From Oscillibacter sp. (GTDB lineage: Bacteria; Bacillota; Clostridia; Oscillospirales; Oscillospiraceae): DNA of 64,000 nucleotides. Below, in pieces: positions 1 to 64,000 of the stretch (positions are counted from its first letter, which is position 1; every line of letters starts with the position of its first letter). The stretch spans positions 1-64,000 of the forward strand of contig JALCRQ010000004.1 in NCBI GenBank assembly GCA_022652655.1, in the 5' to 3' direction. The notes under the pieces were generated by a model that made no database searches, was not told the DNA's origin, and saw only the letters and a list, made by a program, of their open reading frames with translations. The translations under genes were made by a program, and so were the position numbers.

Positions 1-28
1 TGGAAAATCCGGCTCCGTCCGGGATTTT

Positions 29-418
29 GTGGCGGTGGGGGACGTCAGCATCCGGGTGATCGGCTCGGACGCCCAGATCCTGGACAGCGAGGTGCCGGTA
101 CGGCAGATTCTGGAACAAATCGTGGCCAAGACGGGGATCCCGCCCTTTATGCTGGGGCTGCAGTGGACCTCCACGGAGCGGATGAGTTCCCAGCAGGCCG
201 ACATGCTTACCACCGAAATCACCGCCATCCGGCGGACGCTGACGCCCGCCGTGGAGCGCATCTGCCGGCTGTGGCTGCGGATGCACGGCTATACCTGCCG
301 CCCTGAGGTGGAGTGGGACGAGATCAACCTGCAGGACGAGGTGGAGGAGGCCAAGGCCGCCCTCTATCTGGAGCAGGCGCGGAAGCTGCGGATCGAGAAC
401 GACCGGGCGGAAAAGTAA
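29..418 (+). CDS. Phage portal protein, C-terminal part (gene probably begins before the window)
   Basis: Translation ...PFMLGLQWTSTERMSSQQADMLTTEITAIRRTLTPAVERICRLWL resembles portal C-termini; lies directly upstream of protease and capsid genes; the reading frame may extend off the left edge. Confidence 0.65.
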   Translation: MAVGDVSIRVIGSDAQILDSEVPVRQILEQIVAKTGIPPFMLGLQWTSTERMSSQQADMLTTEITAIRRTLTPAVERICRLWLRMHGYTCRPEVEWDEINLQDEVEEAKAALYLEQARKLRIENDRAEK

Positions 419-577
419 AAAAATTGCGGCGCAGCCCAGCAAAGCGGGTGCGGCGCAAAAAGGAGGAACCGCCTGCAAGGCAGAGCAGGACTGCCCAAAG
501 GCAGGACTGCGTGCCGCAAGGGCGAGTTCCGACGCGGAGCAGGCGCGGAAGCTGCGGATCGAGAACGACCAGGCGGA
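371..577 (+). repeat. 41-bp direct repeat (371-411 and 537-577, one mismatch) at the 3' end of the portal gene
   Basis: gagcaggcgcggaagctgcggatcgagaacgacc(g/a)ggcgga occurs twice, offset 166 bp. Confidence 0.9.
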
Positions 578-653
578 GGCTGGGGCCTCCGCGCCGCCGG
601 AGCGGGGGGGGGAAAAAACAGCTGAACCGGTTCCGTCCGGCGGATAGGACAAC

Positions 654-1565
654 ATGAAAAGGAGCTGCATAAAAGGTATGAATATCCAGAAAAATCAGGG
701 AACCGCCGCCTCCTGCGACGTGGGCGAGGAGGAGCTGAACCAGATCAACGCCTTCGCCAAAACGCCGCTGCGGGCGGAGGAGGTGTACGTCTTTGCGGCG
801 AGGCTCTGCGACAACGAGGTGGATCGGGACTTCGAGCGCTTCGGAGAGGAGGCGCTGGCCGCCCTGGGCCGGCTGTTTGTGGGGAAAACCGGAATCTTCG
901 ACCACCAGTGGTCGGCGGAGGGGCAGACCGCCCGAATCTACCGCACGGAGCTGATCCGCGAGCCGGAGATCCGAACGGCGGCGGGGGACGGCTCCTGCTG
1001 GCTCAAGGCCTGGGCCTATCTGCTGCGCAGTGAGAAAAACGCTCCGCTCATCGCCGAAATCGAGGGCGGAATCAAAAAAGAAGTCAGCGTGGGGTGCAGC
1101 GTGGCCCGGAGCGTCTGCTCCATCTGCGGCGCTGAGAGCGGCGCGTGCGAACACGTTAGGGGCCGGACCTACGGGGGGAAGCTGTGCTACGCCGAGCTGC
1201 AGGAGCCTACCGACGCCTACGAGTGGTCCTTTGTGGCGGTGCCGGCCCAGAGAAAGGCCGGCGTTGTGAAGAAATTTACCGGCGTTCGGGGGCAGGAGCT
1301 CCGGGAGCTCCAATATCAGGTGCAGCTGGGCCGCAGCTACCTTCAGGCGCTGCGCTGCGAGGTGGTGCGGCTGGCTATGCTCTGCGACGACACGCTGGAC
1401 GGAGAGCTGTTCCGGAAAATTGCCGGGAAGCTGGAGGAGCCGGAGCTGCTGGCGCTTCAAAAGGGCTACCGGGCCAGAGCGCGGAGCCTCTTTCCCGTCC
1501 AGCCCCAGCTCCGGAGCCCCCAGACTCCCGAAGCTCCGGGCAGCGAGGCTGTTTTTCTCGTCTGA
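654..1565 (+). CDS. Prohead protease-like phage protein
   Basis: Position between portal and capsid; protein contains FDHQWSAEGQTARIYRTELI and a KKEVSVGCSVA segment typical of phage prohead protease-like proteins. Confidence 0.6.
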   Translation: MKRSCIKGMNIQKNQGTAASCDVGEEELNQINAFAKTPLRAEEVYVFAARLCDNEVDRDFERFGEEALAALGRLFVGKTGIFDHQWSAEGQTARIYRTELIREPEIRTAAGDGSCWLKAWAYLLRSEKNAPLIAEIEGGIKKEVSVGCSVARSVCSICGAESGACEHVRGRTYGGKLCYAELQEPTDAYEWSFVAVPAQRKAGVVKKFTGVRGQELRELQYQVQLGRSYLQALRCEVVRLAMLCDDTLDGELFRKIAGKLEEPELLALQKGYRARARSLFPVQPQLRSPQTPEAPGSEAVFLV

Positions 1566-1597
1566 GGACGATCAAATTTTTTATCAGGAGGTACGGT

Positions 1598-1942
1598 ATG
1601 AAACTTTCCTATGAGGCAATCGGACAGTGGTGCGCAACCTTCGCCTGCTCCGGCGTCAGCGAGGGGCAGGTGGTAAAAATCAGCGCCAATGACACGGCGG
1701 CGGCCTGCAGCGATTCTGACGCGTTTGCGGGCGTAGCGGTCTCCGTGGCCCACGGAGGCGAGGCCTGCAGCGTCCAGCTGGGCGGCATGGTGAGCGTCCC
1801 CTATTCCGGCACCGCCCCCGCCGTGGGGTGGACGACGCTGACGGCGGACGAAAACGGCGGCGTCAAAGCTGCGTCCACGGGCAAAACCTATCTGACGGTT
1901 CACACGGACACCGCCGCCAAGACGGTCACATTTGTACTGTAA
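1598..1942 (+). CDS. Capsid decoration/stabilising-like small protein
   Basis: ATG at 1598 with upstream aggagg; beta-rich 114-aa protein directly before the major capsid gene. Confidence 0.5.
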   Translation: MKLSYEAIGQWCATFACSGVSEGQVVKISANDTAAACSDSDAFAGVAVSVAHGGEACSVQLGGMVSVPYSGTAPAVGWTTLTADENGGVKAASTGKTYLTVHTDTAAKTVTFVL

Positions 1943-1955
1943 GGAGGAATGGAAT

Positions 1956-2987
1956 ATGGCTTATCAGTTTGAAAATTTGCAACTGGAAAAGGGCATGTAC
2001 GGCCGGGCCGACAAGTCCTTTACCCAGACCCTGGAGGAACTGGATCCCAGCGAGCGCTACCGCGGCACTCCCCTGGAGGGCATGGACGCGTTTCAGCGCC
2101 AGCTCAAGCGCTTCGACATCCGGGTGAAGGGCGCCGGCTCCGACATGGTGGAGAAATTTTTCCACACCACCAACTCCACCGTGCTGTTCCCGGAATTCGT
2201 CTCCCGGGTCGTCCGCCAAGGCATGGAGCAGGACAACGTGCTGCCCGCCATTACGGCCACGGTAACCAATTTCAGCGGCATGGACTACCGCTCCATCGCC
2301 TCCGTTCCCACAGAGAGTGAGAAGGAGCTCAAGCGTGTGGAGGAGGGCGGCACCATTCCCGCCACCAACGTGCACACCCAGGAGAATCTGGTGCGCCTGC
2401 ACAAGCGGGGAAGGATGCTGGTGGCCTCCTACGAGGCGATCCGGTTCCAGCGGCTGGACCTCTTTTCCGTAACCCTGCGCAGCATCGGCGCGTACATCGG
2501 GCGGATGCACCTCCAGGACGCCATCGACGTCATCCAGAACGGCGACGGAAACAACAACGCCGCCGCCGCTTACACCATCGGCACCGCGCCCATCTCCGGC
2601 ACCAAGGGGACGCTGTCCTACAACGCCCTGCTGGAGTTCTGGAACCGGTTCGACCCCTACACCATGAATACCATCCTGGTGGGCGGCGACGTGATGCTGG
2701 CCCTTTTAAAGCTCAGCGAGTTCCAAAACCCGCTGACGGGACTCAATTTCCAGGGAACCGGCAAGCTGACCACGCCTCTGGGGGCCACGCTGCTGCGCAC
2801 CGCCGCCATGCCCTCCGGCAAGCTGATCGGGCTGGATCGCAATTATGCCCTGGAGATGATCAACGGCTCCGACGTCACCGTGGAGTACGACAAGCTCATC
2901 GACCGGCAGACGGAGCGGGCGGCTATTACCTCCATCTCCGGATTTGCCAAGCTGTTCGCGGACGCCTCCAAGGTACTGACTATTTGA
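1956..2987 (+). CDS. Phage major capsid protein
   Basis: ATG 1956 preceded by aaggaggaat; 343-aa HK97/N4-gp56-like capsid sequence in syntenic position. Confidence 0.75.
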   Translation: MAYQFENLQLEKGMYGRADKSFTQTLEELDPSERYRGTPLEGMDAFQRQLKRFDIRVKGAGSDMVEKFFHTTNSTVLFPEFVSRVVRQGMEQDNVLPAITATVTNFSGMDYRSIASVPTESEKELKRVEEGGTIPATNVHTQENLVRLHKRGRMLVASYEAIRFQRLDLFSVTLRSIGAYIGRMHLQDAIDVIQNGDGNNNAAAAYTIGTAPISGTKGTLSYNALLEFWNRFDPYTMNTILVGGDVMLALLKLSEFQNPLTGLNFQGTGKLTTPLGATLLRTAAMPSGKLIGLDRNYALEMINGSDVTVEYDKLIDRQTERAAITSISGFAKLFADASKVLTI

Positions 2988-3033
2988 CAGGAGAAACAAA
3001 CGCAGGCCACAACTTGACGGCAAGGAGACGGAT

Positions 3034-3408
3034 ATGACCATACATGAAAAGACCCTGTCTCTGGCAAAGAGCATCTCCGGCGCGCTGGCGGCGGAGGAGG
3101 AGCTGCTGGAGGCGCTGTGCACCGCCGACGAGCGTGCGTGGGCGGAGCGGCTGACGGCGGACGCGGACCCCGCGGCGGCCGAGGGAGCCCTCGTCTGCGC
3201 CGCCGCCTTTTCCGCCGCGGCGGATCTGCTGAGTGCAAGAGGCAGCTCCGACGGGTTCTCCTCCTTCACGGCGGGGTCGGTTTCCGTCACCGCCGCGGCC
3301 AAATCGGAGCTGGCCGCCTCCGCCCGGGCCCTGCGGGCCTCGGCGGAGCGGTTGATGGCCCCCTTCGCCTCGGCGGACGACTTCGCGTTCCGGGGGGTGA
3401 GGGCTTGA
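3034..3408 (+). CDS. Head-tail connector-like protein
   Basis: Small Ala-rich helical protein in syntenic position after the capsid gene. Confidence 0.4.
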   Translation: MTIHEKTLSLAKSISGALAAEEELLEALCTADERAWAERLTADADPAAAEGALVCAAAFSAAADLLSARGSSDGFSSFTAGSVSVTAAAKSELAASARALRASAERLMAPFASADDFAFRGVRA

Positions 3409-3725
3409 CGGAGGCCTTGGACGCAATTTTGAGCCGGTACGGTCGGGAGCTGACGGTCTTGGGCACGGCGGGCAGCCGGCAGCTCAAGGGATTTTTGCAG
3501 CCCTTGGCGGAGCGGCAGAAGGAGACGCCCTTCTCAGTCACCAGCCTGGGAACCGTGGACGACCGGCGCTGGATTCTGCTGACCCGGGAGGAGATCCGGG
3601 AAAACGAGACGGTGACGGACGGCGGCGATACCTTCCGGGCGGTCAGCTGCCAGCCCGTTTATCTGGGCAGGGAGCTGTCCCACTGGTGGACGGCCCTGCG
3701 ATACGAAAAGGAGGCCGCGCAGTGA
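3405..3725 (+). CDS. Phage head-closure/minor structural protein (XkdH-like position)
   Basis: TTG start overlapping the previous stop; LTEALDAILSRYGRELTVL...; syntenic. Confidence 0.45.
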   Translation: MTEALDAILSRYGRELTVLGTAGSRQLKGFLQPLAERQKETPFSVTSLGTVDDRRWILLTREEIRENETVTDGGDTFRAVSCQPVYLGRELSHWWTALRYEKEAAQ

Positions 3726-4216
3726 ACGGACTTGGTCAAATCCGCGCCGCCGTGATCAGGACGCTGACGGATGCCGGCCTCTGCGCGGCGGCCGCCCACG
3801 GCGGCGCGGCGGAACGGTACAGCGGGCCGGTGACGGCTGTGGGCGTGGCGGAGCTCACCGGACGGCCCATGGCTCTGGGCGGCTATTTGGGGCAGACATA
3901 CGACCGGCAGGCCGGCACCATGCGGGAGCTATACGGCCGGAAAATGGACGTGCTGATCTCCCTGGATGTGCGGGCCGACAGCGCGGCGGCGTGCGAAAGC
4001 GCGTGCGAGGCGGTGTCCGACGCACTGGAGACCGGCGGACTGCCCTCCGGACTGCGGCCGGGGGAGGAGAGCTGGGAGGCGGTCTGCTGGGACCGGCAGA
4101 ACCAGCTGTTCCTCCGCCGGGGAAAACTGAAGTGCGGCGCCTACTTTACGGCCCAGACCGATCCGGAGGCGGACACCCTTCTGGAGTTTACCTTGAAAGG
4201 AGTTTTGAAAACTTGA
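3722..4216 (+). CDS. Phage tail completion-like protein
   Basis: GTG at 3722 overlaps the previous stop; immediately precedes the sheath gene. Confidence 0.45.
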   Translation: MNGLGQIRAAVIRTLTDAGLCAAAAHGGAAERYSGPVTAVGVAELTGRPMALGGYLGQTYDRQAGTMRELYGRKMDVLISLDVRADSAAACESACEAVSDALETGGLPSGLRPGEESWEAVCWDRQNQLFLRRGKLKCGAYFTAQTDPEADTLLEFTLKGVLKT

Positions 4217-4221
4217 GTACC

Positions 4222-5283
4222 ATGATACATGAGCGCCCGGGCGTTTATTCGTCCTACGACGCATCCTCCGTGATCTCCGGCGCGGCGGGCAGCAAGGTCA
4301 TCGGCGCCGCGGCCAAGGCGGTTCGCGGAACCGTGGGCGAGGCCGTCAGCGTCACCGGCTATGCAGCCGGCATTGCCGCCTTTGGCGAGGACGCTGCCGG
4401 AAGTCCCGGCATGTCCGAGCTGCTCCGGCTGCTGTTCAGCAACGGCGCCACGGAGGTCACGGCCGTCCGGACGGCGGATACCGGCACCCTGGACGACTAC
4501 AAGGCGGCCTTCGGCGTGCTGGAGCTTCAGGAAAAAGTCCGCATCGTCGTGTGCGACAGCCCGGAGCTTGCGGTGCAGCAGGCCCTGCGGGACAGTGTGA
4601 CCGCCTCCTCCGCCGCCCGGAAGGAGCGGATTGCCGTGGTGGGCAGCAGCGGCGAGAATGTGAGCCAGCTGGTGACCCGGGCGGCGGCACTTAATTCCGA
4701 GCGGGTGCTCCTGGTGGGGCCGGACGCCCTGGACAGCGCGGGAGAAACCCTGCCCGGCGTCTTTTCCGCGGCGGCTGCCGCCGGAGCCGCGGCTGCGGAA
4801 AGCGACCCCGCCATCCCGCTTAACGGCACGGCGCTCAGCGGCCTGGGCGGCCTGGCCGCAGCCTACTCCGACAGCGACATCGATACGCTGGTGCGGGGCG
4901 GCGTGACGCCGCTGGAGAGCGTGGGGGGAATCCTCTCTCCGGTGCGCGGCATCACCACCAGAACCACCACCGGCGGCGCGGCCGACGCCACCTGGCGGGA
5001 GGCCAACACCATTCTCATTGTGGACGACGTGATTCCCGCCATCCGCGCCTCCCTGCGCAGCAAGTTCACCCGAACCAAAAATACCGCGCAGAACCGGGGT
5101 GCAATCCGCTCACAGATCATCGTGGAGCTGGAGAAAAAGGTGAGCGCCCAGATTATCGACGGCTACGGGGACGTCCGGGTCAGCGCCTCCGCCGACAATC
5201 CCACCGTGTGCGAGGCGGAGTTCAGCTTCACCGTGGCCCACGGACTCAATCAGATCCGCCTGACGGCCCACATCACCGTCTGA
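4222..5283 (+). CDS. Contractile phage tail sheath protein
   Basis: MIHERPGVYSSYDASS... N-terminus and C-terminal TKNTAQNRGAIRSQIIVELEKKVSAQIIDGYGDVRVSA... typical of sheath family proteins. TTG at 4213 is an alternative start. Confidence 0.85.
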   Translation: MIHERPGVYSSYDASSVISGAAGSKVIGAAAKAVRGTVGEAVSVTGYAAGIAAFGEDAAGSPGMSELLRLLFSNGATEVTAVRTADTGTLDDYKAAFGVLELQEKVRIVVCDSPELAVQQALRDSVTASSAARKERIAVVGSSGENVSQLVTRAAALNSERVLLVGPDALDSAGETLPGVFSAAAAAGAAAAESDPAIPLNGTALSGLGGLAAAYSDSDIDTLVRGGVTPLESVGGILSPVRGITTRTTTGGAADATWREANTILIVDDVIPAIRASLRSKFTRTKNTAQNRGAIRSQIIVELEKKVSAQIIDGYGDVRVSASADNPTVCEAEFSFTVAHGLNQIRLTAHITV

Positions 5284-5300
5284 GAAGGGAGAGAAGCGAT

Positions 5301-5690
5301 ATGGAGATAACCGGATTTCCCACCAGCGCGGATATCTATCTGGAGCTGGACGGCAAAAAGGTGGCCGTGGTGCAGAGCTACACCGCCAGGGCCGTTAAGA
5401 CCAGCCAGAGCGTGGAGGCCTTCGGCGAGAGCGAGCCTGTGGCTACGCTGAACGGCCAGCGGAGGTATACTCTGGAGCTGACCCGCCTTTACGCCACCGA
5501 CGAGGCCGTCTCCGACGGCATCAATTTTTACGACCTGGAGGACTTCTCCCTGGTGATCTGCAAGCCCGACCGAAAGATCATTTACAGCGGCTGCGAGTGG
5601 AGCAGCATCGCCGAGACGGGACAGCTGGACGCCATGGTGGCCGAGAAAATCACCGTGACGGCCAGCCGGCGGATCGAGACGTCCGTATGA
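5301..5690 (+). CDS. Phage tail tube protein (XkdM-like)
   Basis: Directly follows the sheath gene; 129 aa, GFPTSADIYLELDGKKVAVVQSYTARAVKTSQSVEAFGE... Confidence 0.75.
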   Translation: MEITGFPTSADIYLELDGKKVAVVQSYTARAVKTSQSVEAFGESEPVATLNGQRRYTLELTRLYATDEAVSDGINFYDLEDFSLVICKPDRKIIYSGCEWSSIAETGQLDAMVAEKITVTASRRIETSV

Positions 5691-6040
5691 GGCGCGTGGA
5701 CGAACTGCGTCCGCCTGCGGCGGGGCGGCTGCTGAATATCCGGCGGGCGGTGTGCGCGGAGAACCGGGACGGACTGGAGCAGGCGGCGCTCTGCAACGCG
5801 CAGGTGCTGGCGGAATCGTGCTTTTCCCGGGGCGAACCCGCCTTCGCCGGCACGCAGGAGGTGCTGGACGAGCTGACCTTTCCGGAGATGGAACGGCTGC
5901 TGGCACGTCTGGGGGGCGAGGGTGCTTCCTGGACAGGCGGCGCGGCAAACGCCGGATTTGACCCCCAACGCTTTACGGCGCTGCGCCGCGGGACGGCGGA
6001 GAAGCCGGAGAAGCCGCCCGCCGGCGGAGGAGAGAGATGA
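5687..6040 (+). CDS. Tail assembly chaperone-like protein (XkdN-like position)
   Basis: ATGA overlap with the tube gene; LTFPEMERLLARLGG; syntenic position. Confidence 0.5.
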   Translation: MRRVDELRPPAAGRLLNIRRAVCAENRDGLEQAALCNAQVLAESCFSRGEPAFAGTQEVLDELTFPEMERLLARLGGEGASWTGGAANAGFDPQRFTALRRGTAEKPEKPPAGGGER

Positions 6041-6519
6041 ATTATATCGAGGAGGAGCTTTTGCGTCAGGCGCGCTTCTGGAGACTTCTGACCGGAGACG
6101 GGGCGGATCGCCGGGAGGAGGGGCAACCGTCGGAGCGGACGGCTGAATCTGCGGCGGAAACGGAGCGGGCGGCGGAGTCCGCGGCCCGGCTTCGGGAATT
6201 TCCGGGGCTTTCGGCCGGAAACCGCCGGTACGCCCAGCCGCAAAGCGGCGGAGCTGAGTGGTACGCCCGGGCCGGAGCCGATCCGGAGCCCGCCGGTGCG
6301 CAGGCCGCTTCCCCGGAGATGCCGGACGGAGCTGCCCAGGCGGGCTCCGCAGTTTCCCTCCGCCGCGCCGCAGGCGAGCTGTCCGAGTGCGTGGAGCGGG
6401 ACGCCCGGGCGCCTACCCGCTGTACTGAAAACACCGCGGAGGGAAGCCGGGGGGCCGGCCTCCGCTTCCGCGGCGGAAAGGAGGGGCTTTTCCATGAATC
6501 TGAGCCCCATGCGTTTTAA
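6037..6519 (+). CDS. Small Ala/Glu/Arg-rich protein occupying the tape-measure position
   Basis: ATGA overlap with the upstream gene; 160 aa; overlaps the LysM gene start at 6494. Confidence 0.55.
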   Translation: MNYIEEELLRQARFWRLLTGDGADRREEGQPSERTAESAAETERAAESAARLREFPGLSAGNRRYAQPQSGGAEWYARAGADPEPAGAQAASPEMPDGAAQAGSAVSLRRAAGELSECVERDARAPTRCTENTAEGSRGAGLRFRGGKEGLFHESEPHAF

Positions 6520-7054
6520 AAATTACACCTGGCCCTACAATCCCGAGTTCTACGAGATCATCTGGAAGCGGCAGACGGCGCTGCACAAAATCCCCTTCGG
6601 CCGGTACTGCCTCCAGGATCTGGGCCTGGCCTGCCGCGTCATGCGGGGGGAGGGCACTTTCACAGGGGAGGGGGCCTACCGGGAGTTCAGCGCGCTCACC
6701 GCCGTCTTCTGTCAGGACGGGCCGGGAATGTTGGTGCATCCCGTCTGGGAGGCGCGCAGCGCCTATTTTGTCTCCCTGGAGCTTCGGGAGAAGCCCCTGC
6801 CGGACTACGTCCGCTACACATTTGAATTCTGGCAGGACGGGGCGGCGGAAAGGCTCACCCAAACCGCGTCCGCCGCAGCGGCGGCACCGGCCCGGACGGC
6901 CGCGGCGCAAAGTACGTATACTGTCAAAAAGGGCGACACCCTGTGGGGAATCGCCAGGCGGTACGGCGTCACGCTCCCGGCGCTGACTGCCGCCAACCCC
7001 CGGATCAAAAATCCCAACCTCATCTATCCGGGAGAGGTGGTGAGAATCCCGTGA
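6494..7054 (+). CDS. LysM-domain phage tail/baseplate protein
   Basis: ATG 6494; C-terminal LysM: YTVKKGDTLWGIARRYGVTLPALTAANPRIKNPNLIYPGEVVRIP. Confidence 0.8.
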   Translation: MNLSPMRFKNYTWPYNPEFYEIIWKRQTALHKIPFGRYCLQDLGLACRVMRGEGTFTGEGAYREFSALTAVFCQDGPGMLVHPVWEARSAYFVSLELREKPLPDYVRYTFEFWQDGAAERLTQTASAAAAAPARTAAAQSTYTVKKGDTLWGIARRYGVTLPALTAANPRIKNPNLIYPGEVVRIP

Positions 7055-7992
7055 CCGGACGCATCATTACCTGCGATCACAAGATTTACGAACTGCCGGA
7101 GCTGCTGGAGTGGGATATTGTGCACACCGGCGGAGTGCCCTGCGACAGCTTTTCCGCCACCTGTGCGTACATGGCGGAGCTGGCGCTTCCCCTTCACCGG
7201 GCGGAGAGCTTCCTGGCACTGAACGGGCAGAGTCTGCTGCTCCACGGAATCGTGGATGAGTACACAATCCGTCAGAGCGCCGCGGGGCGCACCGTGACCA
7301 TCACGGGACGGGGGCTTGCCGCACGGCTGCTGGACAACGAATCCCGGCCCGCAACCTACCAGACAGCGGCGCTGCGGGATATTGTCCGGGCGCATGTGAC
7401 GCCGTACGGTATCTCCTGCGTCCAGTGCGCCGACGTCCGGGCCGGTTCCGTTTATACGGTGGCGGCGGGGACCAGTCAGTGGAATGCACTGGAGGAGTTC
7501 TGCCGGGTTTACGGCGGCTTCACGCCCACCTTCCGCCGGAACGGAGAGCTGGCCGCCGCGCCCCGGAGCGCCGGAAACCGAATCGTCCTCAACGACGGGA
7601 CAACCCTTTTGAGCGTGACGAAGCGGGAGAACCACTACGGCGTTCTCAGCGAGGTTTTGGTAATCGACAAGACCAGAAACACATCTCAGACCGTGCAAAA
7701 CAAGGAGTTTATCGCCCGGGGCGGACAGTGCAGGCGCGTTCTTTACACGCCCGGGCAAAGCACCTGGGCGGCTATGCGGTATACGGGAGCGTATCAGATT
7801 GCCCGGTCGGCGGAGAACGAGGAGATCCTCACCGCCGTCCTGCCCGGCAGCCGGATCGTGTCGCCGGGGGATCTGGCGGAGGTCAGCCTCTCCGGCTGCG
7901 GATTGTCCGGGGAGTACGCCGTGACCCAGTGCGAAAACGCCTGCTGTCCGGAGGGGGAAACCACCACTTTGACGATGAAAAGGAGAGGGTAA
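7051..7992 (+). CDS. Phage late control gpD/XkdQ-like baseplate hub protein
   Basis: GTG overlapping the previous stop; VTGRIITCDHKIYELPELLEWDIVHTGGVPCDSFSATCAYM...; position after the LysM protein. Confidence 0.7.
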   Translation: MTGRIITCDHKIYELPELLEWDIVHTGGVPCDSFSATCAYMAELALPLHRAESFLALNGQSLLLHGIVDEYTIRQSAAGRTVTITGRGLAARLLDNESRPATYQTAALRDIVRAHVTPYGISCVQCADVRAGSVYTVAAGTSQWNALEEFCRVYGGFTPTFRRNGELAAAPRSAGNRIVLNDGTTLLSVTKRENHYGVLSEVLVIDKTRNTSQTVQNKEFIARGGQCRRVLYTPGQSTWAAMRYTGAYQIARSAENEEILTAVLPGSRIVSPGDLAEVSLSGCGLSGEYAVTQCENACCPEGETTTLTMKRRG

Positions 7993-7994
7993 CA

Positions 7995-8408
7995 ATGTGG
8001 CTATCAAAACAGATTCGCTCCGTGCCGCCCTCCGCGGACGCCGATCTGGGCGTGACCTCCATCGCCGGAGGCGCGGCGGGGGTGCTGACCCGGGGCGAGG
8101 TGCGGAGGGTTCCGGTCTTCGGACCGGGCGGATACATCTGGCAGCCCCGCAGCGGCGAGACGGTGCTGGTGATCAAGGGCGGCCCCGGCGGTGAGGAGAC
8201 CTGCGTGGCCGGAGCCGCCCAAAGGGACGCGCCGCCGGCCATGAAGCCCGGTGAGGTATATCTGTACGCTCCCGGCGGGGCGTCCGTCTATCTCAAAAGC
8301 GACGGCTCACTGGAACTCTCCGGCTCCATCCGGCTTCGCGGCAGCGTGCAGATCAGCGGAGAGCTGACCATCAACGGCCACGGCTGCAACGCGGCCGCCG
8401 CCCAGTAG
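7995..8408 (+). CDS. Baseplate spike-like protein (short gpV-like)
   Basis: Beta-rich C-terminus SGSIRLRGSVQISGELTINGHG; syntenic position. Confidence 0.6.
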   Translation: MWLSKQIRSVPPSADADLGVTSIAGGAAGVLTRGEVRRVPVFGPGGYIWQPRSGETVLVIKGGPGGEETCVAGAAQRDAPPAMKPGEVYLYAPGGASVYLKSDGSLELSGSIRLRGSVQISGELTINGHGCNAAAAQ

Positions 8409-8421
8409 GAGGGGAATGGGA

Positions 8422-8772
8422 ATGCTTAAGATCAGAAACGGCGACTATGTGCCGGACGGCACCGGCGGCCTTGCCCGGTGCGAAAGCGCGTCCGAAGAGC
8501 TGCTTCAGCAGGCGCTGCTGCGCCTCAGCGCCCATCGGGGCGCGCTGCCGTTCTGGGAGGATTTTGGCAGCAGACTCTGGCAGCTGGGACGGCTGAGCGC
8601 GGCAGAACGGCCCGCGGCGGCAAAACAGTACGCGGCGGAATCGCTGGCGGATCTGGAGGAACTCAGCGTCACCGGAGTGACGCTGGGTGAGCCCCGGGAC
8701 GGTGCGCTGCCCCTGACGGTGGAGCTCGCCTGCGGAGATGAGAAGTACGCGGTGGAGCTGGCGGTTCGCTGA
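8422..8772 (+). CDS. Baseplate wedge gp25/W-like protein (XkdS-like)
   Basis: Contains GALPFWEDFGSRLWQL; lies between the spike and baseplate J genes. Confidence 0.65.
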   Translation: MLKIRNGDYVPDGTGGLARCESASEELLQQALLRLSAHRGALPFWEDFGSRLWQLGRLSAAERPAAAKQYAAESLADLEELSVTGVTLGEPRDGALPLTVELACGDEKYAVELAVR

Positions 8773-8799
8773 GCGCCCCGGGGAGAGGATGAGACGGAA

Positions 8800-9861
8800 A
8801 TGAAAACAGTCGAGGAAATCTATCAGGAGCTGCTGGCCGCTTTCGCGGAGCGGGCGGGCTGGACGCCCGGGGACGATTGCGATCTGAGCGTACGGCTCTA
8901 TGCCGCCGCGGCGCAGCTGCAGGCACTGGCCATCCAGGCCGACTGGGTGCTGGATCAGAGCTTCCCCCAGACGGCGTCCGGGACGTATCTGGACAATCAC
9001 GCCGAGCTGCGGGGCCTTGCGCGCGCGCCGGCCGGAAAGGCGTCCGGGACGCTGCGCTTCAGCGCCCCCTCCGCTCCGGCGGCCGATCTGACCGTCGAGG
9101 CGGGAACCATTTGCATGACGGCGGCGGGAACGCGCTTTACAACTGTCCAGAGCGCGGTGCTGCCTGCGGGAAAGCTCAGCGTGGAGGCGCCGGCAGCCGC
9201 GGTGGAGGCGGGGAGCTCGGGCAACGCCGTGGCGGGCACGGTGACGCTGCTGGGGGCCTATCCCGCCGGCATTACGGCGGTGACCAATCCCGCGGCTTTT
9301 GCCGGCGGCTGCGACGACGAGGACGACGAATCCCTGCGCAGAAGGATTCTGGAAAGCTACCGGCGTCTTCCCAACGGAGCCAACGCCGCATGGTATGAGC
9401 AGACGGCCATGAGCCACAGCGGCGCGGCCACCGCCAGGGCCATCGGCCGGGCCAGGGGAATCGGCACGGTGGACGTCTATGTGGCTACTGCGGCGGGACA
9501 GCCTGACGCAGCGCTGCTGAGCGCCATTCAGAGTGACCTTGCCCAAAAGCGGGAGATCGCGGTGGATGTCCAGGTCAAGGCCCCTACGCTTTCACCGGTC
9601 AATATTTCGGCGGAGATCAGCCTGAAAGAGGGCGCGGAGTTTGCAGCGGCGGAGACGGCCATCCGGGCGGCGCTGGGAGAGCTGTTTACGGGGAAGCTCC
9701 TGGGGCAGCCGGTGAGCATGGCCGGTCTGAACAGCCTGATTTACGGCATCGAGGGCGTCAGCAACTGTCATCTGCTGGCTCCTGCCGCCGATTTTGCCGG
9801 CGGCGATACGATCCTGCCCACGCTGGGGACGCTGACAGTTACCCAGATGGAGGAGGCATAA
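8800..9861 (+). CDS. Baseplate J/gp47 family protein (XkdT-like)
   Basis: DDEDDESLRRRILESYRRLPNGANAAWYEQTAMSHSG...ARGIGTVDVYVA is characteristic of baseplate J proteins. Confidence 0.85.
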   Translation: MKTVEEIYQELLAAFAERAGWTPGDDCDLSVRLYAAAAQLQALAIQADWVLDQSFPQTASGTYLDNHAELRGLARAPAGKASGTLRFSAPSAPAADLTVEAGTICMTAAGTRFTTVQSAVLPAGKLSVEAPAAAVEAGSSGNAVAGTVTLLGAYPAGITAVTNPAAFAGGCDDEDDESLRRRILESYRRLPNGANAAWYEQTAMSHSGAATARAIGRARGIGTVDVYVATAAGQPDAALLSAIQSDLAQKREIAVDVQVKAPTLSPVNISAEISLKEGAEFAAAETAIRAALGELFTGKLLGQPVSMAGLNSLIYGIEGVSNCHLLAPAADFAGGDTILPTLGTLTVTQMEEA

Positions 9862-9865
9862 GAAG

Positions 9866-10450
9866 ATGGCGGAACAGTACGAGACGTATCTCAAAAATCT
9901 GCTGGAACCGCTGGCGCTTTACAGCTTCGCGGAGGGGGCAGTCAGCACCTGCGCCCTGCACGCGCTGGGATCGGGCCTGGACGCGCTGGCGGAGCGCCTG
10001 GCCTGCGTCGAACGGGAGGCCGCCGTCGCTACTGCGGAGGATCAGGGCCTCTCCCGCCGGGAAGCCCTTTTTGCCAGACGGCCCGCCGCACCCACCACCG
10101 CCCTGCGGCGCAGAGCCATTGCCAGCCTCTTTCAGATTTCCGGCGACAGTCTGACACCGGAGGACATCGGCCGAACCATCAGCGGCTGCGGGATTCGGGC
10201 CAAGGCCCGGGAGATGGAGACGGCGGGGAAGATCCAGGTCTATTTCCCGGATGTGGCGGGGGAACCGGAGGGCGCGGAGCAGATCGAGAAGATCATCCGG
10301 GACATCATTCCCTGCCATCTGGAGGTCGAATTCTACTTCCGATATCTCACCTGGACGGAGTGCGAAAAAGCCCAGATGACCTGGGCGGGAGTGGAAGCGC
10401 AGGAACATACCTGGAAAACCTTTCAGGCCGCGGTGCCGCCGGAGGAATAG
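9866..10450 (+). CDS. Phage tail protein I/DUF2313-like (XkdU-like)
   Basis: Follows baseplate J; MAEQYETYLKNLLEPLALYSFAEGAVSTCALHALGSGLDALAERL. Confidence 0.65.
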   Translation: MAEQYETYLKNLLEPLALYSFAEGAVSTCALHALGSGLDALAERLACVEREAAVATAEDQGLSRREALFARRPAAPTTALRRRAIASLFQISGDSLTPEDIGRTISGCGIRAKAREMETAGKIQVYFPDVAGEPEGAEQIEKIIRDIIPCHLEVEFYFRYLTWTECEKAQMTWAGVEAQEHTWKTFQAAVPPEE

Positions 10451-10500
10451 CCCGGCGTCCAAGAAGAAAATTTCCAATCCTTGCATTTTTTTCGGCAGAA

Positions 10501-10797
10501 TGGTACAATGGCCGCAAAGCGGGCATTGTACCCGCGCATCAAAGCGCGGTGCGCTTTGGCGCATTGCAATCGTCCGCCGCCTCGCCCCTTGCGGGGCAAC
10601 CGGCGGGGATGACGGAGTACCATAAATTGCAGGCAATTTATGGTACAATGGCCGCAAAGCGGGCATTGTACCCGCGCATCAAAGCGCGGTGCGCTTTGGC
10701 GCATTGCAATCGTCCGCCGCCTCGCCCCTTGCGGGGGCAACCGGCGGGGGTGACGGAGTACCATAAATTGCAGGCATTGTACCTGCGCATCAAAAAC
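10501..10797. repeat. Two full ~140-bp tandem copies plus a partial third copy, rich in internal hairpins
   Basis: Unit begins tggtacaatggccgcaaagcgggcattgtacccgcgcatcaaagcgcggtgcgctttgg at 10501 and again at 10641; third partial copy from ~10775. Hairpins: taccataaattg-cagg-caatttatggta, caaagcgc-ggt-gcgctttg, tacaatg..ccgc-aaa-gcgg..cattgta. Confidence 0.95.
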
Positions 10798-10887
10798 AAT
10801 TCAGCGCCCTGACGCGGCTGAACTGCTCCTGTCTGACACTGCGGAGGGCGAGAAAGCTCAGAATTGTACCATGGGGAGGGGAACGCC

Positions 10888-11622
10888 ATGCTGCGTGCCG
10901 CTGTCTGCGACGATCAGGATGCAGAGCTGAAAATGCTGAATAAGCTGCTGGAGCACTACGGTAAAAAGCTGAGGCACCAGACACTGGAAACCGAGCTTTA
11001 TTCCTCCCCCAGAGCCCTGATCCGCCGCCTGGAGGAAGGCGCACGGTTCGACTTTTTTATCCTTGACATGATGATGCCGGAATACAACGGCGTGGATGTG
11101 GGGCGCGTCATCCGCGCGGCGGGACTGGAGAGCGCCATTATCTATATCACGGCCTCTCCGGATTTTGCCCTGGACGCCATCAGCGTGCATCCGGAGCAAT
11201 ACCTGCTCAAGCCGCTGGATCCCCAGGCACTGTTTTACGCGCTGGACAGCGCCTGCGAGCGGATCAACCGGAGGAGCGCCGCCTGCCTTTCAGTCAGGAC
11301 CCGGGGCGGAACGGAACTGCTGCCCTACCCCAAAGTGGTGTGCGTGGAGCACGTGGACCGCATTATGCGTGTCTATTCGGAGGACGGGGGGATCCTGGAG
11401 AGCGTGTACCTCCGGGAACCGTTTGAAAAGCTGACGGAGCCCATCCTGGGGCAGCCCGGTTTTGTGCGGACGCATAAGTCTTATCTGGTCAATCTGCACC
11501 ATATCCGCACGTTCCTCCAGGGAGAGCTCCGGATGGACACCGGCCTTCTGGTGCCCATCAGCCGGAGAAACGCCGCGGAGGTTCGCAGAACCTATTTGCA
11601 GTACATGCAGTATATGGAGTAG
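10888..11622 (+). CDS. LytTR-family (AgrA/LytR-type) response regulator
   Basis: Receiver domain (AAVCDDQD...FFILDMMMPEYNG) and C-terminal LytTR domain (FVRTHKSYLVNLHHI). Confidence 0.9.
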   Translation: MLRAAVCDDQDAELKMLNKLLEHYGKKLRHQTLETELYSSPRALIRRLEEGARFDFFILDMMMPEYNGVDVGRVIRAAGLESAIIYITASPDFALDAISVHPEQYLLKPLDPQALFYALDSACERINRRSAACLSVRTRGGTELLPYPKVVCVEHVDRIMRVYSEDGGILESVYLREPFEKLTEPILGQPGFVRTHKSYLVNLHHIRTFLQGELRMDTGLLVPISRRNAAEVRRTYLQYMQYME

Positions 11623-11648
11623 CTTGGGGGAGAATCCCCTTTTCAGAA

Positions 11649-11696
11649 AAGTCCGGGCGGCCCATAGGGCCGCCCGGACTTTTGGCATATTTTTTT
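11649..11696. terminator. Intrinsic terminator
   Basis: agtccgggcggcc-cata-gggccgcccggact followed by a T-rich tract. Confidence 0.8.
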
Positions 11697-11711
11697 GAGG
11701 AGACAGGGCGC

Positions 11712-12908
11712 TCACCGCCAGGCGCCGTTGCCGCTCTCAGAGAGGAACGTGCTCTCATCCCGGACGCAGATCACGACGTCCGGACGATACTGCCGGATGT
11801 AATCCCCCAGCGTCTTTTCCGAGTAATAGCGGAAGTCCAGACTGCGGGTTTCGTCAAAATCCGTCCACAGCAGCGTCTCCAGCGGATTGGTGAAGGAATC
11901 TCCGTAGATGAGGACGCTGGGCAGCTCCGGCCGGTTCGTCCGGATGACGGTCTCAGCCCGGTCACCGCCCATGTATACGTCGTAGCCGATCAGCCCGGCA
12001 GAATCCGTCGGAAGCGAAAAAACGGAAGCGTCGGAGGACTTGCCGGAATCCTCCCGGGAAAAGGGGATGCTCTGCCGGGGAACGGCGATCTCAACCCGGT
12101 CCTCCCGTCCGTCGGAACTTTTCCAGAGGTGATAGAGCCGGCGGTTGGAGGAGCCCAGAAAGGGATTGGGCAGCGTGGTGAAGTCAAAATCCTCCCGCCC
12201 CAGGGGGACGAGAGACAGTGCCGTATTTTCCCGGGCAACGCGGTCCATCAGCAGTTCGTACGCCGCGAAAGCGCCCTCGAAGGTATAGTGATGATCCGTC
12301 CGAAAGTAGAGATAATCCGGCTTCCCCTCCTGCGCAAAGGCGGAATAGACATCGATAAACGGAACGCCCTCCTGCTCCATGGCGGAGGAGAAGGCGGCGC
12401 GAACCGCGTCGGTATGCCAGACGCGGTTTTCCATATAAGATGGATAGCGGTCCGAAAAGTAGGTGAATTGCAGGGGAACGCCCACGTAGTAAAAGGTTCC
12501 GCCCTGGGAGCCGATCAGCTTGCGCAGGGAGGCATACCGCCGGGCGGCCGCCTCCGCCTGACTGTCCAGGGAGGCCAGGCTCCAGCGGGAATAACCGTTG
12601 ACGGAGAGCAGCACGTCAGAACCGACCACCAGATTGTTTACCTTGGGCCGTCCCGCCGCCAGATCCAGCGCGGTGTCCGCCCGCAGAATACGGTCCCGGC
12701 CGCAGACGTGATCCGAAAGCGCCTGTTCCGCCGCCGTGAAATAGTCCCCCGACCAGACGCCGTCCGCCGAGAGGGCCGGCATGGCCGTCAGCATGCGCTG
12801 CTCGTAAAACGACGGGCCGTCCTTCCAGCGGGCCAGCGTGAGCAGGGGGACGGTGAGAAAGGCCAGCGCAAAAAGCAGAAGAAATACACGGTTTGCGATT
12901 TGTCTCAT
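11712..12908 (-). CDS. DHHW family/AlgX-like SGNH-type protein (O-acetylation partner)
   Basis: MRQIANRVFLLLFALAF signal/TM; DHHYTFEGAFAAYELL motif; adjacent to an MBOAT acyltransferase. Confidence 0.8.
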   Translation of the reverse strand: MRQIANRVFLLLFALAFLTVPLLTLARWKDGPSFYEQRMLTAMPALSADGVWSGDYFTAAEQALSDHVCGRDRILRADTALDLAAGRPKVNNLVVGSDVLLSVNGYSRWSLASLDSQAEAAARRYASLRKLIGSQGGTFYYVGVPLQFTYFSDRYPSYMENRVWHTDAVRAAFSSAMEQEGVPFIDVYSAFAQEGKPDYLYFRTDHHYTFEGAFAAYELLMDRVARENTALSLVPLGREDFDFTTLPNPFLGSSNRRLYHLWKSSDGREDRVEIAVPRQSIPFSREDSGKSSDASVFSLPTDSAGLIGYDVYMGGDRAETVIRTNRPELPSVLIYGDSFTNPLETLLWTDFDETRSLDFRYYSEKTLGDYIRQYRPDVVICVRDESTFLSESGNGAWR

Positions 12909-12924
12909 GGACTGCCTCCCGGTT

Positions 12925-14349
12925 TTAAAACTGAAAATAGATAAAGGAATTGAATCCGGATTCCACCAGACGCAGGACGGCCAGGCCGCCCAGCGCCAGT
13001 GCCAGCGCCGTAGGCCCCCAGCAGAGGATCGCGGCGCACAGGCGGCTGTCCCGCCGCCGCTCCAGCCGCCGGCGCAGCGCGTCCCGGACGGGCAGGGCGG
13101 CCAGGATTCCCGCCGCCAGCTCCCAGCGGTATTCCAGAAGCTCGTAGACGGCCTGTCCGCCCAGAGCGCCGGAAGCGGCACCGCCGAACATGATCTTCAG
13201 AAAACTGAGAATCTGGGGCACTCCGGAGGCGCGGAAAATCAGCCAGCCGAACAGCACAGCAGCCATAGCGCAGAGATGCTGGGTCCAGACCGGCAGACGC
13301 CGGAGTCCTCCGCCCCAGAGATACCGCTCGCCGATGAGGAGCAGGGCGTAGTAAAAGCCCCAGAGCATGAAAGTCCAACTGGCGCCGTGCCAGAAGCCGG
13401 TCAGCGTCCACACGATCAGCAGGTTCAGAATCTGACGGCCCAGGGGTACCCGGCTGCCCCCCAGGGGGATGTACAAATAGTCCCGGAACCAGGTGCTCAG
13501 CGAGATGTGCCAGCGCCGCCAGAAATCCGTGACGGAGCGGGCAATATAGGGGTAGTTGAAGTTCTCCGGAAAGTGAAAACCGAACACCCGCCCCAGCCCG
13601 ATGGCCATGTCCGAATACCCGGAGAAATCAAAGTAGATCTGCAGGGTGTAGGCGATCACGCCCAGCCAGGCCATGGAGGTGCTCAGCAGCGCCGGAGACT
13701 GGGCGAAGGCGGCGTCGGCAATGCGGCTGAACTGATTGGCCAGCAGGACTTTTTTGGCAAGCCCGAATAAAAACCGCTGCAGCCCCAGAGCGGCTTCATC
13801 GGCGGTCTCCCGGCGGCGGTGCAGCTCCTGCGCCATGTCGCCGAAACGGACGATGGGGCCCATGGTGAGCTTGGGGAAAAAGGACAGGTACAGCGCGGCG
13901 TTTAAAAGGCTCCGTTCCGGCTCCGCCGTGCCGCGGCGGATGTCGGCCAGATAGGAAAGCCCCTGAAAGGTAAAAAAGGAGATGCCCACGGGGAGAAGAA
14001 GGCTCTGCCGGTGCACCGCGGGGAGGACCCGGGCCAGATTTTCCGTCACGAAGCCCAGGTATTTGAAGAGGAACAGCAGTCCCAGATTGCACACGGTTCC
14101 CACGGCGCAGGCAGCGCTACGAAACCGCTCCGGCCGCCCGGGGGCGGAGAGCAGGCCGAAGATGTAGTTGATGAGAACGGAGGCGGCCAGCAGGGGCAGC
14201 GCCCTCCAGCCACCGCAGCCGTAAAAAACCAGGCTGAACGCCAGCAGAATCCCGTTGCGGCTCCGGCGGGAGCGGCACAGCGGACAGAAATACACCGCCA
14301 GCAGAAGCGGCAGGAAAATAAACAGAAAAGAGAGCGAACTGAAAACCAT
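12925..14349 (-). CDS. MBOAT family O-acyltransferase (AlgI-like)
   Basis: MVFSSLSFLFIFLPLLLAVYF; SVTDFWRRWHISLSTWFRDYLYIPLGGSR; LTGFWHGASWTF. Confidence 0.92.
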   Translation of the reverse strand: MVFSSLSFLFIFLPLLLAVYFCPLCRSRRSRNGILLAFSLVFYGCGGWRALPLLAASVLINYIFGLLSAPGRPERFRSAACAVGTVCNLGLLFLFKYLGFVTENLARVLPAVHRQSLLLPVGISFFTFQGLSYLADIRRGTAEPERSLLNAALYLSFFPKLTMGPIVRFGDMAQELHRRRETADEAALGLQRFLFGLAKKVLLANQFSRIADAAFAQSPALLSTSMAWLGVIAYTLQIYFDFSGYSDMAIGLGRVFGFHFPENFNYPYIARSVTDFWRRWHISLSTWFRDYLYIPLGGSRVPLGRQILNLLIVWTLTGFWHGASWTFMLWGFYYALLLIGERYLWGGGLRRLPVWTQHLCAMAAVLFGWLIFRASGVPQILSFLKIMFGGAASGALGGQAVYELLEYRWELAAGILAALPVRDALRRRLERRRDSRLCAAILCWGPTALALALGGLAVLRLVESGFNSFIYFQF

Positions 14350-14609
14350 CTTGCACAACCTGACCCGCTCTGCCCCGCAGTCCGCGGAAGGAAAGCGCTT
14401 TTTCAAGGAGAAAAAATGCGGCAAAACCGCCTGCACGGCAGACCGGAGACGGCAAAATCCGACCGTTTTTTCCAATAAAAGTATAACGGCGCCGCCGCCC
14501 GGTGTCAACTGCCGGACGCAGTTCCGGCAGGCGAAAAAACCGGGGGAACACTTGACGATGCTCCCGGGGGTGTGTTATTCTCGGGAAAAGAGAACGGGAG
14601 GCGCTGTCC

Positions 14610-15284
14610 ATGGAGCTGGCGGAACAGCTGGGAATCCTGCCGGGGATCACGGCCGTGGTAGGCAGCGGCGGAAAGACGACGCTGCTGTGTGCCCTGGGAG
14701 AAGGGCTGTCGGCCGGGGGAGCCGCGGTGATTCTGTGTACGACCACGAAGATCTATCCCTTTGCCGGCATTTTCGGGACGGACACGGCGGATGAAGCCGT
14801 CCTGACCCGGCTGCTCCGGGCGCATCGGCTGGTGTGCGCGGGACTGCCGGCGGGGGATTCGGGAAAGCTGACGGCGCCCGGGATTCCCATGGCCCGGCTG
14901 GCCCGCCTGGCGGACTATGTGCTGGTGGAGGCGGACGGCGCCCACGGCCGGCCGCTGAAAGCCCACGCTCCCTGGGAGCCCGCGGTTCCGCCGGAGGCGG
15001 AGCGGGTTGTGTGCGCGGCGGGCGTGCTGGGCATCGGCCGTCCCATCGCGGAGTGCGCCCACCGGCCGGAGCGCTATGCGGCCCTGGCGGGGGCGGCGGA
15101 GGATGAAACGGTGACGCCGGAGATGGCGGCCCGGGTGCTGCGGGCGGAACGCCTGGGGGAGATATATCTGCTCAATCAGGCGGACGGGCCGGAGGAGCTG
15201 GCGGCGGCCCGGCGGGTGGCCGCGCTGCTGGACGCGCCCGCCGTGTGCGGGTCGCTTCGAAAGGGGGAGACGGTGAGATGCTGA
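14610..15284 (+). CDS. yqeC: Selenium cofactor biosynthesis protein YqeC
   Basis: GITAVVGSGGKTTLLCALGEGL P-loop; VLVEADGAHGRPLKAHAPWEPAVP; paired with yqeB. Confidence 0.88.
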   Translation: MELAEQLGILPGITAVVGSGGKTTLLCALGEGLSAGGAAVILCTTTKIYPFAGIFGTDTADEAVLTRLLRAHRLVCAGLPAGDSGKLTAPGIPMARLARLADYVLVEADGAHGRPLKAHAPWEPAVPPEAERVVCAAGVLGIGRPIAECAHRPERYAALAGAAEDETVTPEMAARVLRAERLGEIYLLNQADGPEELAAARRVAALLDAPAVCGSLRKGETVRC

Positions 15285-16087
15285 TTGTAATCCGCGGCGC
15301 CGGGGATATTGCCACGGGAATTGCGCTGCGGCTGTATCGCTCGGGGATGCGGGTGGTGATGACCGATCTGCCGCACCCCACGGCCATCCGGCGCACGGTC
15401 TGCTTTTCCCAGGCCATTCCCATGGGCGCGTACACCGTGGAGGATGTGACGGCGGAGCTGGCCCGGGATGCCGGGCAGGCGGAGGAGATCCTCAGCCGGG
15501 GACGGATCCCGGTGCTGGCCGACCCGGAGGGCGCGTGCATCCGGGCGCTGCGGCCTGACGCCGTGGTGGACGCCATCCTGGCCAAGAGAAACCTGGGGAC
15601 CGCCATCACCGACGCTCCCGTGGTAGTGGGCGTGGGGCCGGGCTTCACCGCAGGCGCGGACTGCCGCGCGGTGGTGGAGACCATGCGGGGCCATACCCTG
15701 GGACGGGTCATTCTCCGGGGCACTGCCATCCCCAACACGGGGATTCCGGGGCTCATCGGCGGCTTTGCGGGGGAGCGGGTGCTCCGGGCCCCGGCCGATG
15801 GGGTGTTTCACCCGCTGCGTGAGATCGGAGACCGGGTGGAGCAGGGCGACGCGGCAGGCGAGGTCGGAGGGGCGCCCATGCGCTGCACCATCGGCGGCGT
15901 TCTCCGGGGCATCCTGGCGGACGGCACCCCAGTGACCCGGGGGATGAAGGCGGGGGATGTGGATCCCAGAGGAAAGCCGGAGTACTGCGCCGAAGCCTCG
16001 GATAAGGCGCTGGCGGTGGGCGGCGGCGTGCTGGAGGCGATTCTCGGCCTGACCGGCGTCCTGACCACCCGGCGTCCGGAAAAATAA
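15278..16087 (+). CDS. yqeB: Selenium-dependent molybdenum hydroxylase accessory protein YqeB (EF2563 family)
   Basis: MLIVIRGAGDIATGIALRLYRSGMRVVMTDLPHPTAIRRTVCFSQAI; translationally coupled to yqeC. Confidence 0.88.
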   Translation: MLIVIRGAGDIATGIALRLYRSGMRVVMTDLPHPTAIRRTVCFSQAIPMGAYTVEDVTAELARDAGQAEEILSRGRIPVLADPEGACIRALRPDAVVDAILAKRNLGTAITDAPVVVGVGPGFTAGADCRAVVETMRGHTLGRVILRGTAIPNTGIPGLIGGFAGERVLRAPADGVFHPLREIGDRVEQGDAAGEVGGAPMRCTIGGVLRGILADGTPVTRGMKAGDVDPRGKPEYCAEASDKALAVGGGVLEAILGLTGVLTTRRPEK

Positions 16088-16090
16088 ACC

Positions 16091-16130
16091 AGAGCGGCCC
16101 CGGCTTTTAAGCCGGGGCCGCTCTGTCGTT
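16091..16130. terminator. Bidirectional intrinsic terminator between convergent genes
   Basis: agagcggccccggctt-tt-aagccggggccgctct. Confidence 0.8.
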
Positions 16131-16151
16131 TAAAATCGGTTTCAGCCGGGT

Positions 16152-17039
16152 TTACGCGATTTTCTCCAGCCACCGGAGATCGTAGGGCTCAAATACCGCG
16201 GCGCGGTAGGCCTCCGGATCCAGGGGCGTACCGTCCCAGTCGGCGTGGAGCTCGCCGTTCTGCTTGATCAGGATGTCGTAGAGGATGGCGTAGGTGACGC
16301 CGGTGACCGGGTCCCGTTCCACCATGGTGGAGTAGGGCAGGGTCTTGTGATAGGTCAGGGCCATCCCCCGGTAGTCGAAGTGAAAGCCGCAGCGCATGCG
16401 GCAGCCCTCCAGCCCGGTGTAGCGGGCCACCCGGCTCAGATCGTCCAGAATCCGGTCGCCGCTCCGGCGGTAGAGGTTTTCCGGCGTGGTGGCGGTATAG
16501 TCGAAGCGGAACTGCACCGCGGCGCCGGGGATTTTCCGAAACCGCTCCAGATAGGGGATCAGCCGCTCCGCGGGGTAGTCCCGGTAGAGCACGCAGTTTA
16601 CCCGGAAGGGAACGGGCAGCCGGGAGAGCAGCTCGTCGTTGGATTCCTGCACATAGTGCTGGAGATGGCGGGAGACGTTGATGCAGGTGATTTTGCCGCG
16701 GTTGCGCGCCGCGAAGGCCAGAAGATCCTCCTGGGAGCAGTGCTCCGACACCGGCAGCGTGGTGTTGATGTAGATCTTGTGGGTGGCGGGAACACAGTCC
16801 AGCATCCGCTGCAGAGAGGGGAGGTTGGCCAGAGGCTCTCCCCCCGTAAAGACAAAGTCGCATGCGGGCGTTAGGGCGTCCATTTGCGTGATGCTTTTGC
16901 AGATCGCGTCGACGGAGAAGCCTGTGAGATCCGCGTATTCGCCTTTGTTGATGCAGAACGGGCAGTGGTTTCCGCAGTCGTACGGAACGAACACTGTCAC
17001 CGTCGCGCCGCCGACCCGGGTTTTGTAGGGGTATTTCAT
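16152..17039 (-). CDS. Radical SAM protein
   Basis: CGNHCPFC (CX3CX2C) near the N-terminus, GGEPL motif. Confidence 0.88.
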   Translation of the reverse strand: MKYPYKTRVGGATVTVFVPYDCGNHCPFCINKGEYADLTGFSVDAICKSITQMDALTPACDFVFTGGEPLANLPSLQRMLDCVPATHKIYINTTLPVSEHCSQEDLLAFAARNRGKITCINVSRHLQHYVQESNDELLSRLPVPFRVNCVLYRDYPAERLIPYLERFRKIPGAAVQFRFDYTATTPENLYRRSGDRILDDLSRVARYTGLEGCRMRCGFHFDYRGMALTYHKTLPYSTMVERDPVTGVTYAILYDILIKQNGELHADWDGTPLDPEAYRAAVFEPYDLRWLEKIA

Positions 17040-17318
17040 GATGACCGGCCTTTCGGAATGGATTGCAGAGCTTTGGGCGGGCCGCGCCGGAAAAAACCGG
17101 GGCGCCCCATTCGGAAAAACCGCGGGTGGGTTTCCCGCGGTAACAGCCTGTTTGAAGCCTATTTTGTAAGTTTAAAATATTTTTATGAATTGGTCAAGTG
17201 AAAATCCGTCATTTTGGACACGAAGGGGAAGAAACACCTCCGGGACTGTACACAGCCCGGGAAAAATGCTATAATTGCCCCAGACAGAAAGCGGGGCTTC
17301 TGATTCGGAGGTGGACGA

Positions 17319-19160
17319 GTGAGCCTGATTACACAAAAGCTGCAGACGGCGCTGGATGCGCTGGAGGCCTTTCTGGCGGCGAATCCGTCGGCCGGGCTCT
17401 GGTATTCCGCGGCGGTGCGCTTTGTCTTTCCGGTGCTGGCGTTCCTGATCCTGCTGCGCGCCATTCGGTCGCTGCTGCGGGTGCCCCACACGCCGGAGGT
17501 GTGGGGGCAGCTGAGCCTGCCCAACGGCGCACCTATTTTGCTGACCCATTGGGAGAATATCATCGGCCGGGGGAAAACCGCGGACGTCTATCTCAACTAT
17601 CCCAGTATTTCCCGCCAGCATGCCGCCATCTGCCGCAGCGACGACGAGCAGTGGACGCTGTACGACCTCCGCTCCACCGGCGGCACGCTGGTGAACGGCC
17701 GGCAGGTGGAGGAGTCCGCCCCGGTGAAGATGGGGGACACCATCACGCTGGGCGGCGTGCCGCTGCTGTTTCTCCCACAGACGGTGGATGAGCAGCAGGC
17801 TGTGGAAAAGCGCCGCCGGGCGGAGCGGCCGGCGGCCATCTGGCCGTCGTTCCTGTGGCTGACGCTGTTTCAGGTTTTGACCTGCCTGCAGCTGATCCTG
17901 GCCCAGGGGAAGACGGCCACGGTGGCGACACCGCTGACGTTTCTGGGGCTTACGGCGCTGATGTGGGTCTACTTTGCTGCGCTGCGCATTTCCTGCTGCG
18001 TGGGGTTTGAGATGGAGACCATCGCTTTTTTCCTCTCCACCCTCTCCCTGGCCGTGACGGCCTCCTCGGCGCCCCGGGCGCTGCCCAAGCAGTTTGCGGC
18101 TGTGGCTTTGGGCCTTCTGGCCTTTTTGATCCTGGGCCTTTTCCTGCGGGATCTGCGTCGGACGCAGAAGCTCCGCTGGCTGATGGCGGCGGGTGCCATC
18201 GGGCTTCTGGGCATCACGCTGGTGCTGGGCCATACCAAGTTCGGCGCCACCAACTGGATCTCCCTGGGCGGCATGTCCCTCCAACCCTCCGAGCTTGCCA
18301 AAATCTGCTATATTTTTGCCGGCTCCGCCACGCTGGAGCGGCTGTTCCGCAAGCGGAACCTGACGCTCTTTATCGTGCTTACCGGCCTTTGCATCGGACT
18401 TCTGGGCCTGATGAGCGATTTCGGCACCGCTGCCATCTTCTTTGTGACGTTTCTGGTGATCGCCTATCTCCGCTCCGGCGATTTTGCCACGCTGGCCCTG
18501 ATCTGCGGCGGCGCGGTGTTCGGGGCGGGGATTGTTCTCAAGTTCAAGCCCTATATTCTCCGGCGCTTCGCCTCCTGGGGCCACGCGTGGCAGGCTGTGT
18601 CCACCACCGGCTTCCAGCAGACCCGCACCATGTCGGCCGCTGCCTCCGGCGGACTGGTGGGCATGGGCGCGGGCAGCGGCTGGCTGCACAAGGTGCCCGC
18701 CGCGGACACCGATCTGGTGTTCGGCATGGTCTGCGAGGAGTGGGGACTGCTGATCGCGCTTTTGGCTGTGGCCTCCATCGTCGTCCTGGCGGTGTTCGCC
18801 GCCCGGGCCTGCCGGGTGGGCCGCTCCAGCTTTTATACCATCGCCGCCTGCGCGGCGGCGTCGCTGATGGTGTTTCAGACCTGCCTCAACGTGTTCGGCG
18901 CGGTGGATCTGCTGCCGCTGACCGGCGTGACGTTCCCCTTCGTCTCCAACGGCGGAAGCGCCATGGTGTCTGCCTGGGGCCTTCTGGCCTACCTCAAGGC
19001 CACCGACACCCGGGAGAACGCCAGCTTCGCCATCAGCATGCGCAAGCGCCGCCGCCTGCTGGAGGAGGCCAGGCGCCGCACGGAGCCGGCGGGCAATCCC
19101 TTCGACGGCCCGGACGGCGGATTTGAAGACGGGGAGGTGCCGCCGGATGAAGAAGATTGA
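17319..19160 (+). CDS. FHA domain-FtsW/RodA/SpoVE fusion protein
   Basis: N-terminal TM, then FHA (IIGRGKTADVYLNYPSISRQHAAI...TLVNGRQV), then polytopic FtsW/RodA (TNWISLGGMSLQPSELAKI; LPLTGVTFPFVSNGGSAM). Confidence 0.9.
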   Translation: MSLITQKLQTALDALEAFLAANPSAGLWYSAAVRFVFPVLAFLILLRAIRSLLRVPHTPEVWGQLSLPNGAPILLTHWENIIGRGKTADVYLNYPSISRQHAAICRSDDEQWTLYDLRSTGGTLVNGRQVEESAPVKMGDTITLGGVPLLFLPQTVDEQQAVEKRRRAERPAAIWPSFLWLTLFQVLTCLQLILAQGKTATVATPLTFLGLTALMWVYFAALRISCCVGFEMETIAFFLSTLSLAVTASSAPRALPKQFAAVALGLLAFLILGLFLRDLRRTQKLRWLMAAGAIGLLGITLVLGHTKFGATNWISLGGMSLQPSELAKICYIFAGSATLERLFRKRNLTLFIVLTGLCIGLLGLMSDFGTAAIFFVTFLVIAYLRSGDFATLALICGGAVFGAGIVLKFKPYILRRFASWGHAWQAVSTTGFQQTRTMSAAASGGLVGMGAGSGWLHKVPAADTDLVFGMVCEEWGLLIALLAVASIVVLAVFAARACRVGRSSFYTIAACAAASLMVFQTCLNVFGAVDLLPLTGVTFPFVSNGGSAMVSAWGLLAYLKATDTRENASFAISMRKRRRLLEEARRRTEPAGNPFDGPDGGFEDGEVPPDEED

Positions 19161-20517
19161 GCACCGCGCGGTGATCTGCCGGATTCTGGCCCTGGCTCTG
19201 GTGGTGGGCATGGGAATTTTCGTGTTTCGCTGGGCCACCCGGGGAAACCGCTGGGTTTCCGCCGCGTTCAACCGCCATCTCTACAACAGCGACGGCGTCC
19301 TGGCCAGCGGAACCGTGCTGGATCGGGACGGCGACGTCCTCAGCTCAGTGGGCGCGGACGGCAAACGCACCTATTACGCCAGCGCGGACGTCCGGAAGGC
19401 CACGCTCCACGCGGTGGGCGACCTGCAGGGCAATATCGCCACCGGCGCGCTGAACGCCTTTGCCGGTGATCTCACCGGCTTCAACCTGCTGGGCGGCGCC
19501 TTTGACGCCCGGCGGGGCAACAGCCTCTACCTCACCATCGACGCCTACTATAACAACGTGGCCTATCAGGCGCTGAACGGCCGCCGGGGTGCGGTGTGCG
19601 TGTACAATTACAAGACGGGGGAAATTCTCTGCATGGTGTCCGCCCCGTCCTACGATCCCATGAACGTCCCGGCGGATCTCACCACCAGCGACCGCTATCA
19701 GGGCGCGTACCTGAACCGCGTGCTCTCCTCCACCTTTACGCCGGGCTCGGTGTTCAAAACCGTTACGGCGGCCGCCGCCATTGAAAAGCTCCCGGATTAT
19801 CAGAACAGAACCTGGACGTGCAGGGGCTCCGTGACCATCAACGGCAACGTCATCACCTGTGCGGGCAGGCACGGGGAGCAGACCCTGGGCCAGGCCCTGG
19901 CCAACTCCTGCAACGTGGCCTTTGCGGAGATTGCCGACGAGCTGGGCGCGGATACGCTGCGGGCGTACACCGAAAAGGCGGGACTGACCGACAGCTACTC
20001 TGTCAGCGGCCTTCCCACGGCCAAAGGCACCTTTGATTTCAAAAATCTTTCCGACGATCAGTTGGGCTGGGCCGGCGTGGGACAGTACCGCGATCTGGTG
20101 AATCCCTGCGCGCTGATGGTCTATATGGGGGCCGTCGCCGGCGGCGGAAAGGCCGCGGAGCCCTATCTGGCGGAAAAGACGGTGAGCCCGCTGGGGATTA
20201 AAAACTCCCTGCGGACCCGCAAAACCACGGACACGCTGATCGACCCCTCCACGGCGGCGGTGCTGGCGGACATGATGGCCGACAACGTGGACAAGACCTA
20301 TGGCAGGGAGCGGTTTCCCAACATGGATCTGTGCGCCAAATCCGGCACCGCGGAGGTGGGAGACGGAAAATCCCCCCACGCCTGGTTTACCGGCTTTCTG
20401 CGGGACGCGGACAAGCCCTACGCCTTTACCGTTCTGGTGGAAAACGGCGGCGGCGGCGCGTCTGTGGCCGGAACGGTGGCGGGCAAGGTGCTGCGGGCCG
20501 TGACCGGCCAAAAATAG
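19147..20517 (+). CDS. Penicillin-binding protein (transpeptidase; PbpA-like)
   Basis: STFTPGSVFKTVTAAAAIE (SxxK), SCN motif, AKSGTAEVGDGKSPHAWFTGF (KSGTAE). Confidence 0.9.
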   Translation: MKKIEHRAVICRILALALVVGMGIFVFRWATRGNRWVSAAFNRHLYNSDGVLASGTVLDRDGDVLSSVGADGKRTYYASADVRKATLHAVGDLQGNIATGALNAFAGDLTGFNLLGGAFDARRGNSLYLTIDAYYNNVAYQALNGRRGAVCVYNYKTGEILCMVSAPSYDPMNVPADLTTSDRYQGAYLNRVLSSTFTPGSVFKTVTAAAAIEKLPDYQNRTWTCRGSVTINGNVITCAGRHGEQTLGQALANSCNVAFAEIADELGADTLRAYTEKAGLTDSYSVSGLPTAKGTFDFKNLSDDQLGWAGVGQYRDLVNPCALMVYMGAVAGGGKAAEPYLAEKTVSPLGIKNSLRTRKTTDTLIDPSTAAVLADMMADNVDKTYGRERFPNMDLCAKSGTAEVGDGKSPHAWFTGFLRDADKPYAFTVLVENGGGGASVAGTVAGKVLRAVTGQK

Positions 20518-20647
20518 AGACGGAGCTCCGGGGCCGGGCCGCGCTGAATGGGGGCCCGGCCCCGGGCGTTTTCCGGCGGCTCCGGCCCGGCAAAGCCCGC
20601 GGGAAAGGCGATGCTTCAATTTGATTCAGGAAAACGATCAAAGATAG

Positions 20648-20672
20648 TTACAATCGTTAAAAACGATTGTAA
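20648..20672. promoter_or_regulatory. Perfect 11-bp inverted repeat upstream of yedF
   Basis: ttacaatcgtt-aaa-aacgattgtaa. Confidence 0.6.
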
Positions 20673-20766
20673 AACGGAGAGGCAGCCCTTGCTTTTTTCA
20701 GGTGCCGCCCTTACAATGAGGGTAAAAGAATCCCCCGCCGGCGGCGGGGAGACGGAGGAAAGATCC

Positions 20767-21381
20767 ATGAATAAAGTTGTTGTAAATTCCATGGGGGATC
20801 AGTGCCCCGTTCCGGTTGTCAAGGCCACCCACGCTCTGCGGGATATGAAAGAGCCCGGCGTGCTGGAGGTTCGCGTGGACAATGAGATTGCGGTGCAGAA
20901 CCTCAACCGTCTGGCCGGCGGCTATAAGCTGCCCATCCACTCCGAAAAGGTGAGCGACGGGGAGTTCGTGGTCACCATGGAGGTAAAGGAGCCGGTGCAG
21001 GTTGTGGTGGCTGAGGACGAGACGCTCTGCACGCCGGATGCCCGGGGCAGCTTTGTGGTGGCGGTGGATACCGACGCCATGGGCCGGGGGGACGACAAGC
21101 TGGGCCGCACGCTTCTCAAGGGCTTTTTGTATGCGGTGAGCCAGCTGCCCCAGCTGCCCAAGACCATCCTCTTTTATAACGGCGGCGCCCATCTCACGGT
21201 GAAGGGCTCCGAATCCCTGGACGATCTCAAGAGCATGGAGGCCCAGGGCGTGGAGATCCTGACCTGCGGCACCTGCCTGAACTTCTACGGCCTCACCGAT
21301 GAGCTGGCCGTGGGCGGCGTGACCAACATGTACTCCATCGTGGAGAAGCTGGCGGGCGCGTCCAAGATTATCAAGCCGTGA
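20767..21381 (+). CDS. yedF: Sulfurtransferase-like selenium metabolism protein YedF
   Basis: TusA-like N-terminus MGDQCPVPVVKATHAL plus DsrE-like C-terminal half (ILFYNGGAHLTVKGSESLDDLKSMEAQGVEILTCGTCLNFYG). Confidence 0.92.
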   Translation: MNKVVVNSMGDQCPVPVVKATHALRDMKEPGVLEVRVDNEIAVQNLNRLAGGYKLPIHSEKVSDGEFVVTMEVKEPVQVVVAEDETLCTPDARGSFVVAVDTDAMGRGDDKLGRTLLKGFLYAVSQLPQLPKTILFYNGGAHLTVKGSESLDDLKSMEAQGVEILTCGTCLNFYGLTDELAVGGVTNMYSIVEKLAGASKIIKP

Positions 21382-22520
21382 TTTATCTGGACAACGCGGC
21401 CACCACGCTGCACAAGCCCCCCTGCGTGGGGAAGGCGGTGCTGGCGGCCATGGGCAGCTTTGGCAACAGCGGCCGGGGTACCCACGAGGAATCGCTGACG
21501 GCGGCCCGGGTGATCTACGGGGCCCGGGAGCGGCTGGCGGCTCTGTTTCACTGTCCCAGGGCCGATCACGTGTGCTTTACCGCCAATTCCACGGAGGCGC
21601 TGAATATTGCCGTGGCGGGGCTGTTCGGCCCCGGGGATCACGTGATCTCCACGGATCTGGAGCACAACTCCGTGCTCCGGCCCCTCTATCGGCTCCGCAG
21701 TCAGGGCGGGGCGGTGGACTTCGTGCCCGCCGACCGGCAGGGCTGCATCGACTACGGGGACTTCGAGCGCCTCCTGCGGCCCGGAACCCGGGCCGTCGTG
21801 TGCACCCACGGCTCCAATCTGACGGGAAATCTGCTGGATCTGGGACGGATCGGCGCGTTCTGCCGGGCCCACGGCCTCCTTTTTGTGGTGGACGCGTCTC
21901 AGACCGCCGGGGTGTTTCCCATCAATATGGAACAGTGGGGCATCGACGTTTTGTGCTTTACCGGCCACAAGAGCCTACTGGGTCCCCAGGGCACCGGCGG
22001 ACTGTGCGTCCGGGGCGAGCTGCCCATCCGGCCCTGGAAGGTGGGCGGCACCGGCGTGCACAGCTACTCCGAGACGCAGCCGGAGGCCTATCCCACCCGG
22101 CTGGAGGCCGGGACGCTGAACGGCCACGGCATTGCCGGGCTTTACGCGGCTCTGGGCTTTCTGGAGGAGACGGGAATCGACGTCATCCGCGCCAGAGAGC
22201 AGGCGCTGGCCCGCCGGTTCTGGGAGCGGGTGCACGGCCTTCCCGGCGTGACGGTTTACGGCGACTTCTCCGACTTTGAGCGCGCACCGGTGGTGACGCT
22301 GAATCTGGGGGAGTGCGATTCCGCCGAGGTGTCGGACGAGCTGACGGAGCGCTGGGAGATCGCCACCCGGCCCGGGGCGCACTGTGCGCCCAGACTCCAC
22401 CGCGCCCTGGGGACGGAGGAGCAGGGGGCTGTGCGGTTCTCCTGGTCATGGTACAATACGGAAGAAGAAACGGACACCGCGGCGGACGCCGTGGAGGCCC
22501 TGGCAAAGGAAGCACGCTGA
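21378..22520 (+). CDS. Class V aminotransferase/cysteine desulfurase family protein
   Basis: MIYLDNAATTLHKP; FTGHKSLLGPQGTGGL PLP lysine motif; overlaps the yedF stop. Confidence 0.92.
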   Translation: MIYLDNAATTLHKPPCVGKAVLAAMGSFGNSGRGTHEESLTAARVIYGARERLAALFHCPRADHVCFTANSTEALNIAVAGLFGPGDHVISTDLEHNSVLRPLYRLRSQGGAVDFVPADRQGCIDYGDFERLLRPGTRAVVCTHGSNLTGNLLDLGRIGAFCRAHGLLFVVDASQTAGVFPINMEQWGIDVLCFTGHKSLLGPQGTGGLCVRGELPIRPWKVGGTGVHSYSETQPEAYPTRLEAGTLNGHGIAGLYAALGFLEETGIDVIRAREQALARRFWERVHGLPGVTVYGDFSDFERAPVVTLNLGECDSAEVSDELTERWEIATRPGAHCAPRLHRALGTEEQGAVRFSWSWYNTEEETDTAADAVEALAKEAR

Positions 22521-22521
22521 T

Positions 22522-22758
22522 ATGCGGGAAAAACAAAAGAAACTGGTAGTGACGTTCCGCACCACGGCAGGCGCCATGGCGATGGAGGAGGCCTGCCGCT
22601 CCGCGGCGGCGCCGGGACGGCTGATTCCCGTTCCCCGGGCGATTACGGCGGGGTGCGGCATGTGCTGGGCGGCGCCTCCCGAGAGCCGGGCGGCGATTGA
22701 GGAGCTGGTGGTTCGGGAGCACCTGGATGTGGACGGACTGTACGACGTCCTGCTGTGA
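22522..22758 (+). CDS. DUF3343 domain protein (putative Se/S carrier)
   Basis: VTFRTTAGAMAMEEACRSAAAPGRLIPVPRAITAGCGMCWAAP. Confidence 0.85.
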   Translation: MREKQKKLVVTFRTTAGAMAMEEACRSAAAPGRLIPVPRAITAGCGMCWAAPPESRAAIEELVVREHLDVDGLYDVLL

Positions 22759-22771
22759 GGAAGGAGAAGCT

Positions 22772-22951
22772 GTGGCCGGAGCAAGCGCCTGTGAAGAATG
22801 CGTCTATTACGACTGCGACGAGGAGAACGACTGCTGGTACTGCACCGCAGATTTGGATGAGGACGAGATGGAGCGGTTTCTCCGTTCGGAGGTGAACCGC
22901 TGCCCCTTTTACCGGAGGGGCGACGATTATCAAAGCGCCCGCCGTCAGTAA
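22772..22951 (+). CDS. Small Cys-rich protein (DUF6472-like)
   Basis: GTG 22772 with aaggag upstream; CEECVYYDCDEENDCWYC...CPFY. Confidence 0.6.
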   Translation: MAGASACEECVYYDCDEENDCWYCTADLDEDEMERFLRSEVNRCPFYRRGDDYQSARRQ

Positions 22952-22960
22952 CGGCAGATG

Positions 22961-22995
22961 AAAAAACCGGCGCCCGTTTGGGACGCCGGCTTTTT
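22961..22995. terminator. Intrinsic terminator
   Basis: aaaaaaccggcgcccgtttgggacgccggcttttt. Confidence 0.7.
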
Positions 22996-23049
22996 GCGCG
23001 CCGGGCCGGGGAACCGCCGGCGGGGGCCGGATCCCGCCCCCCGGGACGC

Positions 23050-23679
23050 CTAGGACAGCTTTCGGGCTTCAGCCGGATCGGCGGCGGGGCCGGGTTCCGC
23101 CTGCCGCAGGCAGAGCATCTCCAAAAGCCTGGGCACGGCCTGGTCGTCCCAGAAGCGGGTCAGCTCCCTGCGGCCGCCCAGGCGGTGGGTAAAGCAGAGC
23201 ACCCGGCCGTCGCCGTCCAGCTCCAGGCTCTGAATGTCGCTGCGGCGGTAAAGCTCAAAATATCCCCTCTGTTTCACATAGAGATAGCTGTCCGTAACCG
23301 TTACATTTTTGATTCCGGACAAAAGAGAGACGTCCCGCTCCGCCTCAACTTCGGCGCAGAGCTCCGCAAAAGATTTTTCGTTCCCCAGAAGGGAGAGAAA
23401 CCGGGCGCGTTCCGGATGCCGGTATATTTTGAGGCCGTATGAAAGATAGCGGTAATTGCCGTACGAAAGGGCGCCCGCCATCGCGGCAAAGACAAACGCG
23501 AACAGCCCCGCCCAGCCGCCGGCGAAACCCGAGCCCAGCTCTCTGACGCACAGGGACAGGCAAACGGCAAAAATTCCGAAAATTGCCAGTATGTAGAGGA
23601 TGCTGAGATCAAAGAAACGCTGTTTTCCGGAAGTCCGGATATTTTGGTACAGGAATGTGCCGCTGATGTCCATTGTCAT
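23050..23679 (-). CDS. Two-TM membrane protein of unknown function
   Basis: LSILYILAIFGIFAVCL and LFAFVFAAMAGALSYG TM segments; no recognised family. Confidence 0.65.
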   Translation of the reverse strand: MTMDISGTFLYQNIRTSGKQRFFDLSILYILAIFGIFAVCLSLCVRELGSGFAGGWAGLFAFVFAAMAGALSYGNYRYLSYGLKIYRHPERARFLSLLGNEKSFAELCAEVEAERDVSLLSGIKNVTVTDSYLYVKQRGYFELYRRSDIQSLELDGDGRVLCFTHRLGGRRELTRFWDDQAVPRLLEMLCLRQAEPGPAADPAEARKLS

Positions 23680-23747
23680 CCGCCCCCTGCATTTTCCCGC
23701 CGCGCAGATCGGCGGCCTTTTTCACGTTCAGGCGCATATTTGTCCGA

Positions 23748-23785
23748 AGCGGCCCGCCAGAGCCTGGCGGGCCGCTCCAAAAAAG
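23748..23785. terminator. Intrinsic terminator
   Basis: agcggcccgccag-agc-ctggcgggccgct then ccaaaaaa. Confidence 0.65.
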
Positions 23786-23789
23786 ACGA

Positions 23790-24128
23790 TTAAAAGCAGG
23801 TCCGCCACAGGGGAATGACGCTGATGACCGGCTGCTCATAGGGGTGTACGGCCACCGCAGCGGCCAGGACCTCCTCTGCCTTTTCCGCGGGACAGTAGGC
23901 CTCTACCTTTACCTCCGGCTCCTCACTGACTTCCCCCACGGTTCCGATGTACGGAGCAGCGTCCTCCAGCGGACGCCAGCGGCCCACGGTATGGGTGTAG
24001 GAGATGCAGGAATCGTATTTTCCGATGTGCCCCGCGCCTGCCTTCCGCAGCGCCTCATGCAGCACGTTGAGATGGGATTCCGGAATAAAAATTTCCAGCT
24101 TGCAGTAGTTGAATTCGTTCATGGTCAT
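23790..24128 (-). CDS. YqfO/NIF3-insert-like (CutA-like) protein
   Basis: KLEIFIPESHLNVLHEALRKAGAGHIGKYDSCISYTHTVGRWRP...AAVAVHPYEQPVISVIPL. Confidence 0.75.
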   Translation of the reverse strand: MTMNEFNYCKLEIFIPESHLNVLHEALRKAGAGHIGKYDSCISYTHTVGRWRPLEDAAPYIGTVGEVSEEPEVKVEAYCPAEKAEEVLAAAVAVHPYEQPVISVIPLWRTCF

Positions 24129-24212
24129 AGGAAACCCTCCTGTCGAAGATTGAATTTTATGGGAGGGCCGGGCCGGCGGCCCGGCTCCCGCCTGGGTTTG
24201 ACTGGTGTGCGG

Positions 24213-25649
24213 TTACTGCAGCAGAGACTGACTGGAGTAGTTGGTCTCATAGGAGACCGGCTCCGGGTGCTCGCCGCGCTTGAGCGCGGGGAGATAGCGG
24301 TCGGTGAAGTCGTTGAAAAGGCGGTTGATTTCCTTCCCCTTGAGAATAATCAGCAGGCAGCTGACGATGATGTAGAAAATTGCCAGCATATCCGAAGCGC
24401 TCCACAACAGGGCTGCGTCGAAATCGGAGAAGACCACCACGGGCACGATGAAGTAGACCATGTAGAGATAGCAGCCCAGCCGGGTGTACTTGTTGTCGCC
24501 GATGAGGTACTTGAAGGTGTTTTCCGACGCGTAGTACATGCCGATGATGGTGGTCCAGGCAAAAACCGTCACCGACAGCGCCGCGAATCCCGCGCCTATG
24601 CCGCCGAACGCGGAGCTGAACGCGGCCGTGACATAGCTGGACTGGGAGATCCCGGGACGGTTGTAGTAGACGCCCGTCATCAGGATGGCCAGCGCGGACA
24701 TGGTGCAGATTACGATGGTATCGAAAAATACCTCGCCCCAGCCCCAGGAGGCCTGGCGGACGGGGTGATCGGTCTTGGCAGGGGAATGGGCGATCATGCC
24801 GTAGCCGGCGCCGGCGTCATTGGAGTAGAGGCCGCGGGCCACGCCGAAGCGCATGGCTTCGCGCACCGTGGCTCCGGCGAAGCCGCCCACAGCGGCCGCA
24901 GGCGTAAAGGCGCACTTGACGATCAGCGCGAAGGTGGGGAGAATCTGGGAGGCGTGGGTGACCATAATGGTGAGCACACCCAGAATGTAGATCCCCGCCA
25001 TCAGCGGGACGACCTTTTCCATGATGCTGGAGATGCGGCGCAGCCCGCCGAAGATGACGAGGGAGCAGGTGACGCCGATCAGCACCAGGATGATGACCTT
25101 GTTTATATGAAACGCTTCCTGACAGGCCGAGGTGACGGCTTCGGTCTGTACAAGGCAGGTCCAGGGCGCGGCCAGACTGGTGAGAATGGCCAGAATCAGC
25201 GGCAGCCACTTGAGATGAAACGCATTTTTCAGCGCGAAGGAGCGGTCGCAGACGTATTCGTCCACATTTTTGAATTTGACGCGGTAGCGCTGCCCCAGAA
25301 TAATTTCGCACGCCTTGGTGGAGCAGCCCAGCAGGCCGGTGATCCACATCCAGACGACGGCGCCCGGGCCTCCGGCGGCGATGGCCGTGGAGACGCCGGC
25401 GATATTTCCGGTGCCGATGGTGTTGGCCATTGCCGTGCAGGCTGCTGCGAAGGAGGAAACCGTTCCCACGCCGTCGGCTTTGTCGAACATCTTCCCGTAG
25501 GTGTTCTTAAAGTGGAATTTCCAGCGGTAGAAAAAGCTGCCTCTTGTGATGATGGTGGAAAAGACTCCGGTGCCCAGCAGGAGAATTGTCAGCGGAGCTC
25601 CCCATGCCCAGTCGGAAAACGCAGAACAGGCTTTCAAAATGGATTCCAT
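24213..25649 (-). CDS. Alanine/glycine:cation symporter (AGCS family)
   Basis: Polytopic; TGNIAGVSTAIAAGGPGAVVWMW and SNDAGAGYGMIAHSPAKTDHPVRQ. Confidence 0.92.
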   Translation of the reverse strand: MESILKACSAFSDWAWGAPLTILLLGTGVFSTIITRGSFFYRWKFHFKNTYGKMFDKADGVGTVSSFAAACTAMANTIGTGNIAGVSTAIAAGGPGAVVWMWITGLLGCSTKACEIILGQRYRVKFKNVDEYVCDRSFALKNAFHLKWLPLILAILTSLAAPWTCLVQTEAVTSACQEAFHINKVIILVLIGVTCSLVIFGGLRRISSIMEKVVPLMAGIYILGVLTIMVTHASQILPTFALIVKCAFTPAAAVGGFAGATVREAMRFGVARGLYSNDAGAGYGMIAHSPAKTDHPVRQASWGWGEVFFDTIVICTMSALAILMTGVYYNRPGISQSSYVTAAFSSAFGGIGAGFAALSVTVFAWTTIIGMYYASENTFKYLIGDNKYTRLGCYLYMVYFIVPVVVFSDFDAALLWSASDMLAIFYIIVSCLLIILKGKEINRLFNDFTDRYLPALKRGEHPEPVSYETNYSSQSLLQ

Positions 25650-25698
25650 ACTTTTCTCCTCTCCCCTTTTTCTGTGACTTGCGCGAAACGCTGGACTT

Positions 25699-26325
25699 TC
25701 ACTGTGCGCTCTGGACGGGTTCCTCCTCCGGCAGATGCATGATGGAAACCTCGTAGGCGGTGTGCTCCACGGGGCCGTCGGGGGTCGTCTTGATGTAGAT
25801 CCGGCTTTGAATCCGCCCCTCCAGGCAGACCCGCTGGCCCACGCCGGCGCGGCTGAGAACGGTGGCCAGCTGTCCCCACGCGATGACCGGCAGATAATCC
25901 GCCCGGCCGTATCTGCGGGAGACTGCCAGCATCAGATCGCAGATGCTGCGGCCCAGCGGTGTGCGGCGAAAGATCGGCGGCCGGCACAGCACGCCGGAGA
26001 GAAGGATGCGGTTAAAAAACTCCCCTGTGCCCGGAGATACGGACTGCGCGTAAACGCTCAGCACCAGTCTGCTGCCCGAGCCGCTGCGGTTGTTAAAGGA
26101 GCGAAGCTGCCCGGTGATCCGCAGAGGCGTGCCCGGCGTCACCTGCGGCAGCTGCTGTTCCGGAATCAGCACGGGAAGCGTGTCGGCCTGCCCGGACAGA
26201 CGGGGAACCCGGAGGAGAAACTGAAAAAACCGGATTCCGTGATTTTCGTGGGAAAATTCCGGAGCGGCGTCGGCGATCCCCTCCAGCTCCACCTCGTTGC
26301 GGCTGTTTGCATCCATAGCGTACAC
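25699..26325 (-). CDS. Single-stranded DNA-binding protein-like, apparently tandem OB folds
   Basis: NRILLSGVLCRPPIFRRTPLGRSICDLMLAVSR...YLPVIAWGQLATVLSRAGVGQRVCLEGRIQSR is SSB-like; the N-terminal half is another OB-like unit. Confidence 0.75.
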   Translation of the reverse strand: MYAMDANSRNEVELEGIADAAPEFSHENHGIRFFQFLLRVPRLSGQADTLPVLIPEQQLPQVTPGTPLRITGQLRSFNNRSGSGSRLVLSVYAQSVSPGTGEFFNRILLSGVLCRPPIFRRTPLGRSICDLMLAVSRRYGRADYLPVIAWGQLATVLSRAGVGQRVCLEGRIQSRIYIKTTPDGPVEHTAYEVSIMHLPEEEPVQSAQ

Positions 26326-26478
26326 CTCGTTTGTGATCTGCGGCGGGGCCGGAGCCCGGGCCGCGATTCTGCTAAAGACTATGAACGGCCCGTCCCCAAT
26401 AGACCTCTTTTCAAAGAGAATCTTTCGGGCTATAATAAAAGAAATCCCATTTTACCACCGGATAAAAAGGAGAGAGCT

Positions 26479-27663
26479 ATGGCAAATATTCTGGATTATC
26501 TCGACTGGCGCGGCGACCTGACGCTGCGGCAGGCGCCGTTTTGCGCGGTGGACAACCTGATTCTGGCGGAGCTGTCGTTTGTGGATTTTTCCGGAATTGT
26601 TCCGGAACCCGGCGCGGGAGCCGGCGTGGAGCTCCGGCAGGCGGCGGAGGCGTTCTTCCGCGCCCGGGCCGACGCGGAGGGCCGGGTGGACATGGGCGTG
26701 CTGGTGCCCGCCGCGATTCCGGTGATGCTGGAAAAAATGGCGGCCAGCCGCCGGTTCGGCGAGATGAGGCTCAGCTGCTTTACCGATCAGCTGGATCAGG
26801 AGAAATCCGAGCAGTTCGCGGCGCTGAGCGCGGAGACCGGGGACGGAGCCGTCTACCTCTCTTTCCGGGGGACGGACGACACCATCGCCGGCTGGAAGGA
26901 GGATTTTCTGCTGGGCTGCCTGCCGGAGATCCCGGCGCAGAAAAAGGCCGTGGAATATGTGCGGGCCGTGGCCCGGCAGTTTCCCAGGAAAAAGCTGCGG
27001 CTGGGGGGCCACTCCAAGGGCGGAAATCTGGCGGTCTACGGCGGGATGTACTGCCCCGCGGCGGTTCAGCGGCGGATCGGGGCCATCTACTCCAACGACG
27101 GGCCGGGCTTTTACCGGGATGTGCTGCAAAGCCCCCAGCACCGGCAGATTGAGGATCGGATTCACTCCATCGTGCCCAAATCCTCCGTGGTGGGGATGCT
27201 GCTGGAGCACGAGGAGGCGTACTCCGTGGTGGACAGCAGCCAGATGGGCTTTTTGCAGCATGACGGCTTTTCCTGGCTGGTGCTGGGGGACCATTTCCTG
27301 ACGCTGCGGGAGATGAGCGAGCAGAGCCGCATTGCGGACAGAGAGCTGGCCGCCTGGATTCGCGCGCTGCCGGAGGTCCAGCGGGAATCATTCGTCAACG
27401 CGCTGTTCAGCGTGCTGGCGGCCTCCGGAGCGGCCACGCTCACCGATCTGCGGGCGGACCGGCTCAAGGCCGTCGGCGGAATCGTCCGGGCCATGAAGGA
27501 ACTGGACAAGACCACCCGGGACGCGCTTTTGGACTTTGTGGGACTGCTGTTCCGCACCAATTTCCGCATGGTGCTGGGAGATCTGCAGGAGGAGAGCGGC
27601 AAGCGGGTGCTGGAGGCGCGGCGGCATTTTAAGCTCCTGCCCGACGCCAGGGGAGAGAAATAA
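26479..27663 (+). CDS. Mbeg1-like/DUF2974 alpha/beta-hydrolase (lipase-like)
   Basis: MANILDYLDWRGDLTL..., GGHSKGGNLAVYGG nucleophile elbow. Confidence 0.85.
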   Translation: MANILDYLDWRGDLTLRQAPFCAVDNLILAELSFVDFSGIVPEPGAGAGVELRQAAEAFFRARADAEGRVDMGVLVPAAIPVMLEKMAASRRFGEMRLSCFTDQLDQEKSEQFAALSAETGDGAVYLSFRGTDDTIAGWKEDFLLGCLPEIPAQKKAVEYVRAVARQFPRKKLRLGGHSKGGNLAVYGGMYCPAAVQRRIGAIYSNDGPGFYRDVLQSPQHRQIEDRIHSIVPKSSVVGMLLEHEEAYSVVDSSQMGFLQHDGFSWLVLGDHFLTLREMSEQSRIADRELAAWIRALPEVQRESFVNALFSVLAASGAATLTDLRADRLKAVGGIVRAMKELDKTTRDALLDFVGLLFRTNFRMVLGDLQEESGKRVLEARRHFKLLPDARGEK

Positions 27664-27680
27664 ACCCCTCCGACGAATAT

Positions 27681-27718
27681 AAAAAAGCCATGGAACTGTC
27701 CGTTCCATGGCTTTTTTT
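27681..27718. terminator. Bidirectional intrinsic terminator
   Basis: aaaaaagccatggaactgtccgttccatggcttttttt. Confidence 0.85.
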
Positions 27719-27751
27719 GCGGAGTGGACGGCGCCGCGGCGCCGAAAACGC

Positions 27752-29137
27752 TTACTTTTGTCCGGGTACCTTGGGCAGCAGCGCAAAGCTCGCCTGCAGC
27801 TCCTCGTCGGTGGGAATGTGGTCGGTCATCTGGCCGTCGTTGAACTTCTGATAGGCCACCAGATCGAAGTATCCCGTGCCGGTGAGGCCGAACACGATGG
27901 TCTTGGCCTCGCCGGTTTCCTTGCACCGGAGGGCCTCGTCGATGGCGACGCGGATGGCGTGGCTGGACTCGGGGGCGGGGAGGATTCCCTCCACCCGGGC
28001 AAACTGCTCCGCCGCTTCAAATACGCGGGTCTGCTCCACCGCCCGGGCCTCCATCAGCCCCTGGTGATAGAGCTCGGAGAGAATGGAGCTCATGCCGTGG
28101 TAGCGCAGGCCGCCGGCGTGGTTGGCGGAGGGAATGAACTCGCTGCCCAGGGTATACATCTTGGCCAGAGGGCAGACGTGGCCGGTGTCGCAGAAATCGT
28201 AGGCAAAGACGCCCCGGGTGAGACTGGGGCAGGAGGCGGGCTCCACGGCGATAAAGCGGTAGTCGGCCTCGCCCCGGAGCTTTTCACCCATGAAGGGGGA
28301 AATGAGGCCGCCTAGGTTGGAGCCGCCGCCGGCGCAGCCGATGATGATGTCGGGCTTGATGCCGTATTGATCCAGGGCGGCCTTGGTCTCCTGCCCGATG
28401 ATGGACTGGTGGAGCAGCACCTGGCTGAGCACGCTGCCCAGCACGTAGCGGCAGCCCGGGGTGGAGACGGCGGTCTCCACAGCCTCGGAGATGGCGCAGC
28501 CCAGGGAGCCGGTGGTGCCGGGGTGGGCCGCCAGAATTTTCCGGCCCACCTGGGTGGTCTCGGAGGGGCTGGGGGTCACGGAGGCGCCGTAGGTGCGCAT
28601 GACCTCCCGGCGGAAGGGCTTTTGCTCGTAGGAGCACTTGACCATGAACACCTTGCAGTCCAGCCCGAAATAGGAGCAGGCCATGGAGAGGGCCGTGCCC
28701 CACTGGCCGGCACCGGTCTCGGTGGTGACGCCCTTGAGCCCCTGCTGCTTGGCGTAGTAGGCCTGGGCGATGGCGCTGTTGAGCTTGTGGGAGCCGGAGG
28801 TGTTGTTGCCTTCAAACTTGTAGTAGATTTTGGCGGGCGTACCCAGCTGTTCCTCCAGGCAGTAGGCCCGGACCAGGGGAGAGGGACGGTACATCCGATA
28901 GAACTGGCGGATCTCGTCGGGGATGGGGATCAGCCGGTCGTCGTTGTCCAGCTCCTGGCGGATCAGCTCGTCGCAGAAAACCGGGCGGAGATCCTCAAAG
29001 GTGCAGGGTGCGCCGGTGGCGGGATTGCGCAGGGGAGCGGGCTTTTGCTTCATGTCCGCCCGGACATTGTACCAGGCCGTGGGCATTTCGGATTCCTTCA
29101 GGTAAATTTTGTAGGGGATGTCGTGATCGTACTTCAT
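27752..29137 (-). CDS. trpB: TrpB-like pyridoxal-phosphate-dependent tryptophan synthase beta (TrpB2 type)
   Basis: FEGNNTSGSHKLNSAIAQAYYAKQQG PLP lysine motif; ETGAGQWGTALSMA; CAGGGSNLGGL. Confidence 0.88.
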   Translation of the reverse strand: MKYDHDIPYKIYLKESEMPTAWYNVRADMKQKPAPLRNPATGAPCTFEDLRPVFCDELIRQELDNDDRLIPIPDEIRQFYRMYRPSPLVRAYCLEEQLGTPAKIYYKFEGNNTSGSHKLNSAIAQAYYAKQQGLKGVTTETGAGQWGTALSMACSYFGLDCKVFMVKCSYEQKPFRREVMRTYGASVTPSPSETTQVGRKILAAHPGTTGSLGCAISEAVETAVSTPGCRYVLGSVLSQVLLHQSIIGQETKAALDQYGIKPDIIIGCAGGGSNLGGLISPFMGEKLRGEADYRFIAVEPASCPSLTRGVFAYDFCDTGHVCPLAKMYTLGSEFIPSANHAGGLRYHGMSSILSELYHQGLMEARAVEQTRVFEAAEQFARVEGILPAPESSHAIRVAIDEALRCKETGEAKTIVFGLTGTGYFDLVAYQKFNDGQMTDHIPTDEELQASFALLPKVPGQK

Positions 29138-29179
29138 AACGGTGCTCCTTTCATGCCGTCGGTCTCTTTCGGAAGGGGG

Positions 29180-29490
29180 GTGCCGGGCATCAAAAAAAGA
29201 CCCTCATCCACAAAGAGAACCTGTTTGTTCTCCTGGGACAAAAGTCTTAAAAACTTCTGCGGTGCCACCCAAATTGGCGATTGCTCGCCCTCTCAAGCGA
29301 CGTGCTTCCACACGCCTTTCCGTGGTAACGGGGGAAAAGCCCGTCGGCGCTTACTGGCTTTCGCGTTCAGCCCGCCCTCTGCAGTCCATTCACCAAAGTC
29401 GTTTCTGCTGCGTTCCCATCGCCGGCAGCTCTCTTGGAGAAACTCGTTTTGCCTACTCGTCTGCGTCATCGGTTTTAATTTTGAACTTGG
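29180..29490 (-). ncRNA. T-box leader upstream of trpB2
   Basis: Minus strand carries gggtggcaccgc (T-box/antiterminator) followed by a terminator hairpin (gagaac-aaacag-gttctc) and a T run; candidate UGG specifier at 29386-29388. Confidence 0.85.
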
Positions 29491-29695
29491 CGCAAGTTTA
29501 CGACGATTCCGCCCGCCTGTCAAGCCCCCAAAAAAAATTAGTGAAACTTTCACAGCTTTTTTGGGCGAACCCCCGGCTGTTTTCTCAAAATTGCCTGCGC
29601 CGGACAAACCGTTTCGGCGTTTTCTGGGGGTGGCCGGCATTCCTGAGTAATGCCGGCCTCCCACGAAAAATTGCCGTGCTGCGGATTTGAGGGGG

Positions 29696-31942
29696 TTATC
29701 CCACCTCCACCACCCGAACGACGCTGTAGTCGTCCACGTAGAGATTGCTGACGGAGGCGTAGGCGTGAGCCTGGGAGAGGGTGATCCAGGTCTTGGACGC
29801 CCGGTTGTAGCACAGCACGCCGGAGGGAACGGAACAGGTTTTCCCGCCCGCCGTCACGGCGGAGGAGCCCACCCACGCGCTGTTGGAGATGTTGGAGAGC
29901 TTGGTGAGGGTGGTGTAGCCGGAGAGGCTGTCGCTGTCCGCGGCGGCGGTGATGCCGATAAAGGTGCCGTCCTCGATGGGATAGCCCGTCTGATAGGGCC
30001 CGTGGGAGGTGCCGCCGGCGTCCAGGGTGACGGAGCCGGTGACATGCGTGCCGAAGGAGTCCCCCACGGTGACCTTCTCGTATTTCGCAAGGCCGTAGAG
30101 ATACTGGCTGCCGGACACGTTCCCCACCACCAGCACGCTGACCCGGTTCGCCCAGTCGGTGACGGAGCAGACGATTCCGGAGGCCGGAATCACGTCGGCG
30201 TTCAGCGCGGAGAGCGCCACCGGCGTCAGGGTCCCGCCGCTTTGCCGGTAGATCAGTACGTTGTCCCGAAGGGTGCGGGAGCCCAGCGTCTTTTTCAGGA
30301 CGTTCAGCTCGCCGCCGGTGCCGCCGGTGACCTTGTTCAGATTCAGGGTGCCCCTGGAGCCAGAGGAGACCCGCACCAGCTGTCCCGAGAGACTGCCGGC
30401 CTCGGCCCCGGACAGGGAGACGTCGCCCTTCACCGTGATGCCGCACAGCAGCTTTACGGTGGCGGAGGAGGTGCCCACGGACTGGGCGATGCCCAGCGCG
30501 TTGCCGTCGGCGCCGAAGCTGCCGGAGGCGGAAACCGCGCCGGCCACCTGATTGTCCTCGGTCAGCAGCAGAGTGATCTGGCTGCCCAGGTCAAATTTGG
30601 AGATCGTGTCGTAGGCCGAAGCCAGCACGGGGAATTCGTGGCCCAGGACCGTGACCTTCTCCGGCGCGCTGCGGTTGGGGGTGCAGGCCTCGTAATAGCC
30701 GGTGATGCGGGTGTCGCACACGCGGATGGTGTTGGTGGCGCTGGAATAGGTGGCCACGTCGTACTGGCGCACGTCTCCCGCGTCCGCCGCGACGCCGTCC
30801 TTGTAGATCCGGTAGGAGCCGGAGCCGCCGGCCAGAGCCGAGAAACCCTCGGTAGAGCCCCGGGAGGCCGCCACCACCGCGGCGCTGGCCACGCTTCCGC
30901 TGCCCGCCAGCACGTATTCGACATTGCCGGAGGAGCCCAGGTACAGCGTCACCGTGGTGCCGGGCGTCAGCCAGGCGTAGGCCGTGCTCCACTTTTCCTC
31001 CGCGCCGTCCCGATAGACCATGACGTCCTTGGCCACGGCATATTTTCTGCCGGAGGTATCGGTCAGCTGCAGCGAGGTCACGGACGAGACGGTGACCGTC
31101 TGGTTGGAGCCCACGCTGTAGGGGACGAAGGTCAGCACCTTGCCGGTCTTTTTATCCAGCAGGAGAATGCCCTTGCGGCCGTTGAGCAGTCCGCTGGAGG
31201 GCTTGTTGGCCATCTCGTAGATGTCCCCCGCGCCGGTCTGCATGGCGGTGTTGGTGCCGTTGGGCGCCAGGGCCCTGGAATCCACCAGCATGACGTCCTC
31301 CTTGATGCTGGCAATGGAGGCGGCATAGGCGGAGTCATCCTTCATGCTGCACCGCAGGAGGTTGGAAAAGAGCCTTGCCGCGTTGCCCCGATTCAGGGCG
31401 TCGCCGCCGGACAGGCTGACGCCGTCCGTCAGACCCACGACGCCCGCCTGGGCGATATAGCCGTCCGGCCATACCGTTCCCATATCCGCGTCCGCGTAGC
31501 CCAGGATCCGCATCAGAATGGTTACGGCCTGGCCGTAGGTCACGGTGCGGTTGGGGCGGAAGTACCCGTCGGCAAAGCCGGCGATAATTTTCTTGCCCTT
31601 GGCGGCCAGATTGATGTAGGCCGCTGCCCAGTGGGAGGGCTTTACGTCCGGAAAGATAGTGGTGGCCCGGTAGGCGCCCGCCTCGCCGCCGGCGTTGAGC
31701 ACGTAGACGGCCATTTTGCAGAACTGTGCCCGGGTCAGGGTGTTTCCGGGCCGGAAGCTGCCGTCGGAATAGCCGTCCAGCACGCCCAGCAGGCGCAGCG
31801 TCTCCACGGAGACCGCCACGCCGGCGTCCGTCACGTCGGAAAAGGACGTTACGGCGGATGCGGCCCCGGCCGGAACGGCCAGCAGCGAGACGGTGAGGCA
31901 CGCCGCCAGGATCAGCGCGGTGAGTTTTGTATGTCGTTTCAT
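29696..31942 (-). CDS. S-layer homology (SLH) domain surface protein
   Basis: Signal peptide MKRHTKLTALILAACLTVSLLAVPAGAASA; SLH motifs GYSDGSFRPGNTLTRAQFCKM and GFADGYFRPNRTVTYGQAVTILMRILGY. Confidence 0.88.
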   Translation of the reverse strand: MKRHTKLTALILAACLTVSLLAVPAGAASAVTSFSDVTDAGVAVSVETLRLLGVLDGYSDGSFRPGNTLTRAQFCKMAVYVLNAGGEAGAYRATTIFPDVKPSHWAAAYINLAAKGKKIIAGFADGYFRPNRTVTYGQAVTILMRILGYADADMGTVWPDGYIAQAGVVGLTDGVSLSGGDALNRGNAARLFSNLLRCSMKDDSAYAASIASIKEDVMLVDSRALAPNGTNTAMQTGAGDIYEMANKPSSGLLNGRKGILLLDKKTGKVLTFVPYSVGSNQTVTVSSVTSLQLTDTSGRKYAVAKDVMVYRDGAEEKWSTAYAWLTPGTTVTLYLGSSGNVEYVLAGSGSVASAAVVAASRGSTEGFSALAGGSGSYRIYKDGVAADAGDVRQYDVATYSSATNTIRVCDTRITGYYEACTPNRSAPEKVTVLGHEFPVLASAYDTISKFDLGSQITLLLTEDNQVAGAVSASGSFGADGNALGIAQSVGTSSATVKLLCGITVKGDVSLSGAEAGSLSGQLVRVSSGSRGTLNLNKVTGGTGGELNVLKKTLGSRTLRDNVLIYRQSGGTLTPVALSALNADVIPASGIVCSVTDWANRVSVLVVGNVSGSQYLYGLAKYEKVTVGDSFGTHVTGSVTLDAGGTSHGPYQTGYPIEDGTFIGITAAADSDSLSGYTTLTKLSNISNSAWVGSSAVTAGGKTCSVPSGVLCYNRASKTWITLSQAHAYASVSNLYVDDYSVVRVVEVG

Positions 31943-31954
31943 GGTGTTCCTCCC

Positions 31955-33223
31955 TTACTCCGCGCGCAGCGCTTCCACAGGCTGCAGCCTGGAAGCCTTG
32001 GCGGCGGGATAGATGCCGAAGAGAATGCCCAGCAGCACGGACAGGCCGAATGCACCCATGGTGATCAGCGGGGAGGGCCAGACCGTGAGGTGGAGCAGCA
32101 GCGTCCCGGCGATCAGCGATCCGATGAAGCCGATGAGAATCCCGATGATTCCGCCGATGCCGCAGAGCATGGCCGCCTCAATGAGAAACTGGGCGACGAT
32201 GGAGCGGCGCTCTGCGCCGATGGCCCGGCGGATGCCGATCTCCCGGGTTCGCTCCGTGACGGTGACCAGCATGATGTTCATAATGCCGATGCCGCCCACC
32301 AGCAGGGAGATGGCGGCGATGCCGCCCAGCACCAGGCTCATCTGGGTGGCCCACTGGTTCACGCTCTGCTGGGACTGGTTGTCGCTGTATACGGAGAAGT
32401 TGCCGGCCTGATTGCTGATCCGCCCGCCAAGGTAGTTGGTCAGAAGGGAGATCACCTGGGTGGTGGCGTCGCCGGAGCTGGCCTTGACCATGAAATCGGT
32501 CATCTGCGTGTCAGGCGCCAGGTAGCGGCGGTCCGTATACGGAAAGACGATGATGTTGTCCATAGACCACTGGGAGTCGGCGTCCTTTTCCGCATAGACG
32601 CCGATGACGGTGTAGGGCAGGCCGTTGACCTGCATGGTCTGTCCCACCGGATCCGCATAGTTGAAAAAGATCTTGGCCGCCCGGGCGCCCAGCACGCATA
32701 CCGGCGCGTAGCGGTTGATGTCCAGCTGCGAGAGATCCCGGCCTTTTTCAAGTTCAAAGTTGTTGCACACGGCGTACTGATCGGAGCCGAAGTACAGCGA
32801 GGGCGGCAGGTCGGCCACCTGCTGGCTGCCGGAGGAGCTGTCGCCGGGGCCGCTGTTCCACATGCTCTGCTGGTTTTTCTGCATGACGGCGCTGTTTTTC
32901 GCGCCGTATACCACGGTGGCGCTGAACTGGGTGCTGGGTGTGACGCCCAGCACCAGATCGCTGCCCAGGGAGTTGCAGTAGCGGTAGAGATCGTCGAAAA
33001 CGTCCCGGCCATCGTAGCGGCTGGCGGAGACGCTGACCTTGTTTTTGCCCATGGCCTCGAACTGCTTGAGCGTCTGCTGGTTGGAGCCGTTGATGACGGA
33101 TACGATGGTCATCACCGACGCAATTCCGATGATAATGCCCAGCATGGTCAGAATGGAGCGGCCCTTGTTGCCGCGGATGGATTTGAACGCCATCTTGATG
33201 GCCTGTTGAACATTCACAGCCAA
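31955..33223 (-). CDS. MacB-like ABC transporter permease
   Basis: [54 protein letters not shown]. Confidence 0.93.
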
Positions 33224-33909
33224 TCCACCTCCTGGGAGTGATCGTCCACAATCTTCCCGTCCGCCAGCCGGACGACCCGGCGGGCCGTGGCGGCGATGCC
33301 GTTGTCGTGGGTGATCAGAATGACCGTGCTGCCCTCCTTGTTCAGCTCCTGAAGAAAGTGGAGCACGTCGTGGCCCGTGTGGGAGTCCAGCGCGCCGGTG
33401 GGTTCGTCGGCCATGATGATGGGCGGACGGGCCGCAATGGCCCGGGCGATGGCCACCCGCTGCTGCTGGCCGCCGGACATCTCGGAGGGCTTGTGCCGCT
33501 CCCGGCCCAGAAGTCCCACGCGCTCCAGCGCCGCCATCGCCATCTCCCGGCGTTTTTCCGCGCCGATGCCCTGATAGATCAGGGGAAGCTCCACATTTTC
33601 CTCCACGTTGAGGCTCTGAATGAGGTTGTACTGCTGGAAGATGAATCCGATCTGCCGGTTGCGGATATGGCTCAGCTCCCGGTCGGAGAGCTCCTTGACG
33701 TCCACGCCGTCCAGCAGATAGGTGCCGTGGGTGGGAATATCCAGGCAGCCCAGCACGTTCATCATGGTGGACTTTCCGGAGCCGGACTGTCCCACCACGG
33801 CCGCAAATTCGCCCCGCTGGATGGTCAGGCTGACGCCGTCCAGCGCCCGAACCTCGCTCTCCAGGCCCTCACTGTAAATTTTGTAGACGTTTTTCAGTTC
33901 AATCAGCAT
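33214..33909 (-). CDS. ABC transporter ATP-binding protein (MacB/LolD type)
   Basis: [17 protein letters not shown] Walker A; LSGGQ-like [27 protein letters not shown] Walker B. Confidence 0.95.
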
Positions 33910-33912
33910 GGC

Positions 33913-35628
33913 TTAACCCCAGGAGCTGGTGACCTGCTTGGCAGTGAACACCGTGGCGCCCTCATCCACGCCGGATTTGATCTCGATATTGTTGTCGTCG
34001 GAAATTCCGGTTTCCACCGGTACGGGGTAGTAGCCCTTTTTCGGCACATCGTCCGGCCAGGTCGGCAGGTCGATGGCGCCGTCCGGCTTGGAACCGCTCT
34101 TGACAAACACCACCGTATTGCTGCTCCCGTCGTCCATCTGCACGTATTTGACGCACTGGATGGGCAGCAGCAGGCAGTTGTCGTTCTGACTGGCCACCAG
34201 GGAGTAGTTGACGTTGCCGCCGTTGATGACTGAGCCGTCCGCATTGTCCACGGAGATGACCATGGGGTAGCTGGCCACGCCGTTTTCCACCTTGCTGGCC
34301 AGGGATACGGATTCCACCGTCCCCATATAGCTGCTGTCGCTGAGGTCCTTGATGTCCACCGGCATTCCCACCTTGACGAAGGAGATGTTCCGCTCGTCCA
34401 CGGTGGCGTTGATGAGCATGACGGAGGTGTCGGCGATGGTGACCACCGCCGTGGCTGTGCCGGTGAGCTCGTTACCCGGGGCAATGGAAAGCCCCATCAC
34501 CGTGCCGTCGATGGGCGCAACAGCACTGCAGTTGGCCAGATTGTCCTGTGCCTTCTTGAGATCCTGCTGAGCCGTTTCCAGCTGCTGCTCGGTAGTGAAG
34601 ATCTCGTTTTCACTGTCCTCTCCGTCGATCCGTACCAGCACCTGTCCGGCACTGACACTCATGTAGTCCACCAGACTGCTGGAGAGAATCGTGCCGCTGA
34701 CTGTGGATTTAAGGTCGCCGGAGCGGTAGTATTCCAGCTTGCCCGGCTCGTAGGGATAGACTGTCTCGCCCTTGGCGCTCAGCGTGGCGGAGGCCGTCAT
34801 ATCCACGCTCAGTGTGCCGGGGTTGGTGAGGACGATGTCCGCCTCAAAGAGCTTGGAGCCCTCGGGCGTAATGCGGCTGACCATATGTACGGCTTCCACC
34901 CGCCCCGTCAGCGTGGACATCAGGCCCGGCAGGGAAACGGAGGCGCTCTGCCCGGCGCGGATCTCGCCCCGGTAGGCGTAGGAGTAATACTGCTTGAGCC
35001 GCATGTGGGTATCGTCGGCCAGCGTGGCCACCTTGTCGCCCTTGCTGATGGTGTCGCCCTTCTGAAGCTTTGCCGTGTCCATGAGCTTGCCCGCGTAGGC
35101 CGCGGACAGGTTCAGCCCGGCAATGTCCTTCTGCAGGCCCCGGAGCCGCTTTTCATAGCCGTTCACGGTGTTCTGCGCGGTTTGAACGGCGGTGCGGGCC
35201 GCGGGGGAGTCGATGGTAAAAAGCGGGGTGCCCGCCGTGACGCGGTCGCCCTCGGCAACCATGACCTCCTGTACGGTTCCGGCGGTGGTGATGGTGATGG
35301 TCTGGCTGTTCTTGGCCTTGGTGAGGCCGCTGCCTGTCACCGTACTGGTGATGGAGCCGTACTGCACGTCGTTGGTGATGACCTTGTCCTCCTTGGCCGA
35401 GGACTTTCCCAGGAATTTTGCGAGAAACAGGATTCCCGCCGCCACAGCCGCCAGCACCACAATTAAAATGATCCATTTTTTCACTTTTTTGCGGGGCTTC
35501 TTTTTCTTTTCCGCCGGGCCCGGGCGGCCGGCGTAATTTTCCGCCGCCGAATCCTCGCCGTAGACTATCTTGCCGGCGTGGGCCTCGCCGCTCGTTCCGG
35601 GCTGCGCCGGCTCTTTGACTTCAGCCAT
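33913..35628 (-). CDS. Efflux periplasmic adaptor (HlyD/MFP family)
   Basis: N-terminal TM; biotinyl-lipoyl-like VQEVMVAEGDRVTAGTPLFTI; operonic with the MacB-like ABC genes. Confidence 0.88.
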   Translation of the reverse strand: MAEVKEPAQPGTSGEAHAGKIVYGEDSAAENYAGRPGPAEKKKKPRKKVKKWIILIVVLAAVAAGILFLAKFLGKSSAKEDKVITNDVQYGSITSTVTGSGLTKAKNSQTITITTAGTVQEVMVAEGDRVTAGTPLFTIDSPAARTAVQTAQNTVNGYEKRLRGLQKDIAGLNLSAAYAGKLMDTAKLQKGDTISKGDKVATLADDTHMRLKQYYSYAYRGEIRAGQSASVSLPGLMSTLTGRVEAVHMVSRITPEGSKLFEADIVLTNPGTLSVDMTASATLSAKGETVYPYEPGKLEYYRSGDLKSTVSGTILSSSLVDYMSVSAGQVLVRIDGEDSENEIFTTEQQLETAQQDLKKAQDNLANCSAVAPIDGTVMGLSIAPGNELTGTATAVVTIADTSVMLINATVDERNISFVKVGMPVDIKDLSDSSYMGTVESVSLASKVENGVASYPMVISVDNADGSVINGGNVNYSLVASQNDNCLLLPIQCVKYVQMDDGSSNTVVFVKSGSKPDGAIDLPTWPDDVPKKGYYPVPVETGISDDNNIEIKSGVDEGATVFTAKQVTSSWG

Positions 35629-35865
35629 TTAAAATGCTCCTTTTCCGGCCAGTGTACTCTTTGCGCTGCTGGCCGCTTGTACCATCTAAGGTAGAGCACT
35701 CCAGATGCCTTTTCAACAACAAAACAGTAACAGTTTCCGCCGCCTCCGCCTGCCTGTCCGGCGGGAGGAAACGGCGGAAACCGCGGACGGGCCGCGCCCC
35801 GGAATTGCCCGGCGGCGCGGCCCGTTTTATCTGATCTGCAATTTTTCTGCGGCAGGGGAGGACGC

Positions 35866-37623
35866 TTACTTCAGCGCCTTGGAATCCACCGCCTGGCGGA
35901 GGATCCCGGCGAACTCCGATGCCGGCATGGCGCCCAGATCGCCCTTTTCGCGCTGACGGACGGCCACCTGGCCGGACTCGGCCTCCTTGTCGCCCAGCAC
36001 CAGCATATAGGGGACCTTTTCGCCCTGGGCGTCGCGGATCTTCTTGCCGATTTTCTCGTTGCGCAGATCCGTCTCCACCCGGAAGCCCTGGGCGCCCAGC
36101 TCCGCCGCCACCTGCTGGGCGTAGCCGTTGACGCGGTCGGTGATGGTCAGGATCTTCACCTGCACCGGGGACAGCCACACCGGGAACGCGCCGGCAAAAT
36201 GCTCGGTGATAACGCCGATGAACCGCTCGATGGAGCCGAACACCACGCGATGGATCATCACCGGGCAGTGCTTTTCGCCGTCGGCTCCGGTGTATTCCAG
36301 ACCGAACCGGCCGGGCAGCTGGTAGTCCAGCTGAATCGTGCCGCACTGCCAGGTGCGTCCCAGGCAGTCCTTGATGTGGAAGTCCAGCTTGGGCCCGTAG
36401 AACGCGCCGTCGCCCTCGTTGATCACGTAGGGCCGGTCAATGCTCTCAATGGCGTCAGAAAGAGCGTGAGTGGCCACGTCCCAGTCCTCCACGGTGCCGA
36501 TGTGATCCTCAGGCATGGTGGAGAGCTCAATGGTGTACGGCAGGCCGAAGAGGGAGTATACCTCGTCGAACAGCTGGGCGATGCGAACCACCTCGTCCTT
36601 GATCTGATCCGGGGCCAGCAGGATGTGGGCGTCGTCCTGAGTGAAGCAGCGGACGCGGAACATCCCGTGGAGGGCGCCGGACAGCTCGTGGCGGTGGACG
36701 ATGCCCAGCTCGCCGTAGCGCAGGGGCAGCTCCTTGTAGGAGTGGGCGTCCTGCTCATAGACCAGGATGCTGCCGGGGCAGTTCATGGGCTTGATGGCAA
36801 AATCCTCGCCGTCGATGACGGTGGTGTACATATTCTGCTTGTAGTGATCCCAGTGGCCGGAGGTCTCCCACAGCGTCCGCCGCATGATCTGGGGAGTGGA
36901 GATTTCCACATAATCCCATTTCTTGTGCACCTGACGCCAGTAGTCCACCAGGGTGTTGCGCAGCACCATGCCCTTGGGCAGGAAGAAGGGCATGCCGGGG
37001 GCCTCGTCGCAGAAGGCGAACAGCCCCAGCTCCTTGCCCAGCTTCCGATGGTCCCGGCGCTTGGCCTCCTCAATGCGCTGCAGGTATTCGTCCAGCTCAT
37101 CCTTCTTGGGGAAGGCCACGCCGTAGATCCGCTGCAGGGTCTGGCGGTTGGAATCGCCCCGCCAGTAGGCGGCGTTGCAGGTGGTCAGCTTGATGGCGTT
37201 GCCCTTGATCCGGCCTGTGCGGTCCAGATGGGGGCCGGCGCACAGATCGGTGAACTCCCCCTGCTTGTAGAAGCTGATGATGGCGTCCTTGGGCAGGTCG
37301 TTGATGAGCTCCACCTTGTAGGGCTCGCTCCGCTCCTCCATGAATTTGATGGCGTCGGGGCGGGGCAGCTCAAAGCGCTCCAGCGGAAGATTCTCCTTGC
37401 AGATCTTCCGCATCTCCGCCTCGATCTCCGTCATCTTCTCCGGCGTGAAGGGGAAGGGAGAGTCCAGGTCGTAATAGAAGCCCTCTGCGATGGAGGGGCC
37501 GATGGCCAGCTTTACCTCTGGCCACAGACGCTTGACGGCCTGGGCCATCACGTGGGAGCAGGTATGCCAGTAGGTTTTGCGGTATTCGGGATTTTCAAAG
37601 CTGTATTGATTTTCTTCAGACAT
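35866..37623 (-). CDS. thrS: Threonyl-tRNA synthetase lacking the N-terminal TGS domain
   Basis: Starts MSEENQYSFENPEYRKTYWHTCSHVMAQAVKRLWPEVK at the editing domain; class II catalytic motifs present. Confidence 0.93.
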   Translation of the reverse strand: MSEENQYSFENPEYRKTYWHTCSHVMAQAVKRLWPEVKLAIGPSIAEGFYYDLDSPFPFTPEKMTEIEAEMRKICKENLPLERFELPRPDAIKFMEERSEPYKVELINDLPKDAIISFYKQGEFTDLCAGPHLDRTGRIKGNAIKLTTCNAAYWRGDSNRQTLQRIYGVAFPKKDELDEYLQRIEEAKRRDHRKLGKELGLFAFCDEAPGMPFFLPKGMVLRNTLVDYWRQVHKKWDYVEISTPQIMRRTLWETSGHWDHYKQNMYTTVIDGEDFAIKPMNCPGSILVYEQDAHSYKELPLRYGELGIVHRHELSGALHGMFRVRCFTQDDAHILLAPDQIKDEVVRIAQLFDEVYSLFGLPYTIELSTMPEDHIGTVEDWDVATHALSDAIESIDRPYVINEGDGAFYGPKLDFHIKDCLGRTWQCGTIQLDYQLPGRFGLEYTGADGEKHCPVMIHRVVFGSIERFIGVITEHFAGAFPVWLSPVQVKILTITDRVNGYAQQVAAELGAQGFRVETDLRNEKIGKKIRDAQGEKVPYMLVLGDKEAESGQVAVRQREKGDLGAMPASEFAGILRQAVDSKALK

Positions 37624-37669
37624 GGTTTCGTTCCTCCTTGTCCTGAGGGGCGGCGGTTTTCGTCCGAAA

Positions 37670-37935
37670 AGGGACAAAAAAGCTCACCCCTGAAAAATTC
37701 AGGGGTGAGATACGAATTCGTATTCCACGGTTCCACCCTGCTTGCGCCCCATGGGAGCGCCGCTCGTGTCCTCTGTAACGGGAGGTCCCGTCCCGGCCTA
37801 ATCGGTTTCCCTTTCAGCGGGCGGCTCCGAGGCGGTGGCTGTTCCGATTCCGGCGGGGGCCGCTTTCAGCTGCTGCGGCCCTTCTCTGGCGTCCTTCCCG
37901 GACAGCGTCCTCTTCAACACCTTTTGTGATTGGAA
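37670..37935 (-). ncRNA. T-box leader upstream of thrS
   Basis: Minus strand contains agggtggaaccgtg and a terminator hairpin (ctcacccctgaa..ttcaggggtgag) followed by a T run. Confidence 0.88.
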
Positions 37936-38034
37936 AATACTATAACACGCCGTCCTTTCCCTGTCAAGAAGGTTCCTCGAAAAAAGGCCGGAAATTCATA
38001 TAAAAGGAGAAAAAGATCCTTGACAAAGGGCTGC

Positions 38035-38137
38035 CGTCCGATTATACTTAGGAAGCCGCTTTGAATGGGCAATAAGCGGGACAACCGTCCCCGCCCCCGA
38101 CAGCGAGTCCGTTATAAAGGAAAGGCAGGTGCAAAGT
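38035..38137 (+). ncRNA. Putative ribosomal protein L21 leader
   Basis: Structured-looking 5' UTR with promoter-like sequence (ttgaca at ~38020, attatac at ~38040) directly upstream of rplU. Confidence 0.5.
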
Positions 38138-38449
38138 ATGCACGCAATCATCGAAACCGGCGGCAAGCAGTACACGGTGGCCGAGGGCGACGTCGTTTAC
38201 ATCGAAAAGCTGGAGCAGAACGCAGGTGATCAGATCACCTTCGACCGCGTCCTGGCGGTTCTGGACGACGCGAAGAACATGTTCGGCGCTCCCACTGTGG
38301 AGGGTGCCTCCGTGGCGGCTACGGTCGTGAAGAACGGCAGAGGCAAGAAGATCCGGATCTTCAAGTACAACGCCAAGAAGGGCTACCGCAGGCGTCAGGG
38401 CCATCGTCAGCCGTATACCAAGGTTGAGATCGGCAAGATCTCGGTCTAA
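38138..38449 (+). CDS. rplU: 50S ribosomal protein L21
   Basis: [28 protein letters not shown] track starts at an upstream in-frame ATG. Confidence 0.97.
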
Positions 38450-38452
38450 AGC

Positions 38453-38782
38453 ATGACTACGGTGACCGTTCACATGGAGGGCGACCGGATTACCGGGTTT
38501 GACTCCGTGGGCCACAGCGGCTATGCCGAGGCGGGCGCGGATATCGTCTGCGCGGCCGTAACCAGCGCGATTCGCCTGGTGGAGGCCACCGTCAACGATG
38601 TGCTGGGCCTGTGCGCTGCCGTAAAAATCAGCGAAGCGGACGCCGCGCTTGCGTTCCGTCTGCCGGGCGGACTGTCCCGGGAGGACGAGTACGCATGCCA
38701 GACGCTTTTGAGCGGACTTCTGGTCTACTTCGCCCAGCTCCATGAGGAGTATCCCAGCAACCTTGAAGTTTTAGAGGGCTGA
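38453..38782 (+). CDS. prp: Ribosomal-processing cysteine protease Prp
   Basis: GHSGYAEAGADIVCAAVT catalytic motif; located between L21 and L27. Confidence 0.95.
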   Translation: MTTVTVHMEGDRITGFDSVGHSGYAEAGADIVCAAVTSAIRLVEATVNDVLGLCAAVKISEADAALAFRLPGGLSREDEYACQTLLSGLLVYFAQLHEEYPSNLEVLEG

Positions 38783-38822
38783 GCCCTCTCCATCATCTTG
38801 AAAGAAAGGATGGTTCGAGATT

Positions 38823-39101
38823 ATGATTCGTATCGGTTTACAGTTCTTTGCCCACAAAAAGGGCGGCGGCTCCACGAAGAACGGCCGTGATTCCGAGGCC
38901 AAGCGCCTGGGCCCCAAGCGGGCGGACGGCCAGTTCGTCAAGGCCGGCAATATTCTGGTTCGTCAGCGCGGCACCCACATTCATCCGGGTGTGAACGTCG
39001 GCAAGGGCAGCGATGACACGCTGTATGCTACCGCCAGCGGCGTTGTGCGCTTTGAGCATCTCGGCAAGGACCGCAAGCAGGTTCACGTTGAGGCGCAGTA
39101 A
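38823..39101 (+). CDS. rpmA: 50S ribosomal protein L27
   Basis: [30 protein letters not shown], including the Prp-cleavable N-terminal extension. Confidence 0.97.
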
Positions 39102-39113
39102 TTCAGAGAGCGG

Positions 39114-39150
39114 AGAGGCCCGAACAACTTCTGTTCGGGCCTCTTTTTTC
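39114..39150 (+). terminator. Intrinsic terminator after rpmA
   Basis: gaggcccgaacaacttctgttcgggcctctttttt. Confidence 0.85.
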
Positions 39151-39274
39151 AGGCGGGGAGACGCGTGCCGGCTGTGCCGGCATGTTTTTCCCCAATTCAG
39201 ACACACTAGCATCGATTCGATCCGGCCCGCGGCCCGCGGCCGCGCCCGCCGGCAATCCAAACGGAGGTGTTTCC

Positions 39275-40561
39275 ATGGCTTCTCCCTTTCTTGATAAAGT
39301 GCGCATCACGGTTCGCTCCGGAAACGGCGGCAACGGCGTGGTGGCGTTCCACCGGGAAAAATACGTGGCGGCCGGCGGTCCCGACGGCGGAGACGGCGGC
39401 CGGGGCGGCTCCGTGATTCTGCAGGCGGACGACAACATGTCCACGCTGATGGATTTCCGCTACAAGCGCAAATATGTCGCCCCCAACGGGATAGACGGGC
39501 AGAGCTCCCGCAAGTCCGGCAAGGACGGCGCGGATCTGGTGATCCGGGTGCCCCTGGGCACGGTGGTGCGGGATGCCGAATCCGGGGAGATCATGAAGGA
39601 TCTCTCCGACCGCCAGCCCTTCGTTCTCTGCCGGGGCGGCCGGGGCGGCTGGGGCAACATGCACTTCGCCACCCCCACCCGGCAGGTGCCCCGCTTTTCC
39701 AAGGCCGGACTGCCCGGGGAGAGCCACGACGTGATCCTGGAGCTGAAGCTGCTGGCGGACGTGGGACTGGTGGGCTTCCCCAATGTGGGAAAATCCACGC
39801 TGCTCTCCGTGGTCACCCGGGCCCAGCCCCGGATCGCGGACTATCCCTTCACCACCCTCAGCCCCAATCTGGGCGTGGTATACGTGGATGAGGGCCGCTC
39901 CTTTGTCCTGGCCGACATCCCTGGCATCATTGAGGGCGCGTCAAAGGGCGCTGGCCTGGGCCACGATTTCCTCCGGCATATCGACCGCTGCCGGCTGCTG
40001 GTTCACGTGGTGGACGTGTCCGGCAGCGAGGGCCGGGATCCGGCGGAGGATTTCGACGCCATCAATGCCGAGCTCCGGCAATACAGCGGGGAACTGGCGT
40101 CCCGGCCGCAGATCGTGGTCGCCAACAAGGCCGACATTCTGACCGATCCGGAGAATCTCACAAAGCTCCGGGCCCGGGCGGAGGCGCAGGGGTACCCGTT
40201 TTTCGTCCTCTCCGCCGCGGCCCATCAGGGTACCCGCGAGCTGGTGAACAAGATCAGCGAGATGCTCTCCGTGCTGCCGCCGGTGAAGGTGTTCGAGGCG
40301 GACTACGTGCCCAAGGCGCCGGATACCGATTTGTCCGGGCCCATGGAGATCCGGCGGACGGCGGACGGCCACACCTGGATGGTGGAGGGCCCGCAGCTCC
40401 AGCGCCTGATGGGCAACATCAACTTCTCCGATTACGAAAGCCGCATGTTCTTCGACAAGGCCCTGCGGGAATCGGGACTTTTCACCCGGCTGGAGGAGAT
40501 GGGCATCGAGGACGGCGACACGGTGTCCATGAACGGCTTTGAATTTGAGTATCAGCGGTAA
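39275..40561 (+). CDS. obgE: GTPase ObgE/CgtA
   Basis: MASPFLDKVRITVRSGNGGNGVVAFHREKYVAAGGPDGGDGG; LVGFPNVGKSTLL; ADIPGIIEGASKGAGLGHDFLRHI. Confidence 0.97.
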   Translation: MASPFLDKVRITVRSGNGGNGVVAFHREKYVAAGGPDGGDGGRGGSVILQADDNMSTLMDFRYKRKYVAPNGIDGQSSRKSGKDGADLVIRVPLGTVVRDAESGEIMKDLSDRQPFVLCRGGRGGWGNMHFATPTRQVPRFSKAGLPGESHDVILELKLLADVGLVGFPNVGKSTLLSVVTRAQPRIADYPFTTLSPNLGVVYVDEGRSFVLADIPGIIEGASKGAGLGHDFLRHIDRCRLLVHVVDVSGSEGRDPAEDFDAINAELRQYSGELASRPQIVVANKADILTDPENLTKLRARAEAQGYPFFVLSAAAHQGTRELVNKISEMLSVLPPVKVFEADYVPKAPDTDLSGPMEIRRTADGHTWMVEGPQLQRLMGNINFSDYESRMFFDKALRESGLFTRLEEMGIEDGDTVSMNGFEFEYQR

Positions 40562-40586
40562 CCGAACCGGTGCTGGCTGACGGGAA

Positions 40587-40630
40587 ACCCCGCCGGAACG
40601 CAGAAGCGTCTGCGTTCCGGCGGGGTTTTT
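40587..40630. terminator. Bidirectional intrinsic terminator
   Basis: aaaccccgccggaacgcagaagcgtctgcgttccggcggggttttt. Confidence 0.9.
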
Positions 40631-40656
40631 GGCGGCTTTTTCGGGATCGGGCGGCG

Positions 40657-42039
40657 TCAGACGGACTGGCCCGGGCCGGATTTCGCCTCTGCCGGCGGTC
40701 CGGCCTTCAGCATCCGCAGCTCCCGCAGCTGCAGGGGAATGGAACAGGCAAAGACCAGCAGATCGGCGATGGGCTGGGCCATTTGGACGCCCAGCATATT
40801 GAACCGGATGGGCAGGAGCCACAGCAGGGGAATGAGAAAAATGCCCTGGCGGGCCATGGCCAGAAACGTGGCGGGAACGGTGCGGTTGATGGTCTGCATC
40901 ATCATATTGCTCATCATGACCCAGCCGTTGAGGGCGAAGGTCAGGCACTGGAGCCGCAGCGCCAGCGCGCCGTAGGCGATGACCTGGGGGTCGTCCCGGA
41001 ATACGCCCACGATCTGGGGCGCAAAGATCCCGCCCAGAACGGAGGCGGCGATCAGCAGCCCCGTAGAGGCCTTGACGCAGAACCAGAAGCCCCGGCGGAC
41101 GCGGTCCCACAGCCCGGCCCCGTAGTTGAAGCCGCACACGGGCTGAAAGCCCTGTCCGAAGCCGATGAGCGCGGACACGGCCGTCATCATGGCCCGGGAT
41201 ACCACCGTCATGGCGGCGATGGCGGCGTCGCCGTACAGTCCGGCGGCGTGGTTGAGCACAATGGCCCCTACGGAGTTAAGGCTCTGCCGGGTGAGGGAGG
41301 GCAGTCCGCCCCGGAGAATTTCCACAAAATACTCCTTCCGAAACCGGACCATCCGCAGGTCGATGCGCAGGTTGCCGCCCCGGGAGCAGCCCACCAGCAG
41401 CAGGCAGAAGCTGAGAAACTGGCTGATCACCGTGGCCAGAGCGGCTCCGGTGATCCCCATGTGAAAGCCGAAGATCAGCAGGGGATCCAGTCCGATGTTC
41501 AAAACCGCCCCCACGAAAATGCCCACCATGCCATAGACGGCGCTGCCCTGAAAGCGGAGCTGATTGTTCAGCACCAGGGAGGAGGTCATCCACGGCGCCC
41601 CCAGCAGAATGACGCGGATGTAGCTTTTGGCGTAGGGCAGAATCGTCTCCGTGGAACCCAAAAGACGGCTGAGGGGCGTCAGAAAGAGCTCTCCCAGAAG
41701 AAGCAGCGCGGCGCCGCAGAGCATGGAGAGGAAAAAGCCGGTGGCGGCCATCCGGGAGGCACCCTCGCTGCTCTGCTTGCCCAGCTCCCGGGAGATGTAG
41801 TTCCCGGAACCGTGGCCGAAGAAAAAGCCGATGGCCTGAATGATGGCCATCAGGGAGAACGCCACGCCCACGGCGCCGGTGGCGCTGTTGCTGCCCAGCC
41901 TGCCCACGAAAAAGGTGTCCGCCATGTTGTAGAAGGCGGTGATCAGCATGCTGATGATGCAGGGCACCGATAAAGAGCAGATCAGCGGCCCCACGGGCCG
42001 GGCCGTCATCTGCTCAAATTTTTCCTCCCGTCTGTCCAC
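40657..42039 (-). CDS. MATE family efflux transporter
   Basis: 12-TM; PVGPLICSLSVPCIISMLITAFYNMADTFFVGRLG. Confidence 0.93.
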   Translation of the reverse strand: MDRREEKFEQMTARPVGPLICSLSVPCIISMLITAFYNMADTFFVGRLGSNSATGAVGVAFSLMAIIQAIGFFFGHGSGNYISRELGKQSSEGASRMAATGFFLSMLCGAALLLLGELFLTPLSRLLGSTETILPYAKSYIRVILLGAPWMTSSLVLNNQLRFQGSAVYGMVGIFVGAVLNIGLDPLLIFGFHMGITGAALATVISQFLSFCLLLVGCSRGGNLRIDLRMVRFRKEYFVEILRGGLPSLTRQSLNSVGAIVLNHAAGLYGDAAIAAMTVVSRAMMTAVSALIGFGQGFQPVCGFNYGAGLWDRVRRGFWFCVKASTGLLIAASVLGGIFAPQIVGVFRDDPQVIAYGALALRLQCLTFALNGWVMMSNMMMQTINRTVPATFLAMARQGIFLIPLLWLLPIRFNMLGVQMAQPIADLLVFACSIPLQLRELRMLKAGPPAEAKSGPGQSV

Positions 42040-42110
42040 TGTTATCTCCCTCCGTCCTGCGCAAAAATGTTCCGGCTGCCCTGCGGGGGCAGCCGGAGAC
42101 CTCTCCCGGT

Positions 42111-43340
42111 TCAGACCACCTGAAAGAGGTAAAATTTGAGATATTCGGTTTCCTCCACGCCCCAGAGAATGGGGTGGTCGCAGCTCTGCTGGCGCGCCTC
42201 CACCTGCCGCAGCTGTACGTCCGCATCCCGGGCCGCGTCCCGGAGCATCTGGACAAACCGCTCCTCCGTGGCGAAATGGGAGCAGGAGCAGGTGGCGAGG
42301 TAGCCGCCCCGGGGCAGCAGCTTCATAGCGCGGTAGTTGATCTCCCGATAACCCGCCATGGCATTGTACACCGTTTTCCGGGACTTTGTGAAGGCCGGGG
42401 GGTCCAGGATGATGAAATCGTATTTCCGCGGCTGGGTCTCCAGCTGGGGAAGCAGGTCAAACACGTTGGCGCACAGGCAGTCCACCGTTTCACCGAAGCC
42501 GTTGCGTTCCGCGTTGGCCCGGGCCATCTCCACCGCGGCCTGGGAGACGTCCACGGCGGTGACATGGGCCGCCCCGCCGGCGGCCGCGTTCAGGGCAAAG
42601 GAGCCGGTGTGGGTGAAGCAGTCCAGCACGGTGCGGCCCCGGGCCAGCCGGGCCACCGCCTGCCGGTTGAACTTCTGATCCAGGAAAAAGCCGGTTTTCT
42701 GGCCGTTTTCCACATCCACCAGGTACCGGATGCCGTTTTCGGTGATCTCCGTCACAGCGGATGCCGGAGGCTCCTCTCCGGGCAGGCGAAACCAGCCCTT
42801 TCCCTGGACGAGCCCCTCTTTTTCCCGCAGCGCCTCATCGTTGCGCTCATAAACGCCGGATATGGCCTGCCCGTCCTCCCGGAGGATCTGCACCAGCCGC
42901 GTCAGCAGAAAATCCTTGCGCAGCTCCATTCCCACGGAGAGCACCTGTACGGAGAGGAGCGCACCGAAGCGGTCCACCGTGAGCCCCGGAAACGCATCCG
43001 CCTCGCCGAAAATGATCCGGCAGCAGGCGAGATCCTCCGGACGCAGCACGGACTTGCGGTATTCCCAGGCCCAGCGGAGCCGCCGGTCCCAGAAGGCCTC
43101 GTCGAACCGGTCGTTGGCGTTGCGGGAGATGAGCCGCACCCGGATCTTGGACTGCCGGGAGAAAAGCCCCGTGCCCAGATACCGGTCCCGGCGGCCCAGC
43201 ACGTCCACCAGCCCCCCGTTGGCGCACTCCCCCTCCATGGAGGTGATCTCCTCACCGTAGACCCACGGGTGCCCCCGCAGTAGAGAGGCCTCCGCCTTGG
43301 GCGTGACGGTGCAGCTGGGATAGGTGCGCACTGTTTTCAT
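42111..43340 (-). CDS. Class I SAM-dependent rRNA methyltransferase (RlmI-like, PUA domain)
   Basis: HPWVYGEEI PUA; VLDCFTHTGSFALNAA; FIILDPPAFTKSRKTV. Confidence 0.92.
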   Translation of the reverse strand: MKTVRTYPSCTVTPKAEASLLRGHPWVYGEEITSMEGECANGGLVDVLGRRDRYLGTGLFSRQSKIRVRLISRNANDRFDEAFWDRRLRWAWEYRKSVLRPEDLACCRIIFGEADAFPGLTVDRFGALLSVQVLSVGMELRKDFLLTRLVQILREDGQAISGVYERNDEALREKEGLVQGKGWFRLPGEEPPASAVTEITENGIRYLVDVENGQKTGFFLDQKFNRQAVARLARGRTVLDCFTHTGSFALNAAAGGAAHVTAVDVSQAAVEMARANAERNGFGETVDCLCANVFDLLPQLETQPRKYDFIILDPPAFTKSRKTVYNAMAGYREINYRAMKLLPRGGYLATCSCSHFATEERFVQMLRDAARDADVQLRQVEARQQSCDHPILWGVEETEYLKFYLFQVV

Positions 43341-43453
43341 AGTTCAACCGGTCCTTTCCTTTTCTGACCAGAGAAGTTTAGCACATTTTCTGCCGGATTG
43401 CCACATAAATAAAAAGAAGGATTCGGAACTTTCGGCAGAAAGGGGACAGCAAA

Positions 43454-44197
43454 ATGCCCATCATCTATCTGAGCCCGTCCACACAGGAGTGGAACGCCTA
43501 TGTGACCGGCAGCGGCTCCGAGGAGTACAATATGAATCTGCTGGCGGACGCCATGACGCCGTATCTGCTCTCCAACGGGATTCAGTTCACCAGAAACACG
43601 CCGGATATGACGGCGGCCTCGTCCATCCGGCAGGCCAACCAGGGCTATTACGATTTCTACCTGGCCCTGCACTCCAACGCGTCGGGGGAGGGGCGCTACG
43701 GGGAAAACCGCGGCATCATCGTGTTCTATTACCCGGGCAGCGCCGAGGGGCAGCGGGCGGCGGAGATTTTCGCGAAAAACCTCCGGGACGTCTATCCGCT
43801 GCCCGGCAAGGTGCGCACCCAGTCCACCACCGCCCTGGGCGAGGTGCGCCAGCCGAAATTCCCCGCCGTGCTCATTGAAATCGGCTACCACGACAACTAT
43901 GCCGACGCCGCCTGGGTGGAGTCCCACATGGACGTCCTGGCGCAGAACCTGGTGCTGTCGCTGACGGAGTACTTCGGGCTGCCCTTTATCTGGCCCATGG
44001 AGGTGCGCTACGGGACGGTGGCGGTGGAATCCGGCACGCTGAATCTCCGGAGCTATCCCTCCGACAGCGGCACGGTGCTGGCCAACATGTCCGGCGGCGC
44101 CTCCGTCAGCGTGTATGGAGAGTGGCGGGGCTGGTATGTGGTGCACTACGGAATCTACGTCGGATACGCGGCGGCGGCCTATATTTTGCTGCCGTAA
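43454..44197 (+). CDS. N-acetylmuramoyl-L-alanine amidase (Amidase_3) with C-terminal SH3 domain
   Basis: FYLALHSNASG; AVLIEIGYHDNYADAAW; SH3 VESGTLNLRSYPSDSGTVLANMSGGASVSVYGEWRGWYVVHYG. No signal peptide visible. Confidence 0.88.
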   Translation: MPIIYLSPSTQEWNAYVTGSGSEEYNMNLLADAMTPYLLSNGIQFTRNTPDMTAASSIRQANQGYYDFYLALHSNASGEGRYGENRGIIVFYYPGSAEGQRAAEIFAKNLRDVYPLPGKVRTQSTTALGEVRQPKFPAVLIEIGYHDNYADAAWVESHMDVLAQNLVLSLTEYFGLPFIWPMEVRYGTVAVESGTLNLRSYPSDSGTVLANMSGGASVSVYGEWRGWYVVHYGIYVGYAAAAYILLP

Positions 44198-44381
44198 AAA
44201 ATCATTTACATAAAAAGACAGTTTTCCTTGACAGTCCGCCTGCAAACGCTTAAACTGAAAAAGGAATTTTATCGGAAGATCTAGGGGGATGTTCCGGTTC
44301 TTTTCTGAAAACGCGGGCTGTCCGGCCCGCCGCAATGAAAACAAACAGGGAGAAATCCCGGAGACAGGAGGTCGTCCAATC

Positions 44382-45932
44382 GTGGATCCAGTGACAATCG
44401 TAATCGCGCTCATCACGCTGATTGTCGGCTGTGCGGTTGGCTTCCCTCTCGGCATTCGCTACCGTAAGAAGGTATCTGAAAAGGAAATCTCAAGCGCGGA
44501 GAACGAAGGAAAGCGCATTATCAACGAGGCAATCCGCAGCGCGGAGTCGAAAAAGCGCGAGGCATTGCTGGAGGCCAAAGAGGAGATTTTAAAGAACCGC
44601 AGCGAGTATGAGAAGGAAGTAAAGGAACGCAGAGCGGACTTGCAGCGTCAGGAAAACCGGCTGCAGCAAAAGGAAGAAACTATCGACCGCAAGACGGAGG
44701 CCATTGAGAAGAAAGAGGATTCTCTGGCGTCCAAGCACGCGGCCATCGACAAAGAGACCGAGGAAATCAAGCTCGTCAAGCGCAGCCAGACGGAGATGCT
44801 GGAGAAAATTTCCGGCTTCACCGCCGAGGAGGCCAAGAAGTATCTCATCGATCAGGTGGAGTCCGAGGTGACCCATGACGCCGCCGTGAAGATCAAGGAG
44901 ATCGAGGCCCGCATGAAGGAAGAGTGCGACACCCGCGCCCGCGAGGTGGTGGCTCAGGCCATCCAGCGCTGTGCCGCAGACCAGGTGGCCGAGATGACCG
45001 TCAGTGTGGTTCCCCTGCCCAATGACGAGATGAAAGGCCGCATTATCGGCCGCGAGGGCCGCAACATCCGCACCATCGAAACGCTGACCGGCGTGGATCT
45101 CATCATCGACGATACGCCGGAGGCCATTACCGTCAGCTGCTTTGAGCCGGTGCGCCGCGAGGTGGCGCGTCTGGCCCTGGAAAAGCTCATCGCCGACGGC
45201 CGCATCCATCCCACCCACATCGAGGAGATGGTGGAGAAGGCCCGCCGGGAGGTGGACGCCACCATCAAATCCGAGGGCGAGCGCGCCACGTTTGAAACCG
45301 GCGTCCGGGGCGTGCATCCGGAGCTCATCAAGATGCTGGGCCGGCTGCACTACCGCACCAGCTACGGCCAGAACGTGCTGCAGCACTCCATCGAGGTCAG
45401 CCACATCGCCGGCATGATGGCCGCCGAGCTGGGCGCCGACGTGCAGAGCGCCAAACGCGCCGGCCTGCTCCACGACATCGGCAAGTCCGTGGATCACGAG
45501 ATGGAGGGCACCCATGTGGCCCTGGGCGTGGAGTTCGCCAAAAAGTACAAGGAGAAGGACGACATCGTCCACGCCATCGAGGCCCACCACAACGACGTGG
45601 AGCCCAGAACCGTCATCGCCTGCCTGGTGCAGGCGGCGGACGCGATTTCCGCGGCCCGGCCCGGTGCCCGCCGCGAGAATCTGGAGAACTATATCAAGCG
45701 TCTGGAGCAGCTGGAATCCATCGCCACCTCCTTCCAGGGCGTGGAGAAGGCGTATGCCATTCAGGCCGGCCGCGAGGTGCGGGTGATGGTAAAGCCGGAG
45801 CAGGTCAGCGAGGATCAGATGGTGCTCCTGGCCCGGGATCTGGCCAAGAAGATCGAGGAGGAAATGGAATACCCCGGTCAGATCAAGGTCCATATCCTGC
45901 GGGAGACCACAGCCGTAGAGTACGCAAAATAA
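44382..45932 (+). CDS. rny: Ribonuclease Y
   Basis: GTG 44382 with acaggagg; N-terminal TM, KH ([34 protein letters not shown]) and HD ([16 protein letters not shown]). Confidence 0.97.
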
Positions 45933-45940
45933 CAAAACCG

Positions 45941-45978
45941 CCGGGCGGAGCGTTTGCTCCGCCCGACAGTTTTTTAAA
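45941..45978 (+). terminator. Intrinsic terminator after rny
   Basis: cgggcggagcgtttgctccgcccgacagtttttt. Confidence 0.85.
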
Positions 45979-46193
45979 ACAGCCCAGGGCGCGTCCGCCG
46001 GCGGGAGACTGTCCGCTTCCGGGAAATTTTCCGTGCCTTTTCCGCCGTGACAGCAGGGCGGCGGGGAACGGCGTCACGATTCGGACACGGAAAGAACAGA
46101 CCGGGAACCGCTCTTTTTTGAAAAAGAGTTTTCATCCTCCGCGGAATTTGCTATACTATCCCCAAAGGGCAGCGGTATGCTGCGGGAGGCACT

Positions 46194-46967
46194 ATGGAAC
46201 TGCACATTTTGGCGGTGGGCGATCTGGTCGGTGAAAACGGCCTCGCCCACCTGGAGAAAAATCTTCGGTCGCTCCAGCGGCTCAAGGGAATCACCTTCAC
46301 CGTGGTGAACGGCGAAAACGTGTCCGGCGTGGGGCTGACGCCCCAGCAGGCGGAACGGATCTACGATGCCGGAGCGGATGTGGTGACGCTGGGAAACCAC
46401 ACCTTCGGACGCCAGCAGATCGCCCCGTTTCTGGACGATACGTCCTGGCTGCTGCGCCCCGCCAATTATACCGGCCGGGCGCCGGGACGGGGCTGGAGCA
46501 TTTACGAGCGTGGGGCGGTGAGTTTCCGAGTGGTGAATCTCATCGGCCGCTGCGGCCTGGACTTTAACGCGGACAACCCCTTTACCGTCATGGACGCCGT
46601 TTTGAAGCAGGGACGGGCCACCTTCACACTGGTGGACTTCCACGCGGAGGCCACCAGCGAAAAGCTGGCTATGAGCTATTATCTGGATGGACGGGTGTCC
46701 GCCCTCTGGGGGACGCATACCCATGTTCCCACAGCGGACGAGCAGGTCTGCCGGAAGGGAACCGGCTATATCACGGATCTGGGGATGACCGGCGCAGTGG
46801 ATTCGGTGCTGGGCATCCGGTGGGAGCAGTCGGTGGAGAAATTCCTGGGCGGGCTGCCCGGGCGCTACGCCGCGGCGGAGGGCCCCTGCAAGCTGCAGGG
46901 CGCCGTCTTTACCCTGGACAGCTCCACCGGCCTGTGCACCGCCGTGGAGCGGGTGGATCTGCGCTGA
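46194..46967 (+). CDS. ymdB: YmdB/TIGR00282 family metallophosphoesterase
   Basis: GDLVGENGLAHLEKNL; NGENVSGVGLT; TLGNHTFGRQQI; GTHTHVPTADEQ. Confidence 0.93.
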   Translation: MELHILAVGDLVGENGLAHLEKNLRSLQRLKGITFTVVNGENVSGVGLTPQQAERIYDAGADVVTLGNHTFGRQQIAPFLDDTSWLLRPANYTGRAPGRGWSIYERGAVSFRVVNLIGRCGLDFNADNPFTVMDAVLKQGRATFTLVDFHAEATSEKLAMSYYLDGRVSALWGTHTHVPTADEQVCRKGTGYITDLGMTGAVDSVLGIRWEQSVEKFLGGLPGRYAAAEGPCKLQGAVFTLDSSTGLCTAVERVDLR

Positions 46968-47052
46968 GCGCCAATTTCAGAAAATCCGGCTGTCCGGAGG
47001 GCAGCGCTGCCCCGGGGCGGGCCAATAAAAAAGTGGAAAGAGAGAAGCTGTT

Positions 47053-47538
47053 ATGTCGATTGAAAAGGTGAGAGAGTATTTCAAGCAGTATGGAGTGGAA
47101 GATCGCATTCAGGAATTTCCCGTCTCCTCCGCCACGGTGGAGCTGGCGGCCCAGGCCCTGCAGGTGGAGGGCGCACGGATTGCCAAGACCATGAGCTTCA
47201 AGCTCCAGGATCGGGTGCTGCTGGTGGTCTGTGCCGGTGATACCAAAGTTGACAACCGCCGCTACAAGGACGAGTTCGGCGGCAAAGCCACCATGCTGAG
47301 CTTTGACGAGGCGGCCGTGCGGGTGGGCCACGCCGTGGGCGGCGTGTGTCCCTTCGCGGTGCCGGAGGACGTGGAGGTCTATCTGGACGTCTCCATGAAG
47401 CGGTTTCACACCGTCTATCCCGCGGCCGGGAGCAGCAACAGTGCCATCGAGCTGACCATGGACGAGCTGGAAAAATATTCAAAATGCCGGAAATGGGTGG
47501 ACGTGTGCAAGGGCTGGCGTCCGGAGGAGCAGGCCTAA
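47053..47538 (+). CDS. YbaK/EbsC family (aminoacyl-tRNA deacylase-like) protein
   Basis: SATVELAAQALQVEGARIAKTMSFKL...; VGGVCPFAVPEDVEVYLD. Confidence 0.9.
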   Translation: MSIEKVREYFKQYGVEDRIQEFPVSSATVELAAQALQVEGARIAKTMSFKLQDRVLLVVCAGDTKVDNRRYKDEFGGKATMLSFDEAAVRVGHAVGGVCPFAVPEDVEVYLDVSMKRFHTVYPAAGSSNSAIELTMDELEKYSKCRKWVDVCKGWRPEEQA

Positions 47539-47594
47539 AGACGGCGGTTCTGCCGGGCGGGAGCCCGGAAATGCTGCGATAGGAGGGGAAGCGG

Positions 47595-48692
47595 TTGTTC
47601 CGGTTTCTTCATGGAGCGGATTTTCATCTGGACAGCCCGTTTACGGCGCTTTCCAGAGAGCAGGCGGCCTCCCGCCGGGCCTGGATCCGGGCGCTGCCTG
47701 ACCGCCTGGCGGAGTATGTGCGCGCCCAGGGTGTGGAGCTTGTCCTGCTGGCGGGGGACCTTTTGGATACCGGCAGCTGCTACCGGGAGACGGCGGAAGC
47801 CCTGCGCCGGGGGCTGGAGCGGATGGCAGTCCCGGTTTTCATTGCGCCGGGCAACCACGACTGGTACGGGGCGGAGAGCCCTTACGCCGCGGAGGACTGG
47901 CCGGAAAACGTCCATATCTTCCGCACCGGCGCCGTGGAGAGCGTGGAGCTCCCGGCGCTGAACGCCGTAGTGCACGGCGCGGCTTTCACCGCGCCGGAGC
48001 AGGAGACCAGCCTGCTTCGGGGCTTTTCGGCGCCTGCCGACGGACGGGTGCACCTGATGGTGCTCCACGGGGAAGTGAACGCAGCGGAGGCGCGGTACGA
48101 TCCGCTGACGAAGGAGGAGATCGCGGCCAGCGGTCTTGCCTATCTGGCACTGGGGCACATCCACAAGCGGACGGAGCCCCTGCGCCTGGGTGGAACGCTC
48201 TGTGCCTGGCCGGGCTGTCCCGAGGGGCGGGGGTTCGACGAACTGGGCGACCGGGGCGTCTACCTGGGCCGTGCGGACGACAGCGGCGCCGTTTCGCTGC
48301 GCTTTGCGCCGTTTGCCCGCCACCGGTATGAAATTCTGCGGGTGGACGTCACGGACCGAACGCCGCTGGAGGCGGTGGAGGCAGCGCTGCCGCAGGGGAC
48401 GGAGGACGATCTCTACCGGATTATTTTGGAGGGGAGCACCGGGGAGGCCGGTGTGGATCTGACCGCCCTGGGAGAGGCACTGAGCGGCCGCTTCTGTGCC
48501 CTGGAGCTTCGGGACGAGACCCGCATCCGGGAGGAGCTCTGGGCCCGGGCGGGAGAGGATTCCCTCCGGGGCCTCTTTCTCGGCGAGCTGCGGGAAAAGC
48601 TGGAGGCCGCCGGGACGGACGGGGAGCGGGAGCTGATCCGGCGCGCCGCCGGATTTGGACTGGCCGCGCTGGATCACCGGGATCTGGGATAA
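47595..48692 (+). CDS. SbcD/YhaO-like DNA repair exonuclease (metallophosphoesterase)
   Basis: FRFLHGADFHLDSPF; LAGDLLDTG; APGNHDWYG; LALGHIHKRTEP. TTG start at 47595. Confidence 0.9.
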   Translation: MFRFLHGADFHLDSPFTALSREQAASRRAWIRALPDRLAEYVRAQGVELVLLAGDLLDTGSCYRETAEALRRGLERMAVPVFIAPGNHDWYGAESPYAAEDWPENVHIFRTGAVESVELPALNAVVHGAAFTAPEQETSLLRGFSAPADGRVHLMVLHGEVNAAEARYDPLTKEEIAASGLAYLALGHIHKRTEPLRLGGTLCAWPGCPEGRGFDELGDRGVYLGRADDSGAVSLRFAPFARHRYEILRVDVTDRTPLEAVEAALPQGTEDDLYRIILEGSTGEAGVDLTALGEALSGRFCALELRDETRIREELWARAGEDSLRGLFLGELREKLEAAGTDGERELIRRAAGFGLAALDHRDLG

Positions 48693-48733
48693 AACGGCTG
48701 TCGGAATGTATTAAAAAAGGATGGGGAGCGCGT

Positions 48734-49741
48734 ATGAAAAAGATTCTTCTGATCGGAACGGGAGGAACCATCGCGTCGGAGGTTACGGAGAACGGCCTTG
48801 CGCCGGAGCTGACCACCAAGCAGCTGCTGGAACACATCCCCGCCATCTCCGGGATCTGCCGGACAGACTGCCTGCAGCTTCTGAATCTGGACAGCACCAA
48901 TATGACGCCGCTGCACTGGCTGCAGATTGCGGAGTGCCTGCGGGATCACTACGCCGATTACGACGGATTTGTGGTGACCCACGGCACGGACACCATGGCG
49001 TACACCGCGGCGGCGCTCAGTTATCTGGTGCAGGACAGCCCCAAGCCCATCGTCCTCACCGGCGCCCAGAAGCCCATCGGCTTTGACTCCACAGATTCCA
49101 AAATCAATCTGACGGACGCCTTCCGCACGGCGGCCAGCGACATGCCGGGCGTCTCCATCGTCTTTAACAGCAAGGTCATCCTGGGCACCCGGGCCCAAAA
49201 GACCCACTCCAAGAGCTTTCAGGCGTTTTCCTCCATCAATTACCCGTATCTGGGCGTCCTGCGGGACGGTGTGCTGCTGACCTACATCCGCCAGGAGAGC
49301 GGCCGGGAGCCGGTTTTTTACGACACGCTCAACACCCGGGTGGGTCTTTTGAAGCTGACGCCGGGCTCCGACCGGGAGCTACTGGATTTCCAGTTCGCCC
49401 GGAACGACGCGCTGATTATCGAGAGCTTCGGCGTGGGCGGCCTGCCGGAGGCCAACGGTTTTTATGAAAGCGTCCTCCACTGGCTGGAGGAGGGGAAGGT
49501 GGCGGTTTTGACCACCCAGGTGCAGAATGAGGGCAGCGATCTGACGGTCTATCATGTGGGCCACCGTCTCAAAAACACCCGGGGCGTGCTGGAGGCCTTC
49601 GACATGACCACCGAGTCCGTGCTGGCAAAGCTGATGTGGATTCTGGGCCAGACCCGGGATCCGGAGGAGATCCGGCGGCTTTTTTACAAGCCGGTGGCCC
49701 GGGATATTCTGTGGCCGGCGGAAGCCTGTACGGAGAACTGA
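48734..49741 (+). CDS. Asparaginase (type I-like)
   Basis: KKILLIGTGGTIASE; VVTHGTDTMAYTAAALSYL; VLTGAQKPIGFDSTDSKINL. Confidence 0.93.
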   Translation: MKKILLIGTGGTIASEVTENGLAPELTTKQLLEHIPAISGICRTDCLQLLNLDSTNMTPLHWLQIAECLRDHYADYDGFVVTHGTDTMAYTAAALSYLVQDSPKPIVLTGAQKPIGFDSTDSKINLTDAFRTAASDMPGVSIVFNSKVILGTRAQKTHSKSFQAFSSINYPYLGVLRDGVLLTYIRQESGREPVFYDTLNTRVGLLKLTPGSDRELLDFQFARNDALIIESFGVGGLPEANGFYESVLHWLEEGKVAVLTTQVQNEGSDLTVYHVGHRLKNTRGVLEAFDMTTESVLAKLMWILGQTRDPEEIRRLFYKPVARDILWPAEACTEN

Positions 49742-49770
49742 TTCCGGGAAAGGCTCCGCGGCGCTCTTTC

Positions 49771-49820
49771 AAAAAAACCAGGCAGGACGGATTCTTTGTT
49801 CCGTCCTGCCTGGCTTTTTT
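49771..49820. terminator. Bidirectional intrinsic terminator
   Basis: aaaaaaaccaggcaggacggattctttgttccgtcctgcctggctttttt. Confidence 0.85.
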
Positions 49821-49840
49821 AATTTCCGGGAAAGCGGCGC

Positions 49841-50740
49841 TCAGTGATACGCCCGGGCGGCGTCCTGGTAGGTCTTGGTGATCTCCTGGAGAATGTCCGG
49901 GTGGGAAAAATCCCGGTTGTAAACCACCCGGGTCTCCCGGGCCATGCTCAGGTTTTCGATGGGCAGCGCCACGATTTTTCCCTTCCGCAGCTCGTCCATG
50001 CACGCGCTTCTGGGCAGAATCGACACGCCCATGTCCTTGCGGATCAGATCCTTGATGGTGGCGATGTTGTCCACCTCCAGCGTGACATTGAAGTTGTCGA
50101 TGGAGTCGTTCATGCTGCGCAGAGTGGACTCAAAAAGCATCCGCGTGGCGGAGGTGGGCAGCCGCAGGATCATTCGCTCCGCCTTCAGGGCTTCCAGCGT
50201 CACCATGGCGTGTTTGGCCATGGGATTGTTGACGGACAGCACACACACCAGGTAGTCCGTGTCCAGCATCAGGGAGCGGAAGGCCGGATTGCTGGGCATG
50301 CCCTCCACAATGGCCAGATCCAACTCATAATTCTCCAGCATATCATAAAGATTTTTTATGGTATCTGTAATAATTGTAATGCTTAATTTATAATTTTGCT
50401 CGCTGCACTTGGCCAGGGCCTCCGCTGTCAGATTGCTCTCTGAGGTATGGGTGACGCCCACCCGCAGCCGGGTCAGATTCTTCTCCGAATCCCGAAGCTC
50501 CGACTGGAGGTTGGTGTAAAGGGCCATCATTCTCCTGGAATATTTTACCGCGATTTCCCCCTCCGGCGTAAGCCTGAGACTGCCTCTGCCCCGGATGATC
50601 AGCGGCGCGCCCAGTTCCTCCTCCAGCTGCCGGATCTGATGGCTGACGGCGGGCTGCGTCAGGGACATCGCTTCCGCCGCTTTTGTGAAGTTCTGCTGCT
50701 CCGCCACGGCCAGCAGCGTGGCCATTTTTGTACCCAGCAT
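49841..50740 (-). CDS. LysR family transcriptional regulator
   Basis: N-terminal HTH LLAVAEQQNFTKAAEAMSLTQPAVSHQIRQLEEELGAPLI. Confidence 0.95.
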   Translation of the reverse strand: MLGTKMATLLAVAEQQNFTKAAEAMSLTQPAVSHQIRQLEEELGAPLIIRGRGSLRLTPEGEIAVKYSRRMMALYTNLQSELRDSEKNLTRLRVGVTHTSESNLTAEALAKCSEQNYKLSITIITDTIKNLYDMLENYELDLAIVEGMPSNPAFRSLMLDTDYLVCVLSVNNPMAKHAMVTLEALKAERMILRLPTSATRMLFESTLRSMNDSIDNFNVTLEVDNIATIKDLIRKDMGVSILPRSACMDELRKGKIVALPIENLSMARETRVVYNRDFSHPDILQEITKTYQDAARAYH

Positions 50741-50911
50741 TGCACATCATGCTCCTTTTTTATGATACTCAAAAAATATATTATTTGTTTTTATTTAAAT
50801 TTAGGATATCATGAGAATTACAGAAATCAAGAGGGAATAGAAAATTGATCGGGAGAAGGGAAACCGCCCTGCCGCGGCTTCCGGCAACCGATCGCGAACG
50901 GGGGGAGGAAC

Positions 50912-52372
50912 TTGGCCGAATACATTGAAACGCTGCAGAGTCAATCCCCGGTTGCCGGGGTCATGATCGCTATCGCGCTGATGCTGTTTTCCGGCTTTAT
51001 CATGACGCGTCTGACAAAGCTTTTGAAGCTGCCCGACGTCACCGCCTACATTCTGGCCGGGATTTTGCTGGGGCCCTATTGCCTGCGGCTGATTCCGGCC
51101 GCCATCATCCGCGGGACGGATTTCCTGTCGGATATCGCCCTGGCGTTCATTGCCTTCAGCACCGGTGAGTTTTTCAAGCTCTCGGTGCTGAAGAAGAATG
51201 GCCTCAGGGTGGTGATCATCACCGTTCTGGAAGCGTGCCTGGCCTCCGTGTTCGTCTTTGCCGTGTCGTACTGGGCTTTGGGACTGAATCTGGCCTTTTC
51301 CATCGTTCTGGCGGCGCTGGCCTCAGCCACCGCGCCGGCCTCCACCGTGATGACCATCCGGCAGACCGGCGCCAAGGGCGATTTCGTCAACACGCTTTTG
51401 CAGGTGGTCGCCCTGGACGACGTGGTGGGTCTCATGGAATACAGCATCGCCGTCTCCGTGGCTCTGGCCGCTATCTCCGGCGGGGGCGGCCGCGTCCGCT
51501 TCCGGGATGTGATCACCCCCATCCTGCTGAATCTGGGCATCCTGGCCTTGGGCTGCCTGTTCGGCGTTTTGATGAAGCCCCTGCTGGTCCGGAAGCGCTC
51601 CACGGACAACCGGCTGATTATCTCGGTGGCCATGATTTTTTCCTTCTGCGGGGTCTGCGCTCTGCTGGGCGTGTCCCCGCTGCTGGGGTGCATGTCCATG
51701 GCCACGGTTTACATCAATCTGACGGACGACGATAAGCTTTTTAAGCAGCTTAATTACTTCAGCCCGCCCATCCTGCTGCTGTTTTTCGTCCGGTCGGGGC
51801 TGTCGTTCCGGCTGGACACGCTGCTGGGCGCGTCCTCGGCGGTGGGCGGCGTACCGCTGCTGGGCGTGGGAGTTTTCTACTTTTTCGTGCGGATTCTGGG
51901 AAAGTACGCCGGGGCGTTCCTGGGCTGTGCGTTGGTGCATAAGCCCCGGGCCGTCCGAAATTATCTGGGGCTGGCCCTGATCCCGCAGGCGGGCGTGGCC
52001 ATCGGCCTTGCGGCTCTGGGGGCGCGGACGCTGGGGGGAGAGACCGGAAACGCGCTGGAGACGATTATCCTGGCGTCCAGCGTACTCTATGAGCTGATCG
52101 GCCCCGGGTGCGCCAAGCTGGCGCTGTACCTGTCCGGCTCCTACTCCACCCGGCTGGAGGAGCTGGTTCCCGCGGAGGAGCTGCCGGACGGCGGCGCACG
52201 GCAGTCCGACGCGGAGCTGCTGATCCAGCGGATCCGGAAAATCCAGTCGGAGCTCCCGGAGCGCCAGCCGCCCGTTTCCGACGACGAGGAGGCCTTTCTG
52301 GAGGCGGCGGAGGAGCAGTACGCGGCGGCGGGCGCCAACCGCCGTCATTTTGGAAACGGAAGGAGATTTTAG
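50912..52372 (+). CDS. Cation:proton antiporter (CPA/KefB type)
   Basis: TTG start; GFIMTRLTKLLKLPDVTAYILAGILLGP; ALASATAPASTVMTIRQTGAKGDF. Confidence 0.92.
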   Translation: MAEYIETLQSQSPVAGVMIAIALMLFSGFIMTRLTKLLKLPDVTAYILAGILLGPYCLRLIPAAIIRGTDFLSDIALAFIAFSTGEFFKLSVLKKNGLRVVIITVLEACLASVFVFAVSYWALGLNLAFSIVLAALASATAPASTVMTIRQTGAKGDFVNTLLQVVALDDVVGLMEYSIAVSVALAAISGGGGRVRFRDVITPILLNLGILALGCLFGVLMKPLLVRKRSTDNRLIISVAMIFSFCGVCALLGVSPLLGCMSMATVYINLTDDDKLFKQLNYFSPPILLLFFVRSGLSFRLDTLLGASSAVGGVPLLGVGVFYFFVRILGKYAGAFLGCALVHKPRAVRNYLGLALIPQAGVAIGLAALGARTLGGETGNALETIILASSVLYELIGPGCAKLALYLSGSYSTRLEELVPAEELPDGGARQSDAELLIQRIRKIQSELPERQPPVSDDEEAFLEAAEEQYAAAGANRRHFGNGRRF

Positions 52373-52377
52373 CGCAT

Positions 52378-53106
52378 ATGAAGCTGCAAAATGTAGATCT
52401 GATCGCCTCCCTTCTGGGAGGCTGGTCGGCGGAGCTCAATACCGGCTCCGTCCTGCTGAGGATTCTTCTCTCTGTCATTCTGGCGGCGGTCATCGGCTGG
52501 GAGCGCTCCAGCAAGCGCCATTCCGCCGGACTGCGGACGTTCATTCTGGTGTCGCTGGCCTCCACCGCCGCCATGCTGACGGATCTGTATCTGCTGCGGT
52601 TCGGACTGGAACCCTTTCCCGCCGTCTCGGCGGCGGCGGTCATTGGGGCAGCCATGATCAGCGGCAATTCCGTCCTGTTCAACTCCAGAAGCCAGATCAA
52701 GGGCCTCACCACCTCCGTGGGGCTGTGGCTGTGCGGGCTGATGGGACTGGCGATGGGGGCCGGACTGTATACCGTGACGCTGATTCTGTTCGCGGCGCTG
52801 TTTGCCAGCCTGTCCCTCTTTCCCTCCATCGAAAAGTATCTCAAGGATCAGTCCAACCATTTCGAGATCCATCTGGAGCTGAAGAACCGGGGGGATCTTC
52901 AGGACTTTGCCGCCACTGTGCGGCGGCTGGGCATCTGCATCGACGATCTGGAGTTCAACTCTGCTTATCTCAATTCGGGGCTGAGCGTCTACACCGTGTC
53001 CCTGACGGTTTCCAGCGCCGAACTGAAAAAGTACAAGAAGCACAGCGAGATCATCGAGGCCCTCCGGTCGCTGGAATACGTCTCCCACATTGAGGAGATC
53101 AGCTGA
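52378..53106 (+). CDS. MgtC/SapB family protein
   Basis: ILLSVILAAVIGWERSSKRHSAGLRTFILVSLASTAAMLTD. Confidence 0.92.
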   Translation: MKLQNVDLIASLLGGWSAELNTGSVLLRILLSVILAAVIGWERSSKRHSAGLRTFILVSLASTAAMLTDLYLLRFGLEPFPAVSAAAVIGAAMISGNSVLFNSRSQIKGLTTSVGLWLCGLMGLAMGAGLYTVTLILFAALFASLSLFPSIEKYLKDQSNHFEIHLELKNRGDLQDFAATVRRLGICIDDLEFNSAYLNSGLSVYTVSLTVSSAELKKYKKHSEIIEALRSLEYVSHIEEIS

Positions 53107-53475
53107 AAGACGCATGAAAAGGGAGCATAATAAAACGGACGTCCCGTTTATTGATACGCATAGGTACTATTTGTGAACCGTGATATTGACAGGCAAGCAG
53201 GTGGACGGCAGAATGCCGCCCACCTGCTTGTTTTATGCCAACAGTCTTAAAATGTTTTCTTTGCTTGTAATTGCCGGAGCAATATGCGGCAGCTGTTCCT
53301 CCGGCGCCGTGGCATACTTCCGCAAGCGTCTAACTCTGGAAATTCCGGGCGAAATCAATGAGATGATCCTCAGCACGGCTGGATCAGAGAATGAGAACGA
53401 TGACCACAAGGATACCGGCAGCGGCGGAACCATGATTGCAGGGTTTTGCTTCAATGGAACACCTCAACGTTAGCG

Positions 53476-53490
53476 TCAGTTGGAGTAAAA
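53476..53490. repeat. Left copy of a 15-bp inverted repeat flanking the AT-rich island
   Basis: tcagttggagtaaaa; its reverse complement ttttactccaactga is at 56949-56963. Confidence 0.85.
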
Positions 53491-53682
53491 TTACTCCAAA
53501 TTAAAATGATACTTCCATTCAATATCCATGTGGTCAGGAAACAGCAGAATGCGGGAAATCAAGAGTTCTGCGATGCGGTTCTTTCCCGTGATAGCAGGTG
53601 GTATTGATTTTTCATCAGAACCACTCCTTCTTGTGTTGAACTTTTCCAAGAGTGTATCACAAATTTTGTAATTAGTGAAGTA
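53491..53682 (-). pseudogene. Degenerate C-terminal fragment of a probable site-specific recombinase
   Basis: Minus-strand open frame ...TLLEKFNTRRSGSDEKSIPPAITGKNRIAELLISRILLFPDHMDIEWKYHFNLE*, reminiscent of large serine recombinase C-termini; no intact N-terminus. Confidence 0.45.
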
Positions 53683-53699
53683 TCACTAATTACAAAATT
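53662..53699. promoter_or_regulatory. Perfect 17-bp inverted repeat, likely operator of the adjacent XRE gene
   Basis: aattttgtaattagtga-agta-tcactaattacaaaatt, ~50 bp upstream of the HTH gene. Confidence 0.7.
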
Positions 53700-53747
53700 C
53701 CTTCTGACATATCATAAAACTATGATTTAAGCAGAGGGGGCAGCTGT

Positions 53748-53990
53748 ATGAACACACAAGAAGCTGTTGCGCAGCGAATCAGGCAGCTCTGTAAGGAGCG
53801 TGGCCTGACGCCGAACGGATTGAGCACATTGGCCGCAGTTCCGCAGGCAACAATCAAGAGCATTCTCAATGGGGAAAGCCAGAATCCGGGAACTGTAACA
53901 ATAAAAAAGCTCTGTGATGCTTTTGAGATTTCATTGGGTGAGTTCTTCTCAACCAGTGACTTTGACGCATTGGAACAGGAAATTAAATAG
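53748..53990 (+). CDS. XRE family HTH regulator
   Basis: 80 aa; VAQRIRQLCKERGLTPNGLSTLAAVPQATIKSILNGESQNPGTVTIKKLCDAFEISLGEFF. Confidence 0.93.
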   Translation: MNTQEAVAQRIRQLCKERGLTPNGLSTLAAVPQATIKSILNGESQNPGTVTIKKLCDAFEISLGEFFSTSDFDALEQEIK

Positions 53991-54276
53991 CACCGACCAA
54001 CTGACAAATACCGTAAAGTATTCAATTAGGATACTTTGTCTGACTTCATTCAGTTATACACCAAAAAATGACGAAGCACCCGAACTAAGGTACTCCGTCT
54101 TTTTTTCAATTTAACAGTAACACGCCATTATTGTGCTGGTGCTGCCTCCCCACGTAGGCGTTTAAGAGCAGATGCAAAACACCCTTCAAAATTTGCAATA
54201 TACTCGATGAACGCAATGAGATATAAACTCATGCTCAGTCGCAGGGCGAAAGCATAGCAAATATGGAGGTAATCTA

Positions 54277-54511
54277 TGACAGACGGATATCGTTTGCTAC
54301 AACTGAGCGAAAAGCTGTATGTCCATGGAAATTGAATTCGTATAGCTGAAAAAAACTTCAAGCATGGCGTGAGCACGGTAATTCCCTCAGTTGTGAAAAA
54401 AACTCTAAAGGAATATTGGATTCTGAAAAAGGAAAGTATACTGTTTTGCCCGGCGGAAGCTGAATATGAGACTTTATCCAGAAAGATTGACAAGGAGAAT
54501 AAAAGGGCGTA
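54277..54511 (+). pseudogene. Degenerate short ORF interrupted by a stop
   Basis: MTDGYRLLQLSEKLYVHGN*IRIAEKNFKHGVSTVIPSVVKKTLKEYWILKKESILFCPAEAEYETLSRKIDKENKRA* in one frame; family unknown. Confidence 0.35.
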
Positions 54512-54639
54512 GAGATATTTCAAGTGCAATTGTTGACCACCCCTAATAGTTGCCCTATAATTATTAAAGAACATCCAGATATTGGTCAATAAGGTTGCAT
54601 TTTTAGTGCATTAATGGCTGAATGGGAGGGATTTATAAC

Positions 54640-55977
54640 ATGGCACTGGATTCTAAACTGTATTTGCATGATTCTGACAAGGCTGCGATGGCAGCGCTTA
54701 AAGCAATCCCGGGCTTTTCACAGGTCATGAAGACCTTTATGAAAATTTGGAGTGAGCAGCAGTTAAGGCTGGTCAATATGTCAACAAATCTGCATTTGAG
54801 TGAAAACCAAATGTCAAAGTATTATCATATGCTACCACCAATCTGCAAGAAACTGGGAATTAATATTCCGGATTTATTTGTAGAGTTGGATGTGACTCCA
54901 AATGCATATACATACGGCGATGCAAAGCCATTTATTGTGATTACATCTGGGTTATTTGAAACGTTGCCAGATGAATTGATTCCAACGGTTTTGGCGCATG
55001 AATGCGGACACATTGCCTGTCACCATACTCTATACACCACTATGGGGCGTACTGTTTTAACCGGAGCATCAGAATTCCTATCTGGTTTGGGGACTCTTGC
55101 TTTATATCCCATTCAGCTTGCTTTTGCTTATTGGATGCGATGCAGTGAATTTTCTGCTGACAGAGCTGCTATTATTTGCGATGGTTCGTCAGAGAAAACC
55201 ACAGAAGTCATGATGCGTTTTGCCGGATATGACAAAGATATAATGGCGGATGCAAATGTTGAAGTTTTTATGGCTCAGGCTCACGAATACAAAGAACTTG
55301 TAAACAGCAATGCATGGAATAAAACCCTGGAGTTTATTCTTTTCCAGAATTACAGTCATCCTTTAAACGCAGTTCGTGCATACGAAGGAAGAAAGTGGGG
55401 GCAGAGTGAACGGTATCAAAATATTATTGAATATGTAAATGCAGAGTCCTCTGATGCGGATGATGCGGAGAGCAAACTTCCGGTTGAAGTATCGCTTAAG
55501 AAAATGGTCGGCAAAAATATAGCGGACATTCAGGCTAAGCTTTTAACTCTGGGTTTTACAGACATTAACACTGTGAGAAATACCGATGTCGGAAAAGCCA
55601 AAGAAGGGAGCATTCTCTCCATTACAATAAATGACTCTGCGGAAGACGGGTGGTATAAACGCAGTGATAGCGTCGTGATTGAATATTTTGAATCCAAAAC
55701 AGACGCAGAAATTGCATTGCAACATCCCGGCGACATAAAAATTGATAAAAGCTACAAGTATTACTTGGGAAAAAGTTGTGAAGAAGCAAAACTTGAACTG
55801 GAACAAATAGGATTTAAGAAAATAGCAATTAAGGAAATGGCTATGTCCAAGCTTGGCCTTGGAGAAAAAGAAAACTGTGTGGCTAAAATTATCATAAATG
55901 GGCAAGAAAAATTTGATAAGGACACGTGGCTTCCCGAAAAATCGGATGTGGTCATTTATCGCTATACACGTGTATAA
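54640..55977 (+). CDS. M48 family metallopeptidase with C-terminal PASTA-like domains
   Basis: HECGHIACHH zinc motif, CSEFSADRAAI third-ligand motif; PASTA-like repeats VGKNIADIQAKLLTLGFTDI and LGKSCEEAKLELEQIGFKKI. Confidence 0.88.
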   Translation: MALDSKLYLHDSDKAAMAALKAIPGFSQVMKTFMKIWSEQQLRLVNMSTNLHLSENQMSKYYHMLPPICKKLGINIPDLFVELDVTPNAYTYGDAKPFIVITSGLFETLPDELIPTVLAHECGHIACHHTLYTTMGRTVLTGASEFLSGLGTLALYPIQLAFAYWMRCSEFSADRAAIICDGSSEKTTEVMMRFAGYDKDIMADANVEVFMAQAHEYKELVNSNAWNKTLEFILFQNYSHPLNAVRAYEGRKWGQSERYQNIIEYVNAESSDADDAESKLPVEVSLKKMVGKNIADIQAKLLTLGFTDINTVRNTDVGKAKEGSILSITINDSAEDGWYKRSDSVVIEYFESKTDAEIALQHPGDIKIDKSYKYYLGKSCEEAKLELEQIGFKKIAIKEMAMSKLGLGEKENCVAKIIINGQEKFDKDTWLPEKSDVVIYRYTRV

Positions 55978-56065
55978 CGTTTAATCTACTGTGCTATTTT
56001 GTCGCACATTATGGCTCAACGAGTCTTCGTTGAAATAACAGGAAAAACGAAGGGGGCTCTCAGTG

Positions 56066-56824
56066 ATGATGACATCACTCACACAATTTAGTCCAGAAGT
56101 AGCTGAACAACTCAAATTCTATGTATATCGTCTGATAGACCCACGGAACGGGCAGACATTCTATGTTGGTAAAGGCAAGGGAAACCGTGTATTTGCTCAT
56201 GTCTATGATGCACTGAAGGATTATGCGGGCGTCAACTACGAGCAATCCGATGATTCTGACAGTGCCAAGATACGGAGAATTCGTGAAATCCGAAATGCCG
56301 GTTTGGAGGTTATTCATGTCATACAGCGCTGGGGTATGGATGAAGCGACCGCATTTCAGGTTGAGTCCGCAGTAATTGATTGTTACCCTGGCCTTTCCAA
56401 TGCCATCTTCGGGCACAATGCAGACTTCGGAGTATCCAACGCCATTCAACTTGAATCTCTGCTTTCACTCAAGCCATATAACGAGCCAGACTTCCCATAT
56501 ATGATAATTAAGACCACCCAGGACCGCATCGACTGTGAATACTGCAATGGCAGTTTGTATGAAGCAACACGCTACGCATGGAAAATCAACGTTAAAAAGG
56601 CCCAAAAATACCCCTACGTTTTTGCAGTAGTGAATGGTATTGTGAAAGCTGTCTATAAGGTGCATTTCTGGGAGCCTGCTCCTAACCTTGAGGGCCGGTA
56701 TCAATTTGAGGGAGAACCGGTGGGTGAATCGTTTCAGGAACCATTTGTCAAGAAGCGTATTCCAAGTAACTACTCCCGTAGGGGAATGGCCTCACCTGTT
56801 CTGTATTCCCTAAATGGCAAGTAA
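56066..56824 (+). CDS. LEM-3-like GIY-YIG domain protein (COG3680 type)
   Basis: KFYVYRLIDPRNGQTFYVGKGKGNRVFAHVYDAL...KIRRIREIRNAGLEVIHVIQRWGMDEATAFQVESAVID. Confidence 0.85.
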   Translation: MMTSLTQFSPEVAEQLKFYVYRLIDPRNGQTFYVGKGKGNRVFAHVYDALKDYAGVNYEQSDDSDSAKIRRIREIRNAGLEVIHVIQRWGMDEATAFQVESAVIDCYPGLSNAIFGHNADFGVSNAIQLESLLSLKPYNEPDFPYMIIKTTQDRIDCEYCNGSLYEATRYAWKINVKKAQKYPYVFAVVNGIVKAVYKVHFWEPAPNLEGRYQFEGEPVGESFQEPFVKKRIPSNYSRRGMASPVLYSLNGK

Positions 56825-56892
56825 TTAGTGCTTTACGCGTGTGAAGTCGGTATTATTCTTCCTAAATTCGATTCCAATTTCATTCATAAATA

Positions 56893-56935
56893 GGGGGCTT
56901 CTGGGTATCCAGAAGCCCCTTGAATTTTGATAGCA
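56893..56935. terminator. Intrinsic terminator
   Basis: ggggcttctgg-gtat-ccagaagcccc then ttgaatttt. Confidence 0.7.
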
Positions 56936-56948
56936 AGTCATGCGTCGG

Positions 56949-56963
56949 TTTTACTCCAACTGA
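56949..56963. repeat. Right copy of the 15-bp inverted repeat
   Basis: ttttactccaactga, reverse complement of 53476-53490. Confidence 0.85.
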
Positions 56964-56990
56964 ATGGAGTGTTTCAGAGAAGCGCTGATC

Positions 56991-57101
56991 CTGCACATCG
57001 ACTATTGCAGCCGCCACATGATTATGGTAAACCTAAACAGCCTGAGTCCTGTAAAATACAGAATCCAGACCGTTCGGGGTGCCCAATTCATTTTTGTCTA
57101 A
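56991..57101 (+). pseudogene. IS3-family (IS150-like) transposase C-terminal remnant
   Basis: LHIDYCSRHMIMVNLNSLSPVKYRIQTVRGAQFIFV* resembles the YNxxRxxxxLNxLSPxxYR end of IS3 OrfB. Confidence 0.65.
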
Positions 57102-57194
57102 CATTTAGGGTTTACTTCATATTGCCCCGGCAGAGAGAGCCGCTTTTTTGCGATAGACCGAAAAGCACTGGATCAATGCCGTACCTTGACACAG

Positions 57195-57968
57195 TCATGG
57201 AGCGACAATGATTTCCACTCCCAATTTCTGAATCATCTCCAATTCCTTTTTGGGGGCTTCCGAATCCGTCACAAGCACATCGATTGTCCGCAGATCCCAC
57301 GAGACAAACAACGCTTCTTTTCCAAATTTACTGTGGTCAATCAATGCCACGGTGCGGTCCGCCCGGGCAATCAGCTGGCGCTTTACATCAATGACCGCCT
57401 CGTTGAATTCCGTGATCCCGCTTTTCAGAGTAATGCCGTCGGCACTGCCGATAAACAGGTCGATCGACGCAAAGTTATTGAGAAAATTTCGGGCAAACAC
57501 GCCGCTTGTCACCACCTCGTTGGGCATGACCAGGCCGCCGATACAGTAGATCTTATGGGAAGTGTTGCGGGCCAGCTCGCTGGAAATCAGCAGTGAATTG
57601 GTAATGATGGAAAGATTCTTTTTTGCGTTGAGCAGCCGGGAAAGCTCATAGGTAGTTGTACCGATATCCAGGGCAATCACAGCATTGTCCGGAATCAGTT
57701 CCAGCGCCCGGGTAACAATGTGCACCTTCTCCGCGTGGGCGTGCGCCAGGCGAACATTCCAGGTTTCCAGCGAGGTCATATGCATGGAATCAGATACCAG
57801 GCTGATACCGCCGTAGACCTTTTTGATGAGGCCTGCCTGCTCCATGGTATTGATATCTCTGCGAATGGTTTCAATCGAAACGTTGAAATGGGATGCCAGA
57901 TTCTCGGTTTTAAGACTATGCTCCAGAAGCAAAAGCTTCAGAATTTCATTTTGCCGCCTGTACTTCAT
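57195..57968 (-). CDS. DeoR/GlpR family transcriptional regulator
   Basis: MKYRRQNEILKLLLLEHSLKTENLASHFNVSIETIRRDINTMEQAGLIKKVYGG; sugar-phosphate-sensing domain. Confidence 0.95.
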   Translation of the reverse strand: MKYRRQNEILKLLLLEHSLKTENLASHFNVSIETIRRDINTMEQAGLIKKVYGGISLVSDSMHMTSLETWNVRLAHAHAEKVHIVTRALELIPDNAVIALDIGTTTYELSRLLNAKKNLSIITNSLLISSELARNTSHKIYCIGGLVMPNEVVTSGVFARNFLNNFASIDLFIGSADGITLKSGITEFNEAVIDVKRQLIARADRTVALIDHSKFGKEALFVSWDLRTIDVLVTDSEAPKKELEMIQKLGVEIIVAP

Positions 57969-57986
57969 GATACCCTCCGCTAAAGA

Positions 57987-58202
57987 TGACAATTTTGACA
58001 ACTGATATGTTTTTTTTATTATCAATGATGCAAACTTCTTTGTCAAGCATATCACACGATTACAAAAAATGAAAAAAGAGTTGGTCAGAGTAAACAAATT
58101 GTCATAATATTTTTCTAACTTTACTATATTGACAATGTGATGACTCTGGATGTAGCATTAATTGTACAAAGTGGTCTTAACTTATTCATGTTTTATGACA
58201 AT
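57987..58202. promoter_or_regulatory. Divergent DeoR/kinase regulatory region with five TGACAA half-sites
   Basis: tgacaa at 57987, 57996, 58130 and 58196; ttgtca at 58099. Confidence 0.5.
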
Positions 58203-58221
58203 ATTAAAGGAGGGTAGTATC

Positions 58222-59724
58222 ATGAAGCGTTACTTTTTAGGAATCGACCAGGGCACAACAGGAAGCACTGCTCTGCTGATTGATGAGCAGTGGCAAGTCA
58301 TTGCAACCAAAAATGTTGAACACACACAAATCTACCCCAAGCCCGGATGGGTTGAGCATGATCCGGAGGAAATCTGGGAAGCGATTCAGACGGCGGTGGC
58401 CGCCGTTCTCAAAGAGGCGATGGTCAGCCCGTCACAGATTGTTTCCATCGGCATTGACAACCAGGGAGAAACCTGTATGGTATGGGATAAGCATACCGGG
58501 AAACCGGTCCATAACGCGCTGGTATGGCAGGATCGCCGGACGGCGGCGTATGCGGATGAGTTAAACGAAAAGTACGGCAAGATGATTACGAAAAAGACCG
58601 GTCTGGGGCCGGATGCCTACTTCTCCGCCACAAAGATCAAATGGATTCTGGACAATGTGGAGGGCGTCCGGGAGAAAATCAAGACAGGTGACATTCTGGC
58701 AGGCACGCTGGACTCCTATCTGATCTGGCGATTTACCGGCGGCAAGGCATTTATCACCGACACCAGCACTGCGTCCCGCACCATGATGATGGATCTGAAA
58801 AAGGGTGAGTGGGATCAGGAGCTGCTGGACATTTACAACATCCCCAGGGAAATCCTGCCCAAGATTTCCAATTCCAGTGAAGTGTATGGCTATACCACAC
58901 CGGAGACCTTTTTCGGCCAGCGGATTCCCGTGGCCGCGTGCATCACCGATGCCCTGGCAGCCATGCTGGCCCAGGGGTGCCTGGACAAGGGAGACATCAA
59001 AACTACCTATGGCACCGGCTGCTTCATGTACATCAATCTGGGACACGAGGTGGTATATTCCAAGGGCGGGCTCATCACCGTGTCCTCCTGGCAGGTCAAC
59101 AATGAGATCACCTATGCCTTTGACGGCGGCGTTTACATTGCCGGAGCGGCCATCCAGTGGCTGCGGGATAAGCTGAAAATCATTAAGAACTCCGCTGAGA
59201 CTGAAAAAATCGCCCTGTCGGTAAAGGATACCGGCGGCGTCTATTTTGTCCCTGCCTTTGCCGGCCTGGCTGCGCCCCATTGGGATCAGTACGCCCGCGG
59301 AATGATAATCGGTATTACCGGCGGCACCACCAGCGACCAAATTGTCCGCGCTACGCTGGAGAGCATTGCCTTCCAGGTCTACGATAACGCCCAGGTCATG
59401 AAAACGGATTCCGGCTATAATTTTGCCACTATGAAGGTGGACGGCGGCCCGGTGGTGAACCAGTTCCTGATGCAGTTCCAGGCAGACCTGCTGGGAACCC
59501 CTGTGGATGTGCCTGTGGTAACGGAAATGACAGCTTACGGTGCGGCCTTTTTGGCGGCACTGGCGGTGGGCGAATTTAATAGCATCAATGACGTGCGCAA
59601 GTGCTGGAAGCTGCAGCGGCGCTATGAGCCGCACATGAGCAAGGACGAGCGGGATGAACGTCTGGGACAATGGCATCGGGCCGTGGAGCGGTGCAAAAAC
59701 TGGGAAATTCCAAACAGGAGTTGA
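58222..59724 (+). CDS. glpK: FGGY-family kinase, glycerol kinase-like
   Basis: MKRYFLGIDQGTTGSTALLIDE; TYGTGCFMYINLG; GAAIQWLRDKLKII; GlpK-like over its whole length, but pocket residues differ (see findings). Confidence 0.85.
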   Translation: MKRYFLGIDQGTTGSTALLIDEQWQVIATKNVEHTQIYPKPGWVEHDPEEIWEAIQTAVAAVLKEAMVSPSQIVSIGIDNQGETCMVWDKHTGKPVHNALVWQDRRTAAYADELNEKYGKMITKKTGLGPDAYFSATKIKWILDNVEGVREKIKTGDILAGTLDSYLIWRFTGGKAFITDTSTASRTMMMDLKKGEWDQELLDIYNIPREILPKISNSSEVYGYTTPETFFGQRIPVAACITDALAAMLAQGCLDKGDIKTTYGTGCFMYINLGHEVVYSKGGLITVSSWQVNNEITYAFDGGVYIAGAAIQWLRDKLKIIKNSAETEKIALSVKDTGGVYFVPAFAGLAAPHWDQYARGMIIGITGGTTSDQIVRATLESIAFQVYDNAQVMKTDSGYNFATMKVDGGPVVNQFLMQFQADLLGTPVDVPVVTEMTAYGAAFLAALAVGEFNSINDVRKCWKLQRRYEPHMSKDERDERLGQWHRAVERCKNWEIPNRS

Positions 59725-59730
59725 TCGAAC

Positions 59731-61200
59731 GTGTATTATAGTACAGATATCGTGATTATCGGCGCAGGCGCCGTGGGTACAGCTATTGCCAGAGAATTGT
59801 CCAAATACCATGTCCGCGTGATGGTGGTGGACAAACGGGATGACGTGGGCGGCGATGCCTCTAAATCCAACAGCTCCATTATCTGCAGCGGGTTTGACTG
59901 CCCGCCTGACACACTGGAGTCTCAGCTTTGCCTGTCGGAGCGCGCCATGATCGAGCAGGTGGTGAAGGAGCTGGACGTACCCTTCCGGGTCTGCGGTGCC
60001 ATTATGCCGGCAGTCACCCAGCAGCAGATGGATATCCTGCCCCACATCTATGAGGATGCTTACGCCAATCACGTCTATGATGTGGAATACGTATCTCCTG
60101 AGCAAATTTTGAAAATGGAACCGGAGATCAATCCGGATGTGCTGGGAGGCCTATATATTCCGCGGGATGCCGTCATTGATCCGTTTTTACTGGTGGTGGC
60201 CCAGGCCGAGAACGCGGCGGAAAACGGCGTGCAATTCTTGCTGAACACCAGGGTCGTGGGGATTTCCGTGGAACATGGTCAGGTGCAGGCGGTGGAAACC
60301 ACCGGCGGTACCATCCGCACCAAGTACGTTATCAATGCCGCGGGACTGTTTTGCGATGAAATTGCAAAGATGGTCGATGAGTGCGACGGCTTTGTGGTGA
60401 AGCCGCGGAAGGGGCAATTCTTCATTCTGGATAAGAACACACCCTGTAAAACCTCGCATATTGTCTATCCCATTCCCACGCCGGAAACCCGGGGCAAGCT
60501 GCTGCTGCAGACGATTCACGGCAATATGCTGCTGGGGCCCACGGCGGAGGATCTGGAGGACAAGGAAGACCACAGTGTCACCGCCGAGGAACTGGAAGGG
60601 GTGGAACGGGACTGCAAAAAGCTGGTTCCCAACATCCGGGTGCAGGACACCATCACACAGTATTGCGGTCTGCGGCCCAATCGGATTCCGGCGGGCTTCC
60701 ACATTGGGTTTGGAAAGAAGACCCAGGGGTATTTTGGAATTTCCGGAATCCGCTCCACCGGCATTTCCACCAGTCTGGCCATTGCCAAATATGTAGTGAA
60801 GCAATTTCAGGACGCCGGTGTGAAGCTGGAGCGCAGCTTCACCTTCCAACCGCGGCGAACGGGAATTGAAAAATTCTCTGAGGCTAGCGACCCGCGGCGG
60901 GCGGAGCTCATTGCGAAAAACCCCCTGTATGGCCGGGTGATCTGCCGCTGCGAAACCGTGACGGAAGCTGAAATTGTGGAGGCCATTCACAGACCTGTGG
61001 GCGCCCGTACAGTGGATGCGGTGAAGCGTCGGGTTCGGGCCGGAACGGGGCGGTGCCAGGGTGGCTTTTGCGGTCCCAAGGTCATTGAAATTCTCGCCCG
61101 GGAGCTGCGGATTCCCGCATCGGAGATTGAAAAGAATTTGGCGGGATCCTATATGTTGACCGGTCAGATTCGCGGAGAGGGGGAACAGGGCAATGCGTGA
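59731..61200 (+). CDS. FAD-dependent oxidoreductase, GlpA-like with C-terminal BFD [2Fe-2S] domain
   Basis: STDIVIIGAGAVGTAIARELSKYHVRVMVVDKRDDVGGDASKSNS; VICRCETVTEAEI...GTGRCQGGFCGPKV. Confidence 0.9.
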   Translation: MYYSTDIVIIGAGAVGTAIARELSKYHVRVMVVDKRDDVGGDASKSNSSIICSGFDCPPDTLESQLCLSERAMIEQVVKELDVPFRVCGAIMPAVTQQQMDILPHIYEDAYANHVYDVEYVSPEQILKMEPEINPDVLGGLYIPRDAVIDPFLLVVAQAENAAENGVQFLLNTRVVGISVEHGQVQAVETTGGTIRTKYVINAAGLFCDEIAKMVDECDGFVVKPRKGQFFILDKNTPCKTSHIVYPIPTPETRGKLLLQTIHGNMLLGPTAEDLEDKEDHSVTAEELEGVERDCKKLVPNIRVQDTITQYCGLRPNRIPAGFHIGFGKKTQGYFGISGIRSTGISTSLAIAKYVVKQFQDAGVKLERSFTFQPRRTGIEKFSEASDPRRAELIAKNPLYGRVICRCETVTEAEIVEAIHRPVGARTVDAVKRRVRAGTGRCQGGFCGPKVIEILARELRIPASEIEKNLAGSYMLTGQIRGEGEQGNA

Positions 61201-62455
61201 AATGAAGTATGATGTTGCGGTGATCGGCGCAGGCCCTGGAGGCCTTGCCGCTGCCGCTGCCGCAAAGAAGCAGGGCGCCGGAAAAGTGCTGATTATTGAG
61301 CGGGATACAGCAGCAGGCGGAATTTTGCAGCAGTGCATCCACGCCGGATTCGGATTGACCTATTTCAATGAGGAGCTTACAGGCCCGGAATATGCAGGGC
61401 GTTTTGCCAAGCGTGCTGAAGAGGCGGGCGCGGAGCTGATGACGGACACGATGGTGCTGAAGCTGTCGGAGGATGGCAGCGTGGTGTGCAGCAATCCGCA
61501 AAGCGGAGTCATTCGGGTTCACGCTGGAGCGGTGGTGCTGGCCATGGGATGCAGGGAGCGCACGCGGTTTAATCTCAAGATCCCCGGAACCCGTCCGGCG
61601 GGAATTTATACTGCCGGCACCGCGCAGCGGCTGATTAACCGCCAAAATGAGATGGTTGGCAAAAAAATCGTTATTTTAGGTTCCGGCGATATTGGCATGA
61701 TCATGGCGCGCCGCATGACGCTGGAAGGCGCGCAGGTGGAGGCCGTGGTTGAAATCATGAGTTATCTGGCGGGCCTTACGCGGAACAAGGTGCAGTGTCT
61801 GGATGATTTCGGAATTCCGCTGCTGCTGGAACACACTGTTACCCGCATTGTGGGCGAGCGCCGCATTGAGGGCGTGTGGATTGCGGCGGTAGATGCACAC
61901 AAAAAGCCGCTTCCCGAGACAGAGCACTTTATCGCCTGCGACACGCTGCTTCTGTCTGTGGGGCTGCTGCCGGAAAACGAACTGACCCGAGCTGCGGGCA
62001 TCGTCATGTCGCCCGTCACCAACGGCCCCGAGGTCAATCAGTATATGCAGACCTCTTGCCCTGCCGTTTTTGCCTGCGGAAACGTGGTGCATGTCAACGA
62101 TCTTGCGGACAACGTGTCCACGGAAAGCGAACTGGCCGGCACCGCTGCCGCCCAATACGCGGCCGGGACGCTTCCGGCGGCGGAGGGATTTGCCCACTGC
62201 CTGCCGGGCCGTGGAGTTCGCTATGTCTGCCCCCAACACATTGCCGTCCATGCAGGCAGCTGCCCGGTGCGGCTTTATTTCCGGGTACTCTCTCCCGGTG
62301 GAAAAACAAACCTTCGGGCTGTCTGCGGTCAACAGATTTTAGCCGAGAGAACCGTCCTTCGGGTCAGCCCCGGTGAAATGGAGCATTTGGATCTGGATGC
62401 CGCGGAACTGGGCAATCAGGAGATCCGTGTAGAAGCAGAGGAGGCGGAGAGATAA
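61193..62455 (+). CDS. NAD(P)/FAD-dependent oxidoreductase, GlpB-like position
   Basis: MREMKYDVAVIGAGPGGLAAAAAAKKQGAGKVLIIERDTAAGGILQQCIH; overlaps the previous gene. Confidence 0.9.
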   Translation: MREMKYDVAVIGAGPGGLAAAAAAKKQGAGKVLIIERDTAAGGILQQCIHAGFGLTYFNEELTGPEYAGRFAKRAEEAGAELMTDTMVLKLSEDGSVVCSNPQSGVIRVHAGAVVLAMGCRERTRFNLKIPGTRPAGIYTAGTAQRLINRQNEMVGKKIVILGSGDIGMIMARRMTLEGAQVEAVVEIMSYLAGLTRNKVQCLDDFGIPLLLEHTVTRIVGERRIEGVWIAAVDAHKKPLPETEHFIACDTLLLSVGLLPENELTRAAGIVMSPVTNGPEVNQYMQTSCPAVFACGNVVHVNDLADNVSTESELAGTAAAQYAAGTLPAAEGFAHCLPGRGVRYVCPQHIAVHAGSCPVRLYFRVLSPGGKTNLRAVCGQQILAERTVLRVSPGEMEHLDLDAAELGNQEIRVEAEEAER

Positions 62456-62820
62456 TGCGTCAGCAGGAGATTATCTGTACGGTCTGCCCTATGGGCTGCC
62501 ACATCCGAGTCACCGGCAGCGATGACCAGATCCAGTCATTGGAGGGATACACCTGCCGCCGGGGAGAACAGTATGCCCGCAGCGAGTTTGTCTGCCCGAT
62601 GCGGACGCTCACCACCACTGTGCGAGTGGAAAACAGCACAGAGCCGCTGCTGGCGGTTCGCACGGCTGGACCGATTCCGAAAGAGAAGCTTTTTGACTGC
62701 ATGGGACTGATTCGCACAGCGGTATTTCATGCACCTGTTGCGTTGCATCAGATTCTGATTTCCAATCTTGGGGGAACCGGTGTGGATCTCATTTCCTGTG
62801 CAGAGAGAAAGGAGCGCTGA
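62455..62820 (+). CDS. DUF1667 domain-containing protein
   Basis: ICTVCPMGCHIRV...GYTCRRGEQYARSEFVCPMRTLTTTVRV. Confidence 0.9.
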   Translation: MRQQEIICTVCPMGCHIRVTGSDDQIQSLEGYTCRRGEQYARSEFVCPMRTLTTTVRVENSTEPLLAVRTAGPIPKEKLFDCMGLIRTAVFHAPVALHQILISNLGGTGVDLISCAERKER

Positions 62821-62821
62821 A

Positions 62822-63121
62822 ATGTCCAAACAGGTAAAAATTACTGTGCTGAAGCGGCTGCTGATGGAAGATCTCATCGCACAATATGCACCCGGCCCGG
62901 TGGAAAAATGCGGGAAAATGCCAGAGGGCGCCACTTACATTACGGACGGACGTACCTGTCCCGAGGGATTTTGCCCATGGGCCTGGGCGGATGTGTTCAA
63001 GGATGTGCTTTTGGTTCGCCAGGACGCCACCTGCTATACCAAAGACCGAAAAGGCATGGTCACCGCCTGTACCGACGGTCTGCGTCCTGTCATCTTCCTG
63101 ATAGAGCCTTATGACCCGTGA
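62822..63121 (+). CDS. TIGR04076 family protein
   Basis: VKITVLKRLLMEDLIAQYA...CPEGFCPWAWADVFKDVLLVR...KDRKGMVTACTDGLRPVIFLIE. Confidence 0.75.
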   Translation: MSKQVKITVLKRLLMEDLIAQYAPGPVEKCGKMPEGATYITDGRTCPEGFCPWAWADVFKDVLLVRQDATCYTKDRKGMVTACTDGLRPVIFLIEPYDP

Positions 63122-63165
63122 TATTTTGCGAACACCTCAATTTTAATATTAGGGGGGCGTTTTCC

Positions 63166-64000
63166 TTGACATTTAACGATATCATTCTATGGATTGTGGC
63201 CATCGGCGTCGTGATTGGCGGCGTGGATAAGCTGCTGGGAAACAAATTCGGTCTAGGCTCGAAATTTGATGACGGGTTCAATGCCATGGGCCCCCTGGCG
63301 CTGTCGGTAGCGGGCATCGTTGTGCTGGCACCTGTGCTGGCAACCTGGCTGCAGCCGGTTTTGGTGCCTTTGTTTGGGCTGATGGATGCCGATCCCGCCA
63401 TGTTCGCCGCTATCATTGCCAACGATATGGGCGGATATTCTCTGGCAATGTCCCTGGCGCAGAATCATGAGATCGGTCTAATGTCCGGCTGCATTACGGC
63501 AGCCATGCTGGGATGCACACTGGTGTTTTCTCTGCCGGTGGGCCTGGGCCTCATTGAAAAATGCGACCGCCCCTATTTCTTTCAGGGCCTGCTGATTGGC
63601 CTGATTACCATTCCCGTGGGCAGCATCGTGGGCGGCTTGGTGGCCGGATTTAACACCAAATTGGTGCTGATTAACAATATTCCGATTATCATTTTTTCAC
63701 TGCTGCTGGTGCTGGGACTGAAATTTGCCCCCAATGCCATGAATAAGGGCGCCAGTGCGTTCGGTACATTTATTGGTTGGGTGGCGATTGTGGGTATTAT
63801 TATCGGCTCATTTACCCATCTCACCGGCGTCAAGATCCCGTTCTTTGAAAGCGCAGACACGATGCTTGCCGGCATGGAGATTGTCGCGTACGTAGTCATT
63901 GTGCTGATTGGCATTCTACCGGTGCTGGAGCTGCTGACCAGACTGCTGAACAAGGCGCTCCTGGCCTTTGGAAAACTCCTGGGCATTGATGCCGTGTCTG
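63166..64000 (+). CDS. eutH: EutH-like ethanolamine permease (truncated by window end)
   Basis: TTG 63166 after aggggggcg; LTFNDIILWIVAIGVVIGGVDKLLGNKFGLGSKFDDGFNAMGPLALSVAGIVVLAPVLATWL...ADPAMFAAIIANDMGGYSLA. Confidence 0.88.
   Translation, partial: MTFNDIILWIVAIGVVIGGVDKLLGNKFGLGSKFDDGFNAMGPLALSVAGIVVLAPVLATWLQPVLVPLFGLMDADPAMFAAIIANDMGGYSLAMSLAQNHEIGLMSGCITAAMLGCTLVFSLPVGLGLIEKCDRPYFFQGLLIGLITIPVGSIVGGLVAGFNTKLVLINNIPIIIFSLLLVLGLKFAPNAMNKGASAFGTFIGWVAIVGIIIGSFTHLTGVKIPFFESADTMLAGMEIVAYVVIVLIGILPVLELLTRLLNKALLAFGKLLGIDAVS

Follow-up and report, generated by a model that had tools for sequence, protein, structure and literature searches.

The window (the whole 64,000-nucleotide stretch of DNA analysed) carries near its end an operon in which a GlpK-like kinase gene is followed by GlpA-like, GlpB-like, DUF1667, TIGR04076 and EutH genes, with a divergent DeoR-family gene in front. 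The operon ends at contig position 64288, and genes outside the window were called with an ORF script. The features, in window coordinates, are:

57195 to 57968, minus strand: divergent DeoR-family regulator, about 257 amino acids from the ATG of MKYRRQ (PF08220 and PF00455, above cut-off)
58222 to 59724, plus strand: GlpK-like kinase of the FGGY family, 500 amino acids (NF000756 and TIGR01311, both above cut-off, and alignment)
59731 to 61200, plus strand: GlpA/GlpO-like FAD oxidoreductase (DAO) with a C-terminal BFD-like [2Fe-2S] domain (PF01266, PF04324)
61193 to 62455, plus strand: GlpB-like FAD/NAD(P) pyridine nucleotide-disulphide oxidoreductase (PF07992, 112.8 bits)
62455 to 62820, plus strand: cysteine-rich DUF1667 protein, probably an Fe-S partner (PF07892, 96.8 bits)
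62822 to 63121, plus strand: small TIGR04076 protein (53.5 bits, cut-off 33)
63118 to 64000, plus strand: EutH-type transporter running beyond the window end, the full gene reaching contig position 64288 (PF04346, 295.7 bits)

The ATG of the kinase ORF is preceded by AAAGGAGGG. The transporter is well above the PF04346 cut-off of 25, and its full 389 amino acids reach 450 bits on NF011666 (cut-off 482), which the EutH of a relative, L069, exceeds with 498.6. Upstream of the operon, 54622-56824 holds a matched M48-type peptidase, lengthened considerably at its C-terminus, and a protein that resembles a GIY-YIG nuclease by eye.

By profile the kinase is a glycerol kinase, with 675 bits on NF000756, 642.4 on TIGR01311 (equivalog cut-off 590.35) and both FGGY domains (PF00370, 255 bits; PF02782, 129 bits). 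It is about 46-50% identical to solved glycerol kinases. The first-pass annotation had claimed that two glycerol-contacting residues are replaced in it, and alignment with E. coli GlpK (from NC_000913, whose numbering is used throughout) bears this out. Arg83 is Gly (query Gly82), the ITNQRET of E. coli GlpK reading IDNQGET here (codon GGA, 58465-58467), and Gln246 is Ala (query Ala244), AGDQQAA reading ITDALAA (codon GCC, 58951-58953). The equivalents of Trp103, Tyr135 and Asp245, which had been thought kept, are retained, as are those of Glu84 and Phe270. Beyond the two sites already noticed, the query also has T80D (Asp79), R17T (Thr16) and E303D (Asp301). The flanks of both sites align without gaps, and an AlphaFold2 model with a pLDDT of 89.8 matches structures of glycerol-bound GlpKs at a TM of about 0.9; the alignment thus does not shift, and positions 83 and 246 are indeed pocket sites.

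GlpK has been described as an FGGY group with an active site unchanged in evolution, in which Arg83, Glu84, Tyr135, Asp245 and Phe270 are said to be identical (PMC3245297). The query has four of these five, with Gly replacing Arg83. Of the kinases aligned, 131 have Arg at position 83 and 40, the query among them, have Gly; none of the 131 ordinary GlpKs carries R83G. The Gly83 sequences, from Clostridia and scattered other phyla, co-vary at about ten further positions; the diagnostic columns include R17T, Q32Y, T80D, R83G, N185T, E303D, S305G, F307Y and G352A. Asp80 has exceptions, being Ala in L086, L093, L161 and L162. Q246A is not clade-wide: ITDALAA is found only in the query, L068, L074 and one copy of L073, the others having Gln. 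In the Plasmodium enzyme Arg83 touches glycerol and forms a salt bridge to Glu306 (PMC2680290). If, as appears, this Glu306 corresponds to E. coli Glu303, both salt-bridge partners would have changed together in the Gly83 clade.

In a tree built from an alignment with masked pocket columns, the 39 rows of the Gly83 group formed one side of a branch with SH-aLRT 100 and E. coli GlpK lay on the other side, so that the query does not branch within ordinary GlpKs. A search of 394 genomes from the same order gave seven places whose scores set them apart: even the lowest reached 717 bits, against 666 at most for other GlpKs. A contig scan of further genomes added members in Clostridia and a Siminovitchia, and in metagenome-assembled genomes labelled Bacteroidetes, Caldithrix, Neomarinimicrobiota, Acidobacteriota and KSB1. 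When 399 genomes were sampled across the phylum, the query was the one full clade member among the loci read; that sample also yielded two outlying Gly83 kinases (L161 and L162), which may, from their sequences, be intermediates, since they have Gly83 and Asp303 yet retain Arg17. Viral contigs contained one relative (44%). The sequences show a rare Gly83 clade separate from ordinary GlpKs, its residue changes and, as described below, its gene associations. In one locus, L194:2656-14574, a distant FGGY kinase, a GlpK-like kinase (45% to the query) and a Gly83-type kinase stand side by side, together with two GlpA-like genes, GlpB and DUF1667; it is possible that this cluster pictures the duplication.

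We compared the neighbourhoods of 29 clade loci with those of 50 ordinary GlpK loci, the latter mostly from Bacteroidota. EutH was nearby in 12 of the 29 clade loci and in none of the 50 ordinary ones (p about 1e-6), a GlpA-like gene in 14 of 29 versus 1 of 50, and a PhnW-like aminotransferase in 5 of 29 versus 0 of 50, with further cases in L034 and L195. About 12 of the 29 clade loci had neither EutH, the aminotransferase nor an APC permease nearby. Since the ordinary set is mostly from one phylum, we added a same-genome control, limited to seven pairs: in 0 of 7 did EutH, GlpA-like, DeoR or aminotransferase genes adjoin the ordinary GlpK. Variants of the query operon occur in G129, G407 (at a contig end), G523, G518, G357 and in named genomes. 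The GlpB-like gene is conserved in the operons of relatives, and the DeoR gene is also divergent in L035, L068, L073 and L074 and co-directional in others. The kinase and EutH of G129 are separated by about 8.7 kb and do not share an operon.

In another arrangement the kinase is accompanied by the PhnW-like aminotransferase and an APC permease (L034, L087, L088, L091 and, by tblastn, L092); L095 has the same aminotransferase with a different APC permease, and L195 has DeoR, kinase, aminotransferase and glutamate dehydrogenase in one run. This context appears at more than one place on the kinase tree. The permeases match, among others, amino-acid and ethanolamine permease models, all below cut-off. 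The aminotransferase scores 277-317 bits on TIGR03301 (cut-off 360.8); phosphonate use was rejected as its role, because it reaches none of the PhnW cut-offs and a search of six genomes gave no phosphonatase above cut-off. EutB, the ethanolamine ammonia-lyase, was missing in 18 of 19 genomes searched, including the query genome, which argues that EutH in those genomes does not serve classical ethanolamine use, and classical eut metabolism was set aside.

Several neighbourhoods contain other genes. At L035:15037-19001 and L071:4582-7749 the kinase operon has a Na+/solute symporter and a gamma-glutamyltransferase in its vicinity, which suggests a gamma-glutamyl conjugate as a possible further form of the incoming amine, and in L095 a proline-iminopeptidase-type hydrolase adjoins the kinase. 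The L075, L080 and L085 versions (Bacteroidetes, Caldithrix and Neomarinimicrobiota) have a GlpT/UhpT-like transporter, with a PhoD-like phosphatase in L075 and L080 and a long beta-propeller protein in L080 and L085; this context hints at a phosphodiester or lipid-headgroup source. In one subgroup (L072, L100 and L142) the clade kinase directly follows genes for a HAD-type hydrolase and a tyrosine-recombinase-type integrase, and no amine genes were seen there.

The partner oxidase of the query is far below the GlpA and GlpO cut-offs (NF033460, 248 versus 460 bits; also 161.7 versus 552.8). Aligned to the glycerophosphate oxidase mpGlpO (4X9M) and relatives, it retains the Arg320 and Ser348 positions but has Cys at His51, the residue proposed as the base for the C2-hydroxyl (PMC10726252). 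Most clade loci retain His51 in the oxidase. Among loci with a readable motif, Cys51 was found in exactly the four loci with an Ala246 kinase (the query, L068, L073 and L074). This coupling of Q246A in the kinase with His51 to Cys in the oxidase suggests that the subgroup would handle a second, related substrate whose oxidised group is not an alcohol. Clostridiales bacterium 1_7_47_FAA (L073:2953-14799) carries two adjoining paralogous operons, EutH-kinase-GlpA-GlpB-DUF1667-TIGR04076 and DeoR-kinase-GlpA-GlpB-DUF1667-EutH, one of the Gln246/His51 type and the other of the Ala246/Cys51 type.

The kinase could still phosphorylate glycerol, as a regulatory or low-affinity paralogue feeding a GlpA/GlpB-type glycerol-3-phosphate dehydrogenase. 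It scores above the GlpK equivalog cut-off, its overall fold and most contacts are retained, and similar GlpA, GlpB or DUF1667 genes adjoin some ordinary GlpKs (for example L013, L019 and L030). Yet Arg83, described as conserved (PMC3245297), is invariant in every ordinary GlpK aligned, and the genome already has an ordinary GlpK with Arg83 and Gln246 (C1:77106-78602, 44% identical to the query). The partner oxidase is also unlike those linked to ordinary GlpKs, from which it differs in the RSTG and GLRPNR motifs and in Cys for His51. We therefore regard continued use of glycerol as improbable. The earlier proposal that the substrate is something other than glycerol holds up to this extent: the group is monophyletic with a changed signature, its context is one of amine transport and deamination, and a separate ordinary GlpK is present.

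The same proposal allowed for a substrate larger than glycerol, such as a larger neutral polyol or ketose, with loss of the Arg83 side chain opening the pocket as in rhamnulokinase. E. coli RhaB, which acts on a larger sugar, does share the Asp80/Gly83 pair (GIDTWGV versus GIDNQGE here), which supports a larger substrate indirectly, and GlpA/GlpB partners would oxidise a polyol phosphate. As the pair also occurs in RhaB, it is not specific to amine binding, and we dropped the charge swap from Asp80 alone as proof of an amine substrate. However, unlike RhaB, the query retains Glu84, Trp103, Tyr135 and Phe270, residues suited to a C3 backbone. Most transporters adjoining these kinases belong to types for amines or amino acids (EutH, APC), most clade kinases had no isomerase or aldolase beside them, and a neutral polyol would leave an aminotransferase and a glutamate dehydrogenase without a role. 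A polyol or ketose thus seems quite unlikely, and the context argues instead for a small amino-alcohol.

We lean towards an operon that breaks down a small amino-alcohol, with the kinase catalysing the first step. The EutH-type carrier would import the amine and the GlpK-derived kinase would phosphorylate its hydroxyl with ATP. With Arg83, the grip on the glycerol hydroxyls, gone, Asp80, Glu84, Asp245 and Asp303 would remain in or near the pocket, which would suit a cationic ammonium group. The GlpA-like flavoprotein would then oxidise the phosphate ester, passing electrons to the GlpB-like and DUF1667 partners, while in other members the PhnW-like aminotransferase would remove the amino group instead; both the product and the electron path of the operon are putative. 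Against an amino-alcohol stand the scores above the NCBIfam glycerol kinase cut-offs and the His51 of most clade oxidases, which fits alcohol rather than amine oxidation. The Ala80 exceptions, the roughly 12 of 29 clade loci lacking all three amine-related genes and the distant EutH of G129 count against it as well. The context argument, too, is bounded by its controls, that is, by 50 ordinary loci mostly of Bacteroidota and seven same-genome pairs.

Candidate substrates are serinol (2-amino-1,3-propanediol), 3-amino-1,2-propanediol and ethanolamine, and any one of them, taken singly, is doubtful at best. Serinol would be the foremost single candidate for the subgroup of the query, because amine oxidation would not need the His base missing from the oxidase of that subgroup. 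Serinol phosphate would give dihydroxyacetone phosphate (DHAP) and ammonia by amine oxidation, and DHAP would be reached by the oxidase route or the transaminase route alike; published work describes transamination between DHAP and serinol phosphate in the biosynthetic direction (PMC3222319, PMC11800397, PMC9283133). 3-Amino-1,2-propanediol and other terminal amines would better fit the PhnW-like enzyme.

Ethanolamine would best fit the carrier. A narrower version of the amino-alcohol reading would have it as the substrate itself, converted to phosphoethanolamine and then, by oxidation or transamination, to glycolaldehyde phosphate without B12. This agrees with EutH and the ethanolamine-permease-like carriers, with the lack of EutB in 18 of 19 genomes noted above, and with the normal substrate of PhnW-like enzymes, 2-aminoethylphosphonate, a near-isostere of phosphoethanolamine. 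A GlpA-type oxidase, however, works at C2 of a phosphate with three carbons, and the loci read offer no evident sink for glycolaldehyde phosphate. Residues for binding further hydroxyls are also retained, namely Glu84 and Tyr135, with Gln246 in most members. Ethanolamine as such is thus an unlikely substrate.

Returning to amino-alcohols in general, it is possible, though somewhat short of an even chance, that these loci encode an undescribed B12-independent pathway, in which EutH import, a neofunctionalised GlpK and a neofunctionalised glycerol-3-phosphate oxidase or a PhnW-like transaminase would yield triose phosphate and ammonia in anaerobic and other bacteria, with the two adjacent paralogous operons of one genome serving two related amines. 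The open-access literature searched yielded no paper on an FGGY-family kinase for amino-alcohols; a subscription paper might exist. If the amino-alcohol reading is true, gut and sediment bacteria would have a kinase-first route for serinol- or ethanolamine-type amines that bypasses ethanolamine ammonia-lyase. Since Gly83 kinases pass glycerol kinase cut-offs, annotation pipelines would mislabel them, and the clade offers a natural set in which to study how specificity changes.

Compared with known systems, the kinase shares with bacterial GlpK the FGGY fold, the ATP/glycerol cleft, the catalytic Asp245, and Glu84, Trp103, Tyr135 and Phe270. It differs clade-wide in the replacement of Arg17, Thr80, Arg83, Glu303, Ser305 and Phe307 and in its neighbours, and within the query's subgroup in the replacement of Gln246. 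RhaB, which matches at positions 80 and 83, is distant overall, retains Arg17 and differs at the Glu84, Tyr135, Phe270 and Gln246 positions. The oxidase has the DAO fold, BFD-like domain and GlpB-like partner of GlpABC and type 2 glycerophosphate oxidases such as mpGlpO, from which it departs in its low scores and, in the query subgroup, in Cys51. The aminotransferase of relatives shares the class V fold of PhnW and differs from it in its sub-cut-off TIGR03301 scores and in its setting, as no phosphonatase exceeded cut-off in the six genomes. The serinol-phosphate/DHAP transaminases RtxA and Cj1437 link serinol phosphate to DHAP by PLP chemistry (PMC3222319, PMC11800397), although they act in the biosynthetic direction and the available portions of these papers mention no kinase or catabolic operon. 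With the eut system the operon shares the EutH-type carrier (PF04346); where EutB is missing, phosphorylation would replace the B12 lyase step.
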